64,000 nt of DNA from Permianibacter aggregans. Lineage in GTDB: Bacteria > Pseudomonadota > Gammaproteobacteria > Enterobacterales > Permianibacteraceae. The notes beneath the pieces are model-generated. The model saw only the letters and a list, made by a program, of their open reading frames with translations. It was not told the DNA's origin and did not search any database. Below are positions 1 to 64,000 of this stretch, piece after piece; position 1 is the stretch's first letter; each line of letters begins with the position of its first letter. The stretch is from positions 3,782,001 to 3,846,000 of the forward strand of contig NZ_CP037953.1 in NCBI RefSeq assembly GCF_009756665.1, read 5' to 3'. The position numbers were made by a program, and so were the translations under genes.

Positions 1-1
1 C

Positions 2-1183
2 CAACCGCATTGCCCATTCGCCAGCAAACATCTGGCCGGCGTAGGCGTCATGTTTTATGTGCTACTCGCAACACGCATCGCGATGCGCCGTTATTCCGAA
101 GCGGCCGCCGCCGTTAACATGGCACAGTTTCTCGATTTGGTTGCACTCGGCACCGTTGCCGATGTCGTGCCGTTGGACCGCAATAACCGGATTTTGATTC
201 AGCAGGGTTTGCAGCGCATTCGCGCCGGTTATGCCTGTGCCGGCATCAATGCCTTGTTAATGGTTGCCAAACGCGATCGGGCGTATTTGACCGCGACGGA
301 TTTGGCGTTTGCGATTGGCCCGCGCATCAACGCCGCCGGCCGTCTTGATGACATGAGTCATGGCATTCTCTGCCTGCTCAGCGACAGTGATCGTGAAGCG
401 ATGACGCTGGCCGCCGAACTCGATGCGCTGAATCAGGAGCGTCGCCATATCGAGGCCGATATGCTTGATTCAGCTGAAAAATTATTGAATGAAGCGATGC
501 GCAAACTCGATGACACTCCGGAAGCGCTGGCCTTGTTTGAACCGGATTGGCATCAAGGTGTCATTGGCATTCTCGCTGGTCGCATCAAGGATCGTTTTCA
601 CCGGCCAACGTTTTGTTTTGCCCACGGCGATGATGGCGTGCTGAAAGGTTCTGGCCGCTCAATTCCTGGTCTGCACCTGCGTGATGTGTTGGCCAATATC
701 GCCGCGCGCGAGCCTTCTTTGCTGCTGAAATTTGGTGGTCATGCAATGGCAGCTGGCGTCAGTATTCCGGCCGATGCTTTGCTGTCGTTTCAGCTGGCAT
801 TTTTAAGCGAAGTGCAGCGACTGCAACAGCAGGATTTGTTTACCCGGGTGATCTGGCACGATGGCGCGCTGCAAGCCGAGGAGTGCGCCGTGTCGACTGC
901 GTTGGCACTGGAGCAGGCGGGCCCATGGGGGCAGCGTTTCGAGGAACCTCGTTTTGTCGGCGTACTGACCGTCACCGAGATTGCCGCCAAGAAAGAACGT
1001 TATTGCCGGTTCTCGGCGCTGTTGGACGGCAAGGTTCCCGTCGAAGCGGTTTGTTTCGATGCTCGTCAATTTGATGCCCTGGAGCGCGGCGTGCAGGCCA
1101 ACGCCATTTACGCGCTGTCGATCAACCGCTACAACGGTCGTCAGCAACTGCAACTGCGGATTGAAGCGGTTGAGCTGGATTGA
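2..1183 (+). CDS. recJ: Single-stranded-DNA-specific exonuclease RecJ (5' truncated by window edge)
   Basis: RecJ degrades single-stranded DNA 5' to 3' in recombinational and mismatch repair. The frame is open from base 2, before the first ATG at 50, so the N-terminal DHH core is cut off; about 393 residues of a usual ~575 are present. Visible family motifs are the GTVADVVPL metal-site segment, PRINAAGRL, and the DHHA1-domain motifs HQGVIGI, GSGRSIPGLHL and FGGHAMAAG, followed by the C-terminal OB-type region. It lies about 110 bp upstream of prfB, a recJ-prfB-lysS order common in Gammaproteobacteria. Confidence 0.96.
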   Translation, partial: QPHCPFASKHLAGVGVMFYVLLATRIAMRRYSEAAAAVNMAQFLDLVALGTVADVVPLDRNNRILIQQGLQRIRAGYACAGINALLMVAKRDRAYLTATDLAFAIGPRINAAGRLDDMSHGILCLLSDSDREAMTLAAELDALNQERRHIEADMLDSAEKLLNEAMRKLDDTPEALALFEPDWHQGVIGILAGRIKDRFHRPTFCFAHGDDGVLKGSGRSIPGLHLRDVLANIAAREPSLLLKFGGHAMAAGVSIPADALLSFQLAFLSEVQRLQQQDLFTRVIWHDGALQAEECAVSTALALEQAGPWGQRFEEPRFVGVLTVTEIAAKKERYCRFSALLDGKVPVEAVCFDARQFDALERGVQANAIYALSINRYNGRQQLQLRIEAVELD

Positions 1184-1252
1184 TTCATTGCACAACTGCC
1201 GTTCCATGCGTCAAGACTGCACAGACGATAGCGAATAAGCCGCTGTTTTGTG

Positions 1253-1258
1253 TAGAAT
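1253..1258 (+). promoter_or_regulatory. Possible -10 element upstream of prfB
   Basis: TAGAAT, directly preceded by TG, lies 37 bp before the prfB start in the recJ-prfB gap. No good -35 hexamer is visible at the right distance, so this is a weak prediction. Confidence 0.3.
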
Positions 1259-1294
1259 TTCGCCCCTTATGGTTTTTGAGAAGTCGTGACGAGC

Positions 1295-2393
1295 ATGTTT
1301 GAGGCAACCGGTGTCAAAGAGCGATTGAAAGACCAGCGCGATCGGCTGGAATCAATGCGGAGGTATCTTTGACTACGACCGCAAGGTCGAGCGGCTGCAG
1401 GAAGTCAATTCCGAGCTGGAACAACCCGATATCTGGAACAATCCTGAGCGCGCCCAGGAACTGGGCCGTGAGCGCAGCCAGCTGGAAGCGACTTGCAGCC
1501 TGATTCAGCGCCTGGATTCTCAGCTGGACGATGCCGCTGGCCTGTTGGAAATGGCCGTTGAGGAAGGTGACGACGACACCATTGATGGCGTTGGTCAGGA
1601 GCTTGTAAAGCTTGAACAGGAACTGGCTCAGCTGGAATTCCAGCGGATGTTCTCCGGCGAAGCGGACATCAACAACGCCTTCCTTGATATTCAGGCTGGC
1701 TCCGGTGGTACCGAAGCGCAGGACTGGGCCTCGATGCTTGAGCGCATGTACCTGAAGTGGGGCGAGAGTCGTGGTTTCAAAACCGAGCTGATGGAAGAGT
1801 CGGCCGGTGAAGTCGCTGGCATCAAGAGCGCGACGATACGTTTTGAAGGCCCTTACGCCTATGGTTGGCTGCGCACGGAAACCGGCGTTCACCGCTTGGT
1901 GCGCAAATCGCCGTTCGATTCCGGCAATCGCCGCCACACCTCGTTTGCAGCCGTGTTCGTTTCGCCGGAAATCGATGACAACATCGAAATCACCATCAAC
2001 CCGGCCGATCTGAAAACCGATACCTATCGCTCCAGCGGCGCCGGTGGTCAGCACGTCAACAAAACCGACTCGGCGGTGCGGATTACCCACGTGCCAACCG
2101 GTATCGTTGTTGCCTGCCAGAACGAGCGTTCGCAACACGCCAACCGTGACAAAGCGATGAAGATGTTGCGTGCGCGTCTATACGAGGCAGAAATCCAAAA
2201 ACGCAATGAAGCGAAAGATGCGCTGGAAGCGACCAAGTCCGATATCGGTTGGGGCAGCCAGATCCGTTCCTATGTTCTCGACCAGAGCCGCATCAAGGAT
2301 CTGCGCACCGAGTACGAAGAAACCAGCACCCAACGGGTATTGGATGGTGACCTCGATCCATTTTTGGAAGCCAGTTTGAAAGCCGGCTTGTAA
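1295..2393 (+). CDS. prfB: Peptide chain release factor 2, expressed through a programmed +1 frameshift
   Basis: RF2 reads UGA and UAA stop codons and triggers peptide release on the ribosome. Reading from ATG 1295, an in-frame TGA occurs as codon 26 (1370-1372); a +1 shift at CTT TGA C continues at GAC 1371 to the TAA at 2391-2393. The combined product is 365 residues, the same as E. coli RF2. The SPF stop-recognition motif is in VRKSPFDSG and the catalytic GGQ is in [12 protein letters not shown]. The residue four places before GGQ is serine, unlike the threonine peculiar to E. coli K-12. Uninterrupted-frame gene calling would give a truncated product starting near 1545. Confidence 0.97.
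1361..1373 (+). promoter_or_regulatory. prfB programmed +1 frameshift site
   Basis: A Shine-Dalgarno-like GGAGG (1359-1363) is followed by TAT CTT TGA C, the classical autoregulatory slip site. Low RF2 slows termination at TGA (1370-1372) and lets the peptidyl-tRNA slip from CTT to TTT. The SD-like element is slightly shorter than the E. coli AGGGGG but equally spaced. Confidence 0.95.
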
Positions 2394-2469
2394 CAGCAAG
2401 CCGTTATTTGCTTTTTTTGCACACCCACAACAACATGATGGCGTAAACGCCGGATAAGCCGAGAACCTG

Positions 2470-3972
2470 ATGAGCGAACAAGACATCCAACTTGATGAGA
2501 ATTCCCAGATTGCCATTCGCCGTGAAAAGCTGGCCGAATTGCGCAAACAGGGCAATGCCTATCCGAATGATTTTCGCCGCGACGCGCTGGCGCAGAAGCT
2601 GCTTGAACAGCATGGCGAAAAAAGTAAGGAAGAGTTGGAAAGTACGGCAGTCAAGGTAAATGTCGCCGGGCGCATCATGACCCGCCGTCTGATGGGCAAA
2701 GCCAGCTTCTGTCACATCCAGGACATGAGCGGCCGCATCCAGATTTATCTGCGTGGTGAAGATTTGCCAGAAGGTCGCTACGAAGAATTCAAGCACTGGG
2801 ATATCGGCGATATCATCGGCATTGAAGGCCATTTGTTCAAAACCAAGGTCGGTGAATTGTCGGTGCACGCCACCAATGCGCGTCTGTTGACCAAGGGCCT
2901 GCGTCCTTTGCCGGACAAGTGGGCGGGTTTGACCGATACCGAGCAACGTTATCGTCAGCGCTATGTCGATTTGATCGTCACCGAAGAATCTCGTCGGACG
3001 TTTATCCTGCGCTCGAAAATCATCGACGCCATTCGCCGTTTCATGAAGGGTGAAGATTTCCTGGAAGTGGAAACGCCGATGATGCACCCGATTCCGGGTG
3101 GCGCCGCTGCACGTCCGTTCGTCACGCATCACAATACCCTCGACATGCAGCTTTTCTTGCGTATTGCGCCGGAGCTGTATCTGAAGCGTTTGACCGTCGG
3201 TGGTTTCGAGAAAGTGTTCGAAATCAACCGTAACTTCCGCAACGAAGGCGTCTCGACCCGGCACAATCCGGAATTCACGATGATGGAGTTTTACTGGGCT
3301 TATGCCGACTACCATGATCTGATGGATTTCACCGAGCAGATGTTCCGTTTTGTCGCCAATGAAACGCTTGGTACCACAGCGTTCCATTCGCAGGGCGTCG
3401 ATTACGATTTTGCCAAGCCGTTTGATCGCCTGTCCGTCATTGATGCCATCGTCAAATACAATGAAGGCGTCACGAAAGAAGAATTGATGACGCTCGAAGG
3501 TGCTCGCAAAGTCGCCGAGCGTCTGAAAATTCATGTCGATAAACATGCCGGTGTTGGCAAGGCGCAGATCACGATTTTTGAAGAAACGGTCGAGCATCGT
3601 CTGATTCAACCGACGTTCATTTGCGATTACCCGATTGAAGTGTCACCGCTTTCTCGCCGTAACGATGAGCATCCGGAATACGCGGACCGCTTTGAGCTGT
3701 TTGTCGGCGGCCGTGAGTTGGCCAACGGTTTCTCTGAGTTGAACGATCCGGAAGATCAGGCCGACCGTTTCCGCGCCCAGGTGCAAGCGAAAGAAGCGGG
3801 TGATGAAGAAGCGATGTATTTCGATGAAGACTACGTCAACGCGCTGGAATACGGCTTGCCACCAACAGCCGGCGAAGGCATCGGTATCGACCGTTTCGTC
3901 ATGCTGCTGACCGATTCGGCCAGTATTCGCGATGTGCTGTTGTTCCCGCTGATGCGACACAAATCGGAATAA
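2470..3972 (+). CDS. lysS: Lysyl-tRNA synthetase, class II
   Basis: This enzyme charges tRNA-Lys with lysine in the cytoplasm. It has 500 residues, the usual length. An N-terminal OB-fold anticodon-binding domain (about residues 60-150, including [16 protein letters not shown]) precedes the class II catalytic core. Motif 2 is visible as [20 protein letters not shown] and motif 3 as [13 protein letters not shown] near the C-terminus. The start is ATG 2470, 76 bp after prfB and probably in the same transcription unit. A strong terminator follows. Confidence 0.98.
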
Positions 3973-3985
3973 CTCATCACTGAAC

Positions 3986-4014
3986 AAAAAAGGCTCCGCT
4001 CGGAGCCTTTTTTC
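3986..4014. terminator. Bidirectional Rho-independent terminator between lysS and the HDOD gene
   Basis: Arms AAGGCTCCG and CGGAGCCTT are joined by a two-base CT loop, with A-rich sequence before and T-rich sequence after. It can therefore terminate lysS from the left and the convergent HDOD gene from the right. Confidence 0.92.
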
Positions 4015-4026
4015 ATCGCGACAACA

Positions 4027-4863
4027 TTAACCCAACAAGGTTTTCGCTTCGGCGATATCCATGTTGATTTCTTCGATGTCGTGGACGGCGACATCGGCCG
4101 ACAAACCCAACTTGCCGAAGGCCTGAATCGTGCTCCAATCCATCTGGCCGAGCGCGTGCTCGGTGCCAGCGTATTTCTGCAAACGAGCGACGGTAACGAC
4201 ATCGGCGTAATCGGCCGGGCCCGGATGGCTGCGGCCATAGTCGATGCAACCTTCCGGCACGGCAATCAGCTCCGGTGGGAAATCCCAGGCGGTCAGAATC
4301 GCGGTGCCGATTTTTGGATGCAGTTTGTCGATGATGCGGTTCAGGATGTCTGGATGATTCAGCAAATCGCCGGTTTCCTCGGCCATCGCCAGAATCGGCA
4401 ACATGCCAATTTCATGGACGAGGCCAGCCAGCATCGCCTGATCCGGTTTCAGCTTGGTGTAGTGCTGGGCCAGCACCTGGGATATAGAGGCGATCTCAGT
4501 CGAATTCTGCCAGGAGTCACGCAAGCGGCGATCGACGACATCGGAGGTGGCCTGGAACATTTGCTGCATTGCCAAACCGGTCACCAGGTTACGGACGAAC
4601 GTAAGACCCAGGCGGGTAATCGCGAATTGCAGGTTGTCGACCGGCACCCGGCCACGCAGCAACGGGCTGTTGGCGACCTTGATGATGCGGGCGGCCAGTG
4701 CCGCGTCCTGGGAAATCATGCTGGCCAGTTTGCCGGCTGATACATCCGGGTCGTCGACCGCTTCGCGCACGCGCAAAGCGACTTCCGGCAGGGTCGGCAA
4801 AGTCAGTCGATCGTGTTTGATCGCATCCAGTAATTCATCGAGAAATTGTTGCTCTACGCTCAT
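4027..4863 (-). CDS. HDOD domain protein
   Basis: The protein has 278 residues. The HDOD domain, a catalytically degenerate relative of HD phosphohydrolases, spans about residues 15-215. Typical features are LPTLPEVALRVREAVDDP, LASMISQDAALAARIIKVANS, the AITRLGL turn and LVHEIGMLPIL in place of an intact HD pair. HDOD proteins usually act as signalling or regulatory scaffolds, often linked to motility, cyclic-di-GMP or stress; the partner here is unknown. It is a single-domain form without GGDEF, EAL or receiver modules. It is convergent with lysS, with ygfZ 47 bp upstream on the same strand. Confidence 0.88.
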   Translation of the reverse strand: MSVEQQFLDELLDAIKHDRLTLPTLPEVALRVREAVDDPDVSAGKLASMISQDAALAARIIKVANSPLLRGRVPVDNLQFAITRLGLTFVRNLVTGLAMQQMFQATSDVVDRRLRDSWQNSTEIASISQVLAQHYTKLKPDQAMLAGLVHEIGMLPILAMAEETGDLLNHPDILNRIIDKLHPKIGTAILTAWDFPPELIAVPEGCIDYGRSHPGPADYADVVTVARLQKYAGTEHALGQMDWSTIQAFGKLGLSADVAVHDIEEINMDIAEAKTLLG

Positions 4864-4910
4864 CAGGGTACCTGTCTTGGTGGCGTCGGGAGTCTGGCGC
4901 TCCGGAAGGG

Positions 4911-5762
4911 TTAACGGTCCACAAGCTCAAGTATAGGCAGGGATTCAGAACTGACACGCAAGTCGGAGGATAATGCGGCATCGTTCACGGTGCAAAGCAC
5001 GGCCTGCCGGCCATCACCGAGCGGAACGATGGTAACAAGCTCGCCTTCGGCCCGATCGCCACTGGTTATTTCCTGACCAATTTTCAGATCTTCGGCCTTG
5101 ACCAGGCCCTTTTGCAGATGGGTTTTCGGCGTGCCGCGAAACTCCATCCGAGCGATGATTTCCTGACCGGTGTAGCAGCCTTTCTTGAAGTTGACGGTAC
5201 CGATCTGGGCCAGATTGATATGGTGCGGCAGCAGTTTTTCGCTGTTCTCCGGCACAATCGTCGGCACTTTCTGGTCGATATCGAGCAATTGCCAGTAGCG
5301 CGCTGGCTGGGTATTTTCCGGCGCCGGCTCACTGGCGGTTTGTAACACCAGACGGCGTTGCTCGTCGTAATGCAGCGCTGCCGAAATACCCGCCAATGGG
5401 CGTTGTTCGCCGACCAGTCCAATCACCCGATAGTCGCTGCTGACGTCATTCAGTTTGGTTTTGAAGAACGCGGCGTATTTTTTTATCGCATCCAGAAACG
5501 GCGCAATCATCGTCGCCGGTATCACGAGGTAAATGGCTTCATCATCGGCGAGCAGATGAAAAAACGCCCGAACCCGGCCTTGGGGGTTGCAGGAGGCGCC
5601 GGTCAGGTGCGTGCCGGGCAGCAAGGCGTTGACGTCGCAGGTCAACTGGCCTTGCAGAAATTTCTGCCGATCCGGGCCGTCGACACGGACCACGCCAAGC
5701 GATTCGAGCGCGCATAGAAACGGCATGGTGGGTAAAACGGTGGTCAGAGGGCTGGAGCTCAT
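4911..5762 (-). CDS. ygfZ: Folate-binding protein YgfZ, Fe-S cluster assembly/repair
   Basis: YgfZ is a tetrahydrofolate-binding member of the aminomethyltransferase (GcvT) fold family that supports the activity of certain Fe-S enzymes such as MiaB. The conserved signature with its essential cysteine is KGCYTGQEI, followed by RMEFRG. The chosen ATG at 5762 gives 283 residues beginning MSSSPLTT; the longer frame to 5819 would overlap the divergent sdhE start and adds an atypical N-terminus. Divergence from sdhE, another factor for redox-enzyme maturation, is common in this class. Confidence 0.93.
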   Translation of the reverse strand: MSSSPLTTVLPTMPFLCALESLGVVRVDGPDRQKFLQGQLTCDVNALLPGTHLTGASCNPQGRVRAFFHLLADDEAIYLVIPATMIAPFLDAIKKYAAFFKTKLNDVSSDYRVIGLVGEQRPLAGISAALHYDEQRRLVLQTASEPAPENTQPARYWQLLDIDQKVPTIVPENSEKLLPHHINLAQIGTVNFKKGCYTGQEIIARMEFRGTPKTHLQKGLVKAEDLKIGQEITSGDRAEGELVTIVPLGDGRQAVLCTVNDAALSSDLRVSSESLPILELVDR

Positions 5763-5817
5763 TGCACAATACCGCTTAAGAAAAAACAGGCCGATATTGT
5801 ACGAGAATTTTGCCACC

Positions 5818-6069
5818 ATGATTGAACAAGCCGAAAAGCGTCGTCTGCACTACCAATGCCGGCGCGGCATGCTGGAATTGGATGTGATTCTGCTGCCGTA
5901 TTTCGAAGCAATGGCCGATCAGCTCGATGACGCCGGTATCCGCCGTTTCGCGGCCCTGCTAGAAGAAGCCGACCCGGATTTATACACCTGGCTGATGGGT
6001 TATGGTGCGCCGGAGAATCCGGAGCTATTGGCTGCGGTAGCGGCGATTCGCGAGTTCACGCTGCGTTGA
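5818..6069 (+). CDS. sdhE: FAD assembly factor SdhE
   Basis: SdhE is a small five-helix protein that promotes covalent flavinylation of succinate dehydrogenase SdhA. The product is 83 residues starting at ATG 5818. It holds the key RGxxE motif within RRGMLELDVILLPYFE and the usual acidic C-terminal half (LEEADPDLYTWLMG). The TGA overlaps the ATG of ygfX, so the two are translationally coupled as in E. coli. Confidence 0.94.
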   Translation: MIEQAEKRRLHYQCRRGMLELDVILLPYFEAMADQLDDAGIRRFAALLEEADPDLYTWLMGYGAPENPELLAAVAAIREFTLR

Positions 6070-6500
6070 TGCTGACGCTGCGGCCGTCTGATTTTCTGCG
6101 ACGAGTCAATCTGCTGTTGCATCTCGCGTTGTTTTCGCTATGTGCCGTGTTGCTCAGCGAAATCTGGTGGTGGTTGCTGAGCTTGCCGTTGTTTGCCACT
6201 AGTGCCTTATTTGCCGACCGGCATTTTGCCTTGCGTAGCGAAAACGGTATTTGCGGCCTTGGCCAACATGAAGGGCAGTGGCGCATGCAGAATCGTGCGC
6301 AGCAATGGTTGCGGCTGACGCTGACCGCTCCGAGTTATGTCAGTCAGCAACTTCTGGTGATTGCCGGTACCGATGAGCATGGCCGCCATGTCCGGCAATT
6401 GATTGCCCGCGACATGCTCAATGAAGCTGATTATCGGCGCCTGTGCCGTTGGTTACGTCAGCAACCACACTCGGATGCTTCCGACGAGATCGAAGATTAA
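6069..6500 (+). CDS. ygfX: YgfX/CptA family inner-membrane protein
   Basis: The product is 143 residues. Two closely spaced hydrophobic segments lie at about residues 15-50 (LLLHLALFSLCAVLLSEIWWWLLSLPLF), followed by a cytoplasmic domain that includes WLRLTLT and a run of arginines before an acidic tail. Size, topology and coupling to sdhE fit the YgfX (CptA) family, reported in E. coli to interact with cytoskeletal proteins and partner SdhE. The start is the ATG overlapping the sdhE stop. The end overlaps the convergent anti-sigma gene by four bases. Confidence 0.82.
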   Translation: MLTLRPSDFLRRVNLLLHLALFSLCAVLLSEIWWWLLSLPLFATSALFADRHFALRSENGICGLGQHEGQWRMQNRAQQWLRLTLTAPSYVSQQLLVIAGTDEHGRHVRQLIARDMLNEADYRRLCRWLRQQPHSDASDEIED

Positions 6501-6847
6501 AGACGCTGCGCTTGCGGCGTTTGCTGCTTCACATCAAGCAGTTTGATCAGCGCCAGTATCGCTGCTGTCATCAGCAATATTGGCCAGGGGGCGCTGCTGA
6601 TCTGTTCGGTTAGTTGTTCGCTGATGACATTCAACCATGGCAGAAAAAAAGCGCTGAGCATCAAGACGGCAATGGCAACCGTGATTCGCGTCAACCAGAT
6701 CTCCCATCCGGCTTGCTCTTCATGATCGCTGACTTGTTGCTGCAATGCTTCGGCAAAATTGGCTGGAATGGCCGGCATTGGCGCGGTCTGTAGCGCGTGT
6801 TGCAACAGCGTGTCAAACTGGTCGCGATGAGGTTCTTGTTTACTCAT
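6497..6847 (-). CDS. Small membrane protein, probable anti-sigma factor of the adjacent ECF sigma
   Basis: The protein has 116 residues, starting at ATG 6847, which overlaps the stop of the sigma gene. A cytoplasmic N-terminus of about 50 residues (FDTLLQHALQTAPMPAIPANFAEAL) is followed by two hydrophobic segments at about 55-75 and 87-102. Position and topology suggest a membrane anti-sigma, but there is no zinc-binding HxxxCxxC motif and I do not recognise the family. The role is inferred from context. Confidence 0.62.
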   Translation of the reverse strand: MSKQEPHRDQFDTLLQHALQTAPMPAIPANFAEALQQQVSDHEEQAGWEIWLTRITVAIAVLMLSAFFLPWLNVISEQLTEQISSAPWPILLMTAAILALIKLLDVKQQTPQAQRL

Positions 6848-7421
6848 TGAATACTCCCATTTTTTCGCATTGCGTCCGCAACTGATGACGGGCGCGGAAC
6901 AGGGCATTTTTTATCGTGCCTTCCGGCTTTTCTGTGATCGCGGCAATGTCGTTTACGCTCATTTCTTCCAGGTAGTAGAGGGTCAGTACCGTGCGTGACA
7001 GTGGTGACAATTCGGCCATCGCCTGGTGCAGTGATGCCATCAGTTGTTGATTGGCGCAGGCTGCTGCCAGATCAAAATCATCCGCGAGCAATTCGACTGG
7101 CGAGGTCTGTTCCTCATCGGGTTCCACGATGGGTAGCTGACGTCGCTGCAAATGCCGGATGGAGACATGATAGGCAATGCGCCCAATCCAGGTCGCAAGC
7201 GAACTGTCAAAACGAAACTGGCGCAAATAGCGATGCACGCGCAGAAATACCTCCTGGGACAGCTCCCGACAATCCTCCGGGTGTTGCACCATTCGGTAGA
7301 CAAGATGCCAGACCAAACGCTGGTAGCGCTCCACCAAAACGGTAAACGCTCCTTCGCGATGGGCAAGCACATCGGCGACCAATTGGCGCTCCTGCAGCCG
7401 ATTTTCCTGCGACTCCGTCAT
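6840..7421 (-). CDS. ECF-type RNA polymerase sigma factor
   Basis: The product is 193 residues. Region 2 covers about residues 25-95 (FTVLVERYQRLVWHLVYRM, CRELSQEVFLRVHRYL, SLATWIGRIAYHVSIRHLQR) and region 4 about 130-180 (MAELSPLSRTVLTLYYLEEMSVNDIAAIT, PEGTIKNALFRARHQL). It is distinct from the rpoE of this window at 11153. It sits between a DUF6249 membrane protein and a small membrane protein in one operon, a layout typical of an autoregulated ECF module. Start ATG 7421 is 11 bp after the upstream gene; its Shine-Dalgarno is weak, which fits coupling. Confidence 0.92.
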   Translation of the reverse strand: MTESQENRLQERQLVADVLAHREGAFTVLVERYQRLVWHLVYRMVQHPEDCRELSQEVFLRVHRYLRQFRFDSSLATWIGRIAYHVSIRHLQRRQLPIVEPDEEQTSPVELLADDFDLAAACANQQLMASLHQAMAELSPLSRTVLTLYYLEEMSVNDIAAITEKPEGTIKNALFRARHQLRTQCEKMGVFNE

Positions 7422-7432
7422 GCGCGAAACGC

Positions 7433-7765
7433 TCAGTTTTCGCGTCGCTGCAAAAGATGGTGGAGCAGCAAACCCAAACCTGATGCCGCCAGCAACAACC
7501 CGTAGGCACCAGGGTCTTGGCTACCGAGTTCAAACACATCGATCAGCGCCAGCGCGACGCCAAGCATGATCAGCACCAGTCCCCATTTCTGCGCCCCCTG
7601 TTTGCGGTTGGCTTCATCGGCTTCGGTAATCGCCCGCACCAGCTCTTCACTGGCATGAGTTTCAGCGAGCCGGCGCCGAAGTCGGCCATCGACGACGGCA
7701 CGCACAATCGCGACCAGACAGATGAATCCGACGATCGGAATCATCAGCGAAAGTATGTCATCCAT
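7433..7765 (-). CDS. DUF6249-like membrane protein, first gene of the ECF operon
   Basis: The product is 110 residues from ATG 7765, which has a good GGAGA ribosome site; the longer frame to 7939 runs into the divergent promoter region and was not used. There are three hydrophobic segments: an N-terminal one (SLMIPIVGFICLVAIVRAVV), a central one (WGLVLIMLGVALALIDVF) and a C-terminal one (GAYGLLLAASGLGLLLHHLL). A charged amphipathic linker (about 30-55) separates the first two. Pattern and context suggest the DUF6249 family often seen beside ECF sigma factors; function unknown. Confidence 0.7.
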   Translation of the reverse strand: MDDILSLMIPIVGFICLVAIVRAVVDGRLRRRLAETHASEELVRAITEADEANRKQGAQKWGLVLIMLGVALALIDVFELGSQDPGAYGLLLAASGLGLLLHHLLQRREN

Positions 7766-7803
7766 AGTGTTCTCCAACGGAAATTCGGATGTTTTCAGCA
7801 ACT

Positions 7804-7830
7804 GATACATCAAGCGAGCAATCGGTTGCA
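7804..7830 (-). promoter_or_regulatory. Predicted ECF promoter for the DUF6249-sigma-anti-sigma operon
   Basis: On the minus strand TGCAACC (7830-7824) is followed after 14 bp by TGTATC (7809-7804), about 38 bp before the DUF6249 start. The same motif with the same spacing faces the serine hydrolase on the other strand. This suggests autoregulation by the operon's own sigma factor. Confidence 0.5.
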
Positions 7831-7862
7831 TATCAACGGAAAAAAGTTTTCTCGATTTTTTT

Positions 7863-7889
7863 TGCAACCGTTTCGATGCTGACCGTATC
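7863..7889 (+). promoter_or_regulatory. Predicted ECF promoter for the serine hydrolase gene
   Basis: TGCAACC (7863-7869), 14 bp, CGTATC (7884-7889), about 41 bp before ATG 7931. It matches the divergent motif at 7804-7830 in both boxes and spacing. Confidence 0.5.
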
Positions 7890-7930
7890 TGTCCTGCTGA
7901 ACAAAGGCAATAACCTAAGAGGAACATCGA

Positions 7931-9304
7931 ATGAAACAACGTTTATTCTTGGCCAGCGCACTGTGTATGGGCCTTTTGGCTGCGACGGCAGTCAATGCCG
8001 ATGCGCTGCAGGCACCGGCCGCAATACAGAAACAGATCCCGGCGCTGATGGAGAAAAGCAAAGTGCGCGGTCTGGCGATCGCCAAAATCGAAAACGGCAA
8101 GCTCGCCTGGCATGCGGCATTTGGCGAACGAGCGCCGGGCAAACCTATGCAAACCGACAGCGTGTTCAATGTCGCCAGTCTGACCAAGCCGGTATTCGCG
8201 ACGGCCGCCTTGCATGCCATTGCCGATCAGCAACTGCAACTGGATGAGTCGTTGGCGAGCTACTGGGTAGACGAGGATATTGCCGATGATCCACGTCATC
8301 AAAAGCTGACCGCACGCACGGTGCTCAGCCACCAGAGTGGGCTGCCGAATTGGCGCGGCAATCGCAAACTGGCGTTCATGTTTGAGCCGGGTCAGCGTCA
8401 CGAATATTCCGGCGAAGGGTTTGAGTATCTGCGTCGGGCGCTGGAGCGCAAGACCGATCAATCGATGACTGAATTGATGAATAAACAGGTGCTGCAAGTC
8501 GCCGGTATGACGCAAACCTATGTTGGTTGGAACGCAAAAATCGCCGACCGCATCGCCACCGGCTTCAATGAAGCCGGTGAGCCGATTGATACCAATTTGG
8601 CATCGCGCCAACCGAATGCCGCTGCGCATCTGATGTCGACGGTCGATGATTACGCGCGTTTTCTGGCCTGGGTAGCCAATGGTGCCGGTTTACCGGCCGA
8701 GCTTCAGAAACAAATGGCCAAGCCGCAGGCTCTACACAGTAATCCGGCCGAGCGTTTTGGGCTTGGCTGGAAGCTGATTCCGCTCAGCGAAGGCGAAGCG
8801 CTGATGCACGATGGCCGTGAGCCGGGCGTGCGAACCTATGCGATGGTGTCGCCGCAATTAAACGAGGGGTTGGTTATTCTGACCAACAGTTCCAATGGCG
8901 AATTGATTTTCCGGCCGCTGATTGCGGAGGCGATGAGCAACGGCGAAGCGATACTGCGCAGTACCGATCAATTGGTTTGGCATTATCTGCAAAGTTTACC
9001 GCCACAGGCACTGGCGCCGATGAGTCGTGGCATTGCCCGTTCGCCGAGTTATTTGTCGACGCTGTTGCATGCGGTCAATACCGCGCTGATGCAGTCGTCA
9101 GCCTTGTCCGATGCTGAAAAGCGGGCGGCGGCCGAGCAGGTCAATGACTATGTTTTCGCTCGATTCAATGACCAAGTCTCTGCCGAACAGGCGCAAGCGT
9201 TGATTGAGCGCTTGTTGCGGAAAGACGGCGATGAACAGCGTCTGCACATTCAGTTCAACAAGCAGGCGGCGCGCGAATGGTTGCAAGCCTTGCAGCAAAT
9301 TTGA
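7931..9304 (+). CDS. Exported serine hydrolase, class C beta-lactamase/penicillin-binding family
   Basis: The protein has 457 residues with a clear signal peptide (MKQRLFLASALCMGLLAATA, cut near NADA). The beta-lactamase-type domain spans about residues 30-340: SLTK (SxxK nucleophile motif) after FNVA, a YSGE segment in the YxN position, and HDGREPGVRTY in the KTG/HxG position. The family includes esterases, D-aminopeptidases and carboxypeptidases, so a beta-lactam substrate should not be assumed. A helical C-terminal extension of about 115 residues has no recognised motif. Its promoter motif is shared with the divergent ECF operon, suggesting it is a target of that sigma factor. Confidence 0.88.
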   Translation: MKQRLFLASALCMGLLAATAVNADALQAPAAIQKQIPALMEKSKVRGLAIAKIENGKLAWHAAFGERAPGKPMQTDSVFNVASLTKPVFATAALHAIADQQLQLDESLASYWVDEDIADDPRHQKLTARTVLSHQSGLPNWRGNRKLAFMFEPGQRHEYSGEGFEYLRRALERKTDQSMTELMNKQVLQVAGMTQTYVGWNAKIADRIATGFNEAGEPIDTNLASRQPNAAAHLMSTVDDYARFLAWVANGAGLPAELQKQMAKPQALHSNPAERFGLGWKLIPLSEGEALMHDGREPGVRTYAMVSPQLNEGLVILTNSSNGELIFRPLIAEAMSNGEAILRSTDQLVWHYLQSLPPQALAPMSRGIARSPSYLSTLLHAVNTALMQSSALSDAEKRAAAEQVNDYVFARFNDQVSAEQAQALIERLLRKDGDEQRLHIQFNKQAAREWLQALQQI

Positions 9305-9317
9305 TCAGTGGATATCA

Positions 9318-9355
9318 AAATAAAAGGCCGGGAACAATTGCCCGGCCTTTTATTT
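9318..9355. terminator. Bidirectional terminator between the serine hydrolase and nadB
   Basis: Arms AAAAGGCCGGG and CCCGGCCTTTT surround the loop AACAATTG, with A-rich and T-rich flanks on either side. It serves both convergent genes. Confidence 0.92.
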
Positions 9356-9362
9356 AGCCGAA

Positions 9363-10964
9363 TCAGTGATTCGGCGACAGAATGGTTTGGTGGCGCTGAT
9401 CATCCGGTAACGGTTCCGGGTAATCGGCGTTGTAGTGCAGACCGCGACTTTCTTTTCGCTGCATCGCCGAACGCACGATTAGCTCCGCGACCAGCGCCAG
9501 GTTACGCAGCTCCAGCAAGTCATTGGTGACATGAAAGTGCTGGTAATACTCGCGGATTTCCTCCTGCAACATCGCGATGCGACGCTGCGCCCGTTGCAGG
9601 CGTTTATCAGTGCGAACAATGCCAACGTAATCCCACATCGTTTGCCGTAGCTCATGCCAGTTGTGGGAAACGACAACGGCTTCATCGGCATCGGTTACCC
9701 GGCTATCGTCCCAGGCGGGGATGGCTGGAGATGGCGGCACTGAAGACCAGTTGGCGAGAATATCTTCGGCAGCGGCAGCACCGAATACCAGGCATTCCAA
9801 CAAGGAATTGGATGCCATGCGATTGGCGCCGTGCAAACCGGTCCAGGCGACTTCACCGACGGCATAAAGCTGCTCGACATCGGTGCGTGCTTTTAAATCG
9901 GTGACCACGCCGCCGCAGGTGTAATGAGCGGCCGGCACCACCGGAATCGGTTCGTTGGTCAAATCAAAACCGAATTCCAGACAGCGCTGATAAACGGTGG
10001 GGAAATGACTGGTAATGAACTCGGCCGGTTTGTGGCTGATGTTCAACCACATGCAATCGGCACCGAGCCGTTTCATTTCACTGTCGATGGCGCGGGCGAC
10101 GATATCGCGCGGGGCAAGTTCTGCACGCTCATCGTAATCGGGCATGAAGCGGCTGCCATCCGGCCGTTGCAGGTAAGCGCCTTCACCGCGCAGCGCTTCG
10201 GTAACCAGAAAGTTTTTCGCCTGCGGGTGATAAAGACAAGTCGGGTGAAACTGATTGAATTCCAGATTGGCGACCCGGCAACCGACCCGCCAGGCCATGG
10301 CAATGCCATCGCCGCTGGCAACGTCCGGGTTCGAGGTGTAGAGATAAACCTTGCTGGCGCCGCCGGTGGCGAGCACGACAAAGCGTGCCGAAATGGTTTC
10401 GACCTGATCCGTCTCGAGGTTCAACACATATGCACCGACACAGCGATTGCCGGGCTGCTGCAGTTTTTGCGTCGTGATCAAGTCGACCGCAATATAGTGC
10501 TCCAGCAAGGTGACGTTCGGAGCCTGGCGAACCGCGTCGACCAGAGAGGTTTGCACGGCGCGGCCGGTGGCATCGGCCGAATGGATGATGCGCCGGTGCG
10601 AGTGGCCGCCTTCGCGGGTCAGGTGATAACCGCCGCTGCCATCGGCACTGGCGTCGGTGGAAAAGCGCACGCCTTTTTCAATCAGCCATTCAATTGCCGA
10701 GCGGCTGCGCTCAACGGTAAAACGCACGGCGGGTTCTTCGCAGAGGCCGGCGCCTGCGACCAGCGTGTCCTGGACATGAGCATCGACGGTGTCAGTCTGA
10801 TCGAGTACCGCGGCAATGCCGCCCTGAGCATAAAAGGTGGAGCCTTCACTCAATGTGGCTTTCGACAACACCGCCACCGAACCGTGATGGGCCAGGCGCA
10901 GCGCCACCGACAAGCCGGCCGCGCCGGAACCAATGACCAGTACATCGAATTGTTTTGCCGTCAC
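9363..10964 (-). CDS. nadB: L-aspartate oxidase
   Basis: This FAD enzyme oxidises L-aspartate to iminoaspartate, the first step of de novo NAD synthesis. GTG 10964, preceded by AGGAG seven bases upstream, gives 533 residues, matching the family; a longer open frame to 11051 has no such site. Motifs include the dinucleotide-binding [25 protein letters not shown], the FHPTCL segment and [21 protein letters not shown]. It is divergent from rpoE, the standard gammaproteobacterial arrangement. Confidence 0.96.
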
Positions 10965-11074
10965 AAAGGCTCCTGAAATTTTGCGGGATCGGCGCCGATG
11001 ACGCACAATACCAACTATTCTGCTCGTACGACGATTTTTGCGAGCGCGCATTCTAGAGCGTTGCCGGTCCCGAT

Positions 11075-11102
11075 TGAACTTCTGTTTAGTAATTCAGTCA
11101 GA
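11075..11102 (+). promoter_or_regulatory. Predicted sigma-E promoter of the rpoE operon
   Basis: TGAACTT (11075-11081) and TCAGA (11098-11102) are separated by 16 bp, close to the sigma-E consensus GGAACTT-N15/16-TC(A/T)(A/G)A. It lies about 50 bp upstream of the rpoE start, as expected for an autoregulated promoter. Confidence 0.75.
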
Positions 11103-11152
11103 CCGCCGTACCGGCAGTTGTCCCGCCGACATAAGGAAAATGACAGGCCATC

Positions 11153-11731
11153 ATGACAGGCCAAGATACCGATTCTGCTTTGGTTGCCCGTGTGCAACGC
11201 GGCGACAAACGAGCCTTTGATCTCCTGGTCAAAAAATATCAACATCGGCTGATGGCGCTGATCGGCCGCTATGTGCGTGACCGCGCCGAAGTCGCCGACG
11301 TCGCTCAGGAAGCCTTTATCAAGGCTTATCGTGCGTTGCCGAATTTCCGTGGCGACAGTCAGTTCTATACCTGGCTGTACCGCATCGCCATCAACACCGC
11401 CAAGAACTTTCTGGCCGCCCAGGGCCGGCGTCTGCAGACCATTGATGTTGAAGGCATGGACGCGGAACAAATCGCCGATATTGCGGGTCCAACCGACGAC
11501 GCAAGCCCTGAGCGCCTGCTTCTGACCGCCGAATTGAAGCAGACCATCGACCAGGCCATGGCCGATTTGCCCGAAGAACTTCGAACGGCGTTATTATTGC
11601 GCGAGTACGAAGGCTTGAGTTATGAAGAAATCGCCGAGGTCATGGAGTGCCCGATAGGCACCGTGCGCTCACGCATCTTCCGGGCGCGCGAGGCGGTGGA
11701 TAAACGCATAGAACCGCTGATCACCCGATGA
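11153..11731 (+). CDS. rpoE: RNA polymerase sigma factor RpoE (AlgU/sigma-E)
   Basis: This is the extracytoplasmic-stress sigma factor, held inactive by RseA until the envelope protease cascade releases it. The product is 192 residues. Region 2 includes FDLLVKKYQHRLMALIGRYV, DVAQEAFIKAYRALPNFRG and FYTWLYRIAINTAKNFL; region 4 includes LPEELRTALLLREYEGLSYEEIA and CPIGTVRSRIFRAREA. All are near-identical to the RpoE/AlgU group. It heads the rpoE-rseA-rseB-rseC-mucD operon. Confidence 0.97.
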   Translation: MTGQDTDSALVARVQRGDKRAFDLLVKKYQHRLMALIGRYVRDRAEVADVAQEAFIKAYRALPNFRGDSQFYTWLYRIAINTAKNFLAAQGRRLQTIDVEGMDAEQIADIAGPTDDASPERLLLTAELKQTIDQAMADLPEELRTALLLREYEGLSYEEIAEVMECPIGTVRSRIFRAREAVDKRIEPLITR

Positions 11732-11778
11732 ACAGCAGAACAAACCGATTCAACGCAGGCTAAGTGAACGAGGCATAG

Positions 11779-12441
11779 ATGAATTCAAAGCATGAGCAGA
11801 TATCGGCCCTGATGGACGATCAACCGGTATCATCCTCCGCGCTCGATGACGTGTTGGGCAATGACGACAACATCCATGCCTGGTCGCGTTATCACCTGAT
11901 TCGCGATGCGCTGCAAAACGAATTGCAGCAGGAGTCGATCACCGATATCAGTCAACGGGTCTCGCTGGCGCTGGTTGATGAGCCGGCCATTCTGGCCCCG
12001 GCCAATATCAAAAAGCCGCGCAAAACCAGCCAATCGATTGTCGGCTTCGCGATGGCCGCGTCGGTGTTTTTCGTTGCGTTACTCGGCTGGCAACAACTGC
12101 AGGCGCCGGCCGTGACGCCAGAACAAAATGCGCCGATTACCGACTTGGTTGCCAACGAAACCCAGATTGCGCCAGTCACCAAAGTCACCGCCCAGCCGGC
12201 CATTGATGAAGAGCGGGCTCGTCTGGAAGACATGCTGATTACCCATACCGAAGCGGTTTCCGCCAATGGCATCAATCTGATGATGCCGTACACCCGAGTC
12301 GTGTCGGCACGTCTGGAATTGCCGACCGGGGCTGAGAAAGCCGAACAACCGGAATCGGCGAAACAAGAACAAGCCAAAGATGACGAAACCAAAGCGGAAA
12401 ATGAACCGGCAAGGGATGCGAATAACGGCGATAAGGAGTGA
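11779..12441 (+). CDS. rseA: Sigma-E anti-sigma factor RseA (MucA)
   Basis: The product is 220 residues. The N-terminal cytoplasmic sigma-binding domain (about 1-80) has the family signature ISALMDDQ and WSRYHLIRDALQ. One transmembrane segment lies at about 87-104 (SIVGFAMAASVFFVALLGW). The periplasmic part carries PYTRVVSARLELP, resembling the RseB-binding region, and ends in a long charged Glu/Lys-rich tail. It is 47 bp downstream of rpoE. Confidence 0.94.
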   Translation: MNSKHEQISALMDDQPVSSSALDDVLGNDDNIHAWSRYHLIRDALQNELQQESITDISQRVSLALVDEPAILAPANIKKPRKTSQSIVGFAMAASVFFVALLGWQQLQAPAVTPEQNAPITDLVANETQIAPVTKVTAQPAIDEERARLEDMLITHTEAVSANGINLMMPYTRVVSARLELPTGAEKAEQPESAKQEQAKDDETKAENEPARDANNGDKE

Positions 12442-12450
12442 CAGACGAGC

Positions 12451-13416
12451 ATGCGTCGTTGGTTGCTGATTGCCGGTCTGGGCTTCGCTGCCAGTTTGGC
12501 GGCGAACGAGCCGGACCCGAAAGCCTTGCTGGACCGGATGGCTCGAGCCTTCCGTGAACTGAATTACGATATTTCCTTTGTCTACATTCGCGACAACCAG
12601 GTCGAACCGATGCGGTTCGTGCATGCCTATGAAGAGGGCCGCGAACGCTCGCGTCTGGTGCACCTGAATGGCGATGCCCGCGAAATCATTCGCGATGACG
12701 ACACGATTACTGCTTATCTCGCTGACGCCAAGCCAATCATGGTTGACAAGGCTGGCTCGATTCCGTTTACCCGCAGCCTGCTCGACAACTTGGCCCGGAT
12801 AAAGGACTCCTACCGTTTGAGTCTTGGGGAACGCGAGCGCATTGCCGGTCGCAGCGCCCAGGAACTGGTGATCATGTCACCGAACAACGACCGCTACGGC
12901 TACCGGATTTGGATTGATCAGGAAACGGGTTTGCTGCTGCGCTCGGAACTGGTCAGCGATACCCGGCAAATCATCGAGCAATGGCAGGTGGTCAATTTCA
13001 CCGCCAATCAGCCGATTGCCGATGTCGAGCTTCAAGTCAGCGCCGATATCAATCCGGCAACCGGTGTGCGGGTGCTGCCGGTCGCGGCGATCAACTCGGA
13101 TGAAACGGTGTCGCCGTTTACCGTCGATTATCTGCCGTCGGGGTTCGTATTGCGCAGTCAACAATTGCAGCGTAAGCCGGGCGTTGATGAACCGATTCAC
13201 CACTTGCTGTTCTCCGATGGCATGGCGGCGATTTCGGTTTACATCAGCAAAACGCCGGCCGGTATTCGCTCGGCCGAACGGGTCTGGCGCCGCGGCGGCA
13301 TGACCATTGTCGAAAAGGCCGACAGCGAACGACGGGTTACTGTGGTCGGTGAAATCCCCAGCAGCACCGCCCGCAAAATCGCCATGTCGGTGCGCGCCAG
13401 CGGAGAGCCGCTGTGA
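12451..13416 (+). CDS. rseB: Periplasmic sigma-E regulator RseB (MucB)
   Basis: RseB binds the periplasmic part of RseA and protects it from DegS until displaced by lipopolysaccharide or lipoprotein signals. The product is 321 residues with a signal peptide (MRRWLLIAGLGFAASLAA). The large LolA-like domain covers about 20-200 (FRELNYDISFVYIRDNQVEPM, LGERERIAGRSAQELVIMSP, YGYRIWIDQETGLLLRSEL). The small C-terminal domain covers about 225-315 (HHLLFSDGMAAISVYISK). It overlaps the next gene by four bases. Confidence 0.94.
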   Translation: MRRWLLIAGLGFAASLAANEPDPKALLDRMARAFRELNYDISFVYIRDNQVEPMRFVHAYEEGRERSRLVHLNGDAREIIRDDDTITAYLADAKPIMVDKAGSIPFTRSLLDNLARIKDSYRLSLGERERIAGRSAQELVIMSPNNDRYGYRIWIDQETGLLLRSELVSDTRQIIEQWQVVNFTANQPIADVELQVSADINPATGVRVLPVAAINSDETVSPFTVDYLPSGFVLRSQQLQRKPGVDEPIHHLLFSDGMAAISVYISKTPAGIRSAERVWRRGGMTIVEKADSERRVTVVGEIPSSTARKIAMSVRASGEPL

Positions 13417-13862
13417 TCGAACAATCCGTTCTGGTCGTCGAGACCGGAGCGGGTTATGTCCGGGTCCGGGCCCAGAACCAGAGTGAATGTGCGCGCTGCG
13501 CCGAAGGCAATGGCTGTGGTGGCGCCACGTTCGCGCGTTTGTTTGGCGACAAAATCACTGAGCTGGCGGTGCCTTGCGATGAGCCATTCGAGGTTGGTGA
13601 TCGGGTGCAGCTCGGCGTCGAAGAATCCTTTCTGGTGCGCGCCAGTTTGCGTCAGTACGGTTTGCCGTTGTTGATGGTGTTACTGATGGCGTTGCTTGGT
13701 TCTGTGTTGCGGCTAGCCGAATGGCAAATCGTGCTGCTGTCGTTGTTGGCGCTGCTGACCAGCGTGTTTTATACCCGTCTTCGCGCCCTTGAATATGAGC
13801 GGGCTGTCCATATTCTGGGTAAGTCTTCAGATCCCGATTGTGGTTTGGCGCGATCGCTCTGA
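13413..13862 (+). CDS. rseC: SoxR-reducing/sigma-E positive regulator RseC (MucC)
   Basis: The product is 149 residues. An N-terminal cysteine cluster (CARCAEGNGCGG, about residues 26-37) is followed by a small beta domain and two adjacent transmembrane helices (about 83-123: LPLLMVLLMALLGSVLRLA and IVLLSLLALLTSVF). This is the RseC/MucC architecture; in other bacteria the protein belongs to the Rsx/SoxR-reduction system and modulates sigma-E. It is coupled to rseB through an overlapping start and stop. Confidence 0.92.
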   Translation: MIEQSVLVVETGAGYVRVRAQNQSECARCAEGNGCGGATFARLFGDKITELAVPCDEPFEVGDRVQLGVEESFLVRASLRQYGLPLLMVLLMALLGSVLRLAEWQIVLLSLLALLTSVFYTRLRALEYERAVHILGKSSDPDCGLARSL

Positions 13863-13965
13863 CACACCTGTTAACAAAGCCGAGCACCAGACCTGTGAAA
13901 CTCCGTGCCAGCATTCCTGGTCCGAGTGTTCGATGTTTTTCTGCAAGCTTGGGATGCAAAACAAG

Positions 13966-15252
13966 ATGAAATCTCGTCTGCCTTTGTTGTCATTTTTTCT
14001 GCTCGTTTTCACTATCGGCTCGGCTCGTGCGGCGTTGCCGGATTTCACCGGTCTGGTCGAACAGGTCAACCCGATGGTGTTGCAAATCACCACCGAAATC
14101 AAAATGGGTCAACGCACCCGCAATGGCCCCAGTGGTTCTGGATTTATCATTTCCACCGATGGTTATATTCTGACCAATCATCATGTGGTCGCCGAGGCGG
14201 TTTCCATCAAGGTCAAGCTGCACGATGGTCGTGTGCTTGATGCCGAAAAAATCGGCCAGGACGAACCATCGGATGTCGCCTTGCTGAAAGTCACCGCCAA
14301 GAATTTGCCGGCGGCGAGAATCGGTGATGTGAAAAAACTCAAGGCGGGAGCCTGGGTGTTGGCCTTCGGTGCGCCATTCGGCTTCGATCATTCGGTTTCG
14401 GCCGGTATTGTCAGCGCCAAAGGCCGCAGCCTGCCATGGAATGCCTATGTGCCGTTCATCCAGTCTGACGCCTCCATCAATCGCGGTAATTCCGGTGGGC
14501 CACTGGTCAACGCCGATGGCGAAGTGGTCGGCATCAACTCCCAGATCCTGTCGTCGAACGGCGGCTCAATCGGCCTGTCGTTCTCGATTCCGATCGATTT
14601 GGCCATCGACGTGTCCGAACAGTTGAAGAAAACCGGCAAGGTTGAGCGCGGTTACATCGGCGTCGGTTATCAGGAAGTGTCGGCAGAGATCGCGTCAAGC
14701 TTTGGGCTTGATCGCCCGCGCGGCGCTGTAATCACCCAGGTGTCGAAAGGCGATGCCGCCGACAAGGCTGGGTTGAAAGCCGGTGATGTGATTCTGTCGA
14801 TTGATGGCATTACGGTAGAAAACGCCGGTGCCCTACCGGTGATTGTCGGCCGCATCAAGCCGGGCGCAAAAGCTAAATTCGAGATTCTGCGCGAAGGCAA
14901 GCCGAAAACCGTGACGGTCACGATTGGTGCACGGCCAGATGCGGAGGTCGCAGCCGGACCCGGTAATGCCCAGCAGCGTCTCGGCGTCATCGTCACCGAA
15001 CTGGACCCGGAGCGAGCTGAGGAACAGCAGCTCGATGGTGGCGTGTTGGTGCAGTCAGTCGTCGAAGGCCCGTTCGCTGATGCTGGCGTGCGGCCGGGTG
15101 ATGTGATTCTGTCGATCAATCTGCAGGACGTACGCACCGTCGCGGAATTCAATGCCGTGGTGGCCGAGCTGCCGGCAGGCAAATCGGTGCCGATTCATGT
15201 GGTACGACGCGGTAACGCACAGTTTTTGGTGCTTCGTATACCGGAACAGTGA
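13966..15252 (+). CDS. mucD: Periplasmic serine protease MucD (DegP/HtrA family)
   Basis: This is a periplasmic protease/chaperone that degrades misfolded envelope proteins and dampens sigma-E signalling. The ATG at 13966 gives 428 residues with a normal signal peptide (MKSRLPLLSFFLLVFTIGSA); ATGs at 13933 and 13954 are alternatives and none has a strong ribosome site. The catalytic triad is visible as His in LTNHHVVAEA, Asp in EPSDVALLKV and Ser in NRGNSGGPLVN. Two PDZ domains follow (about 235-325 and 345-425), each with an ADxAGxxxGDVILSI-type motif. Confidence 0.95.
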   Translation: MKSRLPLLSFFLLVFTIGSARAALPDFTGLVEQVNPMVLQITTEIKMGQRTRNGPSGSGFIISTDGYILTNHHVVAEAVSIKVKLHDGRVLDAEKIGQDEPSDVALLKVTAKNLPAARIGDVKKLKAGAWVLAFGAPFGFDHSVSAGIVSAKGRSLPWNAYVPFIQSDASINRGNSGGPLVNADGEVVGINSQILSSNGGSIGLSFSIPIDLAIDVSEQLKKTGKVERGYIGVGYQEVSAEIASSFGLDRPRGAVITQVSKGDAADKAGLKAGDVILSIDGITVENAGALPVIVGRIKPGAKAKFEILREGKPKTVTVTIGARPDAEVAAGPGNAQQRLGVIVTELDPERAEEQQLDGGVLVQSVVEGPFADAGVRPGDVILSINLQDVRTVAEFNAVVAELPAGKSVPIHVVRRGNAQFLVLRIPEQ

Positions 15253-15280
15253 GCAAATCCGGTAAGATCGGCGTCCTTTT

Positions 15281-15302
15281 GCGGGGCCCAACACGGCCCC
15301 GC
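15281..15302. other. GC-rich hairpin between mucD and lepA
   Basis: A perfect 8-bp stem (GCGGGGCC / GGCCCCGC) with loop CAACAC lies 38 bp before lepA. No T-run follows, so it is not a typical terminator; it could cause partial termination or act in mRNA processing between the sigma-E genes and lepA. Confidence 0.5.
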
Positions 15303-15339
15303 ATGCCCTTACCGTTGTCCTGTTCAAGATTGAGCCTTC

Positions 15340-17145
15340 ATGTCGTACATAGAGCACATCCGAAATTTCTCCATCATTGCCCATATCGATCACGGCAAAT
15401 CAACGCTGTCGGATCGACTGATTCAGACCTGTGGCGGCCTCGAACAGCGGGAAATGCAGGAGCAGGTGCTCGACAACAATCCGATTGAGCGCGAGCGCGG
15501 CATTACCATCAAGGCGCAGAGCGTTACGCTGCATTACACTGCGCAAAACGGCAAAACCTACCAACTGAACTTCATTGACACCCCCGGTCACGTCGACTTT
15601 TCCTACGAGGTCAGCCGCTCGCTGGCTGCCTGTGAAGGCGCGCTGCTGGTTGTCGACGCCGCCCAGGGCGTCGAGGCACAAACGCTGGCCAACTGCTACA
15701 CCGCGATTGAGCAAAACCTCGAAGTGCTGCCGGTACTGAACAAAATTGATTTGCCGACCGCCGATCCGGAGCGTGTGATCCAGGAAGTCGAAGACATGAT
15801 CGGCCTGGAAGCGAAAACCGCTGTCCGCTGCTCAGCGAAAGAAGGCATCGGCATCATGGATTTGCTGGAGCGCATCGTTGAAGGCGTGCCAGCACCGAAA
15901 GGCGATGACGCGGCACCATTGCAAGCGCTGATTATCGATTCGTGGTTCGACAATTACTGCGGCGTCGTGTCGCTGGTGCGGGTCGTCAATGGCTGCATTC
16001 GCAAAGGCGAAAAAGTGCAGGTGATGTCGACTGGCCGCGCCTATGAAGTGACCGATCTCGGTATTTTCACGCCGAAGCGCAAACCATTGGATCATCTGAA
16101 AGCCGGCGAAGTCGGTTACATCATCGCCGGTATCAAAGAAATCAAAGGCGCCCCGGTTGGCGATACGCTGACGACGCCGAAAAATGGTGCGGAAAAGCCA
16201 CTGCCAGGTTTCAAGAAAATCAAGCCGCAGGTCTATGCTGGTTTGTTCCCTATCAGCTCCGATGATTATGAAGCCTTCCGCGAAGCGCTCGATAAATTAT
16301 CGATCAACGATTCGTCATTGTTCTACGAGCCGGAAAGCTCGACGGCGCTGGGTTTTGGTTTCCGTTGCGGCTTCCTCGGCATGCTGCATATGGAAATCAT
16401 CCAGGAGCGTTTGGAGCGCGAATACGACCTGAATCTGATCACGACGGCGCCTACGGTAATTTACGAAGTATTGAAAACCAACGGCGATGTCGTTTATTGC
16501 GAAAACCCTTCGAAATTACCGGATCCGGGTGCCATTGCCGAAACCCGCGAACCGATTTGCGAAGCGCACATCCTGGTGCCGCCAGAGCATCTTGGTGCGG
16601 TGATCACCTTGTGTCAGGAAAAGCGCGGTGTGCAAACGAAGTTGCTTTACGTCGGCCGTCAGGTGTCGCTCACGTATGAGTTGCCGATTGCCGAAGTCGT
16701 GCTGGATTTCTTCGATCGCTTGAAATCGTGTTCCCGCGGTTATGCTTCGCTCGACTACAACTTTGTCCGTTTCCAGCAAGCCAATCTGGTGCGTCTGGAT
16801 ATCATGATCAACGGCGAAAAAGTCGATGCGCTGGCCAGCATTGTCCATCGCGATCATGCCTATTCTCGTGGCCGTGAAATGGTAGAGAAGATGCGCGAAC
16901 TGATTCCGCGCCAGATGTTTGAAGTTGCGGTGCAAGCCGCGATTGGTAACCAGATTATTGCCCGCTCATCGGTCAAGGCGATGCGCAAAGACGTATTGGC
17001 CAAGTGCTATGGCGGTGACGTGTCCCGTAAGAAAAAATTGTTGGAAAAGCAGAAAGAAGGCAAACGCCGGATGAAACAAGTTGGCCGGGTGGAGATCCCG
17101 CAGGAGGCATTCCTGGCCGTGTTGCAGGTGGGTAAGGACAAATAA
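15340..17145 (+). CDS. lepA: Elongation factor 4 (LepA), back-translocating GTPase
   Basis: LepA is a translational GTPase acting on the ribosome. The product is 601 residues. It has G1 AHIDHGKST, switch I with [12 protein letters not shown]3 DTPGHVDF, G4 NKIDLP, and the LepA-specific C-terminal domain ending [19 protein letters not shown]. It shares one base with the lepB start, consistent with coupled expression with signal peptidase, as in many proteobacteria. Confidence 0.98.
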
Positions 17146-18209
17146 TGACAAAGAAGTTACCGGAATGGTCATGCTATGCCATGGCCGGTTTATTGGTGGT
17201 GTTGGCGTTTCTGCTGCTGGCCGATAAATCGCTGTTGATTTTCCTTGGTGCGGTCGCGGCGATGTTTTTTGTTGCCGGCGAAATGCGCCAGGCGATGCTG
17301 CTGCTGTTCGGTTTGCCGTTTCTGCTTTTATTGGCCGGTCAGGATTTCTCAGCCGTATTGTTTGCCGCAACCGGTCTGTGCGGCCTGGCCTGGTGGGCCG
17401 GCGCCTTACAAAAAGTGCGTTTGCCGGTGGAGATGAGCGAAGAGGAAAAAGCTGCTGAGCCACCGTCAGAATGGGCGGTGACAGTCGAACAGGCGAAATC
17501 CTTCTTTCCGATTTTACTGTTTATTTTCCTGTTCCGTTCGTTCCTGATTGAACCGTTCCGGATTCCTTCCGGCTCGATGAAACCGACACTGATCGAAGGC
17601 GACTTTATCGCCGTCAACAAGTTTGCGTACGGTATTCGGCTGCCGGTCGTGAACAAGAAGATTCTCGATTTGGGTGGGCCGGAGCGCGGGGATGTTGCGG
17701 TGTTTCGCTACCCACATAATCCATCAATTGACTACATCAAGCGGGTCATAGGATTGCCTGGCGACCGGATTGTTTACTCCGATAAGGAAATCCGTATCCA
17801 ACCAAGTTGTAAAGGCCTTGCCCCGGATAACTGCCCGAAAATGTTCACGGTAGAACGGCAATTGCTGCAGGCGCAAGGATTTGACGACAATGGTGTCGTT
17901 GCCGATATTTATCAGGAGACACTCGGAGAACAGCAACACCAACTGCTGATTCGACCGAACCAGCCTGATATGACTCGTCAGTTGCCGGGCAACCGTCTGG
18001 ATTTTATCGTGCCAGAGGGCCATTATTTCATGATGGGTGATAATCGCGATGGTTCGAATGACAGCAGGTTCTGGGGCTTTGTCCCGGACGAAAACCTGAA
18101 AGGTGAGGCGGTCGCGGTGTGGATGCACCTGGATTTTGGTTTTGATCATCCGTTGATTGGCTGGGTGCCAACCGGGGTCAGTTTCAGCCGCATCGGCGGT
18201 ATCGACTAA
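17145..18209 (+). CDS. lepB: Signal peptidase I with an N-terminal multi-helix extension
   Basis: LepB removes signal peptides from exported proteins at the outer face of the inner membrane. At 354 residues it is longer than the ~285-325 typical of enterobacterial and pseudomonad LepB because of several extra hydrophobic segments in the first 90 residues. A membrane segment at about 121-134 (FPILLFIFLF) precedes the catalytic Ser144 in PSGSMKPTL and the general base Lys199 in DYIKRVIGLPGDR. Box E appears as GDNRDGSNDSRFWG. Confidence 0.96.
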   Translation: MTKKLPEWSCYAMAGLLVVLAFLLLADKSLLIFLGAVAAMFFVAGEMRQAMLLLFGLPFLLLLAGQDFSAVLFAATGLCGLAWWAGALQKVRLPVEMSEEEKAAEPPSEWAVTVEQAKSFFPILLFIFLFRSFLIEPFRIPSGSMKPTLIEGDFIAVNKFAYGIRLPVVNKKILDLGGPERGDVAVFRYPHNPSIDYIKRVIGLPGDRIVYSDKEIRIQPSCKGLAPDNCPKMFTVERQLLQAQGFDDNGVVADIYQETLGEQQHQLLIRPNQPDMTRQLPGNRLDFIVPEGHYFMMGDNRDGSNDSRFWGFVPDENLKGEAVAVWMHLDFGFDHPLIGWVPTGVSFSRIGGID

Positions 18210-18245
18210 CGGCTGCCAGACAGTCCGGTAAAACGAGGGTAAACC

Positions 18246-18620
18246 ATGAAACGATATCAACAAGGCATGACCATTTGGGGTTGGCTAATGGTGCTGGGCT
18301 TGATCGGCTTTTTTACGATGCTGGTCATCACACTTTTGCCGGTTTACATGGAAAACATGTCGGTGAAGAAGGCGGTTACACAAGTCGCATCACAACCTGA
18401 TGCTGATACGCTTCGTGAGAAAGACTTGTTTATACGAATGAACAAGCAGTTCTATATCGATGAAGTGCATTCAGTAAAAGAAGATAACATTGTTATTGAG
18501 GTCGATGATGATGGCGTCAAATCAGTTGTCATTTATTATGAAGTGCGCAAGCCAATCATGTTCAATGTTGATGCTGTTGTATGGTTTGAAGAACGGCATG
18601 TATTAGGCGGCGAGGGATGA
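18246..18620 (+). CDS. DUF4845 family membrane-anchored protein
   Basis: The product is 124 residues. A short N-terminus (MKRYQQGMTIWGW, resembling a pseudopilin-like leader) precedes one transmembrane helix (about 12-35), then an extracytoplasmic domain with DEVHSVKEDNIVIEVDDDG and VVIYYEVRKPIMFNVDAVVWFEE. Position between lepB and rnc is diagnostic of the DUF4845 family; function unknown. Its codon use is visibly more AT-rich than that of its neighbours. The stop overlaps the rnc start. Confidence 0.88.
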   Translation: MKRYQQGMTIWGWLMVLGLIGFFTMLVITLLPVYMENMSVKKAVTQVASQPDADTLREKDLFIRMNKQFYIDEVHSVKEDNIVIEVDDDGVKSVVIYYEVRKPIMFNVDAVVWFEERHVLGGEG

Positions 18621-19294
18621 CGCCCACTTTTCAGGCGTTTTGCCGGCAATTGCCGTATCAGTTTCAAGACAAGGGCCTGCTGGATCAGGCCCTTACTCAT
18701 CGTAGTGCCTCCTCAAAACACAACGAGCGTCTGGAGTTTCTTGGTGACTCCTTGCTCGGCCAGGTCATTGCTGCGCAGCTCTATCATCGCTTTCCCGACG
18801 CTTCTGAAGGAGAGCTGAGCCGGATGCGCTCATCGCTGGTTCGGGAGAGAACGCTGGCAGAGATTGCTACCGAGCTGAATCTTGGTGATGTCCTGAACCT
18901 GGGTTCCGGTGAATTGAAAAGCGGTGGTTTCCGCCGGGCTTCGATTTTGGCCGATGCGCTCGAAGCCATTTTCGGCGCGGTTTACCTTGATGGCGGTTTT
19001 GACTGCTGTGAGCAGCTCATTCTGAGTCTTTATCGTGAGCGACTTGAAGCGCTGCCTGAAGGTGGCACCGACAAAGATCCGAAAACTACTCTGCAGGAGT
19101 GGTTGCAAGGCAAACGCCTGCCACTGCCGGTTTATGATTTGCTGGCGACGTTTGGTGAAGCGCATGCCCAGACGTTTCATGTTCGCTGCACTCTGGAGTC
19201 CGGTGAAACGGCGGAAGGCCGAGGCAGCAGTCGGCGCAAAGCCGAACAGCAAGCGGCGCGCAAAATTCTCGATATATTGAAGGTGGAACCATGA
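18617..19294 (+). CDS. rnc: Ribonuclease III
   Basis: RNase III cleaves double-stranded RNA in rRNA and mRNA maturation. The product is 225 residues. The endonuclease domain has the signature [11 protein letters not shown] with metal-binding Glu/Asp, and [19 protein letters not shown]-terminal double-stranded-RNA-binding domain (about 155-222, including [18 protein letters not shown]) follows. It overlaps both DUF4845 and era by four bases. Confidence 0.98.
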
Positions 19295-20184
19295 CTCAGC
19301 GTTGCGGCTATGTATCCATTATCGGCCGGCCGAACGTTGGCAAATCGACGCTGCTCAATCGAATTGTCGGCCAGAAAATCAGCATCACTTCACGTCGGCC
19401 ACAAACCACCCGGCACCGGATCATGGGCATTTTCACCGAAGGCGATGACCAGATCCTGTTTGTCGATACTCCAGGCTTGCATCGACAGGAAGCGCGCGCG
19501 ATCAATCGCTACATGAATCGCGCAGCGGCGTCCTCTGTCGTCGATGTTGATGCGATTGTCTGGGTCGTCGAAGGATTACAGTGGACAACCGATGATGAGC
19601 TGGTGCTCGAGCGCTTGAAAGATGTCGAAGCACCGGTTCTGCTGTTCATCAACAAAGCCGATAAAATTCATCCGAAAGAAAAATTGCTGCCCCATCTGCA
19701 AAACTTGGCCACGAAATACTCGTTCGCCGAGTTGATTCCTGGTTCTGCTCAGCTTGGTCGCAACGTCGATACCTTGTTGAATGCGCTGCGTAAGCGCTTG
19801 CCGGAAAATACCCACCTTTATGGCGAAGATGAGGTCACCGATCGTAGTCAGCGTTTCATGGCGGCTGAGTTGGTGCGTGAAAAGCTGATGCGCAGTCTCG
19901 GCGCTGAATTGCCCTATGCCAGCACTGTTGAAATCGAAGCATTCGAGATGGATGAGCAGGGCAAAGCCAATATTGCCGCTGTCATTTACGTTGAGAGGGC
20001 TGGTCAGAAAGCAATTGTGATCGGTGAAAAAGGTGAGCGGTTGAAACAGATTGGCACTGAAGCTCGATTGGAAATGCAAACCACGTTTGATTGTCCGGTT
20101 CACTTGCAGCTTTGGGTCAAGGTCAAAGGCGGTTGGGCCGATGATGAGCGCGCCTTACGTAGCCTCGGGTATTTCGAAGACTGA
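19291..20184 (+). CDS. era: GTPase Era
   Basis: Era is a ribosome-associated GTPase needed for 30S maturation through binding of the 16S rRNA 3' end. The product is 297 residues. G1 GRPNVGKST, switch I RPQTTRH, G3 DTPGLH and G4 NKADK are present. The C-terminal KH domain includes [20 protein letters not shown]. Coupling to rnc and recO is typical. Confidence 0.98.
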
Positions 20185-20192
20185 CTTATTGA

Positions 20193-20945
20193 ATGAATGT
20201 CACGCTGAACGCCTTTGTTTTGCATAGCAGACCCTGGAAAGAGTCGAGTCTGTTGCTGGATGTGTTCAGTGCTGAACTCGGCAATCTACGCGTTGCCGCT
20301 CGCGGTGTAAAAGGCAAAAAACGCTCGCCTTTGGCAGGGCTGCTGCAGCCTTTTCAGTTGTTGTCGCTGTCGGTCAATCGTTCGCATGACTACTATTATT
20401 TGCAGCAAGCTGATCTGCAAATACCGGCACCAAGCCTGAGTGGCAACGCTTCGCTCTGTGCCATGTACTGCAATGAGTTGTTGCAGCGGCTGTTACCTGA
20501 GCACGATGCCCACCTTAGTGTGTTTGAGGCGTATCAGCAGACACTGGAGCGCCTGGCCAATGACGCGTCTCCCGATCCGGCTTTGCGCCAATTTGAATGG
20601 CACTTACTCAATGATTTGGGCTATGCGATTGACTGTCTCAGCACTCGTGATGGTGCACCTGTCATGGCAGAACAGCATTATCGCGTTCACGAAGATGGTG
20701 TTACCTTGGCCGCCAGCCGTGACAACACCTGTTTTTCCGGTCAAGCTTTGCTCGCCATCGCCAATGAACAATGGCAGCAGGCAGCACTGGAAATCAAACA
20801 GATATTTCGTCAATTGCTGGCCAACCATCTCGGTGACAAACCGCTACAATCACGGGAGTTGTGGCTGGCAAAAATTCGTTTGCAAACGATGATTGACCAC
20901 AACGATGAATTTTCCGAGCGAGAACAAGGAGAAGCCGAACGATGA
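20193..20945 (+). CDS. recO: DNA repair protein RecO
   Basis: RecO loads RecA onto SSB-coated gaps in the RecF pathway. The product is 250 residues. The N-terminal OB-fold is recognisable ([39 protein letters not shown]-like segment, then PFQLLSLS), followed by a helical domain with [14 protein letters not shown]. The usual four-cysteine zinc motif is not evident, as in many gammaproteobacterial RecO proteins. Confidence 0.94.
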
Positions 20946-21724
20946 TCACGACCAGCCATAAAGGCCCGTGTTTGTTGGGCATCAATATCGACCATATTGC
21001 CACCGTACGTAATGCTCGCGGTTCACGTTACCCCGAGCCGGTGCAGGCGGCGCTGCTTGCCGAGCAGGCCGGTGCCGATGGTATTACCGTGCATTTGCGC
21101 GAAGACCGCCGCCATATTCGCGACCGCGACGTCTTTGTGCTGAAAGAAACCATTGGCACTCGCCTGAATCTTGAAATGGCGGTGACCGATGAAATGCTTG
21201 AGATTGCCAAGAAAGTAAAGCCGACCTATTGCTGTCTGGTTCCGGAAAAACGCCAAGAATTGACCACTGAGGGCGGCCTCGATATTCGCGGCAATGAGGC
21301 CGCGATCAAAGCCGCCTGCGAAACCTTGGCTGAAAACGACATTCTGGTTTCGTTGTTCATCGATCCGGATGAGCAGCAAATCGATGCGGTGTTGCGTTGT
21401 GGTGCGCCGTACATCGAGTTGCATACCGGCCGCTACGCCGAGAGTGAAGGCGAAACGCAAAAGCAGGAGTTGCAGCGCATCGCCAGTGCTGCCAAGTACG
21501 CGGCGCGTCGTGGTTTGATCGTCAACGCCGGTCACGGTTTGCACTACCATAATGTGCAGGCGATAGCGCGCATTCCTGAGCTCTACGAACTGAATATTGG
21601 TCACGCCATTGTGGCGCGGGCGCTGTTCGTTGGTTTGGAGAATGCCGTCAGTGAAATGAAGCGTTTGATGGTGGAGGCTCGCCCATGGCCGTTGTCGGCA
21701 TCGGCTCCGATCTCGTTGTCATAA
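20942..21724 (+). CDS. pdxJ: Pyridoxine 5'-phosphate synthase
   Basis: PdxJ condenses 3-amino-1-hydroxyacetone phosphate with deoxyxylulose 5-phosphate to make pyridoxine phosphate. The product is 260 residues. The TIM-barrel landmarks are [58 protein letters not shown] and [11 protein letters not shown]. The C-terminus overlaps acpS by 40 bases in a different frame. Confidence 0.98.
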
Positions 21725-22062
21725 AGCGAATCGAAGAAGTGTTGAGCCGGCACGGGGATCGATTCACCGAGCGGGTGTTGCACGAAAATGAATTGAAGAT
21801 TTTTATGCGCCATCAACACCAAGCGCGCTTCCTTGCCAAGCGATTTGCCGCGAAAGAAGCCGTTTCAAAAGCGCTGGGCACCGGTATTGCCGAAGGCGTC
21901 AATCTGGCGGATATTGAAGTACGCAATGACGAACTCGGTAAGCCTGTCGTTGTGCTGCATGGCGGTGCATTAAAACGATTGCATGATATGGGCGCGCAGT
22001 ATTGTCATTTGACGATTAGCGATGAGCGCGAACATGCCTTGGCATTCGCTGTGCTGGATTAG
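21685..22062 (+). CDS. acpS: Holo-[acyl-carrier-protein] synthase
   Basis: AcpS transfers 4'-phosphopantetheine from CoA to apo-ACP. The product is 125 residues. Metal-binding Asp lies in VVGIGSDLV and the second motif is [17 protein letters not shown]. The start ATG lies within the end of pdxJ (40-base overlap), a strong coupling seen in many pdxJ-acpS pairs. It is the last gene of the long operon that starts at rpoE or at internal promoters. Confidence 0.97.
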
Positions 22063-22065
22063 CAA

Positions 22066-22097
22066 ACAAAAAGCCCGCTGAAGCGGGCTTTCGTTTT
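22066..22097. terminator. Bidirectional terminator between acpS and the M36 protease gene
   Basis: Arms AAGCCCGCT (22071-22079) and AGCGGGCTT (22082-22090) have A-rich sequence on the left and TCGTTTTATT on the right. Confidence 0.9.
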
Positions 22098-22104
22098 ATT
22101 AATT

Positions 22105-25100
22105 TCAACTCCGCTTTTTTCGACGAGTCATCAGCGTTAGTAAAAGCAGCATTGACGCGACAGCAGACCAGCTTCCGCCGCCACCACCTCCGCCGCTACT
22201 CGGTGGGGGACTGACGCTGGCTTTGTTTACGGTAACGTTGACGGTGTCGGTTGCGCTGAGACCATCATTGTCAACGACGGTAAGGGTAAAGGTAATGACG
22301 GTACCGCTGCTGTTGACGGTTGGCGCGGTGAACGAAACGTTGGGGCCAGCACTTGGACTCAGCGTGATGGTGCCGCTGAAATTATTGGCCCAGGTGTAAC
22401 TGACTATCGTGCCGTCCGCATCGGTGCCAGTACCGCGCAGTTGCACCGTTGCCCCTTCGTTGACGACTTGATCGGTTCCAGCGTTGGCGGTTGGTAATTG
22501 GTTGTTACCGTTGATCGTAATGCTGACATCAGCATCCGATTTTTCTCCGACGTTATCGGTAGCAGTGAAGCGTAGCACGATGGTATCGGTCGTGGTGACG
22601 GCTGGAGCGGTAAAACCGCTAGTCAATCCACTGGTTGAGGTCAACGTTACCGGCTGGCCACCAACCTGCTTCCATTCGGTGCTGGCGATGGTGCCATCGC
22701 TATCCGCTGCTGTGGAGCTTACTGAAACGGTAGCACCTTCCGTGACGGATTGATTGCCACTGACGGTAACGTTTGGTTTGTTTGTCGGTGTCCAGGTGTA
22801 GCTTTCCTGAGCATTGGGGTTCTGGTCGCTAGCGATATCCGGCGAAATGGCATTGATGCCCAATCCTCGACGAGCGAAAGCGTTGCGGAACAACGTGCGG
22901 TCATCTGTATCGGGAATAGCCGCAAGCAAGGCATCACGTGCTTGTGTGAACGTGGGGCTATTGACGCCGATCGCTTTCATTCCCGCAACCAAATAGGTTT
23001 TCATACGCGTATGGCCTTCAGCAAAGCCACGCGTGCGGAGCAAATCAGCGTACCCCTCCCACAACATCGAACACCAGACTTCGCCCGTTGCATGCACTTG
23101 CGCATTGTCAGTGCCACCAGCGCCAAAGCGTGGATTGTTTTCAAGCGGTAGTAACTGACCGTTGGAAATATGGCGGAAGGTCAGCGCATTCTTGTTGAAG
23201 TCAGTGGAGTAGGGCAGGCGACGAATGCCGTAGTACGTATTGCTGCCGGAATAGCTGGAGAATCCGTATACACCGTTATAGTTGCTGAGTGCATCTTCCG
23301 GACGTACGGTCATCAACAGCGCAATAAAATCCGACCAGCCTTCATCCATGCCATTGGATTGCTGAGCATTACCAATACTGATCAAGCGATTGTTCAGGTA
23401 ATGGCCCCATTCGTGGGCGACCAACGCCAAGTCGAAGCTACCGTCAACATCGCCACCGGTGATTCGGCTCAGCGTGGCGTTAACCGTAGCGGAGGTCATT
23501 GCCGTTTTGATCGCATCGCCATCGGCCTTGCTGACGATCAGCGAACCAATTGTTGGATTGATGGTGACACCATCAGGGCGGCCCATGGTCAACACGCCAG
23601 GACTATGGTTGGCGACCAGCACCGCGATCGCTCCCGCGCTTTCGGCACGCGCCACCTTGTCGATAAAGTTACAGTTGCCGCGGTCAACCAACGCGATTTT
23701 TCCTGTCAGTTCCGCGGCGTTGGTGAGGTCTTCGCAACCGTCTGTCAGGCTGGTGCCGGCATTGTCACGCATCAACACCAATTGACCTGTGGTGTTGAAA
23801 TTGACCGGACCAAAATCGGCGCGACCGGTGACATAGCTCGTGTTGCCGACTTGCACGGAATGCGTTGACGGGCCATCCCAGAGGAAAATCTGCATTCTGG
23901 GTGAGGTTCCCTCAAAACCGGCGGACATGTTTGCGTTATTTCGCCCATCGTAATCCTGTACTTCAATCAGTATCGGATCTCCGCCAACGCCGCCTCGACC
24001 ATAATTATCTTGTTGAGCATTTTCGTCGTTTTCTCGGAAGCCTGCGTTGTAAAACATATCGTGCAGCCAGTTGACCACAAAGAAAGCGTTGACCATTGCG
24101 GCGTTCTGATTATTTGTTGCAGTTGGTGCTTGGCTGCTGTTCAGTGAATAATCAAATGTTCTGGTTGCTGAAGAACTTACGCGACGATCACTCCCGCCAT
24201 TAAATCCATTTGGTTCAACCAAATCCAAATAGACGTCGGCATTGTTGCCGGTTAGTGTTGTAGCCGTATCCGGTAGCCATGGATCACCCGTAAAAATTCC
24301 GGCGTGCTCAATCTGGACTAGGTTTGCAGGAACTGAGCTTGGCAACGTATTGTCCGGTGTGCCGGTCGGATGCGGCGAATGCGCGGTACCGAACGGTGAA
24401 TCAAATGGTCGAAACTCTCCGTTGCTATCAGCGTAAACGCGATAATTGAATGCAACATCCTTGGTTAGCGAATGCTTGCTCAGTACTTCGCCCTGTTCAC
24501 TGACGATAATCGCCCACAACTGATTGCGCCGGCCAGGTTGCCAGTATTCCAGTTTCCAGGCCGGTAGCAATTGATCATGATGTAATTGGTAAACCGGAAA
24601 TGCGCGCGTCGGTAGCTGTTTGGTATTCACGGATTTGAACAGGTAGGCGCCTGCTTCGTCTTGCTCGCTGAACTGCCAGTCCACAACATTCAGATCCAAA
24701 TGTTGTTCGGCCAATGAAATCGAGGTTTTGGCGAGGCTCCGGCTTTTGCTGTGCGTGGATGCAGGCGTTTGCTGACTCAAATAACCACTGAGCGCGGTGA
24801 CTTTACCATTGCGATCAGCGATAACTTTCAACGCCACATTGTCAATTGGCACGCCGTCATAATGCTGACGCCAAGTCAGAATGGACAGCGTTTTACTGAC
24901 ATCTGCTTTTTCCAGTATGGCTGCTTGCTGTGCCTGCACGCCGAGCTTGTAAATCGGGGCAATCATCGGCAGCAGATTGTCTGCAGCCTGCTGCCACTGT
25001 TGCCCGCTTTTGCTGACGTACAGGCCGGGCAACTGCAGGTTCGGCGCCGTGACAAACGTCGGTATCTCGCCATTGGAATGCCATTCCACCCGCTCAGCAT

Positions 25101-25197
25101 CAATACCCGCCACGCTCGCTGCTATCGCGTTCAGCGAAAGCAACGACGAGGTGAACAGGGTGGCGATCAAAGTCTTGTTGTTCTGTTTTAACTGCAT
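22105..25197 (-). CDS. Secreted M36 (fungalysin) metalloprotease with PA insert, two PKD-like repeats and GlyGly-CTERM tail
   Basis: The product is 1030 residues from ATG 25197, with a GGAGA ribosome site. Order of parts: signal peptide (MQLKQNNKTLIATLFTSSLL to about 27); FTP-type propeptide (about 80-210, ILTWRQHYDGVPIDNVALKV); M36 catalytic domain with HEWGHYLNN at about residue 595 and downstream MDEGWSDF supplying the third zinc ligand; an inserted PA domain (GKIALVDRGNCNFIDKVARAESAGA); and two PKD/cadherin-like repeats of about 90 residues (DGTIASTEWKQVGG and DGTIVSYTWANNFSG). The tail is a glycine run, a short hydrophobic helix and a basic RRKKRS end. That is a GlyGly-CTERM sorting signal, normally processed by rhombosortase and linked to type II secretion. 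Confidence 0.94.
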   Translation of the reverse strand: MQLKQNNKTLIATLFTSSLLSLNAIAASVAGIDAERVEWHSNGEIPTFVTAPNLQLPGLYVSKSGQQWQQAADNLLPMIAPIYKLGVQAQQAAILEKADVSKTLSILTWRQHYDGVPIDNVALKVIADRNGKVTALSGYLSQQTPASTHSKSRSLAKTSISLAEQHLDLNVVDWQFSEQDEAGAYLFKSVNTKQLPTRAFPVYQLHHDQLLPAWKLEYWQPGRRNQLWAIIVSEQGEVLSKHSLTKDVAFNYRVYADSNGEFRPFDSPFGTAHSPHPTGTPDNTLPSSVPANLVQIEHAGIFTGDPWLPDTATTLTGNNADVYLDLVEPNGFNGGSDRRVSSSATRTFDYSLNSSQAPTATNNQNAAMVNAFFVVNWLHDMFYNAGFRENDENAQQDNYGRGGVGGDPILIEVQDYDGRNNANMSAGFEGTSPRMQIFLWDGPSTHSVQVGNTSYVTGRADFGPVNFNTTGQLVLMRDNAGTSLTDGCEDLTNAAELTGKIALVDRGNCNFIDKVARAESAGAIAVLVANHSPGVLTMGRPDGVTINPTIGSLIVSKADGDAIKTAMTSATVNATLSRITGGDVDGSFDLALVAHEWGHYLNNRLISIGNAQQSNGMDEGWSDFIALLMTVRPEDALSNYNGVYGFSSYSGSNTYYGIRRLPYSTDFNKNALTFRHISNGQLLPLENNPRFGAGGTDNAQVHATGEVWCSMLWEGYADLLRTRGFAEGHTRMKTYLVAGMKAIGVNSPTFTQARDALLAAIPDTDDRTLFRNAFARRGLGINAISPDIASDQNPNAQESYTWTPTNKPNVTVSGNQSVTEGATVSVSSTAADSDGTIASTEWKQVGGQPVTLTSTSGLTSGFTAPAVTTTDTIVLRFTATDNVGEKSDADVSITINGNNQLPTANAGTDQVVNEGATVQLRGTGTDADGTIVSYTWANNFSGTITLSPSAGPNVSFTAPTVNSSGTVITFTLTVVDNDGLSATDTVNVTVNKASVSPPPSSGGGGGGGSWSAVASMLLLLTLMTRRKKRS

Positions 25198-25247
25198 GAT
25201 CTTCTCCGTATGGCTTGGCAGGTGGTGCTGCCACTTTTTATGTTGGG

Positions 25248-26642
25248 CTATGCCTGCATGGTCAGAATATCGGCGACACAGGCGGTTATTTTCTTGACCA
25301 TCGGCAGGTGTAGAAATTCATTCGGCCCGTGGGCGTTTGAATGCGGTCCCAACACGCCGGTCACGACAAACTGTGCTTCGGGCAGGCTGTCGGATAAAAA
25401 GCGCATGAACGGGATGGTGCCGCCGCAACCATAATGAATAGCCGGTTTGCCGAAATAGGTCTGCGATACCTGTTGCAATTCGCGGTTGGTTTTGGCGGTA
25501 AAGGCTGGCGCATTCCATCCAGAGTCGGCTGAGCCAATATCAAACGAGACTTTCGCGCCATAAGGCGGGTCTTTTTCCAGCAGCACTTTCAGCTGCGCGG
25601 CACATTCACGGGCGTCGAGGTCCGGCGGCAGGCGCAGTGATAGTTTCACGGTCGTGTAGGGGCGCAGTGTGTTGCCGGCATTGGCCAATGCCGGCATGCC
25701 GTCCACACCGGTAACGCACAGCGTGGTGCGCCAGGTGTTATTCAACAGTTGCTCGGTGTAATCGCCAGTCACCGGTTTCATGCCCGGCACAAATGGATAG
25801 GCACCGGCAATTTCATGCTGCAGTACGTCGGCAGCGTGGGCCGCTTCGGCAACGCGATAGGTGGGAATATTGGTTTTCAGAAAGTCCGGCAGAATCTCGC
25901 CAGTGTTGCTGTTTTCGATGCGGTCCAGCACTTCCCGCAGCACCCGGAACGAGGAGGGCACAATGCCGCTGGCGGCGCCGGAGTGAACGCCCTCAGTCAG
26001 CACTTGCACTTTCAGTATGCCGAGCAGGTTGCCGCGCAAATTGGTCGTGGTCCAAAGCTGATAGTAATTGCCGCACATCGAGTCGAGCGCAATGATCAAT
26101 TCCGGTTTACCGATTTGTTCCGACAGCGCTTTCATGTACGCGGGTAAATCCGGGCTACCGCTTTCCTCGGAACATTCAATCAGCATGACCACGCGACCGA
26201 ACGGCTTGCCTTGTTTGATTAGCCAATGCAGCGCGGCGAATGACGCAAATATCGCGTAACCATCATCAGCACCGCCACGACCATAAAGCTTGTCGTCTTT
26301 ACGCACCGCTTTCCAGGGCCCTAGTCCTTCATTCCAGCCATCGAATTCCGGTTGTTTGTCGAGGTGACCGTAAATCAGCGTATTGCTTTTGCCATTGCCC
26401 GGCACATCGACGAGTAGCAGCGGTGTGCGGCCTTCGAGACGATGCACGTTCAATTTCATGTCTGGTAACGGGTAGCGTTTGCACCAGGCGGCAACCAGTT
26501 CAATGGCGCGGTCCATGTGGCCGTTTTTCGACCAATCGGGGTCGAAATGCACGGATTTGTTTGGAATCTCGATGTATTCACTGAGCGTGGGCAGGATGTC
26601 CTTCTCCCAGAACGATTCAAGAAACTCAGGAACTCCGCTCAT
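25248..26642 (-). CDS. M20 family metallopeptidase (dipeptidase-like)
   Basis: The product is 464 residues. Metal-binding motifs are YGHLDKQPE (His and Asp), GRGGADDGYA (bridging Asp) and IECSEESGSPDL (catalytic and ligand Glu). A lid/dimerisation domain occupies about 190-390. The family hydrolyses dipeptides or N-acyl amino acids. No signal peptide is seen, so it is likely cytoplasmic. It lies 50 bp downstream of the M36 gene start region on the same strand but is transcribed before it, so co-expression with the secreted protease in peptide use is possible. Confidence 0.88.
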   Translation of the reverse strand: MSGVPEFLESFWEKDILPTLSEYIEIPNKSVHFDPDWSKNGHMDRAIELVAAWCKRYPLPDMKLNVHRLEGRTPLLLVDVPGNGKSNTLIYGHLDKQPEFDGWNEGLGPWKAVRKDDKLYGRGGADDGYAIFASFAALHWLIKQGKPFGRVVMLIECSEESGSPDLPAYMKALSEQIGKPELIIALDSMCGNYYQLWTTTNLRGNLLGILKVQVLTEGVHSGAASGIVPSSFRVLREVLDRIENSNTGEILPDFLKTNIPTYRVAEAAHAADVLQHEIAGAYPFVPGMKPVTGDYTEQLLNNTWRTTLCVTGVDGMPALANAGNTLRPYTTVKLSLRLPPDLDARECAAQLKVLLEKDPPYGAKVSFDIGSADSGWNAPAFTAKTNRELQQVSQTYFGKPAIHYGCGGTIPFMRFLSDSLPEAQFVVTGVLGPHSNAHGPNEFLHLPMVKKITACVADILTMQA

Positions 26643-26691
26643 TTTGTTGCCTCCATTAAGCTAAGTATCGGATTTGTACGTAAAAATGGCG

Positions 26692-26704
26692 TTGGTCGGA
26701 CCAA
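26692..26704 (+). promoter_or_regulatory. Predicted FadR operator upstream of fabA
   Basis: The perfect inverted repeat TTGGTC-G-GACCAA contains the FadR core TGGTCNGACCA. It lies just upstream of a -10-like CATAAT (26723-26728), so its centre is close to position -37 to -40 relative to the likely start. That is where FadR activates fabA in E. coli. Confidence 0.75.
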
Positions 26705-26722
26705 GCTGTAAACTCATGCTGG

Positions 26723-26728
26723 CATAAT
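26723..26728 (+). promoter_or_regulatory. Possible -10 box of the fabA-fabB promoter
   Basis: CATAAT lies about 18 bp downstream of the FadR-type palindrome. The -35 region overlaps that palindrome and is poor, as expected for an activator-dependent promoter. About 95 bp of leader separates it from fabA. Confidence 0.5.
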
Positions 26729-26823
26729 ACCGCGTCCCGCACAGGTCTCAGCGCCAGCGGTTAAAGATCTGACCTGTTGCTGACCACCACGAAATGGTCA
26801 TCATACTGCTTTGGAGCCCCTGA

Positions 26824-27342
26824 ATGTCGTTTCCCAATTCGTTTACAAAAGAGCAATTACTGGCGTCAGCACAGGGTTTGTTATTCGGTCCCGGCAATGC
26901 ACAATTGCCGGCGCCAAATATGTTGATGCTTGATCGCATCACGAATATTTCGCCGGAAGGCGGGGAGTACGGCAAAGGGGAATTGACCGCAGAACTCGAT
27001 ATTCACCCGGACCTGTGGTTTTTTGAATGCCACTTTCCTGGCGACCCGGTGATGCCCGGTTGCCTGGGCCTGGATGCGTTGTGGCAGTTGACCGGATTTT
27101 TTCTGGCCTGGCTCGGCAATCCTGGCAAGGGTCGCGCGCTTGGCGCTGGTGAAGTGAAGTTTGTCGGTCAGATTCTGCCAACCAATAAACTGGTCAAATA
27201 CCATATTCACGTCAAGCGCGTTATCTCGCGCAAATTGAAGCTGATTATCGCTGACGGTTCAGTCAGCGTTGACGGCAAAGAAATTTACACGGCGAAAGAC
27301 CTGCGAGTCGGTCTGTTCACCAATATGTCGGAGTTTGCCTGA
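26824..27342 (+). CDS. fabA: 3-hydroxydecanoyl-ACP dehydratase/isomerase FabA
   Basis: FabA dehydrates 3-hydroxydecanoyl-ACP and isomerises trans-2 to cis-3-decenoyl-ACP, the branch point to unsaturated fatty acids. The product is 172 residues. The hot-dog fold signature [21 protein letters not shown] holds the active-site His and Asp. It shares one base with the start of fabB. The FadR-type operator upstream gives a regulatory hypothesis. Confidence 0.98.
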
Positions 27343-28556
27343 TGCGTCGCGTCGTTATTACCGGAATGGGCATTGTTTCCTGCATTGGTAACAATCTCGA
27401 AGAAGTCACTCAATCCTTACGCGAAGGCCGCTCCGGCATTCGCTTTGATCAAGCCGCGGCTGATCACGGTTTTCGCAGCCAGGTTTCCGGTCAGCCACAA
27501 ATCGATTTGGATGCGTTGATCGACCGTAAAATCAAACGCTTCATGGGCGATTCCGCTGCCTATGCCTACTTGTCGTTGCAGCAGGCGATTGCTCAAGCCG
27601 GTTTGACGGAAGAGCAAATCTCCAACGTGCGCACCGGTCTTATCATGGGTGCCGGTGGCCACTCGCCAAAGAATCAGTACGAACAAACGAAAGTGCTGGA
27701 AGAAAAAGGCATTCGCAAAGTGACGCCGTATTTCGTACCGCGCACGATGGGCTCCAGTGTGTCGGCTTGCTTGGCCACCGCTTTCAAAGTCAAAGGCGTC
27801 AATTACTCGATTACCTCGGCTTGCGCCACCAGCGCGCACTGCATCGGTAATTCTGTCGAGCAAATCCAGATGGGCAAACAGGATGTAATGTTTGCCGGCG
27901 GCGGTGAAGAACTGCACTGGACGTTCACGATGATGTTCGACGCGATGGGCGCGCTGTCGAGCAAATATAACGACACACCGGAAAAAGCCTCGCGTGCTTA
28001 TGACGCCGAGCGCGATGGTTTTGTTATCGCTGGCGGCGGCGGTGCGGTGGTGCTGGAATCACTCGAACATGCGCAGGCTCGTGGTGCCAACATCATCGCT
28101 GAAGTGGTTGGTTATGGCGCCACCTCCGATGGTTACGACATGGTTGCGCCCAGCGGCGAAGGTGCGGTTCGATGTATGCGTCAAGCGATGGCAACGACCA
28201 GTGCGCCCATTGATTACATCAATACCCATGGCACCTCAACACCGGTTGGTGATGTCGCGGAACTCGGTGCCATTCGTGAAGTGTTCTCCGACAAGTGTCC
28301 GCCGATCAGCTCAACCAAGTCGTTGACCGGCCATTCACTCGGTGCTGCCGGCGTACAGGAGGCCATTTACAGCTTGTTGATGCTGCAGAATGATTTCATT
28401 GCCGCTTCGGCCAACATCCAAACCCTGGATGAAAAAGCCGAAGGCCTGGATATCGTGCTGAAACGCCGTGACACCAAGCTCAATACCGTTATGTCGAACA
28501 GTTTTGGATTTGGTGGCACCAACGCTACGCTAATCCTGAAGCGTTTTGAAGCGTAA
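27342..28556 (+). CDS. fabB: 3-oxoacyl-ACP synthase I FabB
   Basis: FabB elongates cis-3-decenoyl-ACP and is the partner of FabA in unsaturated fatty-acid synthesis. The product is 404 residues. The nucleophilic Cys lies in [14 protein letters not shown], with the two catalytic His residues in [11 protein letters not shown] and [10 protein letters not shown]. The glycine-rich [12 protein letters not shown] is at the C-terminus. Confidence 0.98.
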
Positions 28557-28571
28557 CACTATGAAGCATAG

Positions 28572-28606
28572 AAAAATAAAGGCCCGAAACCGGGCCTTTA
28601 TTTTTT
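28572..28606. terminator. Bidirectional terminator between fabB and the small heat-shock gene
   Basis: Arms AAATAAAGGCCCG and CGGGCCTTTATTT flank loop AAAC, with T6 on the right and A-rich sequence on the left. Confidence 0.92.
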
Positions 28607-28612
28607 GTTCGG

Positions 28613-29062
28613 TTAGCTGCCTTGCACGCTGATACGACGTGCTTCACTGGCTTTCTTTTTCGGCATCCTGACTTCCAACACGCCATTATTATATTTCGCT
28701 GAAATATCATCACCGGAAACATTGTCTGGCAGCGAGAATTGGCGGAAAAACGTGCCATAACTGCGTTCAATGCGGTGGAAGTCTTTTTCGTTGAATTCTT
28801 TCTCAAACTTGCGCTCGCCTTTGATGGTCAGCACGCCGTTATTTGATTCAACGTGAATGTCTTTCGGATCGATGCCCGGCACATCGGCATACAATACAAC
28901 TTGCCTTTCTTCGTCTTTGACATCGACGGATGGGATCCAGGCGCTGCTCAGCAGCTCGCCGCTGTCATCTTCAGAAAAGCGTGAACGACGCTCAAAAGCC
29001 CGGTTGATGTCGCGCTGCAGTGAGTCGAACATCGACCACGGGTTGTAACGGGTCAGGTTCAT
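28613..29062 (-). CDS. Hsp20/alpha-crystallin family small heat-shock protein
   Basis: The product is 149 residues from the second of two close ATGs (29062), six bases after AAGGAGG; the first ATG overlaps that ribosome site. The alpha-crystallin domain covers about 42-140. Landmarks are WIPSVDVKDEERQVVLYADVPGI, VLTIKGERKFEKEF, FHRIERSYGTFFRQFSLPD and NNGVLEVRMPKKK. The N-terminus MNLTRYNPWSMFDSLQRDI matches the bacterial class. It is an ATP-independent holdase; no convincing heat-shock promoter was found. Confidence 0.93.
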   Translation of the reverse strand: MNLTRYNPWSMFDSLQRDINRAFERRSRFSEDDSGELLSSAWIPSVDVKDEERQVVLYADVPGIDPKDIHVESNNGVLTIKGERKFEKEFNEKDFHRIERSYGTFFRQFSLPDNVSGDDISAKYNNGVLEVRMPKKKASEARRISVQGS

Positions 29063-29282
29063 AGTCATCCTCCTTTGCTTTCGGCGGGAGGTCGTTGCCA
29101 GCATGTCTAAACAATCAGCCAATCTGGCGACGGCCTCAAGTTTCATTGCCAGCACTCGCTATGGAGTACAACGCGGCAACGACTACACTAGCTCGATAGG
29201 CTTGGTGAATTGTTGATGCCGATCAAACCAGGTTTACCGGCATCATTGATTATGTTTGGGTAGCGGCGGAGGATTTCAAGCA

Positions 29283-30692
29283 ATGCACAAGATTTCGGTC
29301 AAGTTTCTCGGGGCTATCAAGGAAGTGACAGGTTCCTGTCACTTGCTTACGGTTGGTCCGCACAAGATCTTGTTGGACTGCGGATTAATTCAAGGCAGCT
29401 ATAAAGACGAAATTCGTAATAGCGAACCGCTATCCTTTGATCCGGCCTCGCTGACGGCGATTGTATTGAGCCACGCCCACCTGGACCATTCTGGCCGTTT
29501 GCCGCTGATTACCAAACAGGGTTTTGACGGTCGCATTTATGCGCATACCGCCACGTACGATCTGTGCCGGATCATGTTGCGTGATTCCGCCAAGCTGCAA
29601 CAAAAAGACGCTGAAATCACCAATCGCAAGCGCGCCAGAAAGGGCTTGCCGCCGGTTCCGCCGTTGTACGATGTCGAGGACGTCGAAGCCGCTGAGCCGC
29701 TGTTCTTTCCTTGTGAGTACCATCAGTGGCAAACCATCAACGAGCAGATCCGGTTTCGCTTTCATGATGCCGGCCATATTCTTGGTTCCTGCATTGTCGA
29801 GTTGGAGCTGCAGGATCATGGCGTTGTCCGGCGTTTGATTTTCTCTGGTGATCTCGGTCCGTACCAGGGGCCGATTTTACGCGACCCGGAATCCGGCTTT
29901 GACGCCGATCATGTAATTATGGAAAGCACTTATGGCGACCGGGACCATCGCCGCTTTGACGATACCCTGTCTGAACTGGAAGCCATTTTCAACTCCGAGT
30001 CCAGTTCTCGCGGCAACATTATCATTCCGGCATTCGCGGTCGGGCGGGCACAAGAATTGTTGTATCTATTCGCCAAGCATCGGCAGCGTTGGCACCTTGA
30101 TCGCTGGCAGATTTTTCTCGATAGCCCGATGGCGATCAGCGCTACCGAGGTGTACCTGAAACACCATTGTCTTTACGACGCTGAAGCCCGTGCGACGCTT
30201 GGCGAAAGACCAGCGCAAAAACTGAAACAACTGCTGCCGAACCTGATGTTTTGCGAAAGCCCGGAAGAGTCGATGGCGATCAATCGCATTCATCACGGTG
30301 CCATCATTATCGCCGGCAGCGGCATGTGTACCGGTGGCCGGGTCAAACATCATCTGAAGCATTTGGTTTGGCGCGATACCACGCAAGTCGTGATCGTCGG
30401 CTTCCAGGCTCATGGCACGCCAGGACGCGCCTTGGTCGATGGCAATCACTTCATTCGTTTGTGGGGCGAAGCGATCAAGGTGCGAGCGAAGGTGCATACG
30501 ATAGGCGGATTGTCGGCCCACGCCGGTCAAACGGATTTGTTGCGTTGGTATCAGCAAATGCCGAGCCGGCCGGCCGTGACCTTGGTGCACGGCGAAGAAC
30601 AAGCCCAGGAAACCTTGAAAGCGAAAATGCGTGAACAGTTTCCTGGTTTATCAGTTCGGCGCGCTGTGGACGTCGAGCTACTGGCCTTATGA
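29283..30692 (+). CDS. MBL-fold/beta-CASP RNA-processing exonuclease-like protein
   Basis: The product is 469 residues from ATG 29283, which has GGAGGA upstream; an upstream TTG (29256) is possible but less likely. The metallo-beta-lactamase core has VLSHAHLDHSGRLPL (zinc site) and FHDAGHILGS. The beta-CASP part has VIMESTYGDRDH, IIPAFAVGRAQELLYL, IAGSGMCTGGRVKHHL and LSAHAGQTDLL. This matches bacterial homologues of the CPSF-73/Int11 nuclease group (YsH1-like), predicted to process RNA. It is unlinked to recognisable RNA genes here. Confidence 0.93.
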   Translation: MHKISVKFLGAIKEVTGSCHLLTVGPHKILLDCGLIQGSYKDEIRNSEPLSFDPASLTAIVLSHAHLDHSGRLPLITKQGFDGRIYAHTATYDLCRIMLRDSAKLQQKDAEITNRKRARKGLPPVPPLYDVEDVEAAEPLFFPCEYHQWQTINEQIRFRFHDAGHILGSCIVELELQDHGVVRRLIFSGDLGPYQGPILRDPESGFDADHVIMESTYGDRDHRRFDDTLSELEAIFNSESSSRGNIIIPAFAVGRAQELLYLFAKHRQRWHLDRWQIFLDSPMAISATEVYLKHHCLYDAEARATLGERPAQKLKQLLPNLMFCESPEESMAINRIHHGAIIIAGSGMCTGGRVKHHLKHLVWRDTTQVVIVGFQAHGTPGRALVDGNHFIRLWGEAIKVRAKVHTIGGLSAHAGQTDLLRWYQQMPSRPAVTLVHGEEQAQETLKAKMREQFPGLSVRRAVDVELLAL

Positions 30693-30694
30693 AA

Positions 30695-31540
30695 TCAATG
30701 CGACCACAGGCAATCATCGAGAAATAAATCCGCGCCGAGCGGTCCTTGATAGCTCGAATCGTAACGATACTGCTCCAACTCGGTGATGCCTACTTTCTCT
30801 AGCGCTTGCTCATCAAGTAATGCATTACCGGTAAAGCTCGTCGGTTGTTCGAGGATCGCCATGGCCGCGTCGGCCATGATGGCCGGTGTCCGGCATTGCC
30901 GGAATGCCTCTTTGCCCATCAACGCAAATTCGATCGCGGCCGTGGCAATAATCGTCCTTGGCCACAGGCAATTGACGGCAATGCCATGTTCACGAAATTC
31001 TTCGGCCATGCCGATACTGAGCATGGTCATGCCGTATTTGCTCAAGGTGTAAGGAGCATGTGCTTTGAACCAGCGCGGGTCCATGTTCAGTGGCGGCGAC
31101 AGGCTCAGGATATGAGCGTGCCCGCTTTTTTTTAGCCATGGTAATGCAGCGTGGGCGGTCAGATAGACGGCGCGGGCGTTGATGCTTTGCATTCGATCGA
31201 AAAGATTCGGTCGGGTGTTTTCGACATTGGTTAAGCTGATGGCGCCAGCGTTATTGATGATGATGTCGATGCCGCCGAAGGTATCGGCCGTTTTCTGCAT
31301 CAGCTCGAACACTTGCGCGTGATCGCGAACATCCAGCTGAAACGGCAGCGCTTTGGCGCCAAGTGCTTCGACTTCTTCGGCTACCGTATAGATCGTTCCG
31401 GGTAATTTTGGATGTGGCTCGGCTGATTTGGCGGCAATGACGATATTGGCGCCACGTTTGGCGGCTGCCAGGGCAATTTCTCTACCGATACCGCGGCTGG
31501 CGCCAGTGATGACTATCGTTTTTTTGCTCAATACGTTCAT
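30695..31540 (-). CDS. Short-chain dehydrogenase/reductase, HSDL2-like
   Basis: The product is 281 residues. The NAD(P)-binding motif is TGASRGIG, NNAGA is conserved, and the Tyr-Lys pair is in YTLSKYGM. The longer insertion after the first strand (AKSAEPHPKLPGTIYTVAEEV) is characteristic of the HSDL2-like subgroup. Substrate unknown, probably acyl or lipid metabolism. It is convergent with the beta-CASP gene, with two bases between the ends. Confidence 0.88.
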   Translation of the reverse strand: MNVLSKKTIVITGASRGIGREIALAAAKRGANIVIAAKSAEPHPKLPGTIYTVAEEVEALGAKALPFQLDVRDHAQVFELMQKTADTFGGIDIIINNAGAISLTNVENTRPNLFDRMQSINARAVYLTAHAALPWLKKSGHAHILSLSPPLNMDPRWFKAHAPYTLSKYGMTMLSIGMAEEFREHGIAVNCLWPRTIIATAAIEFALMGKEAFRQCRTPAIMADAAMAILEQPTSFTGNALLDEQALEKVGITELEQYRYDSSYQGPLGADLFLDDCLWSH

Positions 31541-31573
31541 CGTTGATTCCTTGTCTGATGAAAGCTGGCGCGC

Positions 31574-31789
31574 TTAGTAATGCGGCGGTGGCGGCTCCTG
31601 TTCTGCCGGTAAAAAGTCCGGCGAGTTTTGCATCGCGACCAGTTCTTCTTTCATGCGCGCCAATTGTTTTTCCAACGCGATGATCTGCAGTTGTTGCGCC
31701 TGCAAGGCTTTATCCAGCGTGTCGATGGTTTGTTCTTGAAACACCAGTCTGGTCTGCAGATCGATGATGGTTTGTTCATCGATGTTCAT
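31574..31789 (-). CDS. slyX: SlyX family protein
   Basis: The product is 71 residues. A single heptad-patterned coiled coil (IIDLQTRLVFQEQTIDTLDK and onward) is followed by a proline-rich C-terminal PPPPHY, the typical SlyX ending. Function unknown in this family. The ATG overlaps the stop of the glutathione peroxidase gene by four bases, so the two are coupled. Confidence 0.9.
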   Translation of the reverse strand: MNIDEQTIIDLQTRLVFQEQTIDTLDKALQAQQLQIIALEKQLARMKEELVAMQNSPDFLPAEQEPPPPHY

Positions 31790-32271
31790 TGTGCCAGCGC
31801 CTTCTCGATATCGGCTTTCAGCTCTTCCGGTTTGGTGGCGGTGGCGTAGCGCTCGATGACTTTGCCATCACGGCCGACCAGGAATTTGGTGAAATTCCAT
31901 TTGATGGCTTCCGAACCAAGGATGCCCTTGGCTTCCGATTTCAGGTGTCGATACAGCGGGTGGGCATTGTCGCCATTGACATCAATTTTCCGATACATCG
32001 GAAACGTCACGTCGTAGGTGGTACTGCAGAATTGCGCGATTTGCTGTTCGTCTCCAGGCTCCTGCGACAGGAATTGATTGCACGGAAAACCGAGCACTTC
32101 AAAACCCTGATCCTTGTATTGACGGTACAGCGCTTCCAAGCCCTCGTACTGCGGTGTGTAGCCGCATTTACTGGCGACATTGACGATCAGCAGCACCTTA
32201 CCTTTGTGCGCCTCCAGGGATTGTTCCTGGCCATTGATCAGCTGTGCGCTGTAGTCATGTACGCTGGTCAT
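31786..32271 (-). CDS. Glutathione peroxidase (cysteine type)
   Basis: The product is 161 residues from ATG 32271, with GGAG upstream. The active-site peroxidatic Cys lies in NVASKCGYTPQ. The conserved Gln/Trp/Asn tetrad regions are FPCNQF and WNFTKFLVG. No selenocysteine codon is present. It likely reduces organic peroxides with thioredoxin or glutathione. It lacks a signal peptide, so it acts in the cytoplasm. Confidence 0.94.
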   Translation of the reverse strand: MTSVHDYSAQLINGQEQSLEAHKGKVLLIVNVASKCGYTPQYEGLEALYRQYKDQGFEVLGFPCNQFLSQEPGDEQQIAQFCSTTYDVTFPMYRKIDVNGDNAHPLYRHLKSEAKGILGSEAIKWNFTKFLVGRDGKVIERYATATKPEELKADIEKALAQ

Positions 32272-32449
32272 TTTTGCTGCTCCTTGAAGCGGAATGCACA
32301 GTGATGTGCGAAAGGGTTTCGCCATTCTGCCGTATTGAGCCGTTTACGGAAACGGTTTGTCACAAAGCCGGCGCCGTTATCGGCCTGCACAGCGCCAGTC
32401 ATTCTGCTACCCTCTTGGCCTTCCCGAAATCTGCCGTCTGCCGTTCATC

Positions 32450-33889
32450 ATGTCGATTAAAACCACACTGACTGTACTGACTTTTTTGTTGTTTTCCGTT
32501 GCCAGCGTTACTGCGGCTGAGCCAGAGTTTGCCAAGGACATTGCCGACAAGGCCGCCTGGGTTCGTGACCATGCTGCGGATGACAATAAAAGCATGGCGA
32601 TTGTCGAATCGCTGACCACCGAAGTCGGCCCGCGCATGGCCGGCACCGAGGCCGATGCCCGTGCGGTGATCTGGGCCCAGAATAAATTCAAGGCGCTGGG
32701 CTTTGACAAAGTCTGGCTGGAGCCGGTGACGTTTCCAACCTGGAAGCGCGGCGTCGAAGTGGCCGAAATCGTCAGCCCCTTTCCGCAGCCACTGGTGATC
32801 ACGGCGCTCGGCAACAGCATTCCGACATCGGAGCAGGGCCTGAGCGCGGAAATTGTCCAGTTTGCATCGCTCGATGACTTGAAAGCCGCGAAGCCCGAGC
32901 AGGTCAACGGCAAAATCGTATTCATCAATCGCAAGATGACCGCTCATCGCGATGGCCGCGATTACGGCCCGACCGTGTCGGCGCGCGGCGATGGTCCGGT
33001 CGAAGCGGCAAAACTTGGTGCCGTTGGTTTGTTGATTCGTTCGGTCGGCACCCATAACCATCGGATGCCGCATACCGGCAACAGCCGCTATAAGGAAGGC
33101 GTCACGAAAATCCCGGCGGCGGCGCTGTCAGCGCCGGATGCGGATTTGCTGGTCAATATGCTGGCCCGTGGCAATCCGGTTACGGTGAAAATGACCTTGG
33201 GCTCACAACCGGGGCCGATGTACACCTCACACAATGTCATCGGTGAAATCACCGGCAGCGAATTGCCGAATGAATATGTATTGATCGGCGGTCACCTGGA
33301 TTCCTGGGATTTGGGCACTGGTGCTGTCGATGACGGCGCCGGTTGCGCGGTGACGATGGCGGCGGCGGAATTTCTTGCGCGCCACAAACTGCCACTGAAG
33401 CGCAGTATTCGGGTGGTGTTGTTTGCCAATGAAGAGCAGGGCCTTTGGGGGGGCAATCAGTATCGTGACCGCCACGCCAAATCAGTGAAAAACATTATCG
33501 CCGCTGCCGAAGCCGATTTTGGCCAGGGGCCGGTTTATATGCTGAGCTCACGGGTCAAGCCGGAAGCGCTGCCGCTGGTCAAGCAAATGCAGCAAATCAT
33601 GGCGCCGCTTGGCATTGAAGCAGGCGATAACAACGCCAGCAACGGTCCGGATCTGATTGCGATGCGCAATGAAGGCATGGCGCTGTTTTCGCTGCATTTG
33701 GACGGCACCGATTATTTCGATTTGCACCATACCGCCGACGACACCTTCGATAAAATCGAAGCCAAGCGTCTGAACCAGACAGCGGCAGCCTATGCTACGT
33801 TTACGTTCCTGGCCGCCAACGCACCGATGAGCTTCGGCTCCGGGGAAAGCTATCTGGTGGAAAAAGCCAAAGCAGAGAGAAACAAATGA
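32450..33889 (+). CDS. Exported M28 family peptidase (carboxypeptidase Q/aminopeptidase-like)
   Basis: The product is 479 residues from ATG 32450 with a signal peptide (MSIKTTLTVLTFLLFSVASV, cut near TAA). A PA-type domain (about 120-235, including NGKIVFINRKM) is inserted before the zinc peptidase domain. Zinc ligands are seen in GGHLDSWDLG (His), AVDDGAG (bridging Asp), FANEEQGLWG (Glu pair) and the C-terminal YFDLHHTADDTFD. Its stop overlaps the next ATG, so it is coupled to an enoyl-CoA hydratase, an odd functional pairing. Confidence 0.92.
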   Translation: MSIKTTLTVLTFLLFSVASVTAAEPEFAKDIADKAAWVRDHAADDNKSMAIVESLTTEVGPRMAGTEADARAVIWAQNKFKALGFDKVWLEPVTFPTWKRGVEVAEIVSPFPQPLVITALGNSIPTSEQGLSAEIVQFASLDDLKAAKPEQVNGKIVFINRKMTAHRDGRDYGPTVSARGDGPVEAAKLGAVGLLIRSVGTHNHRMPHTGNSRYKEGVTKIPAAALSAPDADLLVNMLARGNPVTVKMTLGSQPGPMYTSHNVIGEITGSELPNEYVLIGGHLDSWDLGTGAVDDGAGCAVTMAAAEFLARHKLPLKRSIRVVLFANEEQGLWGGNQYRDRHAKSVKNIIAAAEADFGQGPVYMLSSRVKPEALPLVKQMQQIMAPLGIEAGDNNASNGPDLIAMRNEGMALFSLHLDGTDYFDLHHTADDTFDKIEAKRLNQTAAAYATFTFLAANAPMSFGSGESYLVEKAKAERNK

Positions 33890-34659
33890 GCAATGGAACC
33901 ATCGATTATCAGCAGCAACATGGCATAGCGGAAATTCGCCTCAATCGCCCGGACAAGCGCAATGCGCTGACCCAGGCGATGTATCAAGCCATCGTCGGCT
34001 ATTTGCGCGAAGCGGAAAGCAATCCGGATGTACGCTGCGTGATTTTCGTTGGTGAAGGCGAGCATTTCTGTGCCGGTAACGATCTCGGTGATTTTCTCAA
34101 TTCACCACCGATTGACGAACAATCGCCGGTCATTCAGTTGCTGTTTGCACTGGCGCAAGCGAAAAAACCATTGATTGCGGCAGTCGAAGGTTTCGCCGTC
34201 GGCATCGGCACCACGCTGCTACTGCATTGCGATTTTGCCTACGCTGGCAGCGACGCCAAATTCAGTTTGCCGTTCGTCAATCTGGCGCTGGTGCCAGAAG
34301 CGGCCAGCTCGTTGCTGTTGCCAAAACTTTCCGGTTACACCCGCGCCGCCGAATTACTGTTGCTCGGCGAATCGTTTTCGCCAGAAAAAGCACTGCAGGC
34401 TGGCTTGCTGACGCAAACCACGCCGCGTGCTGAAGCACTGACGATGGCGCGCGAAACGGCAGCGAAACTGGCGGCGAAACCGCCAGCAGCGTTACGCGCC
34501 AGCAAAGCGCTGATGAAGCGCACGATGCTGGCGCCGGTCGAGGAGTCGATACGCGCCGAAGTCGATGTATTCGCCAAATGCCTGCAAAGCCCGGAAGCGA
34601 AAGAAGCGTTTCAGGCATTCCTGGAAAAACGGCCGCCGAATTTCAGTCAGTTTCGATAA
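33886..34659 (+). CDS. Enoyl-CoA hydratase/isomerase family protein
   Basis: The product is 257 residues in the crotonase fold. RPDKRNALTQAMY and FVGEGEHFCAGNDLGDF form the first oxyanion-hole region; AVEGFAVGIGTTLLLHCD is the second. The usual catalytic Glu positions are partly conserved (LVPEAASSLLLPKLSGY), suggesting a hydratase or isomerase. Substrate not determinable. It is coupled to the M28 peptidase by an ATGA overlap. Confidence 0.92.
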   Translation: MSNGTIDYQQQHGIAEIRLNRPDKRNALTQAMYQAIVGYLREAESNPDVRCVIFVGEGEHFCAGNDLGDFLNSPPIDEQSPVIQLLFALAQAKKPLIAAVEGFAVGIGTTLLLHCDFAYAGSDAKFSLPFVNLALVPEAASSLLLPKLSGYTRAAELLLLGESFSPEKALQAGLLTQTTPRAEALTMARETAAKLAAKPPAALRASKALMKRTMLAPVEESIRAEVDVFAKCLQSPEAKEAFQAFLEKRPPNFSQFR

Positions 34660-34694
34660 CGCACTCACCAACTGGACACTATGGGAGCCAAACC

Positions 34695-35201
34695 ATGAAA
34701 CGACAATGGCGCTCTGGTTTGCCATCGAGTTTGTTGTTGCTGTGTTTGGCTGCCTCAGCGGTGCAGGCCGATTCGCCATTTTGTTTTCTGGTTGGTCACT
34801 GGCAGAGTGAAGAGAACGGCGTGGTCATGGAGGAACTATGGTTGCCTGAACAACACGGCGCCTTGCATGCACTGAATCGCAGCTATCCACTGACGCCGAA
34901 GCTTGATGCCAATGGTCAGCCGAAAAGGCCGGCATTTGAATTTCTGCGCATTGAGAAGGTGGGCGACCAATGGCATTACCTGGCGCAACCGAACGGCAGG
35001 CCGGCAGTTGCCTTTGCGCTGAAAGAGGTTTCCGAACGGCACGCCGTATTTGAAAACGCGGAGCACGATTTTCCGCAGCGGATTCGTTACCAACTGGATG
35101 CCGAAAGCCACCTGCAGGTGTCGATTGCAAAAATCGACGGTTCCGGACCTTCGATGCAATGGCGTTGGCAGCGCAAAGCCGGTTTGGTAACGTGCGAGTA
35201 A
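34695..35201 (+). CDS. DUF6265-like exported protein
   Basis: The product is 168 residues with a signal peptide (MKRQWRSGLPSSLLLLCLAA, cut near QADS). Mature-region features are FLVGHWQSEENGVVMEELWLP, EFLRIEKVGDQWHYLAQPNG, FENAEHDFPQRIRYQ and MQWRWQRK. This is a lipocalin-like beta pattern of the DUF6265 type. Function unknown. It lies between an enoyl-CoA hydratase and ghrA, four bases before the latter. Confidence 0.78.
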   Translation: MKRQWRSGLPSSLLLLCLAASAVQADSPFCFLVGHWQSEENGVVMEELWLPEQHGALHALNRSYPLTPKLDANGQPKRPAFEFLRIEKVGDQWHYLAQPNGRPAVAFALKEVSERHAVFENAEHDFPQRIRYQLDAESHLQVSIAKIDGSGPSMQWRWQRKAGLVTCE

Positions 35202-35204
35202 GCG

Positions 35205-36134
35205 ATGATTATTGTTCACACCCCAGATGCCGACGAACGCCGGTTTTATCTGCAACAGTTTCGTCTGGCGCTTCCCGGTAAATCATTCGTCTGCAGTGAC
35301 GATGACTATTCGAATGATGAAATCGACACGGCGATTGTCTGGCGACCACCGCCGGATTTTTTTGCGCAATTCAAAAAACTGAAAACGATATTTGCGCTCG
35401 GCGCTGGTGTTGATGCTTTGGTGGCACGCAAGGATATTGCCGACGATGTTGCGCTCTACCGACTCTGCGATGCCGGCATGGGCGCGCAGATGGTGGAGTA
35501 TGTGCGTTACGGTGTGCTGCATTGGCAACGGCAGATGTATCGTTACCAGCATTTGCAACTTCATCAACGCTGGTTGCCGCAACCGGTGCGCCTTGCTGCG
35601 GACGTGCGGGTCTGCGTGCTTGGGCTTGGTGAACTGGGTGAACAAGTGGCGAAAGCGCTGGTCGCTGACGGCTATCGAGTGAGCGGCTGGAGCCGGACGA
35701 TGACAGTCATTGATGGGGTGCACGCGGCCAGCGGTTTACCAGCGCTCGATGAATTGCTGACCCAGGCCGATGTCGTCGTCAGCCTGTTGCCGTTGACGAC
35801 GCAGACCAAATATTTGCTCGACAGCAGGCGCCTGAGTTTGCTGCCCGAAGGCGCGGCGATCATCAACGCCAGTCGCGGCGCCATCATCGATGAGAACGCG
35901 CTGTTGAATGCGCTGAATGAAGAGCGGCTTGAATTTGCACTGCTCGATGTATTCGAGCATGAGCCATTGGCGGCGTCGCATCCATTCTGGAACCATCCGC
36001 GAGTCATGATTACCCCGCATGTTGCCGCCGTGACGATAGCGGAGGAGGCGGTCAAGCAGATTGCCGAAAATATCGAAAAGCGGGCGCGTGGTGAGCCGAT
36101 AGACGGAGTTGTCGACGGCAAATCAGGTTACTGA
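35205..36134 (+). CDS. ghrA: Glyoxylate/hydroxypyruvate reductase A
   Basis: This D-2-hydroxyacid dehydrogenase reduces glyoxylate and hydroxypyruvate with NADPH. The product is 309 residues. The dinucleotide fold has VLGLGELGEQVAKAL; the catalytic Arg is in INASRGAIIDE, the Glu in LDVFEHEPL and the His in ITPHVAAVT. Length and the VWRPPPDFFAQFKKLKTIFALGAGVD segment match the GhrA subgroup. Confidence 0.92.
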   Translation: MIIVHTPDADERRFYLQQFRLALPGKSFVCSDDDYSNDEIDTAIVWRPPPDFFAQFKKLKTIFALGAGVDALVARKDIADDVALYRLCDAGMGAQMVEYVRYGVLHWQRQMYRYQHLQLHQRWLPQPVRLAADVRVCVLGLGELGEQVAKALVADGYRVSGWSRTMTVIDGVHAASGLPALDELLTQADVVVSLLPLTTQTKYLLDSRRLSLLPEGAAIINASRGAIIDENALLNALNEERLEFALLDVFEHEPLAASHPFWNHPRVMITPHVAAVTIAEEAVKQIAENIEKRARGEPIDGVVDGKSGY

Positions 36135-36188
36135 GCGGAAATTGACAGCAGGGATGGCGGTTAAGCGGGGAAAGGGCGAGGCGCCAAC

Positions 36189-36314
36189 TCAAGCGCAGGC
36201 GTTGTTGCGCTTGTCGTTGGACGCGGTTTGATTGGATTGCTTGCGGCGATTTCGCAGTTGGTAGGCATTGCCTTCCTGGATCTGGCGTGTTAGCCGGGTT
36301 TTGATGAACTTCAT
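36189..36314 (-). CDS. Unrecognised 41-residue basic protein
   Basis: The start ATG 36314 is preceded at seven bases by a full AAGGAGGT ribosome site, the strongest in its surroundings. The product is highly basic and polar (MKFIKTRLTRQIQEGNAYQL, then RNRRKQSNQ and a KRNNACA end), with no membrane segment. I recognise no family. Two inverted repeats (36344-36365 and 36380-36398) lie directly upstream, suggesting regulation or RNA structure. It is convergent with ghrA. Confidence 0.6.
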   Translation of the reverse strand: MKFIKTRLTRQIQEGNAYQLRNRRKQSNQTASNDKRNNACA

Positions 36315-36343
36315 CGTCGTGTACCTCCTTCGGTATAAATCGT

Positions 36344-36365
36344 TTGAGAGTTGTCCGACCCTCAA
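36344..36365 (-). promoter_or_regulatory. Inverted repeat in the leader of the 41-residue gene
   Basis: Minus-strand TTGAGGGT and ACTCTCAA form an 8-bp stem (one G-U pair as RNA) around CGGACA. It lies about 14 bases upstream of the ribosome site. It may be an operator or a translational control hairpin. Confidence 0.4.
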
Positions 36366-36379
36366 TACCCATAATAGTT

Positions 36380-36398
36380 CGCCAGCGTGACGCTGGCG
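36380..36398. repeat. Perfect 9-bp inverted repeat
   Basis: CGCCAGCGT and ACGCTGGCG flank a single central G. It sits between the 41-residue gene and the MITE-like element, beside a TATTAT -10-like sequence on the minus strand (about 36371-36376). Confidence 0.6.
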
Positions 36399-36405
36399 TG
36401 ACAGT

Positions 36406-36612
36406 AGAAGCCATCTCAAAAATAGTCTGGGCGATGGCGATGTGCGTGAATAGGAACGGAGGAACCGCAGTTTACAAGTAGTAAATGAGGATTGCTCTCC
36501 ACATCCATGTGGTTCACCCTTCGGGTTCCACGAAAATCCGCTCCCGGCGGATTTTTCCGAGCACCGCATTCGCGCACCTCGTCGAGCCCCAGACATTTTT
36601 GAGATGGCTTCT
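36406..36612. mobile_element. MITE-like non-autonomous element with terminal inverted repeats
   Basis: The element is 207 bp. The left end AGAAGCCATCTCAAAAAT is matched exactly by the reverse complement of the right end (36595-36612). Similarity continues with gaps for about 40 bp (GTCTGGG and onward). No open frame of note lies inside; internal short palindromes are present (GTGGTTC...GGGTTCCAC and AATCCG...CGGATT). No clear target-site duplication was found. It would need a transposase supplied in trans. Confidence 0.7.
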
Positions 36613-36668
36613 GATAATAGTGGGGATAGCCGGGCCAGATTCAAGCCGGCCCGTCAGATTGGCGGTGC

Positions 36669-37133
36669 TCAGGCGACGCGCGGGGTCTGCTCCGGCTCAG
36701 CGGACTTTGGGTACACGCAGGCCTCGATAAACATATCGCGCATATGCTCGGGCAGATTCAGACCGGTGCCGGCAAACAACAACAGTTTCCGCTGTGAACT
36801 GCGATTGGCGACCAATTGCCGCAGCAGTGGCCAGGTCGAAACGATTTTGAATTCGTCACGAATGCCTTCAAACAAATAAATCGCAAAATGCGGGCGATTG
36901 CACAGGTGTTTCAGTGCGCTTTCAAAGCTGGCGGTATTGGGCACGACGATATGGGTCATGTCCATGCGGTAAAGGCCATTGCTGCCCGGATGCCAGTGGT
37001 AGCAAGCGCGTGAGGTGAACTGGTGGTAATGCAGCAAATCCTCGCGCAGTGCCGGCAGATTGTGGCACTCAAGATTGAAAACATTGTGATGCGCGGAAAG
37101 CGCCGTGTCGATCAGTGTGCGAAGTTTTTTCAT
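36669..37133 (-). CDS. Hypothetical protein downstream of the diguanylate cyclase
   Basis: The product is 154 residues from ATG 37133, with AAGGAGG upstream; the longer frame to 37238 overlaps the GGDEF gene end. It is a soluble, mixed alpha/beta-looking protein with HHNVFNLECHNLPALREDLLHY, YRMDMTHIVVPNTASFESAL, FAIYLFEGIRDEFKIVSTWP and LPEHMRDMFIEACVYP. I do not recognise it. The 50-bp spacing to the upstream GGDEF gene suggests one operon, so a role in the same signalling pathway is possible. Confidence 0.65.
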   Translation of the reverse strand: MKKLRTLIDTALSAHHNVFNLECHNLPALREDLLHYHQFTSRACYHWHPGSNGLYRMDMTHIVVPNTASFESALKHLCNRPHFAIYLFEGIRDEFKIVSTWPLLRQLVANRSSQRKLLLFAGTGLNLPEHMRDMFIEACVYPKSAEPEQTPRVA

Positions 37134-37182
37134 GTTGCCTCCTTGGGATTCACCCTCGGAAGCGAGTGGAAATCCCGTTGAT

Positions 37183-38091
37183 TCAGGCGGCGCTGCAAAC
37201 CCGGTTGCGGCCTTCCTTTTTCGCGCGGTAGAGCGCACTGTCGGCGGTTTCCAGTAGTTGCTCGGCGTTCATGCCAGGACGAAAACCTGCCAGACCGATG
37301 CTGATTGTGGCGGTGATATTGCGCTCGTTACAGCGAACTGGTGCACATTCGATCGCGCGCCGAATGCGTTCTGCCAGAATTGTGGCCGAGGTCTCGCCGG
37401 TATTGCGAAGCAGGAGCACAAACTCCTCGCCACCATAGCGAAACACGTCATCGGTTTTGCGGGTCATCGCGGTAAGCCGGCTGGCGATTTCTTTCAGCAC
37501 CACGTCGCCAGTGGCATGGCCAAAACTGTCATTGATGTACTTGAAGTGATCGACGTCGACGATCAGCATCGTCATGTCAGCGCCGTAGCGAGAGGCCAGC
37601 GCGGTTTCCGTGGCAAGGGTCTGATTCAAAGCGGCGCGGTTGCCAACACCGGTCAGTGCGTCCTGACGCGCGGCCTGAATCGCCGCCTGATAAATCATCG
37701 CGTTACGCAGCGGGTAGCCAAGGCAGGACAGAGTCTGTTCCAGTGACTTCAGCTCTTCTTCATCGAACGGCCGCTCGCGGCTGAATACCACTTCGCCTGG
37801 GTTGTCGTTGCCGAATTCCAATGCATAGGCGACCCGGTAGCGGCTCAGCTCGCCGTGCACGTACAGCGGCGCTTCGTTTTCGCGGCCGAAGCTCAGGCTC
37901 AGGAAATTGACCAGCGAGGCGCTGATGCGCACATAAGCGTCGAGAATCTCCTGCAAGTCCAGCGAGCGTTGCAGCTCACGGGTCAGCAGCGCGCAGGCCT
38001 CGTCCAGCCGCTCGGAGTGGCGCAACTGCTGCTGCAACTGCACGCTTTGCGGCAAGCCGATGATTTTTTTTGCTGTTATCGCGGTGGACAT
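37183..38091 (-). CDS. Diguanylate cyclase (GGDEF domain)
   Basis: The product is 302 residues. The first ~130 residues are a soluble region without recognised motif or membrane helix (LQEILDAYVRISASLVNFLSL). The GGDEF domain follows at about 140-298: DALTGVGNRAALNQ, VDVDHFKYINDSFGH, active-site RYGGEEFVLLL, and a C-terminal FRPGMNAEQLLETADSALYRAKKEGRN segment. The inhibitory RxxD site (RKTD) is present five residues before GGEEF, so product inhibition by cyclic-di-GMP is expected. ATG 38091 has GGAG upstream. Confidence 0.93.
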   Translation of the reverse strand: MSTAITAKKIIGLPQSVQLQQQLRHSERLDEACALLTRELQRSLDLQEILDAYVRISASLVNFLSLSFGRENEAPLYVHGELSRYRVAYALEFGNDNPGEVVFSRERPFDEEELKSLEQTLSCLGYPLRNAMIYQAAIQAARQDALTGVGNRAALNQTLATETALASRYGADMTMLIVDVDHFKYINDSFGHATGDVVLKEIASRLTAMTRKTDDVFRYGGEEFVLLLRNTGETSATILAERIRRAIECAPVRCNERNITATISIGLAGFRPGMNAEQLLETADSALYRAKKEGRNRVCSAA

Positions 38092-38303
38092 ATCAACTCC
38101 GGGAACGAACGCTTTTCGACAAGCGGTTGCTTGGTACTTAGCGATTCTCGTGCCAACCTGATGTGGAGTTAATTAATCCTTTTAAATCAGTTAGATAGGG
38201 TGATAAATCAACCGCATCAAGGTTCGGCGACAATAATTTGTCGTCGAATGATAGCGGTTGTCATCCTGCCTGTGCCGATTATTTGACGCCGAAAAACGCC
38301 CGA

Positions 38304-39062
38304 TCAGGCGTCAATGCTTTGACCATGGACGCCATGGCTGTCTGGACCGAGCAGCCAGAGGTAGGCCGGAACCAGCGCCTCAGCGGTTTTCAGTTTGGTC
38401 ACGTCTTCGGAAGGATAAGCCGCAGCGCGCATCCGGGTGCGGGTAGCGCCAGGGTTGATGCAGTTGACGCGAATCCGGGTGGCGTTTTCGACCTCGTCGG
38501 CCATCACCTGCATCATGCCTTCGACAGCGAATTTCGATACCGCGTAGGCACCCCAGAACGCCTTGCCTTTACGGCCGACGCTGCTGGTCGTGAACAACAC
38601 GCTCGGGTCATAAGCTTTGCGCAGCAGTGGGAATAGCGATTGAGTCAGCAGGAAGGCGCTGTTGACGTTGATTTGCATCACTTCCAGCCAGACATGCGGC
38701 GGGTAGTGCTCCATTGGCGTTCGTTCGCCGAGAATCGCGGCGTTGTGCAACAGGCCATCAAGCTTGCCGAATTCGGTTTCGATGGTCGCGGCCAGTTGCT
38801 GGGTGTCCTGTGGCGTAATCGTCAGCAGGTTCATTGGCACAATCGCCGGCTGCGGGCCGCCCTCGCTGACGATCTGGTCGTAAACCGCTTCCAGCGCCTT
38901 CTGCGAGCGGCCAAGCAGAATCACAGTGGCGCCATGGCGAGCCAGCGCCAGCGACACGGTTTTGCCAATGCCATCGCTGGCGCCAGTCACCAACACCACA
39001 CGGTCCTTGTACAAGTCCTTGGCAGCTTGATAGTCGGCAGGTAAGCGGAGCGAAGCAGTCAT
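38304..39062 (-). CDS. yciK: YciK family short-chain oxidoreductase
   Basis: The product is 252 residues from ATG 39062 (MTASLRLPADYQAAKDLYKD). It carries VTGASDGIG, LHNAAILGERTPMEHYPP, the catalytic FTTSSVGRKGKAFWGAYAVSKFA and INPGATRTRMRAAAYPSED, all characteristic of YciK. The physiological substrate is not established. In pseudomonads the homologue lies beside ubiG and mupP; here two genes separate them. Confidence 0.93.
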   Translation of the reverse strand: MTASLRLPADYQAAKDLYKDRVVLVTGASDGIGKTVSLALARHGATVILLGRSQKALEAVYDQIVSEGGPQPAIVPMNLLTITPQDTQQLAATIETEFGKLDGLLHNAAILGERTPMEHYPPHVWLEVMQINVNSAFLLTQSLFPLLRKAYDPSVLFTTSSVGRKGKAFWGAYAVSKFAVEGMMQVMADEVENATRIRVNCINPGATRTRMRAAAYPSEDVTKLKTAEALVPAYLWLLGPDSHGVHGQSIDA

Positions 39063-39096
39063 GCGAAATTCCTGAAATGGACGGTAGGTAGATGAA

Positions 39097-39963
39097 TCAG
39101 AACGATGCGCGCGCGGCGCGCCAAACAACGAAACGTTTTTGCAGGCTGCCGAGCTCAAGGCGGTAATCGTACAGCGGAAAACCGGCGCGCTCGGTGGCTT
39201 TCAGCCATGCGTTCTGCAAGTGTAGCCAACGCAGCAAAGGCTGGGTTTGTGTGCGGGTCTCCGGCGACAATGAACTCAGCGCCGTGTTGGCTTGGCTACG
39301 TATTCTGGCGCTGATGTTGGCGAGTAGAGTCGGTAGCGCATTCGGCGCTTTTTTCTCGACCAGATCGCTGATTGTGAGCTGCTGCTCAGCCAGCCAGCTT
39401 TCCGGTAAATACACGACGCCATCGGCCATCAGTGTTGGCCATCGTTTTAACACCTGCACCCACTCCGCTAACGCGGCAAGTGGCAACCATGACTCGGCAA
39501 ACGGTTGCCGGAAAACGGCCAGCTTCAAGGACCAGAGCGGCCGGTGTCGATGCTGCCAAAAATGCGTCAACTCGCTTTCCTGCTGAAAACCGGCGAACTG
39601 CAAATCTTCGTTGGTGTGCTCCAGCAACTGTGTCAGCCAGCTCAGCGCTTGCGGTTCGCGCTGCAACAGGGATTGCATCGCGACCAGGCTCGGATGAATG
39701 GTGATTTCGGTGGCGGCGAGATTCTTGTAGGGCTGCTGAGTATCCTGTTCAGCAACCGCTGCCAATTGTTGTTGCCACCAGCTGATCTGAGCTGTTGCCA
39801 CCTGCATTTCGCTGGCCCGGTGCGGAATATCGGCGACGCGCTGGGCACAACTCAGTACACCGAACAACTCGGCTTGCTGAGTAGCGCTCATTGATGCACT
39901 GGCAAACGCCCAGTCGCTGAAGCGCGGGGCGACGTCCTGCTGACAAAATTCAAATGCTGACAT
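39097..39963 (-). CDS. Possible squalene/phytoene synthase-like protein
   Basis: The product is 288 residues, all-helical in appearance, starting at ATG 39963 inside the end of the yeaD gene. The order ELFGVLSCAQRVADIPHRAS, then ISWWQQQLAAVAE, then HPSLVAMQSLLQ resembles the start of squalene/phytoene synthases and their NDUFAF6-like relatives. The DxxxD aspartate motifs needed for catalysis are not evident. A degenerate, perhaps non-catalytic homologue is my best guess; the assignment rests on weak similarity. Confidence 0.45.
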   Translation of the reverse strand: MSAFEFCQQDVAPRFSDWAFASASMSATQQAELFGVLSCAQRVADIPHRASEMQVATAQISWWQQQLAAVAEQDTQQPYKNLAATEITIHPSLVAMQSLLQREPQALSWLTQLLEHTNEDLQFAGFQQESELTHFWQHRHRPLWSLKLAVFRQPFAESWLPLAALAEWVQVLKRWPTLMADGVVYLPESWLAEQQLTISDLVEKKAPNALPTLLANISARIRSQANTALSSLSPETRTQTQPLLRWLHLQNAWLKATERAGFPLYDYRLELGSLQKRFVVWRAARASF

Positions 39964-40870
39964 CGTGGATTTCAACGCCCAGTAGCGCGGTTTTACCGGC
40001 GGGTACCATCACCGGTTTTTGCGGATCAACAGCGGTTTCAACGCAGACAAAATGACGCCAGTGATCGGGCGCGATATCGTTCATGCTGGCCGCTTTGTTT
40101 TGCCAAGGATTCCAAACGACGACGGCATTGTGACCAAACGAATTGATTTGCGTGGCAGCCGGTAGCGTGTCCTTGCGCTCATCTTCTTGCCCATTGTCGC
40201 GCAGGGTTACCCGCGCTTTCTCAGTCTGGTAGATGCGATCGGTTTCGCTGTCGAAACGAATTGGCGCTTTGGCACGGTCGGTCTTGCCATTGAGCTGATC
40301 GCGATAACTGACTTGCTCCAGATCGTGAACGGCAACAGCAGCGATATCGCTGATCTGAAAATAACTGTGTAACGCCCCAGAAAATTCGAAAGCCTTGTCA
40401 CCGGTATTGTGGATTTGCAGCATCAGTTTCAGTGAGGTTTCATCCAGCTGAATGACCAGGCGCAACTGAAAGTGATGAGGCCACAGCGCCAGCGTTTCGG
40501 TGTTCTCGGTCAAACGCAACACCAGCTTACTCAAATGGGCATTTTCGCTGGCGCTTTCAATTTGCCAAAACTGGGTACGGGCAAAACCGTGCGCGGGCTT
40601 TGTGGCATCCGTATGCGGGCCAAACCACGGCCAGCAAATCGGAATGCCGGCACGAATCGCCTTGCCCGTTTTGAACACGGCATGGCGGTTCGGCCACAGT
40701 ACAATACGACGGCTGTTTTGATAGGAAAGCACCTGACCGCCATACAGCGAAACGGTTGCCTGCGAATCACCGCACTGCATTTCGATAAGAGGAAAAGCAG
40801 CGTTCTGATCCAACACACGGATCTGTGTCAGGTTTTGCAGTGCTTGAAAATTGAATATTTCAGTCGCCAT
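39950..40870 (-). CDS. yeaD: D-hexose-6-phosphate mutarotase (YeaD family)
   Basis: The product is 306 residues of the aldose-1-epimerase superfamily. Landmarks are VSLYGGQVLSYQ, RAGIPICWPWFGPH, AHGFARTQFW, ALHSYFQISDI and VVWNPWQNKAASMNDIAPDHWRHFVCVE. The conserved His and Glu residues of the active site are in these segments. It overlaps both neighbours, so it is co-expressed with the phosphatase gene upstream and the phytoene-synthase-like gene downstream. Confidence 0.92.
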   Translation of the reverse strand: MATEIFNFQALQNLTQIRVLDQNAAFPLIEMQCGDSQATVSLYGGQVLSYQNSRRIVLWPNRHAVFKTGKAIRAGIPICWPWFGPHTDATKPAHGFARTQFWQIESASENAHLSKLVLRLTENTETLALWPHHFQLRLVIQLDETSLKLMLQIHNTGDKAFEFSGALHSYFQISDIAAVAVHDLEQVSYRDQLNGKTDRAKAPIRFDSETDRIYQTEKARVTLRDNGQEDERKDTLPAATQINSFGHNAVVVWNPWQNKAASMNDIAPDHWRHFVCVETAVDPQKPVMVPAGKTALLGVEIHDVSI

Positions 40871-41543
40871 GACGCCAGCGCTCCAGCACCGGTTTCAATT
40901 CCATCGGATGATTGAGGCTGATATCGGCTAGCCAATCAGCCGGACTGTCTTCTTCTGACAAGAATCCCCAGAGCGCGCAAACGGTGCGCATGCCGGCGTT
41001 TTTGCCGGCCTGGATATCACGCTCGGCATCGCCGACATAGCAGCAGGCTTTTGGATTCAGCTGCGCTTGTTCGGCACCGAGCAACAAGGTATCCGGATGC
41101 GGTTTGCGACGTGGCAGACAATCACCGGAAACGATGCAGGCGGTGCGATCCCAAAGATTCAGGGCTTTGATCACCGCGCGAGTCAAATGGCCAGGTTTAT
41201 TGGTGACAATACCCCAGCGCAGATTTTCCTGTTCGCACCAGTCGAGCACTTCGCCCAAACCGTCGAACAGTTTGGTATCGCGCACCAAATCGGCTTCATA
41301 CAAATCGAGAAAGCGATCGCGTAGCGGAATGAATTGCTCGTCATTCGGACTGACACCGAAACCAAGTTGCAACAGGCCGCGCGCACCATGAGAAACCTGA
41401 CCGCGAATTTTCGCGTAGGGCAGGGCTTCGCGGCCTTGTTCGAGTAACAGTTTGTTTAGCGCCGACGCCATGTCTTGCGAGGTATCGAGCAGCGTGCCGT
41501 CCAAATCAAACAGCACGCCTTGCAAAGGCAGATAGGTATTCAT
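40860..41543 (-). CDS. mupP: HAD-IA phosphatase, MupP/Gph type
   Basis: The product is 227 residues. HAD motif I is FDLDGTLLDTS, motif II VTNKPGH, and motifs III/IV KPHPD and YVGDAERDIQAGK. The C-terminal WGFLSEEDSPADWLADISLNHP and the position after ubiG resemble MupP, the N-acetylmuramate-6-phosphate phosphatase of pseudomonad cell-wall recycling; phosphoglycolate phosphatase is the alternative. ATG 41543 overlaps the ubiG stop. Confidence 0.75.
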   Translation of the reverse strand: MNTYLPLQGVLFDLDGTLLDTSQDMASALNKLLLEQGREALPYAKIRGQVSHGARGLLQLGFGVSPNDEQFIPLRDRFLDLYEADLVRDTKLFDGLGEVLDWCEQENLRWGIVTNKPGHLTRAVIKALNLWDRTACIVSGDCLPRRKPHPDTLLLGAEQAQLNPKACCYVGDAERDIQAGKNAGMRTVCALWGFLSEEDSPADWLADISLNHPMELKPVLERWRHGD

Positions 41544-42247
41544 CAATGCCGATCCACCTGGGCGTAGGCTAGATAATTGACATCAACACCGGGTGCCAAC
41601 CAGTAACGACTGGTCAATGGGTTGTAGTGCATGCCGGTCATTGCTTTCAGTTTTAATCCGGCTTCGCGCGCCCATTGTTCGAGCTCGGAAGGGCGCACAA
41701 ACTTGTCGTATTCATGCGTGCCTTTCGGCAACAAATTCAGTACGTATTCGGCACCGACGATCGCAAACAAAAAGGATTTCGGATTGCGATTGATCGTTGA
41801 GAAAAACAAATGGCCATCAGGTTTGACGAGTTTCGCGCAGGCAGCAATGACCGAAGCCGGGTCCGGCACATGCTCGATCATTTCCATGCAGGTGACGACG
41901 TCGAATGAGCCGGGCTGTTCTTCAGCCAATTGCTCGACGGTCATTTTCCGATAATCGACATGGCGGCCGGACTCCATCTGATGCAGCTTGGCGACGGCCA
42001 AGGGCGCTTCGCCCATGTCGATACCGGTGACACTGGCACCTTCGCCGGCCATGGCGTCGGCCAGAATGCCACCGCCGCAGCCGACATCGACGACACGTTT
42101 GCCGGTCAGCGTGCCAACCTTGTCGATGATGAAGCCGAGTCGCAGCGGATTGATTTCATGCAGCGGTTTGAATTCGCTGTTGCGATCCCACCAGCGCGAA
42201 GCCAGCGCTTCGAATTTGGCGATTTCGGCTGGATCAACGTTGCTCAT
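41543..42247 (-). CDS. ubiG: Ubiquinone biosynthesis O-methyltransferase UbiG
   Basis: UbiG performs both O-methylations of ubiquinone synthesis with S-adenosylmethionine. The product is 234 residues. The SAM-binding motif is [13 protein letters not shown]; further signatures are [20 protein letters not shown] near the N-terminus, [16 protein letters not shown], and the membrane-associating loop [16 protein letters not shown]. It overlaps mtaD by 14 bases. Confidence 0.97.
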
Positions 42248-43565
42248 TGAGCGTCTCCATAATGCGGTTCTGCCACTGCTGAATACGGGTTTTCAAGGCC
42301 TTGGTATCAATCGTCAGGTGATCGCGATTGCGCAGCAGCGCCTGGCCGGCAACCCATACATCGCTGACATCGTCACGATGGGCGCCATAAACCAGTGTGT
42401 AAATCGGGTTGTAGATTGGCCGCAGGTTTAAGTTAGACAAGTCGACGGCGATCACGTCAGCGGATTTGCCGATTTCCAGCGAGCCGATTTCTTGTTCAAG
42501 AGCCAGCGCTTTAGCGCCACCCAGTGTCGCCATTTGCAGCATCGTTTCGGCCGGCATGGCGGTCGGGCTGCCAGCCAGTGCTTTGCCGATAAAGGCGGCG
42601 CTGCGCAGTTCACCGAACAAATCCAAATCATTGTTGCTGGCAGCGCCATCGGTGCCGAGTGCCACCGGAATGCCGTGTTCCAAAAATTTTGCCACCGGAG
42701 CAAAGCCGCTGGCCAGTTTCAGGTTCGATTCCGGGCAATGCACAACCTGAACATTGTTGCGTTTCAGAATCAATAAATCATCATCATTGATATGCACACT
42801 ATGCACGGCGACAAAATGCGGACCGAGTGCACCCAGGTTTTCCAACCGCTGCAAAGGTCGCATACCGTATTGCTGCATCGAGCCTTCAATTTCGGCAGCG
42901 CTTTCGTGCATGTGCATGTGCACCAGCAGGCCGAGCTCTTCGGCGTAGGTGCTGATCTGCGTCAGCCATTCATCGCTTACGGTGTAAGGCGCGTGCGGGC
43001 CAAACGCGACATTGACCAGCGGCAATGCCCGGCAGTCGTCGTGGAGTTTAAGGGTTTTGGCGATCGCCTCTTTCGGATCGGCGCAGCCCGGCATTGGAAA
43101 ATCGAGCACCGGGCAAGCGAGCAGGGCGCGCATGCCGGTTTGCTGAATCAGCTTGGCGATGCGTTCCGGGTAGAAGTAGTTGTCGGCAAAGGCGGTGATA
43201 CCGCCACGAATTTGTTCGGCGCAGGCGAGTAAAGAGCCATCCTGAACGAATTCCGGTGAAACCAGCGAGCGCTCCAGCGGCCAAATTCGATTATTCAGCC
43301 AGTCCATCAGCGGCATGTCTTCGCCGCAACCGCGCAGCAGCGTCATCGCCGCGTGGCCGTGGGCGTTGACCAATCCCGGCATCAAGACGTGTTCAGCGAG
43401 GTGCTGATGTTTGGCGTTCGGAAACTGCGCCAGCAGTTCCTGGCGCTGACCGATGGCGGTAATGCGGCCGTTGGCGATAGCGATGGCGCCATCGTCAATC
43501 ACCCGATTCTCTGGTGCAATCGGCAACAGCCAGCGGGCACTGAGCAGCAATTCGGCTTCGGCCAT
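42234..43565 (-). CDS. mtaD: 5-methylthioadenosine/S-adenosylhomocysteine deaminase (TRZ/ATZ hydrolase)
   Basis: The product is 443 residues of the amidohydrolase superfamily. The metal site HGH is in [15 protein letters not shown], with later ligands in [32 protein letters not shown] and [15 protein letters not shown]. Position upstream of ubiG matches the pseudomonad gyrA-mtaD-ubiG region, where the enzyme deaminates methylthioadenosine in polyamine and methionine recycling. Confidence 0.92.
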
Positions 43566-43638
43566 CAGGATTTCGCGTTTGGTGGCAAGGGGGCGCGAGT
43601 ATACCGTTTTGCCTCATAGCCGTCATGGCGCTGGTGTT

Positions 43639-44301
43639 TCATCGCAAGTCCTCGCTTTCCAGATAAATCGGCTTCGGCAATGGGAACGGCAGTGGCGGCG
43701 TCCAATATGCTGGCAATGAAGGCGCGGAGGGCCACTCAATACGGTAAATCCTGTCTTGATCGGGACGTTGGTGAATTTTGGCGATGACAAAAAATACCGG
43801 TGGCTCGCCAACGCGATAAAAACGCTCTACCCCGTCCAATTGCAGAGGCGCAAAAAGCCAGGTTTTCTCGACGGTAAATCGGGCGGCAAACCAGCGTTCA
43901 CCACCGCGTTCAAAGTGGCCGAGATAGACCGCCGCCTGAAACTGTTGCAGCGCTGTAGGATGCGCCGGTTCCAGACGTCGCAAATCAAAGGCTTCCGGTG
44001 CAATCGTCAGTAGCGGTGTTTCGGCAAGCCGGGCGATAAGCGCCGGGTTTTCCGGGCTGCTGAGTTGCAATGCCACTTGGTAGTCATGCGGGTGCTGATA
44101 CAACGGCATATGTGAGGCAAACAACCGTTGCCCATCACTGAATAGCACCATGCCATGAATGCCATGAATGCCATGGGCGTGCTCGGCTGCCTTGGCAATA
44201 GGAAGTATCAATAGCAGTCCCAACATTGCGCTAACCAGTCTCGCGAACTGTGCGCGACCGCAGTGCTTTCGGTGTCGAGCTGCGGTGAACATGCGTATCA
44301 T
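43639..44301 (-). CDS. Hypothetical exported protein
   Basis: The product is 220 residues. A positively charged N-terminus and hydrophobic stretch (LVSAMLGLLLILPIAKAAEH) form a signal peptide. Then a 9-base repeat encodes a short HGIHGIHG motif, followed by VLFSDGQRLFASHMPLYQHPHDYQVALQL and FAARFTVEKTWLFAP. It looks like a periplasmic beta-rich protein; I do not recognise the family. The ribosome site is poor for both possible ATGs (44301, 44292). Confidence 0.65.
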   Translation of the reverse strand: MIRMFTAARHRKHCGRAQFARLVSAMLGLLLILPIAKAAEHAHGIHGIHGMVLFSDGQRLFASHMPLYQHPHDYQVALQLSSPENPALIARLAETPLLTIAPEAFDLRRLEPAHPTALQQFQAAVYLGHFERGGERWFAARFTVEKTWLFAPLQLDGVERFYRVGEPPVFFVIAKIHQRPDQDRIYRIEWPSAPSLPAYWTPPLPFPLPKPIYLESEDLR

Positions 44302-44558
44302 TCCGCGGAGGTTTTAACCAACCGTTATTGTCGCTTACCGGCGCAGAGCAATTCATCAGAGTTCGATTTGGTCGCTTTTTAGACAATCCCGTCAGGCCGG
44401 CCGCCAGCGTCGTTTCGGGCATTGGTGAATGGTCCTTACGGCACCGTTTTAGCGCTAGAGCACCAGCCTCCGCCGTGCTACCATGCACGGCTCTGTGGAA
44501 CCCCGCCAAACCGCGCTTGCAGCGTCCACAATTCCAATAAATTCAGGAACATAGCTTA

Positions 44559-47135
44559 ATGACCGATTTAGCCAAAGAGATTGTTGCGATCAGCATCGAA
44601 GATGAGCTGCGCACGTCATATCTTGACTATGCCATGAGCGTCATTGTCGGCCGTGCGTTGCCGGACGTTCGTGACGGTTTGAAGCCTGTGCACCGCCGCG
44701 TGCTGTACGCGATGAATGTGCTCGGTAATGACTACAACAAAGCCTATAAAAAATCCGCTCGTGTCGTCGGTGACGTCATTGGTAAATACCACCCGCATGG
44801 CGACTCCGCCGTGTACGACACCATCGTCCGTATGGCCCAGCCGTTCTCGATGCGTTATGTGCTGGTTGACGGTCAAGGCAACTTCGGTTCGGTCGATGGC
44901 GATGCGGCCGCGGCGATGCGTTACACCGAAGTGCGCATGGCCAAGCTTTCCCACGAAATGCTGGCCGATTTGGACAAGGAAACGGTCGATTTCGTCGACA
45001 ACTACGACGGTAGCGAATCAGAGCCTTCCGTATTGCCGACACGCGTTCCGAACCTGCTGGTCAATGGCTCGTCCGGTATCGCGGTCGGCATGGCGACCAA
45101 CATTCCGCCGCATAACTTGACTGAAGTGGTCAACGGCGTGCTGGCGTTGATGAACGACCCGGATATTTCCGTCGACGATTTGATGGAACACATTCCGGCG
45201 CCGGATTTCCCGACCGCCGGCATTATCTGCGGCCGCTCCGGCATTGTGCAGGGCTACCGCACTGGTCGCGGTCGCTGCGTCATTCGCGCCCGTCATCATT
45301 ACGAAGAAGAAGGGCAGAAGACCGCGATTATCGTTACCGAGCTGCCGTATCAGGTAAACAAAGCGCGCTTGATTGAGAAAATCGCCGAGCTCGTCAAAGA
45401 GAAAAAACTCGAAGGCATCAGCGGTCTGCGTGATGAATCCGACAAGGACGGCATGCGCGTTGTTATCGAGCTGAAACGCGGCGAAATGCCGGACGTCGTG
45501 CTCAATAACCTGTTCTCGCAAACTCAGATGCAGACTTCGTTCGGCATCAACATGGTCGCGCTGGTCGATGGCCAGCCGCGCACACTGAACCTGAAACAGG
45601 TGCTGGAAGAATTCATCAAGCACCGCCGCGAAGTGGTCACTCGTCGTACTGTTTATGAGCTGCGTAAAGCGCGTGAAAAAGCCCATGTGTTGGAAGGCTT
45701 GGCGGTGGCGATTGCCAACATCGACGAAGTCATCGAGCTGATCAAAGCTTCGCCGACGCCGGCCGAAGCGAAAGAACGTTTGATTGCCAAAGAATGGAAG
45801 CCTGGCGCCGTTATGGCGATGTTGGAGCGCGCCGGTGCGCAAGCTTCCCGTCCGGAAGATCTGGATGCGGCGTTTGGTCTGATTGACGGTGTCTATCATC
45901 TGTCGGCCGCGCAAGCACAAGCTATTCTGGAATTGCGCCTGCACAAACTGACCGGCCTTGAACACGACAAACTGCTCGACGAATACAAAGATCTGCTGAA
46001 TGCCATCGAGGGCTTCCTGTTGATCCTGGCCAGCAACGAGCGTTTGATGGAAGTCATCCGCGAAGAGTTGGAAGCGATTGTCAAAGAATATGGCGACAAG
46101 CGCCGCACTGAAATTTCCGCCATTGCCGAAGACATCGATATCGAAGATTTGATTGCCGATGAACCGGTGGTCGTGACGCTGTCATTCGAAGGCTATGTCA
46201 AATATCAGCCGCTCAGCACTTACGAAGCCCAGCGTCGCGGCGGTCGCGGAAAATCCGCTACCGATTTAAAAGACGAAGATTACGTGCGCAAGCTGATTGT
46301 CTGTAAAACCTTGGACTATCTGCTCTGTTTCTCGAACCGTGGTCGCATGTACTGGCTGAAAGCCTATCAATTGCCGGAAGCCGGCCGCGGTGCTCGCGGT
46401 CGTCCTATCGTCAACCTGCTGCCATTGCAGGAAGGCGAGCGCATCACCAGCTTGCTGGCCGTGCGCGAGTTCGACAAAGAAAAACAAGTGTTCATGGCAA
46501 CCCAACGCGGCGTCGTCAAACGCACCTCGCTCGAAAACTTCTCACGTCCGCGCAGTGCTGGTTTGATCGCTGTCGATTTGCGTGACGACGACGTGCTGGT
46601 CGGTGTGGATATCACCTCCGGTAATGACGATGTCATGCTGTTCTCCGACAGCGGCCGCGTAGTGCGCTTCAAAGAAACCGAAGTACGCGAAATGGGCCGA
46701 TTGGCGCGCGGCGTACGCGGTATGCGCATAGCCGACGACGAGAACATCATTTCCTTGATCGTCGCCCACGAAGGCACTGACATCCTGACCATCACCGAAA
46801 ACGGTTACGGCAAGCGCACAGCGTTGGAGCATTATCCGGTCAAAGGCCGAGGAATTCGTGGTGTTATCTCGATTAAAGTCAGCGAACGGAATGGCAAAGT
46901 CGTCAGCGCCATATCAGTTGAGCCAACTGACCACTTTATGATGATTTCCGACCGCGGCACACTGGTCCGCACCCGCGTCTCCGAAGTCCGAGTCATGGGG
47001 CGTAACACCCAAGGTGTGCGTCTGATGCGTATGCTGGAGAATGAACAGATCGTCGGCCTCGAGGGCATTGCGCCGGAGCAGGGTGATGAGGAAGATTTGG
47101 TCAAGCTTAATGTAGTTGATGATGGCGAGGAATAA
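44559..47135 (+). CDS. gyrA: DNA gyrase subunit A
   Basis: GyrA carries out the DNA breakage-reunion step of supercoiling. The product is 858 residues. Active-site Tyr122 is in AMRYTEVRM. The quinolone-determining region reads [19 protein letters not shown], with Ser83 and Asp87 (E. coli numbering), the susceptible type. The GyrA box is QRRGGRG, which identifies it as gyrase rather than topoisomerase IV. The C-terminal beta-pinwheel and an acidic tail follow. Confidence 0.98.
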
Positions 47136-47196
47136 TTTCGCCGGATTTTTATACTGAAATCATTGATTTGTGCTACCGATAGGGAATTGGGGATTC

Positions 47197-47547
47197 ATGA
47201 AAATATTTGTCATTGGGACCTGTTTAGGTCTGTTGTTTTGCGTGTCAGTCGCACAGGCTGCAGGCCAGTATATTGTAAGCAATGCGCGGCTGACTAAAGT
47301 TGGCAATACATCAGGAAATGGACCCAGCTTTTGGGTTGTAGCCGTAGATGGTGTTGGCCAATGCATTACGCAAAGCATGCAGACGAACATTTACTTTCCA
47401 GAGCAATACGCAGGAAATAAAGAGATTTTTAACCGGGCCTATTCAACGGCGCTAGCTGCGATTGCTAGTGGGCGCCGTGTCAATATTTACAACTATACGG
47501 ACGGCGCTTGCGACAAAGCCGTGGCTATTGAATTAATTGCGGAGTAA
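47197..47547 (+). CDS. Small secreted protein, DUF5992-like
   Basis: The product is 116 residues from ATG 47197, with a signal peptide (MKIFVIGTCLGLLFCVSVAQ, cut at AAG). The mature part has GQYIVSNARLTKVGNTSGNG, FWVVAVDGVGQCITQ, and a second Cys in YTDGACDKAVAIEL, suggesting one disulphide. The pattern resembles the DUF5992 family. It is clearly more AT-rich than gyrA and serC and sits between these conserved genes, suggesting insertion. A terminator follows at once. Confidence 0.75.
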   Translation: MKIFVIGTCLGLLFCVSVAQAAGQYIVSNARLTKVGNTSGNGPSFWVVAVDGVGQCITQSMQTNIYFPEQYAGNKEIFNRAYSTALAAIASGRRVNIYNYTDGACDKAVAIELIAE

Positions 47548-47573
47548 TTTCCAGTTGTAAGTATTTTGATATA

Positions 47574-47597
47574 GGGTGAGCGTGGCTCACCCTTTTT
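47574..47597 (+). terminator. Rho-independent terminator after the small secreted protein gene
   Basis: Arms GGGTGAGC and GCTCACCC flank GTG and are followed by TTTTT. Confidence 0.92.
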
Positions 47598-47659
47598 CGT
47601 TTTGCATTTTGATTTATTCCGCCACCTTGAATTGGCTCGAATGTTTTTCGAAGCTAGTT

Positions 47660-47960
47660 GCATTGAAAAGGAAAAAACGGGGCCCCAGTTAGCGCCAGCC
47701 GGCAGCAAGTGTTCGTAGGCCGGGTACGCCAGCAGGGACAGCTGGCGTAGCACTGTCAATGCATGGATGCCGCGTCAGTGCGGCCCGAGCCGGAGAATGC
47801 TTGTTGCCGGAACGGCCTGGCCGAAGCAAACAGACTTCTCTGGCGCTTCGGGGCGCGCTTCTCTTTGGATACTTTCTCTTGCGCGAACAAGAGAAAGTAT
47901 CTCGCCCGCCGGGGCGAGACCCGGCATGGTTGGAGTTGAAAGACTCTCGAGGTTATTGCA
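47660..47960. repeat. Intergenic repeat-like block upstream of serC
   Basis: This ~460-bp gap holds no credible gene. It is GC-rich, with short open frames on both strands that translate to low-complexity, arginine-rich sequence of the kind produced by dispersed intergenic repeats. It contains the long hairpin at 47868-47901 and a second GC palindrome (CGCCCGCCGGGGCG, about 47903-47916). Confidence 0.5.
47868..47901. repeat. 14-bp perfect inverted repeat
   Basis: GATACTTTCTCTTG (47868-47881) and CAAGAGAAAGTATC (47888-47901) flank loop CGCGAA. As RNA this is a very stable hairpin. It is not followed by a T-run, so it is not a standard terminator. It lies 108 bp before serC. Confidence 0.85.
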
Positions 47961-48008
47961 GTACGTGAAGTCGTTTTAACAAAAGAACGAAAGGCACATT
48001 GAACCATC

Positions 48009-49088
48009 ATGCGTAAATACAATTTCTGTGCAGGCCCGGCCGCAATGCCGGAAGAAGTATTAAAGCGGGCGCAACACGAACTGCTCGACTGGCAGGGCCG
48101 TGGTTGCTCGGTGATGGAAATCTCGCATCGCTCCGATGCCTATGTTGCGCTGGCGCAATCGGCTGAGCGCAAGCTGCGCCAATTGATGAATATTTCTGAC
48201 GATTACGCGGTGCTGTTTTGCCATGGTTCGGCGACGCATCAGTTCTCGATGATTCCGCTGAACCTGCTGCCAGAAACCGGTAAAGCCGATTATCTGAATA
48301 CCGGCATCTGGTCCGATAAAGCGGTCAAGGAAGCCAAGCGTTTTGGTGCCGTCAATGAAATCAAAGCCTTAGTCAATCAGAACGGGCAATTCACGGTGAC
48401 TGAGCCGGCGTCGTGGAATTTGACCGACAACGCCGCCTATTTCCATTACTGCCCGAACGAAACCATCGGTGGTGTCGAGTTCAGCGATATTCCGGTACGC
48501 GGGCGCACGTTGGTCGCCGATATGTCGAGCTGTATTCTGTCGAAGCCGATTGACGTCAATCAGTTCGGCTTGATTTACGCCGGTGCGCAAAAAAATATCG
48601 GCCCGGCCGGCATGACCATTACCATTATCCGCAAAGACTTGATGGGCAAGGCCCGGCCGCAAACGCCAGTATTGTTTGATTACCAAGTGCTGGCCGACAA
48701 CGCCAGCATGTACAACACGCCGCCGACTTGGGCTTGGTACTTGGCCGATCTGGTATTCGATTGGTTGCTTGAACAGGGCGGAGTACCGGCAATGGCAGTT
48801 CATAACGCCGAAAAAGCCCGCAAGCTTTACGCCTGTATCGATGGTAATCCGTTCTATCGTAATCCGATTGATCCGAAATTTCGCTCGAGGATGAACGTGC
48901 CGTTCGTACTGGCCGATGAATCGTTGAACACGAAATTCCTCGCAGAATCCGAACAAGCCGGACTGTTGGCCTTGGCTGGTCACCGTTCGGTTGGCGGCAT
49001 GCGTGCAAGCATTTACAACGCGATGCCAATGGCCGGTGTTGATGCGCTGATTGCCTTCATGACCGATTTTGCCCAGCGCCACGGGTGA
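48009..49088 (+). CDS. serC: Phosphoserine aminotransferase
   Basis: This PLP enzyme converts 3-phosphohydroxypyruvate to phosphoserine and also acts in pyridoxine synthesis. The product is 359 residues. N-terminal NFCAGPAAMPEEVL is conserved, the PLP-binding Lys is in YAGAQKNIGPAG, and the C-terminal GHRSVGGMRASIYNAMP is typical. Its gyrA-side position is standard, but no pheA follows. Confidence 0.98.
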   Translation: MRKYNFCAGPAAMPEEVLKRAQHELLDWQGRGCSVMEISHRSDAYVALAQSAERKLRQLMNISDDYAVLFCHGSATHQFSMIPLNLLPETGKADYLNTGIWSDKAVKEAKRFGAVNEIKALVNQNGQFTVTEPASWNLTDNAAYFHYCPNETIGGVEFSDIPVRGRTLVADMSSCILSKPIDVNQFGLIYAGAQKNIGPAGMTITIIRKDLMGKARPQTPVLFDYQVLADNASMYNTPPTWAWYLADLVFDWLLEQGGVPAMAVHNAEKARKLYACIDGNPFYRNPIDPKFRSRMNVPFVLADESLNTKFLAESEQAGLLALAGHRSVGGMRASIYNAMPMAGVDALIAFMTDFAQRHG

Positions 49089-49089
49089 G

Positions 49090-49152
49090 GTAGGTGCGAA
49101 TTCATTCGCACAGCGATACCGGGCGATCGTGTCCGGAAGAATCCGGACCTAC
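49090..49152. repeat. REP pair 1 in the serC-hisC gap (inverted, BIME-like)
   Basis: Plus-strand element 49090-49111 is GTAG followed by a 7-bp stem GTGCGAA/TTCGCAC with loop TTCA. Minus-strand element 49131-49152 is GTAG then GTCCGGA/TCCGGAC with loop TTCT. They face each other across 19 bp. Confidence 0.88.
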
Positions 49153-49239
49153 AAAAGCGGTGAAGGCGTTCACGGAGCTGCCGGGACCGAAGTTCACTGG
49201 TTCTAGATTTGGTTACCATGGACCGCCGAGGTTCATGGT

Positions 49240-49302
49240 GTAGCTGCGAATTCATTCTCACTGCGATGCCGGACAATCGTGTCCGGATAAACCCGTACCT
49301 AC
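49240..49302. repeat. REP pair 2 in the serC-hisC gap (degenerate copy of pair 1)
   Basis: Plus-strand 49240-49261 (GTAG, CTGCGAA, TTCA, TTCTCAC) and minus-strand 49281-49302 (GTAG, GTACGGG, TTTA, TCCGGAC) are decayed versions of pair 1, with the same 19-bp spacing and a similar spacer. The following ~80 bp is also similar, so a unit of about 150 bp is duplicated in tandem (49090-49239 and 49240-49385). Confidence 0.8.
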
Positions 49303-49379
49303 AAATCGGTGGTGGCGAGGCGTTCGCGGCGCCACCGTGCCCGAATTGGGCGCTGGTTCCAGATTTCCCGGAAAATGCT

Positions 49380-49409
49380 CTGACATAGCCGGCGATCTGT
49401 TCTTATACT
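49380..49409 (+). promoter_or_regulatory. Predicted sigma-70 promoter of hisC
   Basis: CTGACA (49380-49385) and TATACT (49404-49409) are 18 bp apart, 23 bp before the hisC start; TTATAC with 17 bp spacing is an equivalent reading. Confidence 0.6.
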
Positions 49410-49432
49410 TCAGATACGGACGATTTGAGGGA

Positions 49433-50542
49433 ATGTCTGTGTCAGCCAACTTTTCCAAGCGCGCCGTCAGCGGTGTGCGCAACCTGCATCCATATCAGCC
49501 GGGCAAACCAATCAGTGAATTGGAACGCGAGCTGGGCCTGAGTCATATCGTCAAACTGGCCAGCAATGAGAATCCGCTCGGCATTTCGGCAAGAGCCAAA
49601 GCCGCGATTGAAAAAGCGCTGAAAGAGGTGACATTTTACCCGGACGCCAATGGTTTTTATTTGAAGCAGGCGTTGGCCAATCTGCTCCACGTTGCCATGG
49701 AGCAGATCACGCTTGGCAATGGCTCCAATGATGTGCTCGACATGTTGGTGCGCACTTTTGTTGAGCCTGGCGATCAGGTGGTGTGTGCCGAGCATTGCTT
49801 TATCGCGTTTCCGATTAGCGCGCAGGCGCAGGGAGCTGATATCACCACCGTTCCGGCCAAGGATTTCGGCCATGATTTGCCGGCGATGCAGGCCGCTGTC
49901 AATGAACACACCAAGCTCGTTTATCTGGTAAATCCAAACAATCCAACCGGTACCTGGCTGCGCGAACGCGAGCTGAAAACGTTTCTGCAAAGCCTTCCGT
50001 CGGAAGTCATCGTCGTTTACGACGAAGCGTATTTCGAATACGCCTGCGGGACGCCGGAATATCCGAATGCGATCAAACTGCTTAGCGAATTTCCGAATCT
50101 GGTTGTGCTGCGCACGTTTTCAAAAGCCTACGGACTCGCTGCATTGCGACTCGGTTTTGCTGTGTCGAATGCGGATATCGCCGATTTGTTGAACCGGGTC
50201 AGGCAACCGTTTAATTGCAACAGTCTGGCGCTGGCTGCCGGTGTTGCCGTGCTCGAAGACAAGGAATACCTCGACAATGCTGTCGAAGTAAATCGCGCCG
50301 GCTTGATGCAGTTAGCTGATGGTTTGCAGAAGCTGGGGTTGTCGCCGATTCCGTCGCTAGGCAATTTCCTCTGTGTCGATTTGCAGCGTCCGGCCCGGCC
50401 GATTTATGAAGCGTTGTTGAAGGAAGGGGTTATCGTCCGGCCAATCGGCAACTATGGTCTTCCGAACCACGTCCGTATCAGCGTTGGCTTGTCTGAACAC
50501 AACACCCGTTGTCTGGAGGCTCTGGCCAAAGTGCTGGCTTGA
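49433..50542 (+). CDS. hisC: Histidinol-phosphate aminotransferase
   Basis: The product is 369 residues from ATG 49433, with GAGGGA upstream; a longer frame to 49337 crosses the promoter and repeat area. Landmarks are KLASNENPLG, LGNGSNDVLDML, YLVNPNNPTGTW, YDEAYFEYA and the PLP-binding FSKAYGLAALRLGF. In the gyrA-serC-rpsA region the hisC paralogue often serves aromatic amino-acid transamination as well, so the substrate is not certain. Confidence 0.93.
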   Translation: MSVSANFSKRAVSGVRNLHPYQPGKPISELERELGLSHIVKLASNENPLGISARAKAAIEKALKEVTFYPDANGFYLKQALANLLHVAMEQITLGNGSNDVLDMLVRTFVEPGDQVVCAEHCFIAFPISAQAQGADITTVPAKDFGHDLPAMQAAVNEHTKLVYLVNPNNPTGTWLRERELKTFLQSLPSEVIVVYDEAYFEYACGTPEYPNAIKLLSEFPNLVVLRTFSKAYGLAALRLGFAVSNADIADLLNRVRQPFNCNSLALAAGVAVLEDKEYLDNAVEVNRAGLMQLADGLQKLGLSPIPSLGNFLCVDLQRPARPIYEALLKEGVIVRPIGNYGLPNHVRISVGLSEHNTRCLEALAKVLA

Positions 50543-50670
50543 CGCCATTTTCGCCAGTCTGGTCATCGTGGTAATCGCTGCCTGAGTCGCGTAGAATGCG
50601 CGCGCATTTCTACGGGCACCGGCAATTCCCGGTCGGTGCATTAGCCAGTAGCCAACTCGAGGATCAGGCG

Positions 50671-51360
50671 ATGACCAAAGCAGTTCCCGTCATAGCCATC
50701 GACGGACCCGGCGGGTCCGGCAAAGGCACCATAGGACTGATGGTCGCCAAAGCGTTGAAATTCCATTTTCTCGATAGTGGCGCGCTCTATCGGTTGGTGG
50801 CCCTGGCCGCCAAGCATCACGGCATTTCAACCGACAATGAAGAAGCGCTGACGGTGTTGGCCGGGCACATGGACATCGCGTTCGGTGCCGGCAAGCATGG
50901 CGAGCCGCGGGTCTACCTGGAAGGGGAGGATGTCAGCAACGACATTCGCACCGACGAAGTCAGTCAGATGGCCTCGCAAGTGGCTGCCAGCGGCTCGGTG
51001 CGTGAAGCCTTGTTGGCGCGGCAACGCGATTTTCGCCGCGAGCCTGGCTTGGTCGCCGACGGCCGCGATATGGGTACGATCGTCTTCCCTGAAGCCGAAG
51101 TGAAGATTTTCCTGACCGCCAGCGCCGAAAAACGGGCCGAGCGGCGCTTCAAACAGTTGCAGGGCATGGGCGAGAGCGCTAGTATTGGCGACCTTTTGAC
51201 CAGCATCCGTTCGCGTGACGAACGCGATCGCAATCGCTCGGTGGCGCCGTTGCGCCCGGCTGATGATGCGATTGAAGTCGACAGTTCCGAATTGAACATC
51301 GAACAAGTGCTGGAAAGTGTGCTGCAAGTCGTGCGCGACAAGCTGCCCCACTTGAAGTAG
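50671..51360 (+). CDS. cmk: Cytidylate kinase
   Basis: The product is 229 residues from ATG 50671, with GAGG upstream; the longer frame to 50596 begins in leader sequence. The P-loop is [33 protein letters not shown] and RRFKQLQ are characteristic. Cmk phosphorylates CMP and dCMP. It precedes rpsA as in most Gammaproteobacteria, but aroA is missing from its usual place just upstream. Confidence 0.97.
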
Positions 51361-51394
51361 TAAACGAACCAACAGGGTTCGTGGGAACAACAAT

Positions 51395-51440
51395 AAAGGC
51401 TGCGCCGGTTGAAAAGACCGCCGCGGCTTTTGCGCTTTTT
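51395..51440 (+). terminator. Terminator or attenuator between cmk and rpsA
   Basis: AAAGGCTGCGCCGGT (51395-51409) pairs with ACCGCCGCGGCTTTT (51417-51431) through about 14 pairs, including two G-U, around loop TGAAAAG. TGCGCTTTTT follows. It would separate cmk from rpsA transcription. Confidence 0.65.
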
Positions 51441-51499
51441 AATGAAGGCTGGATTTATCGTTTTTGAAGCGACTGGCCAATAGAATTCTGCACCGATGC

Positions 51500-51617
51500 C
51501 AACCCATCGGGCAGTGGGTGGTCTCCTTCATGGAGTGAAGAGGACCTTTGTTTAACAAGCCATGAAGTCGGGACGACTCTCGTGTTTTGTAAAAGTCGGC
51601 AATACCTTCTGTATTGC
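51500..51617 (+). promoter_or_regulatory. Structured leader of rpsA, possible S1 autoregulatory region
   Basis: Three hairpins are visible upstream of the start: CCAACCCA with TGGGTGG (about 51499-51522), GGTCTCCTTCA with TGAAGAGGACC (about 51519-51546), and the perfect 7-bp GCAATAC/GTATTGC around CTTCT (51599-51617). Only a short AGGA serves as ribosome site. In E. coli the rpsA leader folds into hairpins that S1 itself recognises. Confidence 0.5.
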
Positions 51618-51634
51618 TATTTAGGACAACCGCA

Positions 51635-53308
51635 ATGAGCGAATCATTCGCACAACTTTTTGAAGAATCCTTAGCTTCCGTCGAAATGCGTCCGGGCGCC
51701 ATCGTCCGTGGCGTGATCATGGACATCGGCTCGGAAATGGTCACCGTACACGTCGGCCTGAAATCCGAAGGTGTGATTCCTACCGAGCAGTTCAAGAATG
51801 AAGCCGGTGAAATCGATGTCAAAGTCGGCGACGTCGTCGACGTAGCGCTTGAAGCCGTCGAAGACGGTTACGGCGAGACCCGTCTGTCTCGCGAAAAAGC
51901 CAAGCGTATGGAAGCCTGGATCGACCTGGAAAAAGCGTTCAACGACAGCGCTACGGTCATGGGTATTATCACTGGCAAAGTCAAAGGTGGCTTCACGGTC
52001 GACATTCAGACCATCCGCGCCTTCTTGCCAGGTTCGCTTGTTGATGTGCGTCCGGTGCGTGACACGACCCACCTCGAAGGTCGTGACCTTGAATTCAAAG
52101 TTATCAAGCTTGACCAGAAGCGCAACAACGTTGTCGTTTCCCGTCGTGCCGTTATCGAATCCGAAAGCAGTGCCGAGCGCGATGCGCTGCTGGCCAACCT
52201 GCAGGAAGGCATGGAAACCAAGGGTATCGTCAAGAACCTTACCGATTACGGTGCGTTCGTCGATCTCGGCGGTATCGATGGTCTGTTGCACATCACCGAC
52301 ATGGCGTGGAAACGCGTCAAGCATCCGTCGGAAGTGGTCAACGTTGGCGACGAAATCCAGGTCAAAGTGCTCAAGTTCGACCGCGAGCGTAACCGCGTAT
52401 CGTTGGGTCTGAAGCAAATGGGCGAAGATCCGTGGGAAGCCATTGCTGCCCGTTACCCGGCCGGCGCCCGCCTGCGCGGCAAAGTGACCAACCTGACCGA
52501 TTACGGCTGCTTCGTGGAAATCGAAGAAGGCGTCGAAGGCCTGGTGCACGTTTCCGAAATGGATTGGACCAACAAGAACATTCACCCATCGAAAGTCGTT
52601 ACCCTGGGCGAAGAAGTCGAAGTCATGGTGCTGGAAATCGACGAAGAGCGTCGCCGCATCAGCCTCGGCATCAAGCAGTGCCAAGCCAACCCATGGCAGA
52701 CCTTCGCTGCGACCCACAACAAGGGCGACCGCGTTTCCGGCAAGATCAAGTCGATCACCGATTTCGGTATCTTCATCGGTCTGGATGGCAACATCGATGG
52801 TCTGGTTCACCTGTCTGACATCAGCTGGAACGAGACTGGCGAAGAAGCGGTCAAGAAATACAAGAAAGGCGACGAAGTTGACGCCGTTGTATTGTCCGTT
52901 GACGCCGAGCGTGAGCGCATTTCCTTGGGTATCAAGCAAGTCGAGAACGATCCGTTCGCGAACTACTTGGCTGCCCACGGTAAAGGTACTATCGTTTCCG
53001 GCACCGTTACCGCCGTTGACGCCAAAGGCGCAACGATGGACCTCGGTGAAGGCGTTGAAGGCTACATCCGCGTTTCCGAGTTCACTCGTGAACGTGCTGA
53101 TGACGCCACCAAGCTGACCAATGTTGGTGACACCATCGAAGCCAAATTTGTTGGTGTTGATCGCAAGAACCGCGTGATCTCCCTGTCCATCCGCGCCAAG
53201 GATGAGCATGAAGAAGCCCGCGCCATTGCTGAACACAGCAAAGACGACGAAGTCACCACCGCAACGTTGGGTGATCTGATCAAGCAGGCTAAAGCCGGCC
53301 GCGATTAA
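51635..53308 (+). CDS. rpsA: 30S ribosomal protein S1
   Basis: S1 binds mRNA leaders and helps initiate translation. The product is 557 residues from ATG 51635 ([13 protein letters not shown], the canonical start). Six S1 OB-fold repeats are present; repeats 3-6 show the typical GxVxxxTDYGxFV/IGLDG and GLVHxSDxSW patterns ([65 protein letters not shown]). Strongly biased codon use fits very high expression. Confidence 0.98.
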
Positions 53309-53326
53309 GCTCTCGCTTCGTTTCAA

Positions 53327-53360
53327 CACAAAACCGGCCCCGCGCCGGTTTTGTGCTTTT
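53327..53360 (+). terminator. Rho-independent terminator of rpsA
   Basis: A 12-bp perfect stem, CACAAAACCGGC with GCCGGTTTTGTG, around CCCGC, followed by CTTTTAG. Confidence 0.9.
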
Positions 53361-53370
53361 AGGTTTTTGA

Positions 53371-53408
53371 TCCCCCTCCTGTGCAAGGAGGGGCTAGGGG
53401 TGGTTGGC
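53371..53408. repeat. C-rich/G-rich intergenic hairpin repeat
   Basis: CCCCTCCT (53373-53380) and AGGAGGGG (53386-53393) flank GTGCA, then CTAGGGGTGG. It resembles a dispersed intergenic repeat type common in proteobacterial genomes. The rest of this ~330-bp gap (to 53642) is AT-rich and holds no gene. Confidence 0.55.
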
Positions 53409-53642
53409 TTTCCGAAGTTGCTGAACCGGAATAAAAAGCCAGTAAAATCATTTAGTTAAATTAAATCCTTAAAGTCCCATACTAAAAAAATCCCGAGAAA
53501 ACCAAACCAAATCAACCGTCTATCGGCCAAAACCCAGTACTTGCTACAAAAATGTGACCTAAGTTGTTGATACCGGGTGCATTTTTCTGAAAGCTGATAC
53601 ATAATCCCTGCAACACCTCTGCGAAAGGGACAGGGTAGCCGG

Positions 53643-53969
53643 ATGACAAAATCCGAACTAATCGAGCGGCTTGCCAGTCAACAAACCCAATTGAGTGCCA
53701 AGGATGTCGAACTGGTCGTCAAGACTTTGTTGGAGCATATGGCGCAATCGCTGGCCTTGGGTGAACGCATAGAAATTCGTGGTTTCGGCAGTTTTTCCCT
53801 GCATTATCGCGAACCTCGCGTCGGTCGCAATCCGAAAACCGGCGAGTCGGTTATGCTCGACGGCAAATACGTGCCACACTTCAAACCGGGCAAAGAACTC
53901 CGCACCCGGGTCAACGACAGTGATGTGGCGATCAGCGCCTTTACCAATGACGATGATGACGAGGACTAA
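53643..53969 (+). CDS. ihfB: Integration host factor subunit beta
   Basis: The product is 108 residues of the HU/IHF fold. [14 protein letters not shown] and [35 protein letters not shown] with [10 protein letters not shown] is the DNA-bending arm signature, containing the intercalating proline region. The C-terminus has an acidic tail NDDDDED longer than in E. coli. It follows rpsA as usual, after a 334-bp gap. Confidence 0.97.
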
Positions 53970-53972
53970 GCT

Positions 53973-54293
53973 TTGAAACAGGCGCTGCTTTTGATTTTCG
54001 TGATAATCCTGCTGGTCGCCGGCTGGATGTTCTCGGCAGCCAATGGCGATGACGTCACCGTGCGCTATCTGGTCGGCGAACAAACTGGCCGCCTGTCTTA
54101 CTGGTTACTCGGCTGTTTTCTGATCGGTTTTCTGGTTGGTGTGGTCTACTGCGGTTGGGGCCTGGTCAAGGCTCGCTGGAGTAACCGTCGCCTGCGCGAC
54201 AAACTGGCCCAGCAGGAAAAGGAAATTCAACGCCTGACCGGCCAGCTGAGCACTCATACAACCACATTACCCGCTGCCGAACAGGACAGCTGA
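53973..54293 (+). CDS. lapA: LapA family membrane protein (DUF1049)
   Basis: LapA works with LapB at the inner membrane in controlling lipopolysaccharide synthesis (LpxC turnover). The product is 106 residues. Two transmembrane helices (about 3-20 and 41-63, LSYWLLGCFLIGFLVGVVY) are followed by a cytoplasmic coiled coil (RLRDKLAQQEKEIQRLTGQL). The start appears to be TTG 53973, since no ATG occurs before residue 19; GAGG lies just upstream. Confidence 0.92.
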   Translation: MKQALLLIFVIILLVAGWMFSAANGDDVTVRYLVGEQTGRLSYWLLGCFLIGFLVGVVYCGWGLVKARWSNRRLRDKLAQQEKEIQRLTGQLSTHTTTLPAAEQDS

Positions 54294-54306
54294 ACACAGG
54301 ATTCTG

Positions 54307-55467
54307 ATGGGAATGATTCCCGCCATCATCGGCCTCATTTTCGCCGCACTACTGATTTTCTATGCCGGCAAGCAATTCGGCAAAAAACGCCAGTCACGTA
54401 AATCGGCGGAAACGGCCCGCCGTTATTTCAAGGGCTTGTCCTATGTGCTGAATGAGGAGCCGGACAAGGCCATCGATCTGTTCGTTGAGCTGATCAAAGT
54501 CGATAACGACACCGTCGAAACCCATTTTGCCCTAGGCAATCTATATCGTCAGCGCGGCGAAACCGAACGCGCCATTCGCATTCATCAGAATATTTATAAC
54601 CGTCCGGCGCTACCGGAGGCGCACCGAAGCCACGCCCAATATGAACTGGGACTCGATTACTTTCAGGCAGGAATACTCGATCGGGCTGAAACGATTTTTT
54701 CTGAGCAACTGAAAGACAATTTTTATCGCCAGTCGGCGCTGAAAATGTTGTTGCAGCTTTACCAGAAAACCAAGGAATGGGACAAAGCCGTCGCCGTCGC
54801 CAGCGAGCTGCGGCGCGAGCTACCTACCGACTTCGTGCCGGTGCTGGCGCACTTTTACTGTGAACTGGCCGAGAATCATCTGGCCAAGCGTCAACCTGAT
54901 AAGGCCCTGGCAATGTGCGCCGCGTCACTGGAAGTTGACGGAAAAAATGTTCGAGCCAACCTGATTGCTGCTCAAGCGCATGTACTTCATGGTGAACGCG
55001 ATGCGGCGCGCGATAGCTTGCGGGCCATTCTGCAGCAAGATCCGACGTTATTCTCTGAAGCTATTCCCATGCTGGCCGATGTTTGCGAAAACCCGGATCA
55101 GCAAGAGGCGTTGCTGACGGAAGCGATAAGGGCCGGCGCTGGCGCTTCATCGGTGCTGGCGCTGGCTGAAAAGAAACGCCAGACTCTGGGTGATCGGGCT
55201 GCAGGGGAGTTCCTGATCGCTCAACTGAAAACCCGCCCCAGCCTGAGAGAGCTGCATCGTCTGGTTGAGCTGCATGTCGCTAATGCCAGCGGTAGCACCA
55301 AGGAAAGCCTGCAACTGCTCAGTGAGGTTTTGCTGCGGCTCAATAGCGAAGCCCATCGTTTTCACTGCCAACGCTGTGGTTTTCATGGCTCGCAAATGTA
55401 TTGGCGTTGCCCGACCTGCAAAACCTGGAATTCGGTAAAACCGGTGACCGGGATTGTGGGAGAATAA
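54307..55467 (+). CDS. lapB: Lipopolysaccharide assembly protein LapB (YciM)
   Basis: LapB is an inner-membrane-anchored adaptor that promotes FtsH degradation of LpxC. The product is 386 residues. One N-terminal transmembrane helix (IPAIIGLIFAALLIFYAGK) precedes a series of TPR repeats (about 45-320: DKAIDLFVELIKVDNDTVET, ALGNLYRQRGETERAIRIHQ and others). A C-terminal rubredoxin-like metal site, HCQRCGFHG and WRCPTCKTW, is essential in E. coli. Confidence 0.96.
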   Translation: MGMIPAIIGLIFAALLIFYAGKQFGKKRQSRKSAETARRYFKGLSYVLNEEPDKAIDLFVELIKVDNDTVETHFALGNLYRQRGETERAIRIHQNIYNRPALPEAHRSHAQYELGLDYFQAGILDRAETIFSEQLKDNFYRQSALKMLLQLYQKTKEWDKAVAVASELRRELPTDFVPVLAHFYCELAENHLAKRQPDKALAMCAASLEVDGKNVRANLIAAQAHVLHGERDAARDSLRAILQQDPTLFSEAIPMLADVCENPDQQEALLTEAIRAGAGASSVLALAEKKRQTLGDRAAGEFLIAQLKTRPSLRELHRLVELHVANASGSTKESLQLLSEVLLRLNSEAHRFHCQRCGFHGSQMYWRCPTCKTWNSVKPVTGIVGE

Positions 55468-55613
55468 ACGGCCGGAGTTGCTGTTCCGAAAGCGTCTCTG
55501 GAAACACGCTTAAAAACGTTGTGGAAATAGCCCATGCCGTTGAATCTTGATGATTCACCGTCGGAACCCAAGCCTGCCGGACCGGGATGGTGAGCTCTCC
55601 GCTGTCAGGGATT

Positions 55614-55662
55614 GTGCGAATGAATTCGCACCTACCGGTCGTAGGTCCGGATTCATCCGGAC
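55614..55662. repeat. REP pair between lapB and pyrF (divergent)
   Basis: Minus-strand element 55614-55635 (GTAG head, stem GTGCGAA/TTCGCAC, loop TTCA) and plus-strand element 55641-55662 (GTAG, stem GTCCGGA/TCCGGAC, loop TTCA) have their GTAG heads together, five bases apart. Confidence 0.9.
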
Positions 55663-55742
55663 AAGATTGTCTGAGGTAGATTCAGGCAAAAATGGTTCGG
55701 GACGATTTCGCTGGACCAACGCTAACTGAAAACGAAATGCAA

Positions 55743-56444
55743 ATGACCAATTCAACTGACCCAAAAATCATTGTCGCGCTCGACTTCGAACAAGAGTCGC
55801 AAGCGCTGCAACTGGCCGATAAACTGGACCCGAAATTGTGCCGATTGAAAGTCGGCAAGGAGATGTTCACCAAGTTCGGACCTGCGCTGGTTAATGCGAT
55901 TCATCGGCGCGGCTTTCAGGTTTTTCTCGACCTTAAATTTCACGATATCCCGAACACAGTCGCTGGCGCTGTTAAATCCGCTGCTGAACTTGGTGTCTGG
56001 ATGGTCAATGTTCATGCATCCGGCGGTCCGAAGATGATGACTGCCGCGAAAGAGGCGCTGCTGCCGTACGGCAATCAGGCTCCCTTGTTGATCGCCGTGA
56101 CGGTGTTGACCTCAATGGACCAACTGCAGCTGGAAGCGATCGGCATCGATGTGCCGCTGGAACAGCAAGTCATCCGCCTGGCGAAGCTGACCAAGCAATG
56201 CGGCCTTGATGGCGTCGTCTGTTCCGCTCGCGAAGTGCAAATGCTTCGGCAAGCAGTAGAAGGCGAATTCTGTCTGGTAACGCCTGGCATTCGCCCTGCT
56301 GGTGCCGCGCTCGGTGATCAGGTTCGAGTGATGACACCGGCAGAAGCGATGCAAGCTGGCAGTTCCTATTTGGTCATTGGTCGGCCAATTACCGGCGCCA
56401 GTGATCCGCTCCAGGCGCTGCAATCCATTCACAGCGAACTTTGA
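55743..56444 (+). CDS. pyrF: Orotidine 5'-phosphate decarboxylase
   Basis: PyrF makes UMP in the last step of pyrimidine synthesis. ATG 55743 gives 233 residues; ATGs at 55737 and 55692 are alternatives and all ribosome sites are weak. The catalytic DxKxxD motif is [17 protein letters not shown] at the N-terminus, [11 protein letters not shown], and the C-terminal VTPGIRPAG and VIGRPITGA phosphate-binding segments are conserved. Confidence 0.96.
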
Positions 56445-56489
56445 TTCACGTTTCACTTTTTGGCTTATAAGCATCAGGAACAAAAACTT

Positions 56490-57602
56490 ATGAAGATCAT
56501 GCTGGTATTTGGCACCCGTCCAGAAGCAATCAAGATGGCGCCGCTGGTGCATATACTGAAAGCCGACCCGGCATTCGACGTTAAAGTCTGCGTTACTGCC
56601 CAGCATCGCCAGATGTTGGATCAAGTGCTGGAGCTGTTCGACATTCAGCCGGATTTTGATTTGAACCTGATGAAGGCTGGTCAGGATCTCACTGATATTA
56701 CGTCGTCCGTTTTGATTGGTTTGAGAGACGTATTCAATCAGTGGCGCCCAGACCGGATTCTGGTCCACGGCGACACCACGACTACGCTTGCTGCGACGAT
56801 GGCGGCGTTCTACGCGAAAATCCCTGTCGGCCACGTTGAAGCGGGTTTGCGTACCGGCAATCTCTATTCGCCTTGGCCGGAGGAAATGAACCGCAAAGTC
56901 ACAGGCGCCATCGCCGATTTGCACTTTGCGCCAACGCCCTCATCCAGACAGAATTTGCTGCGCGAAGGCGTTGATGAAAAGCACATTCATGTCACCGGCA
57001 ACACCGTTATCGATGCGCTGTTCCGTGTGGTGAAAAAGCTTGGCGGCGATACTGAACTGTGCGCCAAAGCTCATGCCAGCCTGCCAGCGCTGCCGACCGA
57101 TAAAAAACTGGTGCTGGTTACCGGACATCGTCGGGAGAATTTCGGGCAAGGCTTTGAGAATATTTGCCATGCATTGAAAGCCATTTCCGAACGAGACGAC
57201 GTGATTATCGTTTACCCGGTGCACTTGAATCCCAACGTGCAGGAGCCGGTGCGCCGTATCCTCGGTGATGCTCCTAACGTCATGCTGATCGCGCCACAGG
57301 ATTACCTGCCATTTATCGCGCTGATGCAGAAGGCTTATTTAATCCTGACCGATTCAGGTGGCATTCAAGAAGAGGCGCCAAGCCTTGGCAAACCGGTGCT
57401 GGTCATGCGTGATACTACTGAACGGCCAGAAGCAGTCGATGCCGGCACCGTCAAGTTGGTTGGCACCGACCGCGACACCATCGTCAATGCCGCAATGAAA
57501 TTGCTTGATGATCCGGAGAGTTATCAGGCGATGAGCAAAGCCCAGAACCCTTATGGGGATGGCAAAGCCTGTCAGCGCATTGCCGAAATTTTGAAGCATT
57601 AA
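56490..57602 (+). CDS. wecB: UDP-N-acetylglucosamine 2-epimerase (non-hydrolysing), canonical WecB
   Basis: WecB interconverts UDP-GlcNAc and UDP-ManNAc for surface-polysaccharide or enterobacterial-type antigen synthesis. The product is 370 residues from ATG 56490. Signatures are [52 protein letters not shown] and [28 protein letters not shown]. No wecC neighbour is present. A second, divergent epimerase lies at 60454. REP elements flank it on both sides. Confidence 0.96.
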
Positions 57603-57620
57603 TGAAATGGTTTTAGCACG

Positions 57621-57683
57621 GTGCGAATGAATTCGCACCTACCTCGGAGAACGTGGCAGTTGTAGGTGCGTATTCATACGCAC
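57621..57683. repeat. REP pair downstream of wecB (divergent)
   Basis: Minus-strand element 57621-57642 (stem GTGCGAA/TTCGCAC, loop TTCA) and plus-strand element 57662-57683 (stem GTGCGTA/TACGCAC, loop TTCA) are 19 bp apart. The second carries a compensatory A-to-T and T-to-A change that keeps the stem. Confidence 0.9.
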
Positions 57684-57771
57684 TGTTTTCTCGACGCGGG
57701 ACTGGGTGTGATTGAATGGAGTCCGAATAAATTTGACCCAACCGGTGTTCGCCGGTCGATTCATTTGTGGG

Positions 57772-57793
57772 GTAGGTCCGGATCCATCCGGAC
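57772..57793 (+). repeat. REP element upstream of the SemiSWEET gene end
   Basis: GTAG, stem GTCCGGA/TCCGGAC, loop TCCA. A decayed minus-strand copy may lie at about 57721-57742. The 57603-57856 gap holds only these repeats. Confidence 0.85.
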
Positions 57794-57856
57794 AAGGCTG
57801 TCTTAAGCCAATGACCAAATGGACTGTCTGAGTCCTTTCAGCTTTACCAAACAGCC

Positions 57857-58108
57857 CTAGCCATACCGCAACTTCATCACCAGCACTGAACCGGCGAGGG
57901 TAAGCGTAAGCCCATTGGCGACCATCATCGGCCAGTTTCCGATCAGAACCCCATAAACCAGCCATAGCGCCACACCGGTGACGAACACCAAATACATGCT
58001 AAGCGAAATCGCCTTGGTATCTCGCGTTTGCCAGGCCCGGAAGACCTGAGGCAGAAAAGAAAATGTTGTGCAACACGCCGCTAAATAGCCAATAAAATCC
58101 CCATCCAT
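57857..58108 (-). CDS. SemiSWEET family sugar transporter
   Basis: The product is 83 residues from ATG 58108. It has three transmembrane helices: IGYLAACCTTFSFLPQVFRAW, ISLSMYLVFVTGVALWLVYGV and MMVANGLTLTLAGSVLVMKL. The PQ motif (FLPQ) in helix 1 and the WLVYG segment are diagnostic of bacterial SemiSWEETs, which dimerise to move sugars by facilitated diffusion. It is an isolated gene bounded by REP elements, without nearby sugar-catabolic genes. Confidence 0.92.
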   Translation of the reverse strand: MDGDFIGYLAACCTTFSFLPQVFRAWQTRDTKAISLSMYLVFVTGVALWLVYGVLIGNWPMMVANGLTLTLAGSVLVMKLRYG

Positions 58109-58216
58109 CAATCTTTACCCTCGAGCACATCGAACAGCATCCATCTTACAGTGGTGCTTTAGTCTGCGAATGCTCCTCCCCGCTGAAAGCATACGAATTC
58201 AATTCGCTGATGAGTC

Positions 58217-58238
58217 GTAGGTGCGAATTCATTCGCAC
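58217..58238 (+). repeat. REP element upstream of the helix-hairpin-helix gene
   Basis: GTAG, stem GTGCGAA/TTCGCAC, loop TTCA, identical to the 49090, 55614 and 57621 copies. The rest of the 58109-58475 gap has no credible gene. Confidence 0.9.
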
Positions 58239-58475
58239 AGAGTCGACAAAATCTGGCTCGTCATCGCAAGCAACAAATGCTTTCGGCGATTAGCAATGGG
58301 CGTCTCACTGGGAAAACTCCCTGGGCCTTTGTGAGAAAAAGCTGAATCCATGTAAGTCGTACTTTTCCCTTGGTTTGCTGTGCCATAAAGTGCGCGCCGT
58401 GCACTGATGCACGAACCTCGATGGTCAAGGATTCAAAGACCAGCGAAACGGACTTCTTACTCAAAGGAACGAATC

Positions 58476-58790
58476 ATGAAACTCATCAACACCGTATGTG
58501 CCGTTGTTTTGTCTCTGTTGGCTTGCTCAGCCATGGTTTCGACAGCCCAAGCCAAAGAAAGCACCGCACCGGCCAGCGTGGAACAAAAACAAGCCGAGAA
58601 AGTGAACCTGAATACCGCCGATGCCAAGCAAATCGCCAAAACCATGAAAGGCATTGGCCTGAAGAAAGCCGAAGCCATCGTCGCTTTCCGCAAGGCCAAT
58701 GGTCCATTCAAGAACTTGGAAGACTTGCTGCGCATCAAGGGCATTGGTGCCGCGACACTGGCGAAAAACGCCCATGTCGTGACACTTTGA
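58476..58790 (+). CDS. ComEA-like exported helix-hairpin-helix protein
   Basis: The product is 104 residues from ATG 58476, with AAGGAAC upstream. A signal peptide (MKLINTVCAVVLSLLACSAM) is followed by a charged linker and a tandem helix-hairpin-helix domain: VNLNTADAKQIAKTMKGIGLKKAEAIVAFRK and FKNLEDLLRIKGIGAATLAKN-type. Secreted HhH proteins of this size resemble ComEA, the periplasmic DNA receptor for uptake. Competence is inferred, not shown. Confidence 0.88.
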   Translation: MKLINTVCAVVLSLLACSAMVSTAQAKESTAPASVEQKQAEKVNLNTADAKQIAKTMKGIGLKKAEAIVAFRKANGPFKNLEDLLRIKGIGAATLAKNAHVVTL

Positions 58791-58804
58791 GACTAATCAG
58801 GTGA

Positions 58805-58833
58805 GAAGGGCGCCAATCGGCGCCCTTTCTTTT
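58805..58833 (+). terminator. Rho-independent terminator after the HhH gene
   Basis: Arms AAGGGCGCC and GGCGCCCTT around AATC, followed by TCTTTT. Confidence 0.9.
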
Positions 58834-58888
58834 GGTGCTTTACCGGTTTTGCTGTCAGCTTTCTTTCCACTTCGCTATTCAAATTTGT

Positions 58889-58894
58889 TATAGT
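58889..58894 (+). promoter_or_regulatory. Possible -10 box of the manC promoter
   Basis: TATAGT lies 36 bp before manC, right after a terminator. The only -35 candidate is TTTCCA at 19 bp, so it is moderately supported. Confidence 0.4.
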
Positions 58895-58930
58895 CGCGCC
58901 CTGCCTTCAGGGACTGACGGAGCGACGCAA

Positions 58931-60370
58931 ATGGAGCTGCAACCTGTAATTCTTTCTGGCGGTGCCGGAACCCGGCTTTGGCCACTATCCCGCGAGCTTT
59001 ACCCGAAACAGCTTATTCCCTTGTTGGGTGAGAAGAGCCTGCTGCAACTGACTATTGTGCGGTTGCGCGGTGCATCGTGGCCAGCCACGGTTCAGCCAGC
59101 GCTGATTATCGCCAACCAGGAACACCGCTTCATGATTGCCGAGCAGTGCCGGCAATTACAGGAATCCGCCCGCATTATTCTGGAGCCCTGCGGTCGCAAT
59201 ACTGCGCCGGCAGCTACCGTTGCCGCGCTGGCCGTCGACAAGCCAGCCGAAACCTTGCTGCTTATTTTGCCCGCCGATCATGTGGTGAAAAACGTGCCGG
59301 CATTCCATCAGGCCATTGCCACAGCAATACCCATTGCTTCGGAAGGCCAGGTGGTCATGTTCGGAATTGTTCCGGATTGCCCGCACACTGGTTACGGCTA
59401 CTTGAAAGTCGACTCGAACGACGGCAAGCCGCAGCCGATCGCCGAGTTTGTCGAGAAACCTGATGTCAAGCGAGCCGAGGCCTTTCTTCAACAGGGCGGG
59501 TATTACTGGAACAGCGGTATGTTCCTGGTGCGGGCCGATGTCTGGCTGAAAGCCGTTGAAACCTTGCAGCCCGCGATGCTGAACGCCGCCAAAGAAGCAT
59601 TGAACAGTGGCAAGCAGGATCTGGATTTCACCCGCCTGGATGAAGCCGCGTTCGCGGCCTCGCCATCCGACTCCATTGACTACGCCGTCATGGAACATCT
59701 CGCTGAGCTTGGCAAGACAACCCGGGGCATCATGGTGCCTATGGACGCCGATTGGTCGGACTTGGGGGCATGGCCATCCATCGCTGAACAATTCCCAGCC
59801 GATGAACATAACAATGTCAGCAAAGGCGATGTCATGCTGGAAGCCAGCGAAAACTGCCTGGCCTGGTCGGAAAGCCGCTTGCTGGCACTGGTTGGCGTCA
59901 AAGATATCATCGCTGTCGCTACCCCGGATGCGGTGTTGGTCGCTCACAAAGATCAAGCCCAGTCAGTCAAGCAAATCGTTGAGCGCCTGAAAGGCTCCAA
60001 TCGCTATGAAGCGACATTGCACCGCAAGGTTTACCGCCCATGGGGTTCCTACGAAGGTGTCGATGAAGGCGAGCGCTTCCAGGTCAAGCGCATCTGCGTC
60101 AATCCCGGCGCGACCTTGTCGTTACAGAAGCACTTTCATCGTGCCGAGCACTGGGTAGTGGTAACCGGGACCGCTGAGGTAACCCGAAACGACGAGGTAT
60201 TTCTGGTCACCGAAAACCAGTCGACGTTCATTCCGCTCGGCGCCACACACCGACTGAAAAACCCCGGCAAAGTCATGCTGGAAATGATCGAGGTTCAGTC
60301 CGGACCTTATCTCGGCGAGGACGATATCGTGCGAATGGATGATGTTTACGGCCGCCAGGGCCAACAATAG
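58931..60370 (+). CDS. manC: Mannose-1-phosphate guanylyltransferase/mannose-6-phosphate isomerase
   Basis: This bifunctional enzyme makes GDP-mannose for surface glycans. The product is 479 residues from ATG 58931. The nucleotidyltransferase domain (about 1-285) has LSGGAGTRLWPLSRELYPKQ, LPADHVV, EFVEKP and YYWNSGMF. The C-terminal type II isomerase cupin has RPWGSYEGVDEGERFQVKRI and LSLQKHFHRAEHWVVVTGTAEV with its metal-binding His residues. It heads the polysaccharide region. Confidence 0.97.
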   Translation: MELQPVILSGGAGTRLWPLSRELYPKQLIPLLGEKSLLQLTIVRLRGASWPATVQPALIIANQEHRFMIAEQCRQLQESARIILEPCGRNTAPAATVAALAVDKPAETLLLILPADHVVKNVPAFHQAIATAIPIASEGQVVMFGIVPDCPHTGYGYLKVDSNDGKPQPIAEFVEKPDVKRAEAFLQQGGYYWNSGMFLVRADVWLKAVETLQPAMLNAAKEALNSGKQDLDFTRLDEAAFAASPSDSIDYAVMEHLAELGKTTRGIMVPMDADWSDLGAWPSIAEQFPADEHNNVSKGDVMLEASENCLAWSESRLLALVGVKDIIAVATPDAVLVAHKDQAQSVKQIVERLKGSNRYEATLHRKVYRPWGSYEGVDEGERFQVKRICVNPGATLSLQKHFHRAEHWVVVTGTAEVTRNDEVFLVTENQSTFIPLGATHRLKNPGKVMLEMIEVQSGPYLGEDDIVRMDDVYGRQGQQ

Positions 60371-60411
60371 TTCTCCCTCGCCCCTTGTGGGAGAGGGCTG
60401 GGGAGAGGGGG
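60371..60411. repeat. C-rich/G-rich intergenic repeat
   Basis: CTCCCTCGCCCC followed by GGGAGAGGG and GGGGAGAGGGGG. It is the same general type as the element after rpsA (53371). It fills the gap between manC and the second epimerase gene. Confidence 0.5.
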
Positions 60412-60453
60412 CTCCTGCTTCCTAACGTTTCAGCAAACTTCAAGATTCAAAAA

Positions 60454-61557
60454 ATGACCTCAACGTCCAAAATGATTTACTTGGTCGCCGGTGCGCGGCC
60501 CAACTTTATGAAAATCGCCCCGATCATCCGGGCCATCCAAAAGCATCAAAACGAGCTTTCGTACAAGCTCATTCATACCGATCAGCACTATGACAAAGCC
60601 ATGAGCCAAGTCTTTTTTGAGGAGCTGGGCATCCCGGAACCAGATTTTCACCTCGGTTGTGGCGGTGGCACCCACGCCGTGCAGACGGCCAAAATCATGG
60701 TCGAGTTTGAGAAAGTCTGCGTTGCTGAAAGGCCGGATTGCTTATTGGTGGTTGGTGATGTGAACTCCACGCTGGCTTGCTCCATCGTCTCGAAAAAGCT
60801 GGGTATACGCGTCGCCCATGTGGAAGCTGGGCTACGAAGCGGTGATATGTCCATGCCGGAAGAAGTCAATCGCATTGTTACTGACTCGATTTCGGATTGG
60901 TTTTTTGTCACCGAACCTTCGGGAGAGGCCAATTTGTTGGCCGAGGGAAAACCGAGAGAGAACGTCTTTCACGTCGGTCACGTCATGGTCGACAACCTCT
61001 ACTACCAGATGGCGCGGTTGGACGCTGTTGCAGACAAGCTTGAAACCACAGCCCTGAAGCGGAAGCTGGGTAAATACGGCGTCGTCACTCTGCATCGGCC
61101 AGCAACCGTCGACAATCCGGTGCTGCTGAAGTCTGTATGTCAGGTTTTGGACGAGTGTGCCGAAACGCTGCCGCTGGTTTTCCCTGTCCATCCGAGAACC
61201 AGAAACTCGTTAAACCGAATGGACTTTAAGTTCAGCGAATACGTTCACCTGATTGAACCACAGAGCTATATGGCTTTTTTGAACCTGTGGAAGGACGCCC
61301 AACTGGTTTTGACCGACAGTGGGGGCTTGCAAGAAGAGACTACCGCTGCAGGCGTATCGTGCCTCACGCTCAGAGACAACACGGAGCGACCGATAACGGT
61401 CGAGCAAGGCACCAATACGGTTGTCGGTACGGATTGTGATAATATTCGCAGCCATTTTCGGCGGGTTCTTGCCTCCGAAACGCAGGGCGCTAAACCCGAG
61501 CTATGGGATGGTCAGAGTTCGGACAGGATCGTCCAACACTTGATACGCCTGATCTAG
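60454..61557 (+). CDS. UDP-N-acetylglucosamine 2-epimerase, second divergent type
   Basis: The product is 367 residues from ATG 60454; ATG 60472 ([12 protein letters not shown]) is an equal alternative and neither has a strong ribosome site. Motifs are [59 protein letters not shown] and [27 protein letters not shown]. The RPNFMKIAP type differs from WecB at 56490 and often belongs to O-antigen or capsule loci, where the substrate may be a modified UDP-sugar. Confidence 0.92.
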
Positions 61558-61601
61558 GCAGTCACCTCAAAAGGTACTTAATTAAATTTGGTGGGAAAGC
61601 C

Positions 61602-62657
61602 ATGATTCTAGTAACAGGCGGTGCAGGGTTTATTGGTTCGAATTTTGTATTGGATTGGCTGGCAAACAATGATGAGCCTGTCGTCAATCTCGATGCACTG
61701 ACCTACGCAGGTAATCTCAGCAATCTTGAGAGTTTAAGTGGTGACGCACGTCATATTTTTGTTCAGGGTGATATCGGCGATGGCAAACTGGTCGGTGAAT
61801 TGTTAGCTAAATATCAGCCTCGAGCAGTGATCAATTTTGCCGCGGAAAGCCATGTTGACCGATCCATTCATGGCCCTGAAGATTTCATCCAAACCAATAT
61901 CGTCGGCACATTCCGTTTGCTGGAGTCAGTTCGCGCCTATTGGAATGGTCTGAGCGAGGCGGACAAGCAAGAATTCCGTTTTCTTCATGTTTCAACCGAT
62001 GAAGTCTACGGTTCGCTTGAAGCCAATGACCCCGCTTTCAAAGAAACCAATCAATACCAGCCAAATAGTCCTTATTCCGCATCGAAAGCCGCATCAGATC
62101 ATTTGGTTCGTGCTTATCATCATACTTATGGCATCCCGGTACTCACCACCAACTGCTCCAATAACTATGGTCCCTACCATTTTCCGGAGAAGTTGATTCC
62201 ATTGTGTATCCACAATGCCTTGGCGGGAAAACCATTGCCGATTTATGGTGACGGCAAACAAGTTCGCGACTGGCTCTACGTTAAAGACCATTGCTCAGCC
62301 ATTCGTCGCGTGCTCGAGGCGGGCAAACTCGGTGAGACCTACAACGTCGGTGGTTGGAATGAAAAAGCCAATATCGAGGTAGTGAACACACTTTGTCATT
62401 TGCTTGATGAATTACAACCAAGAATAGATGGCGAGAGCTATAAAACCCAGATCACCTTTGTCAAAGATCGGCCCGGGCACGACCGTCGTTACGCCATCGA
62501 TGTCACAAAGCTCGAAAAAGAGCTGGGCTGGAAGCCGGCGGAGACGTTCGAAACCGGAATTCGCAAAACGGTTCAGTGGTATCTGGATAACCAGGGATGG
62601 GTGAAAAACGTGACCAGTGGCGCGTATCGCAACTGGCTTGAGAAACAGTACCAATGA
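61602..62657 (+). CDS. rmlB: dTDP-glucose 4,6-dehydratase
   Basis: RmlB is the second step of dTDP-L-rhamnose synthesis. The product is 351 residues from ATG 61602. The Rossmann motif is [35 protein letters not shown] and [15 protein letters not shown] hold the active-site Asp-Glu and Tyr-Lys. It overlaps rmlD by four bases. Confidence 0.97.
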
Positions 62658-63556
62658 GAATTTTGCTGCTCGGTAAAAATGGCCAGGTAGGCTGGGAACT
62701 GCAACGAACGTTGAGCCCACTTGGTGAAGTCATCGCCATGGGCCGTGAACAGGCTAATTTTTTAGCTCCTGAATCACTGCACGAGCTGGTTAGTCACTGC
62801 AAGCCCAACTGGATCGTTAACGCCGCTGCCTATACCGCAGTCGACAAAGCCGAATCCGATCAGGAAGCGGCGTTTAAGGTAAACGCGGAGTCGGTAGAAG
62901 TGTTGGCGCAGCAAGCCAAACGCATTGGCGCCAAGCTAGTGCACTATTCGACGGATTACGTATACGACGGCACCAAGCCTGGCACCTACCTTGAAACTGA
63001 TGCTGTCAATCCTGTTTCGGTGTACGGCAAAAGCAAGCTCGCAGGTGAAGAAGCAATTCGTGCCGCTGGCTGTGAACACTTTATCTTTCGAACCAGCTGG
63101 GTGTTCGCTGCCAGGGGCGGAAACTTTATCAAGACCATGCTTAGACTGGCTGCAGAGCGGGAGCAGTTAAAGGTGGTTGCAGACCAGTTTGGTGCACCAA
63201 CCAGTGCAGAACTGATCGCAGACGTTACCGCGCATTGTATTCAGTCCGCCGAAAATGGTTTGACCGATGCTTGGGGCACATATCACCTGGTCGCAGGAGG
63301 CGAGACTTCATGGCATGGCTACGCCTGTCATGTCATTGAAGGCGCACTGGCGCGTGGTGTCGCGCTGGCGATAAAACCTGAATCCGTTATGCCCATTACT
63401 ACAGAAGAACTTTCGGCGTTCGCTATCCGCCCAAAAAACTCAAGGTTGCTCACAAAAAAAATGGAGACCATATTCAAATTGCAGATGCCGAATTGGCAAT
63501 TTAATGTTGACAGAGTACTCGATGAGATCATTGTCAACGGCGTGGAGAGACTATGA
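62654..63556 (+). CDS. rmlD: dTDP-4-dehydrorhamnose reductase
   Basis: RmlD performs the final reduction to dTDP-L-rhamnose. The product is 300 residues. [14 protein letters not shown] binds the cofactor, [12 protein letters not shown] and [14 protein letters not shown] hold the catalytic Tyr/Lys, and [13 protein letters not shown] is conserved. An ATGA overlap couples it to rmlA. Confidence 0.96.
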
Positions 63557-64000
63557 AAAGGAAAGGAATCATCCTTGCGGGTGGGGCCGCTACACGCTTG
63601 CATCCATCCACCTTATTCATTAGCAAACAATTGCTACCGGTTTACGACAAACCAATGGTGTATTACCCGCTCAGCACATTGATGCTTGCAGGTATACGCG
63701 ACATTCTGATTATTTCCACACATCAGGACATTCCGCGTTTTCAGCAGTTATTGGGTGATGGTCGAAGCTGGGGGATTAATCTATCCTACGCCGTGCAGCA
63801 TTCCCCTGACGGGCTGGCACAAGCATTCCTGATTGGTGAGCAATTTATTGGAAATTCGCCGTCGGCGCTGGTACTGGGCGACAATATTTTTCACGGTCAT
63901 AACTTTCAAGAGCAATTAACTACAGCAAATGACCAGAAAGAGGGGGCTTTGATTTTCGCATACCATGTTCATGACCCGGAGCGTTATGGCGTTGTAGAGT
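63553..64000 (+). CDS. rmlA: Glucose-1-phosphate thymidylyltransferase (3' truncated by window edge)
   Basis: RmlA makes dTDP-glucose, the first step to dTDP-rhamnose. About 149 of ~290 residues are visible. [54 protein letters not shown] and [10 protein letters not shown] are diagnostic. The nucleotide-binding loop reads [11 protein letters not shown] instead of the usual GGSGTRL, a Gly-to-Ala change in the first loop. rmlC is expected beyond the window. Confidence 0.95.

Follow-up and report, generated by a model that had tools for sequence, protein, structure and literature searches.

Divergent ECF-type promoter motifs between a DUF6249–sigma factor operon and an exported serine hydrolase gene in Permianibacter aggregans

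The window, the whole 64,000-nucleotide stretch of Permianibacter aggregans DNA analyzed here, contains a cassette of four genes at positions 6497–9304, three on the minus strand and one pointing away from them on the plus strand. The first gene of the leftward set (7433–7765, minus strand) encodes a 110-amino-acid DUF6249 protein whose match to PF19762, at 35.8 bits, is just above the gathering cut-off of 33, and whose all-helical model indicates that it is probably embedded in the membrane. It is followed by the gene for an ECF sigma factor of 193 amino acids (6840–7421, minus strand), which has sigma2 and sigma4 domains only (PF04542 at residues 29–95, PF08281 at residues 130–180) and, having neither sigma1.1 nor sigma3, belongs to group IV. 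This protein scored 92.9 bits against TIGR02937 (cut-off 42.9). It does not classify as RpoE: its score against the RpoE equivalog TIGR02939 was 91 bits and the cut-off of that model is 236. The third gene (6497–6847, minus strand) encodes a protein of 116 amino acids that has two predicted transmembrane helices behind a short cytoplasmic N-terminus; its AlphaFold model has helices at residues 8–22, 32–81, and 89–110. No match to this protein was obtained among the Pfam and NCBIfam families searched, in a fold search with its model, or in a profile search of solved structures; its position and predicted topology mark it as a putative membrane anti-sigma factor. The spacing of the three genes, with 11 bp between DUF6249 and sigma and an 8 bp overlap between the sigma stop and the start of the putative anti-sigma gene, indicates that 6497–7765 is one operon.

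The rightward gene (7931–9304, plus strand) encodes a serine hydrolase of 457 amino acids with the beta-lactamase/DD-peptidase fold. The first-pass annotation had described it as an exported beta-lactamase-family hydrolase, and this was borne out by a PF00144 score of 177 bits (cut-off 27), by an SxxK motif at residues 83–86 (S83-L-T-K86, SLTK), and by a signal-like N-terminal segment. Among solved structures, it is closest to alkaline D-peptidase, DD-carboxypeptidases, beta-lactamases, and the ClbP peptidase. Fold family, SxxK motif, and signal-like N-terminus are all shared with AmpH and the class C beta-lactamase-fold DD-peptidases (PF00144). Unlike those proteins, however, the hydrolase did not reach the curated cut-off for any NCBIfam model among the matches listed, including the equivalogs for class C beta-lactamase (67.5 vs 415 bits) and AmpH (77.9 vs 266 bits).

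The start codons of DUF6249 (7765, minus strand) and the hydrolase (7931, plus strand) are separated by a gap of 165 bp (7766–7930), and each strand of this gap carries a single exact copy of TGCAACC-N14-(T/C)GTATC, as had been proposed on first reading. The copy facing the operon, TGCAACCGATTGCTCGCTTGATGTATC (7804–7830, minus strand), has a −35 box TGCAACC at 7824–7830 and a −10 box TGTATC at 7804–7809. The copy facing the hydrolase, TGCAACCGTTTCGATGCTGACCGTATC (7863–7889, plus strand), has TGCAACC at 7863–7869 and CGTATC at 7884–7889, and the spacer in both 27-mers is 14 nt. The −10 boxes end 38 bp (DUF6249) and 41 bp (hydrolase) before the respective ATG, close to the initial estimate of about 40 bp. 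We consider both sites to be candidate ECF-type promoters. AAC in the −35 region and CGT in the −10 region, as in the form TGCAACCG...CGTATC conserved across related loci, are described hallmarks of ECF sigma factors, as is autoregulation (PMC8103513; PMC3817407). In the window, the operon's own promoter has TGTATC and the hydrolase promoter CGTATC.

A scan of the whole 4,266,648 bp genome found only two exact matches to TGCAACC-N14-YGTATC, both of them in this gap. When up to two mismatches were allowed there were 165 matches, compared to 136 for the reversed pattern, so that these relaxed matches are mostly noise. When the mononucleotides of the gap were shuffled 2000 times, an inverted dyad of 7+5 positions with like spacing turned up once. 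The motif was defined after inspection of both copies, however, and a definition derived from the copies themselves is what one would expect if the match were a coincidence picked by eye. Independent conservation is therefore the real test.

We analyzed 83 loci encoding this sigma factor or its relatives (the window included), most of them from Lysobacterales, where such sigma factors are common; the relatives that carry the motif are about 43–68% identical to the sigma factor of the window. Counting the exact motif or a one-base variant of the −10 box (YGCATC), the motif was located before DUF6249 and/or the sigma gene in 77 of the 83 loci, with 14 nt between the boxes in all 77. The other six comprise three with one- or two-mismatch forms and three that have TGCAACC at both promoters and a changed −10 box. 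A DUF6249 gene was present in every one of the 83 loci, and a homologue of the putative anti-sigma gene lay downstream of sigma in 81. This conservation, together with the enrichment of the motif in sigma-positive genomes described below, excludes coincidence for practical purposes, and we give it next to no weight.

The arrangement of these loci also bears on whether the inverted TGCAACC arms could be a single palindromic operator, bound by a repressor or activator, rather than two promoters. The two copies in the window do form an inverted repeat around a 32 bp center. In the 52 loci with a divergent pair, however, anything from 10 to 164 bp lies between the copies, and the motif also stands singly before unrelated genes, where it keeps its spacer and its distance to the start codon. 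Moreover, information in the aligned sites is concentrated in two strong blocks, TGCAACCG and CGTATC, which resemble −35 and −10 elements, and the remaining positions are weakly conserved. We rejected the operator on account of the variable spacing of the copies, and regard it as very improbable. In most Lysobacterales loci, DUF6249 and sigma are divergent, with one copy of the motif for each gene; the two are collinear behind a single copy in the window, in some Dyella, and in a few other loci.

The whole four-gene cassette, in the order seen in the window with the hydrolase pointing away from DUF6249–sigma–anti-sigma, was found in two genomes from two Lysobacterales genera, G513 (locus L257) and G459 (L258). 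Their sigma factors are 62–68% and their hydrolases 58–61% identical to those of the window, and the DUF6249, sigma, and hydrolase proteins taken together span 56–68%. Both divergent sites are kept, including the one before the orthologous hydrolase, and one of the four sites has a single mismatch (TGCAGCC). None of the genes flanking the cassette in the window were found at these two cassettes, except for cross-matches between ECF sigma factors. The first-pass annotation had taken loss of the motif from orthologous gaps as one outcome that would overturn its reading; instead, the motif persisted in the 77 loci and in these two cassettes. A hydrolase of this family lay nearby in 11 of 80 genome-contig loci, which makes it a recurrent target and not a universal one.

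Control by the operon's own sigma factor, as originally proposed, also gained support from the distribution of the motif. Across 300 whole genomes of the order, with the sigma gene scored as present at E below 1e-40, an exact site occurred in 79 of 83 sigma-positive genomes vs 21 of 217 sigma-negative genomes (odds ratio 184, Fisher p about 4e-47, with shared ancestry ignored). Sigma-positive genomes averaged 1.86 sites against 0.18 for a reversed-pattern control, and sigma-negative genomes 0.11 against 0.17. Accordingly, the exact-match regulon normally comprises one to four promoters.

These data help to decide whether the promoters, if real, might be read by a different sigma factor. ECF promoters resemble each other, and the obvious candidate, RpoE (11153–11731), is encoded only 1.8 kb away. 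Its RpoE–RseA pair is a separate locus that resembles the cassette in combining an ECF sigma factor with a membrane anti-sigma factor (putative in the cassette). However, RpoE and RseA genes are present in relatives without the cassette, and in Lysobacterales the presence of the motif follows the operon's sigma factor. The promoter of the cassette also differs from the known RpoE consensus.

The three loci with an altered −10 box (L069, L088, and L104, around 4850–4990) also speak against another sigma factor. TGCAACC is kept at both divergent promoters, and the −10 box has changed to GGACTC, except that two of the loci have GGCGTC before sigma. If one sigma factor serves both promoters, their −10 boxes would be expected to change in parallel, as they have here, and this sub-group is possibly a natural case of sigma–promoter co-evolution. 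Sigma residues that might explain the change were listed, but three sequences are too few for this. On balance, we judge recognition by RpoE or some other sigma factor to be improbable. In these three loci, a hydrolase gene directly follows DUF6249.

Sites located away from the operon, collected by pattern search alone, support control of hydrolases by this sigma factor independently of the window. Many of these off-operon sites had no clear promoter-like context. Others repeatedly lay some 30 nt before genes for exported hydrolases. These included seven exported PF00144 hydrolases in six genomes, most of them at a distance of 24–40 nt and the farthest at about 70 nt (G422, G740/G438, G453, G479, two in G718, and G579), four exported S33-type alpha/beta hydrolases (G425, G426, G429, and G515), single peptidases of the S41 (G463) and M23 (G445) families, and an aspartyl protease (G680); DUF4440 proteins followed the sites in G427 and G746. 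PF00144 genes followed 7 of about 23 off-operon sites, far more than chance would give, with p about 1e-12 by a simple binomial in which the background was roughly 0.3% of genes and gene totals were estimated from genome lengths. The exported-hydrolase pattern was not seen at the sites inspected in sigma-negative genomes.

The suggestion that the two sites define a regulon seed held only in part. Sites do precede exported serine hydrolases in other genomes, but the host appears to have only these two promoters. Its one- and two-mismatch matches, as listed, were mostly intragenic or had no promoter-like context, so that a larger host regulon was rejected and no further convincing site was found among them. 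A divergent one-mismatch pair at 1096561/1096752 was discarded, as one site is inside an open reading frame and the other precedes only an open reading frame of 78 amino acids. The circuit in the host thus looks closed, with two promoters, and not like the nucleus of an extensive regulon.

Taken together, we consider it very likely, with a probability of about 0.9, that the ECF sigma factor encoded at 6840–7421 reads both sites as divergent promoters, one serving its own operon and the other the hydrolase gene. The cassette is apparently a compact, autoregulated ECF system with exported serine hydrolases as targets. In the mechanism that we infer, the sigma factor would be held at the membrane at rest by the co-transcribed two-helix protein (6497–6847), and an envelope signal, which the membrane protein DUF6249 may help to sense, would free it. 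The sigma–RNA polymerase complex would then bind the AAC-containing −35 element (TGCAACCG) and the YGTATC −10 element on both sides of the gap. Leftward transcription would raise DUF6249, sigma, and anti-sigma, giving positive autoregulation with a built-in negative feedback. Rightward transcription would produce the exported beta-lactamase-fold hydrolase as the output of the circuit, presumably acting on a cell-envelope or peptide substrate.

Many features of this system are those of autoregulated operons for ECF sigma factors and membrane anti-sigma factors (PMC8103513, PMC3817407), namely a two-domain sigma factor, an AAC −35 and a CGT −10 element, a promoter for itself, a co-transcribed putative membrane regulator, and a small regulon. 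In contrast to ECF operons in general, DUF6249 is a near-universal partner whose gene often points away from sigma and has a promoter copy to itself, and the output of this group is enriched for exported PF00144 serine hydrolases. Stenotrophomonas maltophilia sigma-P (Smlt3514), as excerpted from its report, is likewise an ECF sigma factor of Lysobacterales and is linked to the peptidoglycan and beta-lactam response (PMC9769791). Compared by that description only, sigma-P differs in having downstream genes for proteins of 177 and 293 amino acids, and the excerpt makes no mention of DUF6249 (PMC9769791). None of the characterized Stenotrophomonas ECF sigma factors in the literature could be equated with the one in the window. 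In the open-licence literature searched, TGCAACC was mentioned together with an ECF sigma factor only in a paper on Streptomyces sigma-E, and no description of this ECF group was found. The conserved promoter signature that emerges from our analyses, TGCAACCG-N13-YGTATC, belongs to an ECF group that is widespread in Lysobacterales and some other Gammaproteobacteria and has exported serine hydrolases and peptidases as its candidate targets. With so small a regulon and a cassette that is complete in itself, the system would be a convenient choice as an orthogonal sigma–promoter pair.

The association of DUF6249 with ECF signaling extends across the phylum. In a sample of 249 genomes, all 14 PF19762 loci that were found, from 13 genomes, adjoined an ECF sigma gene. 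Besides the window, three of them (L269, L270, and L277) had a match to the hydrolase profile nearby. In L270 (G422) and L277 (G052), a PF00144 hydrolase adjoins DUF6249 and an ECF sigma gene in the absence of the motif, and the association of the three is thus wider than this sigma group. The host itself has a second DUF6249–ECF sigma operon (G000:C1:2276881-2277860, L278) with no TGCAACC motif nearby, which suggests that the two are insulated parallel systems. We tentatively propose, at somewhat less than even odds, that a broad class of ECF systems has in DUF6249 a dedicated membrane component, either a sensor or a co-regulator; exported PF00144 hydrolases recur next to such systems or under their control. 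If so, ECF signaling would have an undescribed architecture whose output is hydrolases directed at peptidoglycan or peptides. DUF6249 is mentioned in a single, unrelated paper of the open-licence literature searched, and its tie to ECF signaling across the phylum gives it a first testable role.

The cassette lies exactly between ygfX (6066–6500) and nadB (9363–11051), and it was absent from this position in the relatives checked. In a genome of the same family (G002), only 585 bp separate the end of sdhE from the end of nadB, with room for ygfX and little else, and in one of the same genus (G001) the sdhE–nadB interval spans about 1.4 kb, occupied by a different open frame. Among 59 relatives from the same order, one of them of the same genus and one of the same family, no ortholog of the sigma factor was found. 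By this comparison the cassette is lineage-specific here, through either gain by transfer or loss in relatives; its G+C content is unremarkable.

Two further features of the genome were noted. Near-identical palindromes of the type TACAACCGCTGTCCCTGCGGTTGTA are dispersed at 898750, 1079926, 1483769, 1488620, 1535238, 2168260, and 2610419, and are probably a family of REP-like repeats. Identical 27 bp matches in opposite orientation occur at genome positions 3995 and 13508 (L003 and L004), inside a 489-codon open frame, and represent an inverted duplicated gene near the start of the contig.
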